From Bacteroidota bacterium (GTDB taxonomy: Bacteria; Bacteroidota; JABWAT01), in NCBI GenBank assembly GCA_013360915.1, contig JABWAT010000021.1, positions 1 to 40,788 of the forward strand: a stretch of 40,788 bases of DNA, given 5' to 3'. The position numbers and the translations under genes are program-made. Under the pieces are notes generated by a model. The model ran no database searches, had not been told where the DNA came from, and saw only the letters and a list, made by a program, of their open reading frames with translations. This document shows positions 1-40,788 of this stretch, piece after piece; position 1 is the stretch's first letter, and every line of letters starts with the position of its first letter.

Positions 1-26
1 AAAGACCGGTTGTACCAAAGTCCGGA

Positions 27-74
27 CCTTTGTATGTGAAGAGCACAACGCTCTCATGATTCACATAACAAAGG
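27..74 (+). promoter_or_regulatory. Long hairpin covering the ribosome-binding site of the CpxP-like gene
   Basis: Bases 27-40 (CCTTTGTATGTGAA) pair with bases 60-74 (TTCACATAACAAAGG) in a 14-bp stem with one bulged base. A nested small hairpin pairs GAGC at 41-44 with GCTC at 50-53. The right arm runs into the AAGGAG Shine-Dalgarno region (71-76), eleven bases before the ATG at 85. As RNA this would partly hide the ribosome-binding site. It could act as a translational switch such as a thermometer, or be a binding site in DNA. There is no T-tract, so a terminator is unlikely. The pairing is seen directly; the function is inferred. Confidence 0.5.
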
Positions 75-84
75 AGATACAATC

Positions 85-525
85 ATGTTTGGAAGAAAAA
101 CACGCTGGTTCATTCCGGTTATTCCCGTCGTTTTAGGTAGCATGATGGCCGTTGGCTGTCATCACCGTCCATCCACCCCGGAAGAACGTGCCGACTGGAT
201 CACCGATAAAATCTCGGATGAGCTCGATCTGACGAAGGATCAGGAAGTGAAAGTGAAGGCCATTGTCCTGAACGTGCAGTCACAGGTGCCCGATCTGAAA
301 AAGGCGCGCATGGATGCCTGGTCCGAATTGTACAGCCAGGTTCAGGCCGATAAAGTGGATGCCACCCGTCTGACCGACAACCTGAATGCCCGCCGCGATG
401 AGATGAGCAAGGCCATTCCGGCCATCAGTCAGGGATTTGCCGATTTGTATGCCATTCTCACACCAGAGCAGCGTGCAGACCTGAAAAAATCCATGGAAAA
501 AATCAACCGCCGGCTGACCGACTAA
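85..525 (+). CDS. Spy/CpxP-family periplasmic lipoprotein (LTxxQ repeats)
   Basis: This is a 146-residue exported lipoprotein. It starts with a charged residue pair, a hydrophobic stretch and a lipobox ending at Cys25 (MMAVGC). The mature part is helical and carries the two LTxxQ-type motifs of the Spy/CpxP family, LTKDQ near residue 50 and LTPEQ near residue 127. Family members are periplasmic chaperones or stress sensors that restrain a CpxA-type kinase. The start at 85 is supported by AAGGAG eleven bases upstream. The two-component genes directly downstream, on the same strand, fit that role. In enterobacteria cpxP is divergent from cpxRA and is not a lipoprotein, so the arrangement and anchoring differ here. 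The family assignment is good; the exact partner is inferred. Confidence 0.8.
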   Translation: MFGRKTRWFIPVIPVVLGSMMAVGCHHRPSTPEERADWITDKISDELDLTKDQEVKVKAIVLNVQSQVPDLKKARMDAWSELYSQVQADKVDATRLTDNLNARRDEMSKAIPAISQGFADLYAILTPEQRADLKKSMEKINRRLTD

Positions 526-534
526 GCCAGATGA

Positions 535-578
535 CAGACTGGTTTCCGGATCGCCCGGTGACCGGTCTGTCGTTTTTT
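535..578 (+). terminator. Rho-independent terminator after the CpxP-like gene
   Basis: CAGACTGGT (535-543) pairs with ACCGGTCTG (561-569) with one G-U pair. An inner CCGG/CCGG extends the stem, and the run TCGTTTTTT follows at 570-578. The structure lies between the lipoprotein gene and the response regulator. It would let the lipoprotein be transcribed at a higher level than the regulator and kinase downstream. Confidence 0.75.
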
Positions 579-610
579 GCAAACGGTTTTGGAAGTATCT
601 TGCCACCACG

Positions 611-1300
611 ATGAAAACCATTCTGATCATTGATGACGATGCCAAACTGAACCAGTTGCTGACCGGTTACCTCACCGGATTCGGCTTCTCGGTTGAGTCG
701 GCCACCGATCCGGCAGACGGATTGAAACAACTGGTCCGGATCCAGCCGGATCTGGTCATTCTGGATGTGATGCTGCCGGGCATGGATGGATTCGAGGTGT
801 GCAAAACCATCCGGAAAACCTCTGCGGTTCCGGTCATCATGCTGACGGCCCGCGGGGATGTGACCGACCGGATTGTAGGACTCGAAATCGGGGCCGATGA
901 TTACCTTCCCAAACCATTTGAACCCCGTGAACTGGTGGCCCGCATTCAAACGGTGCTACGCAGACAAACCCCCGCCGCCAATGGGTCCGACCTGCTTCAG
1001 TCCGGCTCGCTCACCGTCGATGTCGGGCGCCGTGAAGCCCGGTTGAATGACCAGCTTCTCGATCTGACCACCGCCGAACTGGACCTGCTCATTCTGCTGA
1101 TGAAGCAACCCGGAAAAGTGTTCAGCCGGGACGATCTGCTCGAGAACCTCCGCGGATTTGAATGGGATGCCACCAACCGCACCATGGATATTCTCGTCAG
1201 TCGGCTGAGAACCAAGCTGGAGGACGATCCGAAATCGCCCACCTGGATCCGGACGGTCTGGGGAACAGGGTATCAGTTTCTGCCGGCCCGATCCGCATGA
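611..1300 (+). CDS. OmpR/CpxR-family response regulator
   Basis: This 229-residue DNA-binding response regulator has an N-terminal receiver domain (about 1-115). The acidic triplet IDDD sits at 7-10, the phospho-acceptor is Asp52 in VILDVMLPGMDG, and MLTA plus LPKPF supply the conserved Thr/Lys region. The C-terminal half is an OmpR-type winged helix (about 130-225) ending in the usual RTVWGTGYQF hairpin. Its stop overlaps the start of the kinase gene (ATGA at 1297-1300), so the two are translationally coupled. The neighbouring CpxP-like gene suggests an envelope-stress circuit, but the regulon cannot be read here. No strong Shine-Dalgarno sequence precedes the ATG; GGAAG lies about 15 bases upstream. 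Confidence 0.92.
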   Translation: MKTILIIDDDAKLNQLLTGYLTGFGFSVESATDPADGLKQLVRIQPDLVILDVMLPGMDGFEVCKTIRKTSAVPVIMLTARGDVTDRIVGLEIGADDYLPKPFEPRELVARIQTVLRRQTPAANGSDLLQSGSLTVDVGRREARLNDQLLDLTTAELDLLILLMKQPGKVFSRDDLLENLRGFEWDATNRTMDILVSRLRTKLEDDPKSPTWIRTVWGTGYQFLPARSA

Positions 1301-2613
1301 GAACGGCTCATCGCCCCTTTCACTCACCGCTGAACCGCATTCAGCGATCGGTTTTCATGAAACTCACGCTGATTTTGCTGGTGGCGGCTGCGCTGGTCCT
1401 GTTCATTCTGGTGGGGTTCTTCCGGGCCTTGTGGGTGGAATCCACTGAACCTCCCTGGAAAAGTCATGCACTCGCCTACGTGGGTTATGTGGTGCGTGAC
1501 ATTGGGTCGCCACCCGACAGCCTGAAAATCAGACAGTTGAGCCGTGATCTGAAGATGGAAATTCTGGTGGTGTCGACAGACGCTGCTGGCTCGTTTCAGT
1601 CTGGTGCCTTCCCGGTGGAGGCCCTGGCCGATGAACCCGACTGGCAGCGTCAGTCCGGGGCACTCCGTTACGGCGAGTGGAATCGTGAATTCCTGATTGG
1701 CTATCAGCTTGGCGCGTATCAGTACTGGTTTGCCCCCGTCGATCAGAAACTGTTCAAACCCGATTGGGTGCGGTTGTTCCTGCTGCTGCTGGCCTTGTTG
1801 GCGGTTCTGGCTGGTATTTTCATCGCCATCCGGCGGATTTTAAGACCGGTCTCCGTTCTGGTGGATGGAATCAGGAAAATCAGTGCGGGCAATCTGGATG
1901 TGAGCTTCCGGTCACGTTCCGACGAATTTGGCGTGATCAGCCAGACTCTGACCGATCTGACGACCGCCGTAAAGGAACGGCTGAAGGCCCGCGATCAGTT
2001 ATTGCTCGATGTCAGTCATGAACTGCGCTCGCCGCTGACCCGGATGAAGGTGGCGCTTGAACTTCCTGACCGGTCAGCCCTGGTGTCTTCGGTATCTGCC
2101 GACATCCGGGAACTGGAAGGGATGATTACTGAGATTCTGGAAACCGAACGGCTCCGCAGTCCGCATGGCGGATTGAGAAAACAGTCGCTGAGGATGGATC
2201 ATCTGCTGTCGGCCCTGGCTCTGGAGGCGGGTCCGCGGGTTCGCTTTGAGCAGGTGGAATCAGACCGGGATCCGGTACTTCAGGCGGATGAGGAGCGGTT
2301 GAGACAGGTATTCCGGAACCTGGTGGAAAACGGTCTGAAATATGGCAGGAGTGATGTGGTGATCCGTCTGACCGGACAAGCAGATGGCTGGATGGTCACC
2401 ATTACCGATGATGGGGAAGGAATCCGGCCGGAGGACCTGCCCTATGTGTTTGAACCTTTCTACCGGGCCGATAAAAGCCGCACCCGATCCACGGGCGGAT
2501 TCGGGTTGGGGTTGTCATTGTGCCAGACCATTGTGACCGCTCATGGTGGCACGATCCGGGTGGAATCGGAACCGGGAAGCACCACGTTTTCGGTCTGGTT
2601 GCCGGTGGCGTGA
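1297..2613 (+). CDS. CpxA-like sensor histidine kinase
   Basis: This 438-residue membrane kinase starts at the ATG overlapping the regulator stop; the open frame further upstream is a shadow of the regulator gene. TM1 is about residues 20-43. A periplasmic sensor of roughly 115 residues follows, then TM2 (about 160-182), a HAMP linker, and the dimerisation/phosphoacceptor domain with His241 in DVSHELRSPLTR. The ATPase domain shows the N box (NLVENGLKYG), G1 (DDGEGI), F box (FEPFYRADKSRT) and G2 (GGFGLGLSL). The protein should phosphorylate the preceding regulator. The sensor domain is short like that of CpxA, and the upstream CpxP-like lipoprotein is a plausible ligand, but that is inference. 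Its stop abuts the convergent gene with no spacer. Confidence 0.92.
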   Translation: MRTAHRPFHSPLNRIQRSVFMKLTLILLVAAALVLFILVGFFRALWVESTEPPWKSHALAYVGYVVRDIGSPPDSLKIRQLSRDLKMEILVVSTDAAGSFQSGAFPVEALADEPDWQRQSGALRYGEWNREFLIGYQLGAYQYWFAPVDQKLFKPDWVRLFLLLLALLAVLAGIFIAIRRILRPVSVLVDGIRKISAGNLDVSFRSRSDEFGVISQTLTDLTTAVKERLKARDQLLLDVSHELRSPLTRMKVALELPDRSALVSSVSADIRELEGMITEILETERLRSPHGGLRKQSLRMDHLLSALALEAGPRVRFEQVESDRDPVLQADEERLRQVFRNLVENGLKYGRSDVVIRLTGQADGWMVTITDDGEGIRPEDLPYVFEPFYRADKSRTRSTGGFGLGLSLCQTIVTAHGGTIRVESEPGSTTFSVWLPVA

Positions 2614-3018
2614 TCAGCCGGTGAACCGGCTCCCGAGTTCATTGGCCTGTCTTTCGGGGAATCCGTCGTAATAGCCCGTCCAGTACTGACCGGTGCGGTT
2701 ATAAACCCACCGGCCGTAGAGATTCCGCACGGAAGAAGGAATACCGACGATGAGCAGATAGAACGGGCCCAGCCAGCGTGACTGAACCGAGTGTCCCCAT
2801 TCATGCTGCCGGTTGGTGACCCGGTTGGGAATGCCCATGTAGCGGTCATCCTGCCAGAAAATAAACGATCCCAGCGAGACGGAAAATCCGGTTACCTTAA
2901 GCAGCAGCCGGTTGCCCGACCGGACTACCGATTCCTGTTTCGGGCGTGTGACCAGCCACAGGATGAGGCCGGCCAGGTTCTGAGGCAATTCCCATATCAC
3001 AAAAAAAAGCGTACTCAT
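2614..3018 (-). CDS. Small membrane protein with HEWGH zinc-peptidase-like motif
   Basis: This is a 134-residue protein of unknown function. It has a hydrophobic N-terminus (about 5-25), a second hydrophobic stretch (about 42-56) and a third (about 84-96). Between them lies NRQHEWGHSVQS, an HExxH motif with His72, Glu73 and His76. Further down is ERQANELG with Glu127, which could supply a third metal ligand as in small integral-membrane zincins. I recognise similar HExxH-plus-Q-S-x-x-x-G-P-x-Y proteins from Bacteroidota but know no tested function. The start at 3018 is chosen because ATGA overlaps the stop of the EamA gene; a longer frame reaching back to 3393 only shadows that transporter. 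The two genes are probably co-translated. Confidence 0.7.
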   Translation of the reverse strand: MSTLFFVIWELPQNLAGLILWLVTRPKQESVVRSGNRLLLKVTGFSVSLGSFIFWQDDRYMGIPNRVTNRQHEWGHSVQSRWLGPFYLLIVGIPSSVRNLYGRWVYNRTGQYWTGYYDGFPERQANELGSRFTG

Positions 3019-3917
3019 GAGGCGTTCCCGGAGTGGGTCCGGTCGGTCAGATTGTAGACAAGAATGCCGGAAATGGCAATGGCACCGCCGGCATAGACAT
3101 ACAGATCGAGCGTTTCTCCGCCGAGAAAGTATCCCACAAACACGGCCACGACTGGTGTGATGAAGGCCGACAGGGACAACGTGACCGCCTGAACCCGAGA
3201 CAGCAGCCACCAGTAAATGGTAAAGACGAGCACACTTCCCACCACCGTCAGATACAGGGTGGAGATCAGTCCGGATGCAGAAAAATGCACAGTGGTCCAG
3301 GATTCGGTCAGCAGACTCCAGATAAGAAGCAATCCGCCGCCGATGGCCATGGAGAGAAAATTCAGCATGATGGGAGAGATCCGGGTGGCCCACTGCCTGA
3401 TCGTGATGAGGTTAACGGCCTGAATCAGCGAGCTGAGCAGAATGAGCGACATGCCGCCCAGATAGGTCCAGTCGAAACCGGTGAGTTTCCGGCCGAAAAT
3501 CAGAACAATGCCCGCGAACCCCAGAATGAGCGCAAGAACCTTCGAAGGCGTCATCCGGGTTTCCTTCAGAATGAGCGCATTGCCGATGGCGACCCAGAAT
3601 GGATAGGTGGTGAACAGGATGCTGGCCAGTGCGCTGGGAATGTACTGCTGCCCAAGGTAAACCACACCGTAGGCCAGACCAAATCCGAGAACGCCCAGCG
3701 ACCAGACGGCCTTCCATTCGGAGCGGGAAGTGGGAAAGGGAGTCTTTCTGACGAGCAGAATGCCAGCAAAGATCACCGAGGCAAGCAGGAACCGGATGGC
3801 GCTTCCCAACAGGGGAGGAAAGGCATCATAGCCCCACTTGATGGCCAGCCAGGTGGATCCCCAGATCAGACAGATGGCAACAAAGCCCAAAGGAATGAGA
3901 AGACGGTCTGTTTTCAT
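3015..3917 (-). CDS. EamA/DMT-family transporter
   Basis: This is a ten-helix drug/metabolite-type exporter of about 300 residues with two EamA repeats. The first opens with the typical FVAICLIWGSTWLAIKWGYDAFPP and the second with YLGGMSLILLSSLIQAVNLITIRQW. Proteins of this family export metabolites or amino acids across the inner membrane; the substrate cannot be read from sequence. I chose the ATG at 3917 because family members usually begin a few residues before TM1. An ATG at 3971, right after AAAGGAA, would add 18 residues and is a real alternative. The gene is divergent from the PhzF-like gene and translationally coupled to the HExxH protein downstream. Confidence 0.88.
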   Translation of the reverse strand: MKTDRLLIPLGFVAICLIWGSTWLAIKWGYDAFPPLLGSAIRFLLASVIFAGILLVRKTPFPTSRSEWKAVWSLGVLGFGLAYGVVYLGQQYIPSALASILFTTYPFWVAIGNALILKETRMTPSKVLALILGFAGIVLIFGRKLTGFDWTYLGGMSLILLSSLIQAVNLITIRQWATRISPIMLNFLSMAIGGGLLLIWSLLTESWTTVHFSASGLISTLYLTVVGSVLVFTIYWWLLSRVQAVTLSLSAFITPVVAVFVGYFLGGETLDLYVYAGGAIAISGILVYNLTDRTHSGNAS

Positions 3918-3970
3918 GAAAAGGCATAAAGGTACGGTTACCGGCCACCACTGTAAACGATCGGGTTTCA

Positions 3971-4002
3971 TTTCCTTTTACCGGGACCGTCTGCTATCTT
4001 TT
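3971..4002 (+). promoter_or_regulatory. Possible Bacteroidota-type promoter for the PhzF-like gene
   Basis: TTTC at 3971-3974 is followed after 20 bases by TATCTTTT at 3995-4002. This resembles the Bacteroidota TTTG-N19/20-TAnnTTTG promoter. The predicted start of transcription is close to the GGAGG at 4011, so the leader would be very short. The call rests on pattern match only. Confidence 0.3.
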
Positions 4003-4022
4003 CGGCATTGGGAGGAACCATC

Positions 4023-4820
4023 ATGCTGGTACATGAAATTCATGCGTTTACCGCTCCGGGCTTTCTGGGAAATCCGGCCGGAGTGAGTCTGATTCCGCCA
4101 GGACTTCCCGACCGGGATCTGCAATCGGTCGCCCATCAGATGGGTCTGTCAGAGACGGCTTTTCTCATTCCGGAAGGACCGAACCGGTTTCACTTAAGAT
4201 GGTTCACGCCGACTACCGAAGTGGCCTTGTGCGGTCATGCGACCCTTGCCTCGGCTCACTTGTTGTGGGAGTCGGGGAACGCCTCGCGGCAGGAACCGAT
4301 TGAATTTATGACATTGAGCGGATTGCTGGTCACCCGTCCGGAAGGGCCGGTGATTCTGATGGATTTTCCTGCTAAGCCGCCCGTGTTCACGTCTCTGTTC
4401 GATGAGCTGATCTCAGGTCTCGGGATAAAGCCCGTTTTCACCGGCCGCAGTGTGTTTGATCTGATGGTGGTGGTGAGAACGGAAGAGGAAGTGCGCCGGT
4501 TTGTTCCCGATCTGGAAGCCATCCGGCAGTCGGGAGTGAGAGGATTGATTCTGACCGCTCCATCCGGTTCGGCCGATTACGATTTTGTCAGCCGGTTTTT
4601 TGCTCCGGCGGCCGGTGTGGATGAAGATCCGGTTACCGGCAGTGCCCATTGCACGCTGGGTCCGTACTGGATGACGCTTCTGGCGAAAAATCCGGTGACG
4701 GGTTTGCAGGTATCCGGGCGTGGCGGGGTGGTGAAAGTCCGCATTCACGGTGACCGGGTCGATCTGATCGGGTCGGCGGTTACTGCCGGTCAGCGGGACA
4801 TCGAACCAAAAGCCGTTTAA
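4023..4820 (+). CDS. PhzF-family isomerase
   Basis: This 265-residue PhzF/diaminopimelate-epimerase-fold protein starts at MLVHEIHAFT, with GGAGG seven bases before the ATG; an in-frame ATG at 4008 lies upstream of that site and is unlikely. Family landmarks include GNPAGV near residue 18, the catalytic Glu in GLSETAFL, FTPTTEVALCGHAT near 65, and the C-terminal EDPVTGSAHCTLGPYW. PhzF itself isomerises dihydro-hydroxyanthranilate in phenazine synthesis. Most relatives, like this one, sit outside phenazine clusters and act on unknown small molecules. No phz genes are visible nearby, so only the family is assigned. Confidence 0.88.
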   Translation: MLVHEIHAFTAPGFLGNPAGVSLIPPGLPDRDLQSVAHQMGLSETAFLIPEGPNRFHLRWFTPTTEVALCGHATLASAHLLWESGNASRQEPIEFMTLSGLLVTRPEGPVILMDFPAKPPVFTSLFDELISGLGIKPVFTGRSVFDLMVVVRTEEEVRRFVPDLEAIRQSGVRGLILTAPSGSADYDFVSRFFAPAAGVDEDPVTGSAHCTLGPYWMTLLAKNPVTGLQVSGRGGVVKVRIHGDRVDLIGSAVTAGQRDIEPKAV

Positions 4821-4841
4821 TCAGAGTAAACCGGATCAACC

Positions 4842-5183
4842 ATGCATGAATTGTCGCTGGCTCAGGATATCGCCCAACTGGTTCTGGACCACATTCCGGC
4901 CGGTTCGGCTGCGGGGGTGAGGGAAATCAGACTGACGGTGAATGAACACGGAAATATTCTGGTTCCCTCGCTGGAGTTTTGCTTCGAGGCCATCCGCGGG
5001 GAATATGGACTGATCAACAGCCGGTTGGTTATCCGGATGGAGCCGGTTCAGGTAACCTGTGTGCGGTGCGGGGCGGTTTCCCGGGTCAGAATCGTTTATG
5101 AATGCACGGCCTGCGGCAGTCAGGAGGTGCAGGCTGGTCAGGCAGACGATTTACGGGTGACCGATATTCTGCTGGATGACTGA
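4842..5183 (+). CDS. hypA: Hydrogenase maturation nickel metallochaperone HypA
   Basis: This 113-residue protein has the N-terminal MHEL nickel-binding motif (His2) and two CxxC pairs (CVRCG near 69-72, CTACG near 83-86) for the structural zinc, the two hallmarks of HypA/HybF. HypA delivers nickel to [NiFe]-hydrogenase, and in some species to urease, together with HypB. No other hyp, hydrogenase or urease gene is in the window, so it is displaced from its usual cluster. The gene is 21 bases behind the PhzF-like gene and may share its transcript. Its stop abuts that of the convergent aldo/keto reductase. Confidence 0.88.
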   Translation: MHELSLAQDIAQLVLDHIPAGSAAGVREIRLTVNEHGNILVPSLEFCFEAIRGEYGLINSRLVIRMEPVQVTCVRCGAVSRVRIVYECTACGSQEVQAGQADDLRVTDILLDD

Positions 5184-6062
5184 TCAGACCTCGCCGGTCC
5201 AGTTCTGGTCGTGGGTTTTGAATGCCTGCCGGATTTGAGAAACCACTTCATTGGGAAGCGGACCTTTTTCGATGGCAGCCAGGTTGGCCATCAGATTGAC
5301 CGGATTGGTGGTTCCGGCGATGCAGGAAGAAATTCCCGTGTGGAAAGCCGTGAACCGCAAAGCGGTTTCGGTCCACTGTGAGCCAAAATCCAGCCCCATG
5401 GCCTTCATCCGCAGCCAGTAGGTTTCTGCGTAGGCACCAACCGGTTGGTCGGTGTATTTCCACGGAATGTTTCCGAGCGGTCGTTTCGCGATATAGCCCT
5501 TTCCGTTTTTTACGGCACCGGGAATCACCTCATCAATCACCCGCTGATCGAACACATTCACCGAGGATTGCAATCCGCCCAGAACCGCGGATTCAGCTGC
5601 AAACCGCAGAGCCTCGTTTTCTCCCGAGTAAGCGGCCACTCTGATTTTTCCCTGCTGACGGGCCTGATCGAGGGCATGAAGCACCTCGCCGCGCTGCAGC
5701 ACCTCAATGGGGCAGGAATGCAGATGAACAATGTCGATGTAATCGGTTCGCATAAGCGCCATGGCCTCATGAATGCCGGCCAGAATGATGTCGTACGACC
5801 AGTCGGCCAGACCATGGATTCCATATCCGACCTTGGTGGAAAGGATGAGATCCTTGCGGCGCCAGCTCAGGTGCCGCCCGATCCGCCGTTCGGACTCTCC
5901 ATAGCCGCGGGCGGTATCGAAAAGAGTAATTCCTGCATCGGCGGCCTGGTTCACGATGGAACCGACATGGTCTTCACTGAGTGAGCCATCGCCGATTTCA
6001 CCTGCACCAAAGCCGAGAACCGAAACGGTAAAGCCTGCTGATCCGAACAAATTGTATATCAT
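5184..6062 (-). CDS. Aldo/keto reductase family oxidoreductase
   Basis: This 292-residue NAD(P)H-dependent oxidoreductase has the TIM-barrel signature of the family. The catalytic tetrad is recognisable: Asp49 and Tyr54 in FDTARGYGESE, Lys77 in LSTKVG and His115 in YIDIVHLHS. The C-terminal GTTNPVNLMANLAAIEK matches the cofactor-phosphate loop region. Sequence style resembles the bacterial DTARGYG group rather than sugar aldose reductases; the substrate is unknown. It is the last gene of the long minus-strand array, three bases after the PorZ-like gene, so it is probably co-transcribed with it. Confidence 0.9.
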   Translation of the reverse strand: MIYNLFGSAGFTVSVLGFGAGEIGDGSLSEDHVGSIVNQAADAGITLFDTARGYGESERRIGRHLSWRRKDLILSTKVGYGIHGLADWSYDIILAGIHEAMALMRTDYIDIVHLHSCPIEVLQRGEVLHALDQARQQGKIRVAAYSGENEALRFAAESAVLGGLQSSVNVFDQRVIDEVIPGAVKNGKGYIAKRPLGNIPWKYTDQPVGAYAETYWLRMKAMGLDFGSQWTETALRFTAFHTGISSCIAGTTNPVNLMANLAAIEKGPLPNEVVSQIRQAFKTHDQNWTGEV

Positions 6063-6065
6063 GTT

Positions 6066-8324
6066 TTACTCGATAATGGCCATTTTACCAATGGCGCTGG
6101 TTCCTTTTCCCGTGTCACGGATGGCGACCAGGTAAAAACCCGATCCGAGAGGCCTGCCCTGATCATCCAACCCGTCCCAACGGATGGTTCCCGAGCCGGC
6201 TGAAGGGATCCGTCTGAAAACGGTGCCATCGAGACCAAGGATCATCACATCGGAGTTGGCGCTGGCTCCGCTGATCCAGACCGAGGAATGTTTTCCGCGG
6301 ATAAACGGATTCGGATAAATGGTGGGTCCGGTCGGTTTGTCTTCAGGCTGAAGAACGCCCGTTGACAGCACCGAGAGGCCGCGGTCGGTTAAACAGATCA
6401 TTTCCCCGGTGGATCCGCGATAAAACAAACGGGAAATGCTGTTGCTCAGCAGCGGACTGTTGCCGGTATGATACATGGCCTCGACCTGATCGCCATCGGG
6501 TGACAGGACGGTCAGACCACCAACCAGGCTCAGCCATTTCCGGCCGGAAGCATCGATGGCCACAGCCCGGACGGACTGACCCTGAACTGCATAAACCGGC
6601 TGAGAATCGATGGGACCGCTCTGGCTGGTGAGGTAGTTTGCCCCGTACAACACAGAGAGACCGCCGGGAGTGGCAATCCAGGCCGATCCGTTGCCATCGA
6701 AAGCAATGTCATTGATGATGGTGGATGGAAGTGACCCGGACCCTGACCGGGTGGTAAGCAATTTCCATTGATCATCCGAGGTTTTCGCCGGTGTCCCCTT
6801 CGGATCCAGAACGTACAGTCCGACCGAGGGTTGACTCTGAGCATCCCAGACTTCGAACCAATGGAGTCCGGAAGGATCGACCCAGTGTTTCGAAAAGTCA
6901 TAGGCCGGATTTCCCGGATACCGGAGAGAGGTGACGGCAGACCAGTCCTGACCAGCCGGTTTGACTTTCAGGGGATACTGATCGGCGGTAAATGCGTTCA
7001 ACATCCAGAGATTTCCGGCTGCATCACGGTTGATATCGAGCACCACCACGTAATTGGGGTCGCCCGCAATACCAGACAATCCGGAATTCTGACTGCCGTA
7101 CACCCCGACCGAATCACGTGACCACACACTGATGACTCCGCTTCCCCAGGTTCCGATGAGGACCCGGTTGCCATCGGTTTCCATGCCGAGGTACCCGGCA
7201 TTTCCCCTGATGGCGGGAAAAGTCGCCTGATCGACGGTAAAGAATCCCGATCCATCATTGAGCGTGATACTGGTTCCAAATTTTCCTGCAGACCCGCCAA
7301 ACCACCCTCCATCATCAACCAGATCATGAAAGGAGTTGAATCCGATCCCGTTCAGATAAAGCGGGGTAAGTCCGGAACCGGTTACGGAAAAGAGCCCGGT
7401 GCTGGCTCTGAACAGGTAAAGGGAATCCCGCTGAGAGATCAGGAATTCACCGTTCGAAAAGGCGTGATGGGTTACGATGGACCGATCGGGCAGAAGACGG
7501 GTCAGTCCGGCCGAATTGAGAATGACCAGAGATCCGTCTGGTAAACGGGCTGCATCACGACCGGTTTTCCCTGCCAGCCGGGTATCGGTTGCCCACGACG
7601 GAATGGAATGCACACCCGATCTGATGATACCGGTTCCCTGCGGTGAAAGGGCAACCAGCAGGGTATCCCAACTCATCAACCGGACCACATCCTGGTTATT
7701 CAGCTGAGAAACCGCGGTCCATGAGTCGGGGTTTTTAAGGTTCGGGTTGGTTTCGGGGGTAAAGAACAATCCCTGCGAGGTGGCTACCCACAGCAGTCCG
7801 TTGCGACGCAGAAAATCACGGCCTTCAAAAGAGCTGATCAGACGGATCCGGGACACATCAATGATGAAGAGCCGGGTGGTGAGCCGGTAGGTGACGAATC
7901 CAAATCCGGTACCGATGTAGAGCATGTCTCCGTCGATGACCAGCCGCGTGATCTGCTTCTTTTCATACACGGTGGACATTCTGATGTCTGAGACCACGCG
8001 TTTTGCGCCGGATTGCGGGGAAAAGAACAGCAGATCGCCATTCTGGAATCCGGCAATCACTTCCTGACGAAGCGAATCCCAGGCGAGAGCAGTGATGCCG
8101 GTGCTGTTGAGACCTTCTGTTCCGCTCAGGAACGAAATCTGTCCGGGATCCCCGTTTTTTAAAATCACCAATCCGGCTTCGGTTCCCAGAATCAGGTCCG
8201 GACCGGCCATGACCCCTGAGGTGGCAGCATAGGGAGAAAAGGTATTTGACCAGGTACCAAATTGTGCGAAGAGAGGCAGGGCAGGAAAAAGCCCCGAAAG
8301 GGCCAACAGAAGAAAGCGATTCAT
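6066..8324 (-). CDS. PorZ-like type IX secretion surface beta-propeller protein
   Basis: This is a 752-residue exported protein with a signal peptide ending near FAQ (about residue 20). It shows propeller repeats of the PorZ type, such as ILGTEAGLVILKN, LAWDSLRQEVIAGFQNGDL, KQITRLVIDGDMLYIGT and INDIAFDGNGSAWIATPGGLSVL. The last 85 residues start at TIYPNPFIRG and end in a GSGFYLVAIRDTGKG strand, a type-A sorting or FlgD-like domain. PorZ is the surface component of the attachment complex that processes type IX substrates. Length and domain order agree, but other two-component-type propellers look similar, so I give the family rather than a firm symbol. It overlaps ribH by ATGA and is translated with it. 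Confidence 0.75.
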   Translation of the reverse strand: MNRFLLLALSGLFPALPLFAQFGTWSNTFSPYAATSGVMAGPDLILGTEAGLVILKNGDPGQISFLSGTEGLNSTGITALAWDSLRQEVIAGFQNGDLLFFSPQSGAKRVVSDIRMSTVYEKKQITRLVIDGDMLYIGTGFGFVTYRLTTRLFIIDVSRIRLISSFEGRDFLRRNGLLWVATSQGLFFTPETNPNLKNPDSWTAVSQLNNQDVVRLMSWDTLLVALSPQGTGIIRSGVHSIPSWATDTRLAGKTGRDAARLPDGSLVILNSAGLTRLLPDRSIVTHHAFSNGEFLISQRDSLYLFRASTGLFSVTGSGLTPLYLNGIGFNSFHDLVDDGGWFGGSAGKFGTSITLNDGSGFFTVDQATFPAIRGNAGYLGMETDGNRVLIGTWGSGVISVWSRDSVGVYGSQNSGLSGIAGDPNYVVVLDINRDAAGNLWMLNAFTADQYPLKVKPAGQDWSAVTSLRYPGNPAYDFSKHWVDPSGLHWFEVWDAQSQPSVGLYVLDPKGTPAKTSDDQWKLLTTRSGSGSLPSTIINDIAFDGNGSAWIATPGGLSVLYGANYLTSQSGPIDSQPVYAVQGQSVRAVAIDASGRKWLSLVGGLTVLSPDGDQVEAMYHTGNSPLLSNSISRLFYRGSTGEMICLTDRGLSVLSTGVLQPEDKPTGPTIYPNPFIRGKHSSVWISGASANSDVMILGLDGTVFRRIPSAGSGTIRWDGLDDQGRPLGSGFYLVAIRDTGKGTSAIGKMAIIE

Positions 8325-8800
8325 TTACGTTCCAGTTTACTGAAGGAATCGGCCATTTCCATGGCTGTCAATGCCGACTCTCCCCCTTTGTTCATGCGTT
8401 TGCGGTCGGCCCGTTCCCAGGCCTGTTCGTCATTGTTGGTGGTCAGTACCCCAAAAATGACCGGGATACCGGTTTCGATAGCCACCTGCATGATTCCGGA
8501 CGCACAGGAACCAGCCACAAAATCGAAATGAGGGGTGTCGCCCTTCACCACGGCTCCGAGACAGATCACCGCATCGACCTCCGTTTCATCAATCACTTTA
8601 AAGGCCAGCATGGGAATTTCAAAGGCCCCGGGACATCGGTGGATGGTGACCGAATCGGGTGTGACCCCATGGGCGGCCAGGGTTTCCGTGGCCCCGGCAA
8701 TTAACTCTTCACAAAGGTCGTTGTTAAACCGTGAAGCGACGATTGCAAATTTTTTACCCTTGACCGATAAGGGGACCGGCTGCAGTTTGAAAGTAGACAT
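8321..8800 (-). CDS. ribH: 6,7-dimethyl-8-ribityllumazine synthase
   Basis: This 159-residue enzyme catalyses the penultimate step of riboflavin synthesis, condensing dihydroxybutanone phosphate with the ribityl-aminouracil. The substrate-binding segments are visible in order: VASRFN near residue 25, GAFEIP near 60, CLGAVVKGDTPHFDFV with the catalytic His near 94, and PVIFGVLTTNNDEQAWER. Length is normal for the family. It overlaps the PHP gene by one base (TGATG at 8798-8802) and the PorZ-like gene by four. No other rib gene and no FMN riboswitch is seen in the window. Confidence 0.95.
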   Translation of the reverse strand: MSTFKLQPVPLSVKGKKFAIVASRFNNDLCEELIAGATETLAAHGVTPDSVTIHRCPGAFEIPMLAFKVIDETEVDAVICLGAVVKGDTPHFDFVAGSCASGIMQVAIETGIPVIFGVLTTNNDEQAWERADRKRMNKGGESALTAMEMADSFSKLERK

Positions 8801-9624
8801 CAGTTTTCCAGAGCATTTAGGAGATTTCTCAAATCCTGACCTTCCAGATAGTACCGTCCGATGGCCCGGTCTTCCGATTTTTCAATGCCATGAAAATCGG
8901 CGCCACCCGAAATAATCAGACGATTCTTCTGGGCATAATCGCGCCAGATTTTGGCGTATTTCAGTTTGTTCATGGGATGGATCACCTCGATTCCATCCAA
9001 TCCGGTTTCCACCAGTTCATTGACGTCATCGGGGGAAAAATGGTCGGTCGGGTGCGCCAGAATGGCCTTTCCGCCCAGCGAGTGAATCAGGGCAATCACC
9101 CGCTCGGAAGACCATTGGTGCTTTCGGATGTAAAGAGGTTTTCCGGGACTCAGATACTGCCGGAAACCATCCTGAACCGTGCGGACCAGGCCGTGTTTGA
9201 TAAGGATGGCGGCAATGTGAGGTCTTCCGATACTGGGGTTGGTGTACAGTTCACCCAGGGTGTCAAGATCGGGATGTACGCCGAGTTCATGCATTTTCTT
9301 CACGATGGATTCGGCGCGGGTTTTCCGGCCCGACAGGATTTCATGCTCATAGGCACGCAGGTCCGGACTGGCGGTGTCGATATTCAGACCGATGATGTGG
9401 CATTCGGGAAAGGACCGGAACTGTGTGGAAAACTCCAGTCCCGTGATGAGGTTGATTCCCAGTTCGGGAGCAAGAACTTTTAACTCACCATACGCACCGG
9501 CATTGTCATGGTCGGTGACGGAGAGATGCGTGAATTTTTTCTGCTTATATTTTAAAAGAAGCTGTTCCGGGGTTAACCGGCCGTCGGAATGGATGGTATG
9601 GTTGTGAAAACTTCCACGGATCAT
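8800..9624 (-). CDS. PHP-domain metal-dependent phosphoesterase
   Basis: This 274-residue protein has the PHP metal-site motifs in order: HNHTIHSDG (residues 7-15), TDHDN near 37, GLEFS near 63, GRPH in the middle, LAHPTDHFS and a final GADFHG. It resembles the RNase AM/YciV group, which hydrolyses 3',5'-bis- or oligonucleotides, as well as generic PHP phosphatases. Motif spacing is typical and all likely ligands are present. It overlaps the crp-like gene by ATGA and ribH by one base. The substrate is not decided by sequence. Confidence 0.85.
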   Translation of the reverse strand: MIRGSFHNHTIHSDGRLTPEQLLLKYKQKKFTHLSVTDHDNAGAYGELKVLAPELGINLITGLEFSTQFRSFPECHIIGLNIDTASPDLRAYEHEILSGRKTRAESIVKKMHELGVHPDLDTLGELYTNPSIGRPHIAAILIKHGLVRTVQDGFRQYLSPGKPLYIRKHQWSSERVIALIHSLGGKAILAHPTDHFSPDDVNELVETGLDGIEVIHPMNKLKYAKIWRDYAQKNRLIISGGADFHGIEKSEDRAIGRYYLEGQDLRNLLNALEN

Positions 9625-10301
9625 CCGAAAAGCTCACGGAACCGGTTGTAGTCCAGAATGACAATCTTGTTGCCATCCCGGCTGATATGTCCTTCTTCGG
9701 TGAACATGTGAAGCACACGGGAAATGGTTTCGCGCGAGGTTCCTGCCATGTTGGCCAGATCCTGCTGAAGGGGGACATTCTGTAATTCGACCCGTCCCTG
9801 ATGCATGATGCCGATATCATCGGCCAGCCGGAGCAGTGTATTTCCCACACGGCCGGTGGCATCGCCCAGTGAGAGCGATTTAATCTGACTATCCGATTTC
9901 CGCAGACGGACGGCCAGTTCGCGCAGAAGGGCGATGGGAACATCGGAATATTTATACAAGACATCCATGAAATCACGGCCATCCATCACGGCCAGTTCGG
10001 AATCATTGATGCAGACGGCGTTGGCAGATCGGGCGAATCCGTCAATGACGGCCATCTCTCCAAAGAAATCATAATCGCCAAGAATGGACAGAATCACCTC
10101 GCGGCCATCTTCGCTCAGCCGGGAGATCTTTACCTTTCCATTGACGATAAAAAAGACATTCGTGGCTTCCTCTTCCTCTATCAGCAGAATACTTTCCTTT
10201 TTGTACTGCTTGACCGTGACCATTGGTAGAATTCCACGCAGGTCCTCGTCCTTCAGATCGGAGAAAATCGAAAAATTCCGCAGCTGATCGATGGTTAACA
10301 T
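9621..10301 (-). CDS. Crp/Fnr-family transcription regulator
   Basis: This 226-residue regulator has an N-terminal cyclic-nucleotide-binding jelly roll (about 12-125, with FFGEMAVIDGFARSANAVC as the phosphate-binding cassette). A long dimer helix follows, then a Crp-type winged helix with the recognition segment NMAGTSRETISRVL near residue 185. The cassette reads G-E-M-A-x(5)-R-S-A, close to the Crp consensus GE-x(8)-RSA, so nucleotide binding is plausible. It has no N-terminal cysteine cluster as in Fnr. It heads the crp-PHP-ribH-PorZ-AKR stretch and has its own promoter-like sequence 27 bases upstream. Confidence 0.92.
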   Translation of the reverse strand: MLTIDQLRNFSIFSDLKDEDLRGILPMVTVKQYKKESILLIEEEEATNVFFIVNGKVKISRLSEDGREVILSILGDYDFFGEMAVIDGFARSANAVCINDSELAVMDGRDFMDVLYKYSDVPIALLRELAVRLRKSDSQIKSLSLGDATGRVGNTLLRLADDIGIMHQGRVELQNVPLQQDLANMAGTSRETISRVLHMFTEEGHISRDGNKIVILDYNRFRELFG

Positions 10302-10327
10302 GGGTTGCCCGTTTTTAAGTGTATAAG

Positions 10328-10356
10328 AATATACGGACTGAACATATATATTTCAA
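10328..10356 (-). promoter_or_regulatory. Promoter for the crp-like gene and downstream operon
   Basis: Read on the minus strand, TTGAAA (10356-10351) and TATATT (10333-10328) are 17 bases apart, an almost canonical sigma-70 pair. The same bases fit the Bacteroidota pattern, ATTG-N20-TATATTCT. The predicted start is about 20 bases before the ATG at 10301. It lies in one of the few real gaps of the minus-strand array, so it probably starts a second transcript. Confidence 0.55.
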
Positions 10357-10367
10357 TGGATTCCGGT

Positions 10368-10727
10368 TTAATCGGCAGGTGATTTACCATTTTCCGATGC
10401 AGAGACGACCATCCAGATCAGTGAGAGTTGCAGGGCCACCAGAGCACCGGCAGACAGCTGATCATACCGTCGGGTTCGGTCCAGTGAACGGTCCGACAGG
10501 GTTTGCCGGTAAGTCGCATAGTGGTCGTTGGCCACTTCTTTCAGAAGAACGGCAGTCAGCCCCGAAAGAACGGCCGATCCGGCCGCCACCCAGAAGGTCC
10601 GGGTTTCTGGTGTGAAACGGGGGTCGGTGGCCGTTCGCTCCACAACCAGCGAATCGGCAGACTGAGGCTGAAAACCGGTGGAATCGGGCAATCCCTGCAG
10701 AAACAGGGTAAGAAACAGCGTGATCAT
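10368..10727 (-). CDS. Small exported or membrane protein, function unknown
   Basis: This 119-residue protein has an N-terminal signal-like stretch (2-12) and two further hydrophobic segments (about 45-63 and 89-108). Between them is a segment like NDHYATYRQTLSDRSLDRTRRYD. That Y-x-x-Y plus short-helix pattern recalls DUF5683-type membrane proteins of Bacteroidota, but I would not assign the family firmly. The start at 10727 has AAAGGAAG just upstream and overlaps the preceding stop by ATGA; an upstream in-frame ATG at 10751 lies inside the lipoprotein gene. It is probably made together with the propeller lipoprotein. Confidence 0.65.
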   Translation of the reverse strand: MITLFLTLFLQGLPDSTGFQPQSADSLVVERTATDPRFTPETRTFWVAAGSAVLSGLTAVLLKEVANDHYATYRQTLSDRSLDRTRRYDQLSAGALVALQLSLIWMVVSASENGKSPAD

Positions 10728-11827
10728 GGTGCTTCCTTTAACACAATCCATTCCTGGCTGGACAGTTGTACCACCCGGTACCGGCCGGCAGGAATAACCG
10801 GCGACACCGGGCGTCCGGGTAACTGAACCTTGTGGCGTGAACCCGGTTTCTGGTCATCGGTAACGATCAGAAACGGTCCGGTTCCGGAAAGGATCAGACC
10901 GGTGGTTGTAACCGTAACGGGCTCCACCGAAGGGTCGGTGCCGGCGATCCGCGTCAGTTCCCAGGTATGGAGATTCAGCCGGATAATGGCACCCGATGGA
11001 TTAATACCCGTCAGATAAGAACCCGAACGGATGAGACGGCCGGAGGGCAGGGCGGCGTGACCGGGCGATTTCACCGGCTTTGCTGACCCGACGACAATTC
11101 CGATCCGGTTCCCGGGACCAGAATAGACAAGGGTATCACCCGACTGCCACAAAACCTGTTCAATGGTATCCGGCAGCTGAGTGGTCAGAACCGACCGGCC
11201 GGTTTCACGGTTGATCCGGCAAACCTTTCCGAGCCGGGTAATTGCTGTCAGAGCGGTGCTGTCGGGAAGTCCGGCCCAGACCCACCGGTCGGGAGGGGAA
11301 ATCCAGGTTCTCCACAAGGTTTTCAAGGTTTGTTTGTCAATGGCCGTTAACCGCTGATCGTCACTGAACAGCACGATCATTTTTGTATCCTGACAGGCTG
11401 GCGAGACCGGCACGGGCAACTCCGCTTTTCCCGTGATGCGGCCGGTTCTGAGATCGACCGAGGCTACCCACCCGGTACCGTTTTTGGCGCCGGCACCCCA
11501 CCAGACCGGGCCATCCATCAACCCGGGATGGTCCATCGATCCGGGTAATCTTAACTCACTGCCAAAGGACAGGTCGCTGGTATCAAGAACAACCAGTCGT
11601 CCCCGGGTGGTGGGAATCAGCCATCCGCCGGGAATCATCCAGGGTGAACCGGCCAGATAACCGGTGGTGGATCCGATCGGGTCGGGAATGGTGTCAGAGT
11701 CCATTCCGGTCCGATCCGCTCCGTTGAACGGAACCGGTTCGTACCCGTTGGTCCAGTTTACCTGCAGGGTCGAGCAGCCGGTCAGCATCAGACCGAGAAA
11801 AAGCAGAGTCGTTTTCAAAAATCCCAT
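10724..11827 (-). CDS. Propeller-type lipoprotein
   Basis: This is a 367-residue lipoprotein with signal MGFLKTTLLFLGLMLTGC and lipid-anchor Cys18. The body is rich in short beta-strand repeats such as TRGRLVVLDTSDLSFG, GWVASVDLRTGRITGKAEL, DQRLTAIDKQTLKTLWRTW and GKVCRINRETGRSVL. These match PQQ-like (quinoprotein-type) propeller blades, as in BamB. It shares an operon with the beta-barrel protein upstream, whose 3' end it overlaps by 13 bases, so an outer-membrane assembly or scaffold role is conceivable. That link is inference. The longer frame up to 12022 runs into the barrel gene and is a shadow. Confidence 0.78.
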   Translation of the reverse strand: MGFLKTTLLFLGLMLTGCSTLQVNWTNGYEPVPFNGADRTGMDSDTIPDPIGSTTGYLAGSPWMIPGGWLIPTTRGRLVVLDTSDLSFGSELRLPGSMDHPGLMDGPVWWGAGAKNGTGWVASVDLRTGRITGKAELPVPVSPACQDTKMIVLFSDDQRLTAIDKQTLKTLWRTWISPPDRWVWAGLPDSTALTAITRLGKVCRINRETGRSVLTTQLPDTIEQVLWQSGDTLVYSGPGNRIGIVVGSAKPVKSPGHAALPSGRLIRSGSYLTGINPSGAIIRLNLHTWELTRIAGTDPSVEPVTVTTTGLILSGTGPFLIVTDDQKPGSRHKVQLPGRPVSPVIPAGRYRVVQLSSQEWIVLKEAP

Positions 11828-14679
11828 CCGAAGAAAAACTGATGAAACCACGAACCGGAAAGGTTGGCGGGATCGCCTGACCAGGTTTTCCCGGTATCGT
11901 ACCGGAGGGTAAGCGCTCCGCCAAGCCCCAGGCGGATTCCCCCACCGAAACTGCCGATGGTGCCGGGATACGTGTCGTCCCAGGCATTGCCCGCATCGGC
12001 AAACAAGGCCCCGCGGAACCACGGAAGATTGATGTCGGCCATGGGTAAGCGAAGGCCCAGATTATCGAGCAGCGGAAACCGGAGTTCCTGATTGGTCTGC
12101 CAGAGTTTCCGGCCGCGGATGCTGTAATTCGGGTAACCGCGGATATCCCACGATCCGATCATGAAATACCGCCGGGCCTCCTGTCCGTCATTCATGCGGA
12201 ACTGTAACCGGCTGGACCAGTTGCTCCGGTCGCTCAGCCTGAGGTAATAACGGTGATCGGCCAGAATGGAGTAATAATTCACCCGGTTGTACCTGAAATC
12301 GGTGGTGTAACCCAGCGACAGTCCGTACCGGTAGCCATCAAGGGGACCGGTGTAGGCCCATAATGAATTGTCATAGACATAGCCGATGGAATTGGATATG
12401 AGCCAGGCTTCGCGTTGGGTCTGCCCGGATTCAAGATAGAGTCCGCCTCCGAACAGCGTCGGGTAGCCGATGCTTTCCTTCCGCGACCAGGCAAGGGTCA
12501 CCGAGCTTTCCACCCGGTCGAAACGGGAAAGGGGCCAGGAAAAGGAATAAAACCCTCCGATGAGCCGCTCCCGGAAAAACACATCGGGGTCCTCCAGATC
12601 ATACCGCCGACCCTGAAAATGAAAACCCCCGTAAGCCACATTTAACCGGCGGTCACGGGTAACCCGCGCCACCGATATGTTGATGTTTTCGAGCAGTTCA
12701 CTCAGTGTTTCCGCGTTGTTGTACATCATCAGATAAAACCGGTCATCTCCCAGCATGTCACCGAAGGCAAGGGCCACTCCTCCCATGGTTCCAAGCAGGG
12801 GCTCTGTATAAATTGCTCCCTGTGCCACTTCTAGACTGTAGGTCTTTTCATAGGCCGCCACCGGACCTGACCGATCCACCTGAAGGGGAGTTGGTTTCCA
12901 GGTGTCTGCTTTTTCCCGCCGGATGGTTACCTGATCGGTACCGGGAACCAGGGGAACCTGACGGATGCTGAACCCACCTTTTTCATAAACGGCCGCAAGG
13001 AGGGTTTCGTCATAAGGCACCGGATGGTAGAGGTATCCGCTGATCGCAGTGACTTTCCGGGCGGTGACAGAAGGGGTTTTCCCGGTCAGAATCGGTTCCA
13101 GATCGGACCAGGGCAGGCGGAAGGCGGCTGCGGATCCATACCGGTCACTGGTGAACAGAAAGTCGCCGGAGGGACTGAACCCTGCCACCAGATCGGTATA
13201 AAGACCGGGATCGGTAACGGACTGAACCGTACCACCGCCGGAAGGCATGGCGGCAACGGCCATGGCTCCCCGCTCTCCTGCCGGAGTCCGGTCGGTTGAA
13301 AAAAGAATCCAGGAACCGTCCGGAGAGAAAACCGGCATCCGTTCATCAAAGTAATCGTGTGTGAGCCGGGTCAGGGATCGGGTGGCGGGTGCCAGGGTCC
13401 AGAGATCCTGACGTCCGGTTTCGTCCAGTGCAGAAAAGACCAGCCGGGTGCCATCTGGGGACCAGCTCAGTCCGGTAATTTTAACCAGGGTTTTAAAGGC
13501 CAGTGTCTCCCGTTCATCCGGCTTGTCTGCGTGAAAAAGGTGCAGCACATCCGACTCCCCGCTCCGGACGGCCAGCGCAATCCTTCCACCGGGTCCGATA
13601 TCAAATCCATTGTCGAACGGTTTGATCCATTCCACGTCGGGTGTCCGTTCACCCTGAAGCACCAGGGTGGGTTCGTCGGGCAAATCGCCGGTTTGAAGAT
13701 CGGGAACGGGAGATCGGTATAAGCTGGTGTAACCGGTCCGGTTGCCGATAAAATAACACCAGGTGGTCCCGGACTGATCGGTCCACAAACGGGGATGCAT
13801 GTGGAATCCGCGGGTCTGAACCGGCAGACTTCCTGTTATGGCGGGCGGATCTGCAGCCCCGGTTGGCCAGTAACGGGTCCGGAGCCAGTACAACCATTCC
13901 TGATCAAGTTCGCCGGGGGTTCTTCCGGTGGCGAGTTGAAGGTTTTGCCCGAAATCAATGGTTTTCCAGGCGTTCGAAATGAGCCGGTTCAGGACACGCT
14001 CACCGTAGGTGTCGGCCAGAAAATGGAGAAAATGTTCCCCGAGTTTATACATGTAGTACGTTCCCTGAACCAGGTAAAACCGCGAGGGAACCAGAATGGT
14101 CCCGTTGATCACGGCATCGCGGATGACCATCCGGCTCTGGGCATCGGGCGGATCGCCGCTCCAATACTCAGCAATTCCCTCGGTGAACCAGAGGGGATAA
14201 AACCGGCTGTCCGGTATCCGGTGAGCACGGTTCAGCTGATTGAACCGGTTAAAGGTGAAGACGTGTACCAGTTCATGACGGATGACATGCCGGAACCGGA
14301 AGAGATTTCCATCGGCCGGAAGCACCACCCGTCCTTTCATGAATTCAAAAAAGCCGCCCACTCCAGGCGGAATCAAACCATCGGTGGTATTGGTCTGCTC
14401 GAAATGAACCGGGGAAGAGTAGAAAATCAGCGGAATGCGGTCACCGGGAGGTTCCCCGAAACGCATCAGCAGATCGGTATAGACCTCTTCGGCATAGGCG
14501 GCCCCGACGGTGGCCAGTTCTTCCATTTTCCCATCATAGTAGATGTCGAAATGGGTGGTTTTCAGAACCTGCCAGTCAAACCCGGCATATTGAACCTTGT
14601 TCCGTCCGAAATACAGTTGAGCGGTGGTTTCTCCTGCGAGGAAACCCATGAAGAGTAAAAGCACCACCAGCCGGATCAT
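11815..14679 (-). CDS. Outer-membrane protein: gluzincin-like domain, TolB-type propeller and C-terminal beta-barrel
   Basis: This is a 954-residue exported protein with a signal peptide (1-20, GETTA-Q). Residues about 35-300 form a gluzincin-like domain with RHELVHVF (His135, Glu136, His139) and downstream FTEGIAEYWSG (Glu167), the complete HExxH...E zinc set. The middle part (about 320-640) has PD40/TolB propeller blades, such as GLSWSPDGTRLVFSAL and RMPVFSPDGSWILFST. The last 300 residues are alternating beta strands ending in the aromatic FFFGWDF, with GLGGALTLRYDTGKT, like an Omp85/surface-antigen barrel. Start at 14679 is preceded by GAGGAG. The protein probably sits in the outer membrane with peptidase and propeller in the periplasm or at the surface; its substrate is unknown. 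Confidence 0.85.
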   Translation of the reverse strand: MIRLVVLLLFMGFLAGETTAQLYFGRNKVQYAGFDWQVLKTTHFDIYYDGKMEELATVGAAYAEEVYTDLLMRFGEPPGDRIPLIFYSSPVHFEQTNTTDGLIPPGVGGFFEFMKGRVVLPADGNLFRFRHVIRHELVHVFTFNRFNQLNRAHRIPDSRFYPLWFTEGIAEYWSGDPPDAQSRMVIRDAVINGTILVPSRFYLVQGTYYMYKLGEHFLHFLADTYGERVLNRLISNAWKTIDFGQNLQLATGRTPGELDQEWLYWLRTRYWPTGAADPPAITGSLPVQTRGFHMHPRLWTDQSGTTWCYFIGNRTGYTSLYRSPVPDLQTGDLPDEPTLVLQGERTPDVEWIKPFDNGFDIGPGGRIALAVRSGESDVLHLFHADKPDERETLAFKTLVKITGLSWSPDGTRLVFSALDETGRQDLWTLAPATRSLTRLTHDYFDERMPVFSPDGSWILFSTDRTPAGERGAMAVAAMPSGGGTVQSVTDPGLYTDLVAGFSPSGDFLFTSDRYGSAAAFRLPWSDLEPILTGKTPSVTARKVTAISGYLYHPVPYDETLLAAVYEKGGFSIRQVPLVPGTDQVTIRREKADTWKPTPLQVDRSGPVAAYEKTYSLEVAQGAIYTEPLLGTMGGVALAFGDMLGDDRFYLMMYNNAETLSELLENINISVARVTRDRRLNVAYGGFHFQGRRYDLEDPDVFFRERLIGGFYSFSWPLSRFDRVESSVTLAWSRKESIGYPTLFGGGLYLESGQTQREAWLISNSIGYVYDNSLWAYTGPLDGYRYGLSLGYTTDFRYNRVNYYSILADHRYYLRLSDRSNWSSRLQFRMNDGQEARRYFMIGSWDIRGYPNYSIRGRKLWQTNQELRFPLLDNLGLRLPMADINLPWFRGALFADAGNAWDDTYPGTIGSFGGGIRLGLGGALTLRYDTGKTWSGDPANLSGSWFHQFFFGWDF

Positions 14680-14696
14680 CGGTGGAGGGCTCCTCT

Positions 14697-15038
14697 TCAG
14701 TTCCTGTCCGGACGGACGAACGTGGCGTTGAGAAAGATGATCAGACCCAGCGTGGTGATCGAGGCGGGCATGAGACCGGCCTCTGAAAAACTGATCCAGG
14801 GAAAAATCATAAAGGCCGGCGGGGTGGACCATTCAACCAGACGGTGGGTCGAAAATGGAATTTTTCTGATGAGACCAGCCGGATAGTTCGTCAGGGCATT
14901 CAGCAGCAAGCCGGCAACCGCCAGAATCAGGAAGTACACAGTCGCTTCCTCATACACATGAAATCCGAGAATCCAGGGCAGGGGCAAGGCCGCTGCAATC
15001 AGAATCCAGTCTATCCATCCATGAAGTTTCAGTGACAT
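14697..15038 (-). CDS. Small four-helix membrane protein
   Basis: This protein of about 113 residues has four hydrophobic segments (about 8-25, 30-48, 70-84 and 90-106) and no soluble domain. Its pattern, starting with LHGWIDWILIAAALPLPWILGF, resembles short SPW-type or hypothetical membrane proteins. I cannot assign a function. GGAGG precedes a double ATG (15041 and 15038); the second gives better spacing, and the first overlaps the manA stop. It is tightly packed between manA and the barrel gene. Confidence 0.65.
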   Translation of the reverse strand: MSLKLHGWIDWILIAAALPLPWILGFHVYEEATVYFLILAVAGLLLNALTNYPAGLIRKIPFSTHRLVEWSTPPAFMIFPWISFSEAGLMPASITTLGLIIFLNATFVRPDRN

Positions 15039-16237
15039 CATTCCTCCGTTAATTGTGCCTGGGTTACAATCCAGTCCGTTTTTAACCGGGTCCGAAGCGT
15101 GTTAGTTCCGGTGGCGGCCGGAATGAAACAGCTTTCTCCCTGTTTCAGCGTGACCGACTGACCATCTGCCTCTGCAGTGAGCTCTCCGCTCAGAACCAAA
15201 AGAATACGGGCCAGATTTTCAGACTCAACCACTCTGGTGGCGCCGGACGAGTCATGACACCGGATGATTTCGAATTCAGGAACCGGCGGACGGTACACCC
15301 GGTCCGGACCGGTCGGTGTTCCGTTCATGACCGGGAATGGGTTGCAATCGGTAATGAGAATATCAAGCAGGGTATCCACATCCTTAAACTTGGGAGTCAG
15401 TCCGGCACGGACCACATTATCCGAGTTGGCCATGCATTCGATGATGGTTCCTTCCAGATAGGCATGAGGGATTCCGGCACCTGTAAAAATGGCCTCTCCC
15501 GGCTGAAGCACCAGCAGATTGAAAAAGAAAAAGGAAAGCAGACCAATGTCGGTGCCATACAACGCATGCTGACGCAGGAACTGAACCTGTTCCGGGGCCG
15601 GATCGGGTAAAGCCCGGAACCGGTTAACCAGGGCCTGAATCAGCAGATCCAGTTTCCCGAAATCCACCGATTGTTTCATCAGCAGACTGTAAAGTTCAAA
15701 GACCGTTTCGTTGCCGGGATGCCGGATGAGCTGCTCAATGACGGCAGAACCGGCGAAGGAACGAAGCTCGGGTAACCGGGTCATCCATTCCGCAATCTCC
15801 TGTGCGGGACGGAATCCGGCCAGGGCCTCCAGCCGGTCGAGGGCAATGGCAATTTCTGGTTTGTGATTGTCATCGGGATAATGAGCCGGGTCGGTGGCAT
15901 GAAGTCGTTCAGCATCGGCTTTCCCCGGGTGGGTCTGAATGGAAAGAGCTTGCCCGGCCGAGAGAATCTTCAGCAGGAAAGGCAGGCCGGGTCCGAACCG
16001 ACGCACCGAGGCAGCACCCAGCATGCGGGCAGGGTCCGATGCGATGATCCGATCCAGTGGCTGCCAGCCGGAGCTGGTCAGGGCCAGAGAAGGAGATTTC
16101 GGATGGGCACCGATCCAGAGTTCGGCGTAGGGTTTCCCGGGTTCAGCCGTCTGACCGAGAAAACGGGGAATAAACGCCTTCCCGTCCCGGGTTCCCCAGT
16201 CATAATGCATGATGGTATTTTTAAGCGGATAAATCAT
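15038..16237 (-). CDS. manA: Type I mannose-6-phosphate isomerase
   Basis: This 399-residue enzyme interconverts mannose-6-P and fructose-6-P. The zinc ligands are present: Gln101 and His103 in SIQTHPGK, Glu128 in DNHKPE, and the His of GIPHAYLEG near residue 255. The family signature follows as ECMANSDNVVRAGLTPKFKDVD. The extra C-terminal cupin half (residues 310-395) is of the normal type. It supplies GDP-mannose synthesis or mannose use. It lies 35 bases downstream of ptsI, consistent with joint sugar-phosphate control. Confidence 0.95.
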   Translation of the reverse strand: MIYPLKNTIMHYDWGTRDGKAFIPRFLGQTAEPGKPYAELWIGAHPKSPSLALTSSGWQPLDRIIASDPARMLGAASVRRFGPGLPFLLKILSAGQALSIQTHPGKADAERLHATDPAHYPDDNHKPEIAIALDRLEALAGFRPAQEIAEWMTRLPELRSFAGSAVIEQLIRHPGNETVFELYSLLMKQSVDFGKLDLLIQALVNRFRALPDPAPEQVQFLRQHALYGTDIGLLSFFFFNLLVLQPGEAIFTGAGIPHAYLEGTIIECMANSDNVVRAGLTPKFKDVDTLLDILITDCNPFPVMNGTPTGPDRVYRPPVPEFEIIRCHDSSGATRVVESENLARILLVLSGELTAEADGQSVTLKQGESCFIPAATGTNTLRTRLKTDWIVTQAQLTEE

Positions 16238-16272
16238 TCGGTTGCCGGATTTGAATCAGGGTAAGCGGAGGA

Positions 16273-18063
16273 TCATGACAGATATTGACCGAGAGCCGGA
16301 AGGTGTGCCTGCATCCAGGATCTGAGGTGCTGTTCGATGTCAGAAACGGTCGTCAGGGAAAGCACTTCATCAACCAGCGTTTCGCAGTCCGATTGACGAA
16401 CGTTCTGAATCACATATCTCACTTCGGGTGCCCGCCGGATGATCACTGAAATTTCATCGATTCCCATGCCGACCAACAGCGGAATCGCCAGCAGATTCGA
16501 AGCCAGCTCGCCGCAGATCGAGACCGGAATACCAGCCTGCCGGCCGGCCAGAATGGTCTGATAGATCAGATACAGCACCGCTGGTTCCAGTTCCCGGTAC
16601 AACCCGGCAATGATGTCGTTTCCCCGGTCAACGGCCAGTGTGTATTGTGTCAGATCGTTGGTGCCCAGACTGAAAAAGTCCACTTCCCGGGCCAGAACCG
16701 GTGCCTGAATGGCAGCACTCGGGATTTCAATCATGATTCCGACCGGAATGGGATTGAAGGGAACATTTAACCGCTTCAGTTCGGTCATCAGCTCATTCAT
16801 GTGACTTCTGATCAGCCGGACCTGACCGAGATTGTGAATCATGGGAAACATGAGTTTCACGCGATGGCCGTAGGAAGCCCGCAGAATAGCCCGCATCTGG
16901 TTCCGGAAGATTTCGGGACGATCGAGCAGAATCCTGATTCCCCGCCAGCCCAGAAAGGGATTCTGTTCCTGGAAGGAAGATTCGAGCACCTTGTCACCAC
17001 CCACATCGAACGCCCGGATGGTGATGGGATGATGACCCACCAGTTCGAACAGTGATTTGTAATAGGAATATTGCTGCTCCTCGCTTGGGAAATATCCGCG
17101 GCTCAGGAACAGGTGCTCAGTCCGGTACAGACCCACACCTTCGGCACCACAGGTATCCAGCTCGTTCAGCTCGTCCCTGAATTCAATGTTGGCGTTGACG
17201 GTCACGCGCCGGCCGTCGGCGGTCACCGAGTCACCCTGTGCGCTCTGATCGAACAGACGGATGAACCGGGCAAACTTTTCAATTTTCCGGTGATACTTTT
17301 CCATCACCACCGCCGATGGCCGTGCGATCAGGTATCCATCGGTTCCGTCAATAATCAGGTCATCACCGGGATGGATGGCCGAGGAGGCTTTATGAAGTCC
17401 GATCACCAGCGGAATGTTCAGACTCCGGGCAATCAGGGCCACGTGGGAATTCAATCCGCCAAAATTCAGGGCAATTCCCTGTATGTTCTGCCGTGAAAAC
17501 AGAATCATGTCGGCAGGGGTGAGATTATCCGAGACAATGATACTCGACTCTTCCACCCGGCTGAGGAGTTTTCCGCGCTGCAGATTGCGGATGACCCGGT
17601 CCTTCACATCTTCCAGATCGGTGATACGCTGGGTCATGTGGTGATCGGCTGAAAGTGCCTTCAGCAGATCGATGTGCTGGGAGTAGGCTTTGTCGGTGGC
17701 CGATTCGGCGGTCATCCGGCTGTTGCTGATGAAATCGAGAATGAGCCGGGTGATTTCCGGATCAAACAGCATGAGAATCTGCGCATCGAAAATGGCCGAG
17801 AACTCCTCACCCAACTTCTGGTGGGTGATGGTTGAAATTTTCACCAGTTCCCGGTTCGACTGCTCAACCGATTTCCGGTACTTGTCCTGTTCATCGGCCA
17901 CATCGGTCTCGGTTATGATCCGCTGATCGATGATGATGGCATCGCGTTTGTACAGGTAGGCTTTTCCGATGGCATAACCGCGCGCCGCACCCACCCCCTT
18001 CAGCCGGACCTCTCCGCTGATGTCCTGGTCTTTTACCGTCGGGTGGATTTTGTCGGCTATCAT
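16273..18063 (-). CDS. ptsI: Phosphoenolpyruvate-protein phosphotransferase (PTS enzyme I)
   Basis: This 596-residue enzyme I transfers phosphate from PEP to HPr. The active-site His is His207 in GGLNSHVALIARS, where the usual T-S-H reads N-S-H. The PEP/Mg segments are GVGLYRTEHLF, GIMIEIPSA, SLGTNDLTQYTLAVDRGN and the catalytic Cys in ICGELASN. An extension of about 18 residues precedes the usual start of the family. The ATG at 18063 overlaps the ptsH stop (TGATG) and has GGAGAG seven bases upstream; the GTG at 18066 is an alternative. No EIIA, EIIB or EIIC gene is in the window. Confidence 0.95.
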   Translation of the reverse strand: MIADKIHPTVKDQDISGEVRLKGVGAARGYAIGKAYLYKRDAIIIDQRIITETDVADEQDKYRKSVEQSNRELVKISTITHQKLGEEFSAIFDAQILMLFDPEITRLILDFISNSRMTAESATDKAYSQHIDLLKALSADHHMTQRITDLEDVKDRVIRNLQRGKLLSRVEESSIIVSDNLTPADMILFSRQNIQGIALNFGGLNSHVALIARSLNIPLVIGLHKASSAIHPGDDLIIDGTDGYLIARPSAVVMEKYHRKIEKFARFIRLFDQSAQGDSVTADGRRVTVNANIEFRDELNELDTCGAEGVGLYRTEHLFLSRGYFPSEEQQYSYYKSLFELVGHHPITIRAFDVGGDKVLESSFQEQNPFLGWRGIRILLDRPEIFRNQMRAILRASYGHRVKLMFPMIHNLGQVRLIRSHMNELMTELKRLNVPFNPIPVGIMIEIPSAAIQAPVLAREVDFFSLGTNDLTQYTLAVDRGNDIIAGLYRELEPAVLYLIYQTILAGRQAGIPVSICGELASNLLAIPLLVGMGIDEISVIIRRAPEVRYVIQNVRQSDCETLVDEVLSLTTVSDIEQHLRSWMQAHLPALGQYLS

Positions 18064-18329
18064 CACAACTCTCCGAATCCGTTCTCGAACAGGGCTTTCA
18101 TGTCATCGGCGGCCGCCTGTTCATCGGGTCCGTCAAACTGAAGCTGTAACCACGATCCCTGCTCGGCGGCGAGTGTCATCACCCCGATGATGGATTTTCC
18201 GTTGATTTCCATTCCATCCCGGGCAATAAAAAAGTCACATTTATACCGCGAAGCAATTTTGACAATGGCGGCAGCCGGACGGGTATGTAGTCCGGCACGG
18301 TTTTTAATCTGCACATCTACTTGAATCAT
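18063..18329 (-). CDS. ptsH: Phosphocarrier protein HPr
   Basis: This 88-residue HPr has the phosphorylated His15 in NRAGLHTRPAAA and the regulatory Ser46 in NGKSIIGVM. Both the PEP-dependent and the HPr-kinase site are therefore kept. Length is standard. It is directly coupled to ptsI and lies four bases after the polyprenyl synthase gene. A retained Ser46 suggests an HPr kinase elsewhere in the genome. Confidence 0.95.
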   Translation of the reverse strand: MIQVDVQIKNRAGLHTRPAAAIVKIASRYKCDFFIARDGMEINGKSIIGVMTLAAEQGSWLQLQFDGPDEQAAADDMKALFENGFGEL

Positions 18330-18333
18330 ACGG

Positions 18334-19311
18334 TCAGAATGTCCGGTTCAGTACCTGTTCGACCTGGAATTTCAGCAGGGCTGCATCGGGCAGGTGACCC
18401 AGATGGTTCAACCGGTCGGCTGTTTCGGCAAAACACTTGTTGATGGCCTTTTCGGTGTCCTCAAGGACTCGCAATCGTTTAAACGTCTGACGAACCAGAT
18501 CGATGGAGTCGAATCCCACCTGCCGTGTCATGATCCTGTGGATCAGATCTGCGTCGGCCCCGGTGGCCCGTTCGGCCGCCAGAAGCAGCAGATAGGTCCG
18601 TTTTCCCTCGACAATATCACCGCCGATGCGTTTTCCGAAGGAAGCCTGATCGGCCATCAGATCGAGAAAATCATCCTGTATCTGAAAACCACGGCCCATG
18701 GCCATGGCCAGTTTATGAAGCTCGGTGGCCGTCTCATCATTTCCGCGGATGGCCACCCACCCGACCCGTAGGGCCGAGGAAATCAGCCAGCCGGTTTTCT
18801 TTTCGATCATCCCGATGTAGTCGGGCAGACTCACCGTCTCCCGGTTTTCGAATTCCTTATCCAGCGCCTGACCTTCACAAACCGCATCGACACTTTCCTG
18901 AAACACCTGCATGACGGCACGCAGATGGTCCGTCTCGGTGTTCATGATCAGCCGGTAAGCCAGACCGACCATCATGTCACCCGACAGGATGGCCACGTTT
19001 TCATCCCATTTGGTATGTACGGTCGGATTCCCTCTCCGCTCGGCGGCGTGATCCATGATGTCATCGTGAACGAGGGTGAAATTGTGGAAAATTTCAATAG
19101 CGGCAGCCAGCGGCATGAGGTTCGTGGCGGGCGCACCGGCCAGTCGTCCCGCCAGCAGGGTCAGCAGCGGACGGATCCGTTTACCGGGTGCATGCAGCAC
19201 ATACCGTATCGGATCATACAGAGTGGCGGGTGCAGCAGGCAGATCCAGTTCGAGAAGATACCGGTCAACAGCCGTGCGGAGTTCTTTCAGGCGGGGTGCA
19301 GGATCATTCAT
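18334..19311 (-). CDS. Polyprenyl (farnesyl/geranylgeranyl) diphosphate synthase
   Basis: This is a 325-residue trans-prenyltransferase. The first Asp-rich motif DDIMD lies at 83-87 with the basic patch ERRGNP after it, GKRIRP is near 43, and the second motif is FQIQDDFLDL. The motif is the short DDxxD form without the two-residue insert of bacterial farnesyl synthases. A Phe sits five residues before it, which in archaeal enzymes limits the chain to C20; a C15-C20 product is therefore likely. The start at 19311 is five bases after the reductase gene, and the longer frame to 19359 shadows it. It feeds quinone, carotenoid or cell-wall lipid carrier synthesis. Confidence 0.9.
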   Translation of the reverse strand: MNDPAPRLKELRTAVDRYLLELDLPAAPATLYDPIRYVLHAPGKRIRPLLTLLAGRLAGAPATNLMPLAAAIEIFHNFTLVHDDIMDHAAERRGNPTVHTKWDENVAILSGDMMVGLAYRLIMNTETDHLRAVMQVFQESVDAVCEGQALDKEFENRETVSLPDYIGMIEKKTGWLISSALRVGWVAIRGNDETATELHKLAMAMGRGFQIQDDFLDLMADQASFGKRIGGDIVEGKRTYLLLLAAERATGADADLIHRIMTRQVGFDSIDLVRQTFKRLRVLEDTEKAINKCFAETADRLNHLGHLPDAALLKFQVEQVLNRTF

Positions 19312-19315
19312 CGGA

Positions 19316-20029
19316 TCAGTCGTATTTCTCAAAGTGGATAACCGGTTTTTCGTAACCAAGTCCGGCCAGATTTTCGCGGCATTGCGAGACCATCTTATTC
19401 AGTCCGCAGATAAAAAACTGGGCTGGCCGGCCATCGGCAAAGGCTTTCAAATAGACATCATGAACATATCCCCGTTCGCCCTGCCAGTGGTCTCCTGCCC
19501 GGCTCAGGGTGGGAATGAAGCGGAACCGCGGATTTTCGCGGGCCAGCGCTGTAAACTCATCATTATAGAGAATGTCCTGTTCAGTCCGGCAACCAAACAC
19601 CAGGGTGATGGATTGGTAGGGCAACCCGGCTTTCATGATCTGGTGAATCATGCTGCGCAAAGGGGCGACGCCGGTTCCGGTGCCGATAAAGCACAGATCG
19701 CTGTCGGTATTTTCGGGAAGCAGAAATTTTCCGTACGGACCAATGAATCTGAATTCCGAACCCTTCACATCCGAAAAGAGATAGCCGGTTCCCTTTCCGT
19801 CGGGTACCCGGACGACGATCAGCTCAAATTCATTTCCATCGGCCGGTGCCGAAGCAATGGAGTAACTGCGTAACCGCACTTTATCATCGATGGGAAGATC
19901 GAAGGTGACAAATTGCCCGGCTTTGAATTCAAAGGTTCCCTCCTCCTTAACGGTAAAGAAAAACCGTTTATTTCCGGGGGTGGAATCCTCAACGTGAGTC
20001 AGTACAGCGGTCCGCCATTCACGGGCCAT
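19316..20029 (-). CDS. FAD/NAD(P)-binding ferredoxin reductase-type oxidoreductase
   Basis: This 237-residue flavoprotein has an FAD barrel (about 1-100) with RLRSYSIASAP as the flavin motif. The nucleotide domain (about 105-235) carries IGTGTGVAPLRSM, VFGCR and the C-terminal FFICGLNKMV. It lacks a fused ferredoxin or globin domain, so it is a stand-alone reductase like ferredoxin-NADP reductase or the Fre/BenC electron-transfer half. GGAGG lies at the right distance before the ATG. It sits between sdaA (78-base gap) and the prenyl synthase; the redox partner is unknown. Confidence 0.9.
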   Translation of the reverse strand: MAREWRTAVLTHVEDSTPGNKRFFFTVKEEGTFEFKAGQFVTFDLPIDDKVRLRSYSIASAPADGNEFELIVVRVPDGKGTGYLFSDVKGSEFRFIGPYGKFLLPENTDSDLCFIGTGTGVAPLRSMIHQIMKAGLPYQSITLVFGCRTEQDILYNDEFTALARENPRFRFIPTLSRAGDHWQGERGYVHDVYLKAFADGRPAQFFICGLNKMVSQCRENLAGLGYEKPVIHFEKYD

Positions 20030-20107
20030 GGAACCTCCAGTCAGCTAATCGGAATAAAATCGGAAAGGAGAGGCGTAATTCCAACTGGCAAAGGCGCCAC
20101 CGGAATC

Positions 20108-21532
20108 TCAGCATTCGGGAACCGATACAGGCACGTGGGCAGCCAACCCGCCTTCTGAGGTTTCCTTGTAGCGGGAACTCATGTCACGCGCGGTTTCCCA
20201 CATGGACCGGATGACCGCATCGAGCGACACTTTCGCTTCGGACGGATCCGATTCCAGCGCCAGTGTGGAGGCGGTGATCGCCTTGATCGCCCCCATGGTG
20301 TTCCGTTCGATACAGGGAATCTGAACCAGTCCGCCGATGGGATCGCAGGTCAGACCCAGATGATGTTCCATGGCAATTTCCGCAGCCTGAATCACCTGAT
20401 CGGCCGAACCGCCCCGGCAGTCGGTCAGCGCGGCAGCTGCCATGGCCGATGACACACCGATTTCTGCCTGGCAGCCCCCCATGGCGGCCGAGATGGTGGC
20501 GTTCTTTTTAAACAGGGTGCCGATTTCGCCGGCCGTGAGAATAAACCGGATGACGGTTTCCTGATCGACACCATCCAGGAAACACCAGGCATACATGAGA
20601 ACAGCCGGAATCACGCCGGCGGCTCCGTTGGTTGGTGCAGTGACCACCCGGCCGAAGGAGGCATTTTCTTCATTAACCGCCAACGCAAAGCAGGTGATCC
20701 ATTTATTAATGGTGGCAAAGTCACGGGGCTGATCGCGCAGCCGTTCCATCCATTCTGTCTTGTTCCGGTAGGGATGTCCTTCCAGCAGGCGCTGGTTGAT
20801 TTCGCTGGCGCGGCGTTTCACATTCAATCCGCCGGGCAGAAGTCCGGATGCATGACAGCCACGGTACAGGCAATCGGTCATTTCCTTCCAGAGCAGACGG
20901 GCCTGGTTATCGATGCCTGACCGGCTGCGCCACGCCTGTTCATTGATAATCGTCAGATCAGAGACCCGCAGTCCAAGTCGTTGACAGGTGTCGGCCAGCT
21001 CTTTCCCTGTGTGACAGGGGTGAGGAGTTCTTATCCGGGAGGAAGGACTGCCGTTCCGCTCCGAAGCCGTTACCACAAATCCGCCTCCCACCGAGTAATA
21101 CGTTTCAGAAATGGTGTGCCCATCCCGGGTGGTGGCTGTGAACTGAAGGGTGTTTGCATGTCCGCCGGCCGGTGGATCGGCATGAAACAGCAGGTCGTGG
21201 CTGTAACGGAATGGAACGGGATACAGACCGGCCAGAAGCAGTGTATCGCTGGCCTTTTGCTGATCGAACCGGTCCATTAGTGTCGAGGTATCGACCGTGG
21301 TGAAATCCAGACCCGTCAGACCCATGAGCACGGCCAGATCGGTTCCGTGCCCGCGGCCGGTTTTGGCCAGCGAGCCGAACAGATGAATCCGAAGCGTTTC
21401 AACCCGGGGAAGATTTCCCCCATCCCGTAACAACCCGATGAAACGGTTAGCTGCCAGCCAGGGCCCCATGGTATGGGAGGAGGAAGGCCCTATTCCCACC
21501 TTGATCATGTCGAATGCGCTGATGGATTCCAT
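20108..21532 (-). CDS. sdaA: L-serine ammonia-lyase, single-chain iron-sulfur type
   Basis: This 474-residue enzyme converts L-serine to pyruvate and ammonia. The N-terminal SDH-beta half carries [15 protein letters not shown]. The C-terminal alpha half has [35 protein letters not shown] and [15 protein letters not shown]. Three cysteines near residues 352, 394 and 405 fit the cluster-binding pattern C-x41-C-x10-C. The fused two-domain form is normal for Gram-negative SdaA. It is the first gene of the long minus-strand array and faces the 624-base leader of the rhs gene. Confidence 0.95.
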
Positions 21533-21885
21533 GGGGGTAAAAATACACGGAGGAAAGGACCTTCACCAAGGCCGGAACGGGTAAACAGTTGATGATACCT
21601 TGTGACAACCGTGGCCATTATAAACAGGAATTTAAGTAACATCCAGAGGCAGAATCGCACAGGGGAAGACGATTCCTGCAGAAAGAACGAAAAAGTCCAT
21701 GAGTAAAGGCAGGTAAGCCGTGAACCTTCCGGACCATAAAAACCCATGAATGAATGGTATTGCCCTGATATAGTAAGGTGAATGGGTCCGATTCGGCAGA
21801 CAATTAAGGTGACGACACTTTTCCCCGATGTCAGTAACCTACGGTGGGTAACAGGGATGAGGATAATAAATATTTTAAGACCCGA

Positions 21886-21914
21886 TTGACTTATTATGAA
21901 ATAGTCTTTATCAT
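21886..21914 (+). promoter_or_regulatory. Possible promoter for rhs
   Basis: TTGACT (21886-21891) and TATCAT (21909-21914) are separated by 17 bases, each one base from the sigma-70 consensus. If used, it gives rhs a leader of about 235 bases that includes the direct repeats and the stem-loop. The group's own promoters often differ from sigma-70, so this is a tentative call. Confidence 0.35.
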
Positions 21915-21933
21915 TGTTCCAGCAGCGACTTTT

Positions 21934-21978
21934 GATCCCGAGTCCAAGGTAGCTGACGCTTAATTCAGATCCCGAGTC
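21934..21978 (+). repeat. Direct repeat GATCCCGAGTC, two copies
   Basis: An 11-base sequence occurs at 21934-21944 and again at 21968-21978, start to start 34 bases apart (about three helical turns). A related TTCCCGAGG follows near 21992. The spacing places the copies on the same face of DNA, as for a regulator site. No known regulator is implied. Confidence 0.5.
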
Positions 21979-22032
21979 TGAGGCAGGCAAATTCCCGAGG
22001 TACCGCCCCTGAGCGAGGGCAACACGCAGCAT

Positions 22033-22057
22033 CCGGGTCCCGATAACCGGGGCCCGG
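22033..22057 (+). promoter_or_regulatory. Strong stem-loop in the rhs leader
   Basis: CCGGGTCCCG (22033-22042) pairs with CGGGGCCCGG (22048-22057) over ten base pairs with one G-U pair and a five-base loop. No T-tract follows, so it is not a classical terminator. It stands 100 bases before the rhs start codon and could control read-through or translation. Confidence 0.5.
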
Positions 22058-22156
22058 GTGATTTCATCGCCACGTGAGTTTGACCGACTGCATGGTCGCT
22101 GACCCCACCTCCTGATCCGGATTACAAGCCAACCATCCAACTTTTCAGGGGGCGCC

Positions 22157-25100
22157 ATGTTTCGTCAGTGGTTTTCCATTATCTGGTTCTTCATTCTGGT
22201 AACTACCACCACGCTTCAGGCTCAGGTAGGAGCACCGGGCAGTTTTGAGAAGTATGAGTTTCAGCCGGAGGCGTGGAGTCTTCCGGAATTCACAGCGGGC
22301 GATGTGGATGTTCATGGAAACTATAACACAAAAATTGATTTATTATCCATTTCATCACCATCCGGTATTTCCGTTCCTGTCAGTTTTTCCTATTCCAGCG
22401 ATATACGGTATGCAGATCCCGCTGGCTGGATTGGTCTGGGGTGGCGTTGGAATCCAGGTAGTGTAAACAGGCAGGTAGTGGGTTCATTGCCAATCCTGAG
22501 TAAGGAATTGGCAGGAGAAATCAAAACCATTTATGAGGAAATGCTGGCAATGGGGTCAAATGGACCTGACCTGGCCTCCAATATTGTGAGTTATTTCAAG
22601 GAGACGGGCCAAAAACGATCCTGGGATGGACTGAAGGATATATATACCGTGTCACTACCCAACGGAGCCTCCGTCAAATTCTCACTGAACACATCGGGCC
22701 CCGGAGGAACAGTTTCAGGTGGGGAAAACTATCATCTTTTCCAATCACATGGTGATAAATCTTATGAAATAAGGGGGTATTTTTCATCTGCTGGCATAAA
22801 AGGAAGAGTAAAACAATGTCCGCCATTTTTTGTGAATGGAATCACCTGCTTTCCAGATAATCAAAGCTTCGATTATTATGCGTTTGTAATCAGGGATGCC
22901 AGCGGGACTCAATACATTTTCTCAGAAACCACCAAGGAAATTTACCGTGGAAAAAATGGTTTGAAGAGCGAGTACTTTAATTCCTGGAGGATAACAGCTG
23001 TTGTCTCACCAATGAATATCAATTGGATTGATCCTATCAATCAGATAAGTCTGAGTCCCGAAACAATTCTGTACGAATACATCAATTGCGAGAATAGTCT
23101 CACAACGATAAAGGAAGGACACAACTGCAATAACTTCGATGGACTGGAGGATTATAAAAACTCCAAATATCTGGTCGGCATACAATCCATAAACGAAAGG
23201 ATTGAGGTGAATCTGACAGAAGATACTGATGAGGATATCACGAAGTACATGACTAGTATACTCCGTCAGGATATCAATACCACTGAGGAAGATCTTGAAT
23301 TCGACTATGAAATCACAACACGTAAACGCATACAAGCGATCTCTAAATTTATCAATCTTAACAATCAAAGAGGAGATACACTAAACCATGTGATACTTAG
23401 AGTCGAGAATAGCAACGGAAAAACTTTCCTGATAAGTATGAGGGATGAAGTAAAGAACCTGAATTATGGCTTTGATTATTTTGAGTATTATCCTACAGAT
23501 GACGGATTCAGGTTTAACCTCAGAAAACATCTCTTTTTCAATTCAGCGAGATATTACCACACCATTGATGGACAAGCAGGTCGCTATAATTGGCGAAATT
23601 GCAGTTGGGATATCAATGGCTATTATAAAAAATCCGATCACTGCTATGCAGGCAACCTGTATCCGGTCAAAGGTCAGCTTACTTCAATATTGTACCCTAC
23701 CGGTAAAAAGGAAAAAATAGACTATGAGACGAAGGAAATATTCATCGATTCGCTGTTTAGCATTCGATCAAGGATTCTGGACACCTATTTCTTTACAAAT
23801 CCAGTATTCAACAAGGGAATTTTAAGGGTTCATCTTGCAAGGGAGTTTGGCAGAGAAGCAAATATACAATACCCACAAAAGGATTATGAGGCCATGACAC
23901 AGATGGTGAACATGGGTCTCCTCTCTCAGGTTCAGATGAACACCATCATTAGTAACTATAAAGCAGCTCATTCGGTAGTGTCCTATTTTGGGAAGTCGGT
24001 TGTTAAGTCGATAACCATTCAGAATGCAAATGAACAGAAGAGTGTAAAGACATCCTATGAGTTTACGGATGGTTGGTTTGGCGGAATTCCAAACGAACTC
24101 AATTTCCAACGTTTTCAGTCATGTTCCTTTATCAATGAAAATGGAGATCTTGCCACGCTTCCTATTGAGCCATATAAGATGCAGCGGGCTGCAAAAATGA
24201 TGGGAACCGATAATCAGGTGTGGTTTAAGAAGGTCATTTCAAGAACAAACAAGATAAATCCGGTTGAAACGATCCGTACATACAACCAGTTTGCTCCGCA
24301 GCAGCATTATCTGGTTGTCGGTCCGGATGGCCAAAGCCGGGCGAGTTTTGTTCTGTTTTCAACGAATATGGAGGATTTGTATTTCGATGAAAAAGTGCAA
24401 ACCATCACAAGAACGGCCGATGCAAATGAAATTGAGACAACCAATTACCGGGATATAAGCCAGATCAATACCATTTACTCGTTTCCAAATACCTTGTCTG
24501 ATGATTGGTCCTCATTTGGAAAGGTTTATGGCGAGTTTCCAAAACCGCACAAGACGATCACTTATGAAAAAAGGGGGGGACTAACGGTTCTGAAGTCTTA
24601 TGATTGTACACTCTATGATGGCAGAGACATTCCGATTGCACAGGCGCAATGGGTCGGAATGAATGAAGCCAAGGATTCATCAGAATTCAAATTCAGTTAT
24701 ACGGTAATGGGTCGCCATCTGTACAGTCAATACAATGTCTCCAATCAATTGTCTGTAGCGTTTCAATCCCTTGCCGGAATTTATAAAACAAGGGGCGGTT
24801 TGAGTGATCAGTTTGAATTTCCATGGAACCAGATTTCCGGATTGTTTCCAAACCAATATGCCGGATATGATGGGACTGCAATGGTCACAATACCCAAACA
24901 CATCGTCATTACATCAAATCAGGTGACTACATCAGGTAGTTTTGCCTTTGGATTTTATCCGACAGCCATTTATAAAGGCAAATCTGAGAGTGGACTGCTT
25001 TTTTCATGCACGATTTCTGAAAACAATCCGTCACCAAATTGGAAAAATACACTGAAATACAAGGATTACAATTCATTTGGAAGGCCTGTTGCAGTTGAGA

Positions 25101-28100
25101 CTGATTTTTTACTCGAACAAACCTTCTATGGGTCAGAAGCTGATCCGTTTTCTGAAAATCCTGGCCTCAGTAACTGGTATAAAGCAACCGGGAAGATTAT
25201 TTCCAATCTGGATGGAACCATTAAAAGCCGGATCAGTGCACGGTACAACAGCAAAAACCTGTTAAGCATGGCAAGTAATGATTACCAATCCTTTTCCTTT
25301 TCTTATGATCGAAGCGGAAGGTTAAATGAAATCAGGCGAGGAACAGATCTGATTGCAAAAAATGAATATAATCTGGTCAATTCGACCATTTCCGGAATAC
25401 AAAACACAGATCAAAAATTTAATTTTATCAAAAATTACAAATTCTTCTACTCATCTCCTGATTCCTTCATCTGTAATACAATATTTCACGATGGACTGAT
25501 GCTGGTACAGAAAGCAACCGGATCAAACTCGCGTCAGATGGTTACCATTCCACTGTATGATGAGGATTGGAGAGTTGTTGGAGAAACGGTCCCGCTGGAA
25601 AACGCTGGTGGACCCGGCTTTTCATATGATTTTACTAAGGGAGTGAGTCAGTTAACGCTGAAAAACCTTTCACAACCAGTCGAAAAAGGAGTGATGAAGG
25701 CAAACAGACTTTCACCCTTTCCGGTTGAATCTGTGATTGAAGGTCTTGCCCCTGATTATGATGATATGTCGAGCTTCACAGTGGGTTTTCTACCATACAC
25801 ATACCTGCATGAGAGTCAAAATAAATCTTCTGTCCGTACCCGAAAACCCGGTGCTGATTTTATGGGGGGAAATGCCTGGGCCATACAATCAAAATACCAG
25901 AGAAACAATACATTGTATTCCATTGCTGCGGATGAAGACCGGCAGGTGGTAAAACTTTCAACAACCCAACCAGGTGGAAGGATTTGGAGTGAACGGATCC
26001 TCTCTCTCCATCTGGATGGAGTGCCACTATATCCGATAAACCAGATAAACGGAAAAATAGATGATCCTGATTTATATCCGGATACATCTGAATGGGTTGA
26101 ATTGAATAGCAGTACCCTTTACTACGACATCAAACCTGGATATGGACTGTTTTTAGCCAACCTGGCTGACCTGTCATTGCAATTTCCCGGAAAAAATCTC
26201 AGCGTTCGGATACGGGACTTTTTCACAAAGGAAATAATGGCGAGTCATCCTCTGACTGGGGTATCAGACAGTCTGGTGTTGCCTCTTATTCCCGGAAGGT
26301 ACTATGTTGACATGTATGCCGATTTTGATCAATTGATTCAGGTTGGAAACAATGGAATCCAGGCATTTGCTTTCCGTTATGAAGATTTAAAAACCATCCA
26401 AAAGGTGAGTTACCAATATAACCGATATGGCCATGTATCGATTGTTACCCACCCCGATGGAAAACAAACAAAATATGTAACCAATTTTTGGGGAAATGTG
26501 GTTAAGAAGGAAAGTCCGTACCATAACGCCAAACTGAAAAACGGGTCCTTTCCCGAATCTGATGTAAACAATAATCCGGATTTTGAGTATCAGTATGATG
26601 AGTGGGGAAGAGTAAGATTTATCATCGATCCAAACATGTCAGCCGCCGGTAAAATGCTGTATACCAAATATGATTTTCTGGATCGGCCGGTAGAAGTCGG
26701 TGAAATGACAGCTGGTTCAAACTTCTCATCTGCCAATGCAAATAACAAAGAATTTCCGGTAACCACGGTTTCCAATCTGAAATTAAGCGGGATAAGTAGC
26801 CCGGCTACAGATAGTCCGTCCGCCTGGGTGGGTGTTCCGGCTACCCCAAATGGAGTCAAACCTTTTCAGAAAATGTACTACGACTTAAACTCCACCCTGC
26901 ATGGCAAGCCAGCAGCCTATGGACTAGGGCGGTTGGGGTATGTCGTGGAGTATGTGCCGGTCTCAGGCTCGAAATACAAAACCATTCGTCGCTACTACAA
27001 TTACTCACCCGAAGGGTATTGCACAGAGGTGAATACCATTATTGGGACAGATCAGCAACAGGAAACATACGGGCAGCATGACCTGATGGGAAAATTCCGG
27101 TTTTACCAGCTGAAAATGAACAGCTCCATTCTGATGACGCGTTGGATCGATTACTACCCGTTGGGGCATGTAAAGCATCTGTGGCAGTCAACAAACGGGA
27201 TAAAGCCATCAGTCCCCACCCTTCGGTATGAATACGATGTCATGGGTGGATTGCTGAAGGAAATAGCACAGGGAACAGAACTTACCGTAACCCTCCGGGA
27301 TATCAGGGGGTGGGTACATAAGATTGAAGCAGGGTCTCATTTCAGTGAAGAGTTATACTACCATAAGCTTCCTGAAGACTTTCAGCCAGGCAGCACCGGA
27401 TCGGAATCCTTCCCGTTACACTTCAGTGGCAATATCTCGTTTATGAAAACTTACCAGAGCACCTTTCAATCTGCCAATCCGGTAACAATCACCGGGTTTG
27501 AGTATGATAAAATCGGACGCTTACTATCCTCGCGTACTTTGAATACAGCAGGTGAGGAAATCGGTCTTTTTAATATGGATTTACGGTATGATATCATGGG
27601 GAATATACTCAGTCAGTCAAAAAACACTCAGAATATGGAAACAGGGCATCCTTTTCAAGTAGATGATATGGTTTACCAATATGCGGATGGCCGTCTGATG
27701 AATGTTCTGGACCGGATTGATACGGATCAGACAGATGACTACGAGACGGTGCGAAATTCGATTATTGGGTCAGGTGAAGCCATGTTTGTTACAACCAAAC
27801 CAGTTACGGAAACCTTCGATGAGTTTGGGGTAAAAACCGGAGACAGACCTGTTTCAGAAACCTGGGATGCAGTTGGTTTTTACGGTGGGGCAGATCCTGC
27901 ATCCTCTGTCAGTACCATATCTGAAAGCGGTGATATTGTGCTGAAACTACGTCCAACGACGGAATACACTAACTCGAGTATCCGCTCAACCCTTCAGCCG
28001 GTAACTCCCAAAAGACAGTATCTCCTTTCTGGAAAATACAAGGGAAAGCCGTATTTTAACGGAGAGGTAAATGTGAATCCGAAGGTTTATGCGGGTATTG

Positions 28101-29668
28101 AGTGGCTCCGCGCAAATGGGTCACGAATATCAGTCAAATGGGTGGTAAGCGCTCAATACGCATCTTCATGGAAATATTTCTCGGGTGCTTTGGCTGCACC
28201 AGACGAGGCGACTCATGCCAGACTACTCCTGGTGAACATGACATCTCCGAACACCGAGGTCTACTTCAACAATATCAGTTTCAGTGAAGATGGTCTTGCA
28301 TTTGCTTATGATGGCAACGGAAACACCATCAAAGACCTGAATCGTGATATTGCCTCCATTCAGTATAACTTCCTGAACCTTCCCGAAGTCATTACCCGGG
28401 TTGATCAAAGTTCTGTACGTTATGCCTATTCCTGGTCCGGTCAACGGCTTTTCAAAATAATTGGTACGGATACCACCGTTTATATACGTACGGCGACAGG
28501 TGAAATTGCTGGCGAGTTTTTGAACACGACCAGCAATACTTCCTATATAACCATTCTTGGGGCAGATAATTCAGCGGCCGGGCAGTTCAGAAAAGAAAGT
28601 GGAAACTGGAAGTCCTTCTTTTTTGTGAAAGATCATTTGGGCAATAACCGGTTAACCCTCCGGGTAGAAGGCTCTTCACAAACAGTGGTGAGTGCAACCG
28701 ACTACTATCCCTTCGGTTCGGTAGCCCGGGAAATGAACGCATCATCCGTTGAGAATGCCAAGTTCCGTTACCAGGGAAAGGAACGCGACCTAGAGACAGG
28801 GTATGATTATTTTGAAGCAAGGACCTATGATAGTCAACTTGGTCGGTTTTTGCAGGTGGACCCGTTGTGGGAAAAGTACAGATTCATGAGCACCAATGGA
28901 TTTGTTGGAAACAATCCAATTATATTAATTGATCCAGATGGAATGGAAATATATTATTCTCAAGATGGTACAAAACTTGGGCAGGTTGGAGATAATACAG
29001 ATATACGTGTAATTAATTCTACAACCTCAAAGAAGGATGCATTGAAGTTGATTGAAGAAGCAAATGCAAAGACAAATGGCTCTGAGACCGCTTCAAATGA
29101 ATTGACCGTTGAGAGTGTAGCCTATTCTGAATATTTTAAAACGGTTTCGGATGTTACAAATGGTGCAGCACTTGAAACATACAAGAACAACAACAATGAT
29201 TGCAATGAAGCGGCCATTCAACAGTTGGCTAACGAGGGAGTCACACAAGGTGGACCTGCAACAGCCATAAATGCTGTAGTTGATAATTCGTTGACTATAA
29301 ACACGAAGGCGGGAAATAACAGTGATCTTACAGCTGATCCAATTGGTGCTTCTATTTTAATACAAACTCAACTAAATAAGGGAAATCCGGTAATGGTAGG
29401 TGTAAAAGAAACAAAAAATGATGGGACCGTTCCGAATCCGGGTAATACAAATGCTCTAACTGGACATTTTGTGGTCATCAGATCAAGTAATGTTTCGAAT
29501 GGAATAGTTCAATTTAACTATTTAGACAATGCAAGTAGTTCGTCTGGAAAAAGTGCAAAAAACAATTTTACATTAAATACAAGTAATGGTGAAATCTATG
29601 ATAACTCCGTTCATGCAAGACCGAACTACTCGAACTATTTAGTAACGGAAGTTAGGAGGAACAATTGA
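22157..29668 (+). CDS. Full-length Rhs/YD-repeat polymorphic toxin with C39/papain-like peptidase tip
   Basis: This is a 2503-residue exported protein with a Sec signal (1-22, ending LQA). An N-terminal wall domain typical of Bacteroidota Rhs proteins follows (PVSFSYSSDIRYADPAGWIGLGW). YD-type repeats include FEYQYDEWGRVRFIID, LRYEYDVMGGLL, FEYDKIGRLL and FAYDGNGNTI. A jelly-roll-like insert lies about 1885-2050. The Rhs-associated core covers about 2155-2260 (DHLGNNRLTLRV, DYYPFGS, YQGKERDLETGYDYFEART, GRFLQVDPL, ILIDPDG). After it comes a 245-residue tip that turns AT-rich. Cys2349 (NDCNEAA), His2437 (GHFVVI) and Asp2457 (YLDNAS) have the order and spacing of a C39-like peptidase, with the typical LNKGNPVMVGV strand before the His. 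The product is probably a contact or secreted toxin; the export route beyond Sec is unknown. Confidence 0.88.
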   Translation: MFRQWFSIIWFFILVTTTTLQAQVGAPGSFEKYEFQPEAWSLPEFTAGDVDVHGNYNTKIDLLSISSPSGISVPVSFSYSSDIRYADPAGWIGLGWRWNPGSVNRQVVGSLPILSKELAGEIKTIYEEMLAMGSNGPDLASNIVSYFKETGQKRSWDGLKDIYTVSLPNGASVKFSLNTSGPGGTVSGGENYHLFQSHGDKSYEIRGYFSSAGIKGRVKQCPPFFVNGITCFPDNQSFDYYAFVIRDASGTQYIFSETTKEIYRGKNGLKSEYFNSWRITAVVSPMNINWIDPINQISLSPETILYEYINCENSLTTIKEGHNCNNFDGLEDYKNSKYLVGIQSINERIEVNLTEDTDEDITKYMTSILRQDINTTEEDLEFDYEITTRKRIQAISKFINLNNQRGDTLNHVILRVENSNGKTFLISMRDEVKNLNYGFDYFEYYPTDDGFRFNLRKHLFFNSARYYHTIDGQAGRYNWRNCSWDINGYYKKSDHCYAGNLYPVKGQLTSILYPTGKKEKIDYETKEIFIDSLFSIRSRILDTYFFTNPVFNKGILRVHLAREFGREANIQYPQKDYEAMTQMVNMGLLSQVQMNTIISNYKAAHSVVSYFGKSVVKSITIQNANEQKSVKTSYEFTDGWFGGIPNELNFQRFQSCSFINENGDLATLPIEPYKMQRAAKMMGTDNQVWFKKVISRTNKINPVETIRTYNQFAPQQHYLVVGPDGQSRASFVLFSTNMEDLYFDEKVQTITRTADANEIETTNYRDISQINTIYSFPNTLSDDWSSFGKVYGEFPKPHKTITYEKRGGLTVLKSYDCTLYDGRDIPIAQAQWVGMNEAKDSSEFKFSYTVMGRHLYSQYNVSNQLSVAFQSLAGIYKTRGGLSDQFEFPWNQISGLFPNQYAGYDGTAMVTIPKHIVITSNQVTTSGSFAFGFYPTAIYKGKSESGLLFSCTISENNPSPNWKNTLKYKDYNSFGRPVAVETDFLLEQTFYGSEADPFSENPGLSNWYKATGKIISNLDGTIKSRISARYNSKNLLSMASNDYQSFSFSYDRSGRLNEIRRGTDLIAKNEYNLVNSTISGIQNTDQKFNFIKNYKFFYSSPDSFICNTIFHDGLMLVQKATGSNSRQMVTIPLYDEDWRVVGETVPLENAGGPGFSYDFTKGVSQLTLKNLSQPVEKGVMKANRLSPFPVESVIEGLAPDYDDMSSFTVGFLPYTYLHESQNKSSVRTRKPGADFMGGNAWAIQSKYQRNNTLYSIAADEDRQVVKLSTTQPGGRIWSERILSLHLDGVPLYPINQINGKIDDPDLYPDTSEWVELNSSTLYYDIKPGYGLFLANLADLSLQFPGKNLSVRIRDFFTKEIMASHPLTGVSDSLVLPLIPGRYYVDMYADFDQLIQVGNNGIQAFAFRYEDLKTIQKVSYQYNRYGHVSIVTHPDGKQTKYVTNFWGNVVKKESPYHNAKLKNGSFPESDVNNNPDFEYQYDEWGRVRFIIDPNMSAAGKMLYTKYDFLDRPVEVGEMTAGSNFSSANANNKEFPVTTVSNLKLSGISSPATDSPSAWVGVPATPNGVKPFQKMYYDLNSTLHGKPAAYGLGRLGYVVEYVPVSGSKYKTIRRYYNYSPEGYCTEVNTIIGTDQQQETYGQHDLMGKFRFYQLKMNSSILMTRWIDYYPLGHVKHLWQSTNGIKPSVPTLRYEYDVMGGLLKEIAQGTELTVTLRDIRGWVHKIEAGSHFSEELYYHKLPEDFQPGSTGSESFPLHFSGNISFMKTYQSTFQSANPVTITGFEYDKIGRLLSSRTLNTAGEEIGLFNMDLRYDIMGNILSQSKNTQNMETGHPFQVDDMVYQYADGRLMNVLDRIDTDQTDDYETVRNSIIGSGEAMFVTTKPVTETFDEFGVKTGDRPVSETWDAVGFYGGADPASSVSTISESGDIVLKLRPTTEYTNSSIRSTLQPVTPKRQYLLSGKYKGKPYFNGEVNVNPKVYAGIEWLRANGSRISVKWVVSAQYASSWKYFSGALAAPDEATHARLLLVNMTSPNTEVYFNNISFSEDGLAFAYDGNGNTIKDLNRDIASIQYNFLNLPEVITRVDQSSVRYAYSWSGQRLFKIIGTDTTVYIRTATGEIAGEFLNTTSNTSYITILGADNSAAGQFRKESGNWKSFFFVKDHLGNNRLTLRVEGSSQTVVSATDYYPFGSVAREMNASSVENAKFRYQGKERDLETGYDYFEARTYDSQLGRFLQVDPLWEKYRFMSTNGFVGNNPIILIDPDGMEIYYSQDGTKLGQVGDNTDIRVINSTTSKKDALKLIEEANAKTNGSETASNELTVESVAYSEYFKTVSDVTNGAALETYKNNNNDCNEAAIQQLANEGVTQGGPATAINAVVDNSLTINTKAGNNSDLTADPIGASILIQTQLNKGNPVMVGVKETKNDGTVPNPGNTNALTGHFVVIRSSNVSNGIVQFNYLDNASSSSGKSAKNNFTLNTSNGEIYDNSVHARPNYSNYLVTEVRRNN

Positions 29669-30354
29669 AAGTTCTTATTCTATTGATAGTGTTATATCCC
29701 CTGTTTTTTGAGACTTTTGATTTAAAAAACAATGAGGTGAGGTATCGGTATTATTTAAACACCAAACTTATGCAATGTATAGATTCAACACTTCTTTGTA
29801 ATTGTGTCAATGGTATTGGAGAAGCAACATATATAATTGTTGTAGATAGCAGTGAATCGCAAAATGATTATATTGTTTGGCCACATAATGGTTTAAGAGA
29901 TCCGAGTACTTACAGGATAAGGAGTGATAGTTTACTTCCGAATGAATCCAAGGTCTTAACATTTAATAATTTGGTTTTAGCATCGATGATTTATCATAAT
30001 GATTTGTTGGAAATATCAATAGGCAAAAATAAGTACCATTTTATTATGGTGAAAGAAACTGTAAGCTTATATACAAAAGAAATTTATAGAATATTGTTTG
30101 GGTTGTTTAATGAAAACGTGAAGAAGCATGGTGCGGATTTAATAGCAATGACAGGAACAGATTCACTTGCCATTTCCTGCAATTATTGGTTTAATGACAA
30201 GGATATGTTACACAAAATTGGTACATCTGTATCTTGGGTATATCAACTGGAAAATGACAGTCTTGTATTCTATAAAATCATGGGTGATGATCGGGATGCG
30301 TCAGATTCCTTGCTACTTAAAAAGGACTTTGGCATTAAATGGAAATGTGATTAA
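29665..30354 (+). CDS. Probable immunity protein for the C39-like Rhs tip
   Basis: This is a 229-residue protein unlike anything I recognise. It begins MKVLILLIVLYPLFF, a signal-like stretch, so it is probably exported. It starts with TTG at 29665, overlapping the rhs stop (TTGA), with AGGAGGA ideally placed at 29654-29660. The coupling to the toxin frame is what one expects of an immunity gene. It is AT-rich like the tip. Role inferred from position only. Confidence 0.7.
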   Translation: MKVLILLIVLYPLFFETFDLKNNEVRYRYYLNTKLMQCIDSTLLCNCVNGIGEATYIIVVDSSESQNDYIVWPHNGLRDPSTYRIRSDSLLPNESKVLTFNNLVLASMIYHNDLLEISIGKNKYHFIMVKETVSLYTKEIYRILFGLFNENVKKHGADLIAMTGTDSLAISCNYWFNDKDMLHKIGTSVSWVYQLENDSLVFYKIMGDDRDASDSLLLKKDFGIKWKCD

Positions 30355-30528
30355 TTATAGTATCGGCAACCTAAAATTACCTATTTTATTGCTAACTGGT
30401 TTCTGATTTATTGAGTATCTGTGGGAAAAGTTATCTTGTTCTTTGAAAATTAGAAAATTAGATTGGGTTTCCCGGCTTGTTTTGGAAATCCCGTGTCCGG
30501 TTTTGCAGCAACGGGAAGTCCTTTTCAA

Positions 30529-31578
30529 TCACAAGACCAACGCAGGTGTTTGGCTGGTTAGAAACAGACCACGCCACCTATTGTAAACCAGATTCCTCGG
30601 TGAGAAGGCCGTTGTTTCTCTGGCCAACCACCGGTATCGGAGCCTGCCCAATTTCAGCTTTGTTCGTATGTTTCAAAAGTCCTGCTCGACTCCGCACTGG
30701 ATTTTTGCTAGCCGGCTATAGCAAGTCGTCTCTTCCTCTGTCAGTAGGGGGCCCTTGTAACCCGTCTTTGTGTTCATGATATCTCTGTTTTTCCCAAGAC
30801 TACAATCAAAGGGTTTTTAAAGGTACCCACCTTCTGCGTAAACGGTTTGTCCTTTGTCAGCCTCAGCAATCAATTCTTCAATAACCTGGCTGTCATGAAC
30901 ACTGGCTGGTGTGGTCTGGAAATCAATGATCAATTTGCTCTTCCGGTCAACTTTGATATGATTCTTATACCCGAAATAGCTTTTCCCGTGCTTTTTGGTC
31001 CAATCTGCATCGGTATCCTGCTGACGTTCACTGTTGGGGTTGACTGGTTCCTCACTGTTACCATCCGGTTTCTTTGTCCGGGGACGGGGAGCTTCAACAA
31101 TACTGGCATTGATAATTCGACCAGTGTTCAGTATCAACTGGTGATCGGCTAACCGACGGTAAAACTCATCAAACAGTTTATTAAGTACTCCTTGTTGAGT
31201 TAATTGATCCCGAAATAACCAAATGGTCTTCGCATCCGGTACATCATCTTCAAGGTTTATTCCGAGAAACCGGCCGAAGCTCATCCGATCGAGTATCTGA
31301 AATTCCATTTGATCATCACTGAGATTATATAGCGTCTAAAGAATCAGAATCTTAAACATCATCACACGGTCAAAGGGAGGGCGACCACCTTTCTTCGGGT
31401 CTGTAACGGGGAAGTAATTTTCTATGATAGGGCGGAATGACTCCCAAGAGATTCTGGCGTTTAAATCAATCAAGACATCCTTCTTTTGCTGAACCTTCTC
31501 CGAACGTTTTTCCCCATCAAAGAAGCTCAGGATTTTCCGCTTTTTCCAAAAAATGGGAAGTCCTATTTTGCTGTTCAA
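30529..31578 (-). pseudogene. IS5-family transposase broken by three in-frame stops
   Basis: A single frame of 350 codons can be followed from the ATG at 31578 to TGA at 30529. It is interrupted by TAG at 31336-31338, TAA at 30817-30819 and TGA at 30673-30675, with no frameshift. Family motifs appear on both sides of each stop: GRPPFDRVMMFKILIL before and TLYNLSDDQMEFQILDR after the first, KSYFGYKNHIKVD and ASVHDSQVIEEL in the middle, GYKGPLLTEEE and CGVEQDF before the third, then FSPRNLVYN. The length is that of an intact IS5 transposase. The protein cannot be made, so the element is dead. Confidence 0.88.
30812..30827 (-). repeat. Copy of the IS end sequence inside the transposase frame
   Basis: GGTACCTTTAAAAACC on the minus strand at 30827-30812 matches the outer end of the element (GGCACCTTTAAAAACC at 31603-31588) at 15 of 16 bases, in the same orientation. 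It coincides with the TAA stop of the pseudogene. The reading frame and expected residue spacing continue on both sides, so no clear insertion is visible. Confidence 0.45.
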
Positions 31579-31603
31579 TTACTGTCAGGTTTTTAAAGGT
31601 GCC

Positions 31604-31823
31604 AGAGAGTAGTTAAAATGGATCCATTGATGGTCATAACAGCAATTGTTGGGACGCCAATGGGGGAGAATCATCAATAATACGATCCCGATTGGCAGAT
31701 TCATGCATTCATACCAGTGCCAGCGGACATGGACAAGTGAGGTCGTTCAGGATTTGTTTGTAAGGTTGAATATGATCATTTTGGTTGCTGGAATCGTCAT
31801 TCGAACCTTTGAATCATTGTGAC
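31604..31823 (+). other. Intergenic spacer without a recognisable gene
   Basis: These 220 bases between the IS end and the next orphan gene hold only short frames and no clear signal. An in-frame ATG at 31785 would lengthen the next gene by 13 residues without giving it a better start. Confidence 0.4.
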
Positions 31824-32450
31824 ATGAAATATCTGGCACACTTCTTATTAATAACGCTTATTCCACTAGAAATTGGAGTTGCCTTTGATTTATGGTCAAT
31901 TGGTTCTGTTCTGCATAAAAGGGTCATCGTTTTGGATAGCCCTGTTTTTGCCATTTTGGATGAAGAAAAAGTAGCCATCACTATCATTGATTCTATTTCG
32001 TGCGATTTTAATAATGATACCAGGAAGGACAGAATTTTAGTCATCGATGTGCAATGGGAAGAGAGGACAAATCAAAGTGAGAAATTTAAAAGGACGCTGG
32101 TTGTTTTAGAAAGCCTCAATGACGATAGTTTGGTTATAAAGACCTTGTACTGCAACCTGGTGTCGTCTGTATATCCTACCATGAATTCATTCCAGGATTT
32201 GGTTGGAAAAGGCGAAAATGAAATAGTATTGATTCACTCTAAAGGAATGAAATATAACTTTAAGTATAAAATGTTCCTAAAAGTTAATGATGAGGGAAAG
32301 CTTTTTCTGTTGGGAACAGAAACCATTTGTTCACAATATGAGAATGAGAATAAAATATCACAATTTATTAGTGAGATTCCCGCAGAGAATGTATCGCTAG
32401 ATGACACACTAATGTACTCTTCAATATGTGATTCCATTTGGAACAAGTGA
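31824..32450 (+). CDS. Orphan exported protein, possible immunity protein
   Basis: This is a 208-residue protein with a signal peptide (MKYLAHFLLITLIPLEIGVA). The segment CDFNNDTRKDRILVIDVQW resembles a D-x-N-x-D calcium-loop of FG-GAP/VCBS repeats. I know no family for the whole protein. The ATG at 31824 places the signal sequence at the N-terminus; the longer start at 31785 does not. It is AT-rich, lies among Rhs cassettes and has no adjacent toxin tip, so an orphan immunity gene is the best guess. Confidence 0.6.
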   Translation: MKYLAHFLLITLIPLEIGVAFDLWSIGSVLHKRVIVLDSPVFAILDEEKVAITIIDSISCDFNNDTRKDRILVIDVQWEERTNQSEKFKRTLVVLESLNDDSLVIKTLYCNLVSSVYPTMNSFQDLVGKGENEIVLIHSKGMKYNFKYKMFLKVNDEGKLFLLGTETICSQYENENKISQFISEIPAENVSLDDTLMYSSICDSIWNK

Positions 32451-32459
32451 GCATCATTA

Positions 32460-32897
32460 ATGATTTACAAACCCATTCGGGTCCTTCTCTTTCTGTTTAT
32501 TGGAACTATTGTTGTGTCCCTCCTTTTTCTTGCATGCAATGATGCGTCAGGAAGGCAGGACCATGCATTTGAATCCCAGACCAAAGAAACGAATCAATCT
32601 CATCATCTGCCGGATTCTCTGGATCCTGCTTGTTTGAACATGAGATATATTATCGCCGAATTCGGAAATCAGAGAGATACAGAATCCGTTATCCTGGATA
32701 CCACCTGGATCACCGATCGCTCACGATTGGATTCCCTGTTTTCATTTATCAGGAAGTATTCGACAGAAGAACCGGAACCTGCGGGTGATTCACTGTGGGT
32801 CCGGAAATTTGAAGTGGAAGGATTCAGCTTCAGTTTTACGTATTCAATCATCAATAACCGTTTTTGTCCTGCTGAGTTACTGGAGTATTTTTTCTGA
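32460..32897 (+). CDS. Orphan lipoprotein ending at an Rhs fragment
   Basis: This is a 145-residue lipoprotein with a long hydrophobic start and lipobox LFLAC (Cys26). The rest is short, acidic and unlike anything I recognise. It follows the previous gene by nine bases and probably shares its transcript. Its TGA stop at 32895 is immediately followed, in the same frame, by an Rhs-core fragment, so its 3' end may have been cut by the cassette junction. Role unknown; an immunity lipoprotein is possible. Confidence 0.55.
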   Translation: MIYKPIRVLLFLFIGTIVVSLLFLACNDASGRQDHAFESQTKETNQSHHLPDSLDPACLNMRYIIAEFGNQRDTESVILDTTWITDRSRLDSLFSFIRKYSTEEPEPAGDSLWVRKFEVEGFSFSFTYSIINNRFCPAELLEYFF

Positions 32898-33413
32898 ACA
32901 GGAACCCTCTCCGGTCTGAATAAGTACGGCTACTCCTGGTCGGGTGCACGGCTCTGGAAAAAGACCCCGGCATCCACTACCTTTTACCTTCGCGCATCGG
33001 ATGGAAGCATTCTCGGTGAGTACGCAGGGGCGGTTTCCACGCTGAAGTACCTCATGCTGCCAGGTGCGGGTGGTACCACGGAAGGTCAGTGGGAGATGAA
33101 TGGAACGACTTTCATGGCCGAGTATTTTTACATCACCGATCATTTGGGGAACAACCGTGTATCGGTGAAAAACGAAGGAGGCACCCCGCTCGTAACCGGC
33201 AAGACCGACTATTACCCGTACGGTTCCGTTTCCCGCGAGTGGACAACCTCAACCGAGAATTTGCGAAAGTTTAAATACCAGCAGAAAGTTGAGGTAATCC
33301 GAAATCCGGCTTTAGACGGAAACGTGACCTGGAAACAGGCTACGACTACTTTGAGGCTCGGACCTATGACAGCCAGATTGGGCGCTTTTTACAGGTGGAT
33401 CCGATGGCAGTGA
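32898..33413 (+). pseudogene. Displaced Rhs core fragment, cassette B
   Basis: An open frame without a proper start encodes YGYSWSGARLWKKTPA, then ITDHLGNNRVSVKN, DYYPYGSVSREW and NLRKFKYQQK. This is the Rhs-associated core up to the point where YQGKERDLETG is expected. There, 36-odd extra bases and a frame slip divert the frame, which ends at 33413. The normal continuation RDLETGYDYFEARTYDSQIGRFLQVDP is found one frame away. At base level the copy is very close to the cassettes at 34870 and 39518 and much less like the full-length rhs gene. Probably untranslated donor DNA for recombination. Confidence 0.8.
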
Positions 33414-34648
33414 AGTTCAATTCTATGTCTCCATTTTCTGCAATGGGCAATAGTCCTGTTTATTTAATTGATCCGGATGGTGAGGAGATAATTATCCACT
33501 ATGAAGAAGATGACGTAGATGAAAATGGCAAAGTAAGGAAAGACGCTAATGGTAACAACATCAAGGTTAATAAATCCTATACGTATCAGGCTGGTCAGAA
33601 ATATTCTGGTGGAAACTCATTTGTTGCTGGTGTTGTTGGTCAGTTAAATACAATATTGGCGAAAGGTGATGATTTTACGAAACAGGTAATTAATGAATTA
33701 TCCAGTACTGGTGAAAGTTCACAGGTTTATGATATTTTTTCAGTAAATGGTGGAGAAGAGTCGTTTAGTACAACCTCAAATAATTTAGAAAATGAACGTA
33801 ATGGTATACCTACTGGTTCAACTATGTTTTACAATCCTGAAACAGGCGGAGTAGATAAATTGGGTCATGAGCTTTCACATGCTTACGATAACCAAAAAGG
33901 AACCACCAATTTTGATAATCCTAATTTAGGAATAATGTATAATAAAAAGCCATTGTTAATGGATGAAATAAATGCGGTTGGTTTTGAAAATGGTGTACGT
34001 GTTAAAAATGGTATGCAACCAAGATCAGAATATGGCGGCGTCTCGATTCCAGATAAGTATTTAAAATCAAGAAGACCAGGACCCGGTAAACAGAAGTTAC
34101 CACCTTTTCGAAATAATATTATGAATGCAAAATTTATTATCACACTTCTACTTTGTTGTTTTTGCACACAAGGTTGTTTTTCCCAAGTGATTACAAGTGA
34201 TAAAGACAGTGTGTTTTATTGGAATAATTTCATGTCAAAATATGTTACTAAAACAATCAAATTTAATTCAAATAATATGATTTTGGTGCTTAGCACCAAT
34301 GATTATTTTTATGAATTATTTATTGAGTCTGGAACAATAATATCACGGGAAGAATTCAGAAATATTTGGGTTCGTGATACGGTAGAAGTTAGCCAACGCA
34401 CTTTTAATAAAATCAAAGATTTATCTTATGATCCGAACAAAATGAGTTCAGTGATTTTTCAGAAAAGTGCTTTAGAGATAGAAAAAGCATTTTTTAAGGA
34501 GAATATTATGGATGACGAAAAAATTAAGTTAGTTGATAGTCTTAATCATCTGGAGTTCGGGCGGTCGATTATCTACAAACTACTTCAAAACGGCTATTTA
34601 ATTAAACATTCTGAATATTACGGACTACCTTATATCGAGAGAAATTAG
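33293..34648 (+). pseudogene. Displaced Rhs tip B: M91-like metallopeptidase fused in frame to its immunity protein
   Basis: The frame opens after a TGA at 33290 and reads RDLETGYDYFEART...GRFLQVDPM, then the Rhs end YLIDPDG. The tip that follows contains GHELSHAYDNQKG (HExxH) and, later, MDEINAVGFENGVRVKNG with R-S-E-Y. Both blocks match the M91 (NleD-like) effector peptidases often found at Rhs C-termini. At about 34100 the tip ends, but no stop codon occurs: the frame continues through FRNNIMNAKFIITLL into a signal-bearing second protein. The only starts are a GTG at 33395 and internal ATGs without a ribosome site, so the tip is probably silent. Confidence 0.7.
34121..34648 (+). CDS. Probable immunity protein B (internal start)
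   Basis: From ATG 34121 a 175-residue protein begins with a clear signal sequence (MNAKFIITLLLCCFCTQGC), either a lipobox at TQGC or a signal-peptidase site after CFS. The rest is AT-rich and not known to me. It lies where an immunity gene for tip B should be, but the upstream stop and the AGGAGG seen in the other modules are missing. A deletion of a few codons at the junction would explain the fusion. If it is still made, it must start internally. Confidence 0.5.
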   Translation: MNAKFIITLLLCCFCTQGCFSQVITSDKDSVFYWNNFMSKYVTKTIKFNSNNMILVLSTNDYFYELFIESGTIISREEFRNIWVRDTVEVSQRTFNKIKDLSYDPNKMSSVIFQKSALEIEKAFFKENIMDDEKIKLVDSLNHLEFGRSIIYKLLQNGYLIKHSEYYGLPYIERN

Positions 34649-34695
34649 CTTGATTTTAACTGGCTGGTTTTGACCCATCTCCCCGTCTCGTCGTG

Positions 34696-34785
34696 GTTTG
34701 TTAGATTTATTGATCTGGTCTGAGAATTCTTCTCAGACCTCAAATTCTTAAAGCATGTTCTGTTCTTGAGAAATGTCTAACAAAC
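34696..34785 (+). repeat. Nested inverted repeats between cassettes B and C
   Basis: GGTCTGAGAA (34717-34726) and TTCTCAGACC (34730-34739) form a perfect ten-pair hairpin with a three-base loop. Around it, GTTTGTTAGA (34696-34705) pairs with TCTAACAAAC (34776-34785). No T-tract follows. The structure lies in the 222-base gap after immunity B and could be a terminator, a structured RNA or the remnant of a small mobile element. Confidence 0.55.
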
Positions 34786-34869
34786 ATTCGTTCCTCCGAT
34801 GGCTGTATCTTAGGGGAGAACAATAATTCTTTAAGTTCTTTGAAATACCTCTCCTTGTCTAGTACAATC

Positions 34870-35223
34870 GGAACAGAAGGTCAGTAGGAGATGAATGGAA
34901 CAACTTTCATGGCCGAGTATTATTACATCACTGATCATTTGGGGAACAACCGTGTATCGGTGAAAAACAACGGAGGCACTCCGCTCGTAACCGGGAAAAC
35001 AGACTACTACCCTTACGGTTCCGTTTCCCGCGAGTGGACAACCTCAACCGAAAATCTGCGAAAGGTTAAATACCAGCAGAAAGTTGAGGTAATCCAAAAT
35101 CCGGCTTTAGACGGAAACGTGACATCGAAACAGGCTACGACTACTTTGAAGCAAGAACCTATGATAGTCAACTTGGTCGGTTTTTGCAGGTGGACCCGTT
35201 GTGGGAAAAGTATTTTGAAATGA
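34870..35223 (+). pseudogene. Displaced Rhs core fragment, cassette C
   Basis: This is a shorter core copy than B and D. It starts near GAACAGAAGGTCAG, where a TGG codon has become TAG at 34885, so even a read-in frame would stop. It continues MNGTTFMAEYYYITDHLGNNRVSVKNN and carries the same extra bases and frame slip after KYQQK as cassettes B and D. The last 68 bases (35145-35212) switch identity and equal the full-length rhs gene at 28811-28878 with one mismatch. It is a mosaic made by recombination. Confidence 0.8.

Positions 35224-40788: not shown

Follow-up and report, generated by a model that had tools for sequence, protein, structure and literature searches.

Cassette C, one of the orphan rhs cassettes in the 40,788-nucleotide stretch of DNA analyzed here (the window, which is the whole of contig C21, 40788 bases), is a mosaic in which two diverged rhs core lineages are joined within a short conserved motif. 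The reading that we favor, with a probability of roughly 0.7, is that recombination between these two core lineages produced cassette C as an orphan module of Rhs toxin and immunity genes, with its core tail and tip derived from a full-length rhs gene of the type found upstream in the same window.

From left to right, the array contains gene A and its putative immunity gene, then the remains of a DDE insertion sequence, and finally cassettes B, C, and D; gene A, the cassettes, and the putative immunity genes are on the plus strand. Gene A (22157..29668, 2503 aa), apart from which no rhs gene in the window is intact, encodes a full-length protein with YD/RHS repeats and an Rhs-associated core (PF05593, RHS_repeat, E 2e-7; TIGR03696, Rhs_assc_core, E 1.3e-18), with a signal peptide predicted from a reading of its N terminus. 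The 3' core tail of gene A (28811..28878) is the segment common to cassette C and is followed by tip A (28879..29668), which appears papain-like by a motif recognized by eye (NDCNEA ... GHFVV) and has a weak C39_2 match (E 0.066). A putative immunity gene, so called because of its position and hydrophobic leader, overlaps the stop of tip A (29665..30354), and a broken DDE transposase (DUF772 plus DDE_Tnp_1, 30817-31560) lies between this gene and cassette B.

Cassettes B, C, and D are core fragments without the N-terminal part of an Rhs protein; each matches TIGR03696 at its start (E 1e-8 to 3e-8), and their divergent tips are mutually unrelated. In cassette B, the head (32890..33349) is followed by a core tail of its own, unlike those of A, C, and D (33350..33417; 72% to C and 71% to D), and by an M91-like tip with the motif HELSHAYD (33418..34648; Peptidase_M91 E 4e-4, below cutoff). 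The intervening stop is missing, so that 33341-34648 is one frame in which the tip is fused to a putative immunity gene with a signal-peptide-like start (ATG 34121). Cassette C begins with a left core remnant of the B/D subfamily (34786..34875, with the protein match starting at 34786), followed by a B/D-type head (34876..35144), an A-type core tail (35145..35212), tip C (35213..35924), and, judging from its position, a putative immunity gene with a hydrophobic leader (35926..36777). Cassette D consists of a head (39479..39968), its own core tail (39969..40036; 71-73% to B and C), which may begin ∼20 bp earlier, at RDQ, and a tip with a HEIRH motif (40037..40718), after which an immunity-like gene is cut by the contig end. 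The small ORFs with hydrophobic leaders 3' of tips A, B, and C would be candidate immunity genes; in a profile search, the ORFs next to tips A and C matched no family.

The heads of the three cassettes belong to a core lineage other than that of gene A. At the DNA level, B and D, which blastn aligns over 32890-33406 and 39479-40025, are 96% identical in their heads, C is 93% identical to B and 94% to D, and identity to gene A is 63% for B, 65.5% for C, and 68% for D (51% at the protein level). The orphan core fragments and the full-length core next to them therefore belong to different clades (63-68% versus 93-96% among heads), a mismatch that makes it less probable that B and D were simply displaced from gene A but does not count against membership of an Rhs locus in general. 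In all three heads, the frame is also broken by an insert of ∼32 bp located between KYQQK and RDLETG (33288..33320 in B, 35083..35115 in C, and 39907-39939 in D, which has a second, 30-bp insert at 39831-39860); the insert, seen in the alignment, is matched by a short-repeat model at 33291-33325 in B and 35086-35120 in C. Because the heads carry this insert and no proper start codon, with only internal GTG and TTG starts in the tip ORFs, we infer that cassettes B, C, and D are silent. The insert sits at the same place in all three heads and is therefore older than the head copies. As a candidate cause of the junction in cassette C, it was rejected because it is the same insert at the same place in each head and there is no evidence that it drives recombination.

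Against this background, the core tail of cassette C stands out by its near identity to that of gene A. The preliminary description had equated 35145-35212 with 28811-28878, with one mismatch in 68 bases and different tips beyond, and both points were borne out: the segments are identical at 67/68 positions and at 21/22 third codon positions, with the sole mismatch at 35156, and in the 68 bp just 3' of the tail (35213-35280) the identity of C to A falls to 36/68, which is the background level. The longest exact match is the 56 bp at 35157-35212, and the A/C link as a whole amounts to ∼97 bp at 91%, including the 68 bp at 98.5%. In ungapped comparisons of the same stretch, C agrees with B at 49/68 and with D at 46/68 positions. 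The encoded motif, YDYFEARTYDSQLGRFLQVDP, is conserved, as would be expected if the tail were similar in A and C merely by general conservation among rhs genes, a possibility that the preliminary description had raised against its own reading. However, when A, B, C, and D were compared pairwise among themselves and with five long or orphan rhs genes from three family-mates (G001-G003, uncultured Bacteroidetes MAGs), the pairs other than A/C agreed at only 40-52/68 bases and at no more than 15/22 third positions, and the family-mate genes matched A or C at 43-50/68. Further, the core end of A, used as a DNA query against the whole 3.65-Mb genome assembly, matched A and C only. General conservation is therefore excluded, and we give it practically no weight.

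A recombination breakpoint test, proposed as a check in the preliminary description, was decisive. With A and B as candidate parents, the informative sites in 34876-35212 of cassette C number 95 of B type and 21 of A type; none of B type lies beyond 35144, and the 18 sites at 35150-35212 are A-like without interruption. None of 300,000 permutations of this region reached the observed value of that excursion. Similarly, within the gap-free 97-bp block, six B-like sites are followed by 18 A-like sites, a perfect split with an exact probability of 1.5e-5. Just 5' of the A-type tail (35116-35144), C equals B at 27/29 and A at 21/29 positions. A recombination junction within cassette C is thus strongly supported, and the crossover interval is 35145-35149, inside the conserved codons for YDY/FEAR (the YDYFEAR motif). 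The crossover or gene conversion that the preliminary description had placed exactly at the core-tip border is hence upheld as recombination but not in its location: the breakpoint lies 64-68 bp upstream of the border (35213), which is simply the end of the shared core tail. Likewise, C follows B and D toward ∼35140, as had been described, only from ∼34876 (93-94%); at 34786-34875 it is only 51-52% identical to them. Because of this second break near 34875, cassette C is at least a three-part mosaic.

Cassette C is not special in breaking at the YDYFEAR motif. It is also where B and D cease to resemble one another, identity dropping from 96% in the heads to 71% in the tails, and each cassette consists of the common head, its own core tail, and its own tip, the tail of C simply being A-type. 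Because B, C, and D share the head while the tails of B and D are only 71% identical, the tails travel with the tips.

These observations bear on how the A-type tail could have reached cassette C. According to the reading that we favor, the 68-bp core tail, the pre-tip, and toxin tip C, probably together with its immunity gene, would once have formed the end of an A-type full-length rhs gene, either gene A itself, at a time when it had tip C in place of tip A, or its counterpart in a sister strain. A crossover in the YDY/FEAR codons would then have joined tail and tip C to the orphan head common to B, C, and D. With the head silent, tip C would have to return to a full-length gene by recombination in order to be expressed. 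This order of events and the direction of exchange are tentative, but tip C was very probably once worn by an A-type full-length gene. A single reciprocal circle integration at 35145, the displacement step of Jackson et al., was considered and rejected because it would give A a tail of the incoming type and not one common with C; at least one further or non-reciprocal step is therefore needed. A low-stringency self-blastn detected no homology 3' of the immunity genes of A and C that could be a trace of a former shared position.

Alternatively, tip C may already have resided in a B/D-type cassette, and homologous recombination, stopping at the limit of homology, would have transferred only the 68-bp tail, from A to C or in the opposite direction. 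The two segments lie within 7 kb of each other on one contig, the tract stops at 35212, where homology stops, and, given that the A-type tract is short (68 bp), an A-to-C patch conversion with the same end points would look identical to transplantation of tail and tip. Yet there is no homology to the right of 35212 to close such a tract, every cassette has a different tail, so that tails normally come with their tip, and the pre-tip of C resembles the long genes of the family-mates. We therefore regard patch conversion as unlikely and transplantation of tail plus tip as the likelier event.

The draft state of the genome (51 contigs, several of which end within rhs regions) also brings in a possible assembly artifact, in which the 56-bp exact match at 35157-35212 acted as a k-mer repeat and caused an exchange of flanks; tip C would then in reality belong to the long gene and tip A to the cassette. 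A misassembly, however, permutes flanks and cannot create a shared segment; the match reaches left beyond the private mismatch at 35156 to 35145, and 56 bp are usually spanned by reads. We consider such an artifact very improbable.

Tip C resembles L,D-transpeptidase (Tlde1/YkuD-like) tips, to judge from an H...S.GC pattern (GVYIH...SKGCILI) and a YkuD match below cutoff (E 0.026). The IH and S.GC residues, with the H and GC among them, are invariant across four homologues. The distant homologues of tip C terminate rhs cassettes or core ends of other Bacteroidota, and one of them matches Tlde1_dom at E 1.4e-4, below its cutoff. In one homologue of tip C (L150 in G262, minus-strand ORF 1462-2310), the core motif contains extra residues (YDYF-SHRDGKP-GARYYDSEV), so that this rhs core end, too, may have acquired a small insert. 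When 296 genomes of the phylum were searched at the protein level, with the species represented by a single genome, no copy of tip C on a full-length gene or elsewhere was found other than these distant homologues. When the core tail plus pre-tip was compared with the long rhs genes of the family-mates (best loci of G001-G003), amino acid identity was 69-74% for C, 57-61% for B, and 35-53% for D, a ranking that fits an origin of tail and tip C in a full-length gene of the family-mates' lineage.

A short repeat of ∼25-35 bp with the core GAAATCCGGCnnnAGACGGA is found beside rhs cassettes and, within rhs core ends, at several different motifs (preceding ERDLETG, within DYYPFG, preceding HENEFG, at FYD/PAIGRW, and at LQVD/PLREF). 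Copies in the window lie at 33288-33320, 35083-35115, 39831-39860, and 39907-39939; others in the genome (G000) lie on contig C25 (1755-1785, 1992-2020, 3344-3379, 3431-3463, and 3794-3826), at C17:53010-53043, and at C24:30373-30404. In an exact pattern search of the genome, 9/10 matches were in or beside rhs loci. All matches to the repeat model with E < 0.01 were also in or beside rhs loci, but all of these are seeds of the model, so that only the pattern search is independent. Contig C25 (1-3700, locus L184) holds a second array of degenerate rhs cassettes, with heads repeated at 103-209, 2033-2139, and 3531-3618, that likewise bears short repeats. We also entertained the idea that, in this uncultured Bacteroidota family, the shared non-coding orphan head serves as a landing handle, through which tips of different core lineages enter one silent array by YDYFEAR crossover, with the rhs-restricted ∼35-bp repeat possibly taking part and with exchange not confined to a single core clade, unlike in Enterobacteria; we hold this to be quite unlikely.

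Common core tails before different tips were the rule in the other Bacteroidota rhs arrays checked (G048, G016, and G012), and one cassette in G048 (L189:10771) combines a shared tail (94%) with a head that is foreign (58%). The genome analyzed here also offers an example of the ordinary pattern: contig C30 ends within the core of a long rhs frame, and this end is 95% identical over 169 bp of rhs core to the sequence that precedes the rhs tail at the C17 terminus (C30:18268-18436 and C17:52806-52974). Because these segments lie at or near contig ends, rhs repeats are probably where the contigs break, and the assembly would then underrepresent the true rhs content of the genome.

Overall, the mosaic in cassette C is real and statistically decisive, a clear but essentially ordinary instance of the known process of Rhs tip swapping, in which the cross-lineage core junction is unusual. 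It provides a base-level record of tip movement, with the junction in a short conserved motif and two diverged core lineages joined, which should be rare under the published displacement model. This suggests that silent cassettes in this lineage may come from more than one parent gene and predicts that tip C will be found on an A-type full-length gene in sister strains.

Displacement of orphan tips and their recombination have already been published (PMC2935791, PMC3967940). As in the Rhs C-terminal displacement described by Jackson et al. in 2009 (PMC2935791), core fragments bearing divergent tips and accompanied by immunity-like genes lie in tandem 3' of a full-length rhs gene, and the junctions lie in the conserved core. 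In that study, the associated core regions and the dissociated ones were in every case identical or members of a single clade; here, by contrast, B, C, and D have heads from a core lineage distinct from that of gene A (63-68% at the DNA level and 51% at the amino acid level), and only the 68-bp tail of C is A-type. Similarly, in Salmonella, Koskiniemi et al. (2014) reported recombination between rhs-main and rhs-CT-orphan via 522 bp of 95% identity (PMC3967940). In both cases recombination within the core that they have in common could transfer an orphan tip to the main gene, although A and C are linked by far less, the ∼97 bp described above. Finally, the silent 3'-end cassettes with immunity ORFs 3' of a full-length toxin gene recall the meningococcal tpsA/tpsC cassettes (PMC3848433), which, however, belong to an unrelated protein family that uses two-partner secretion.
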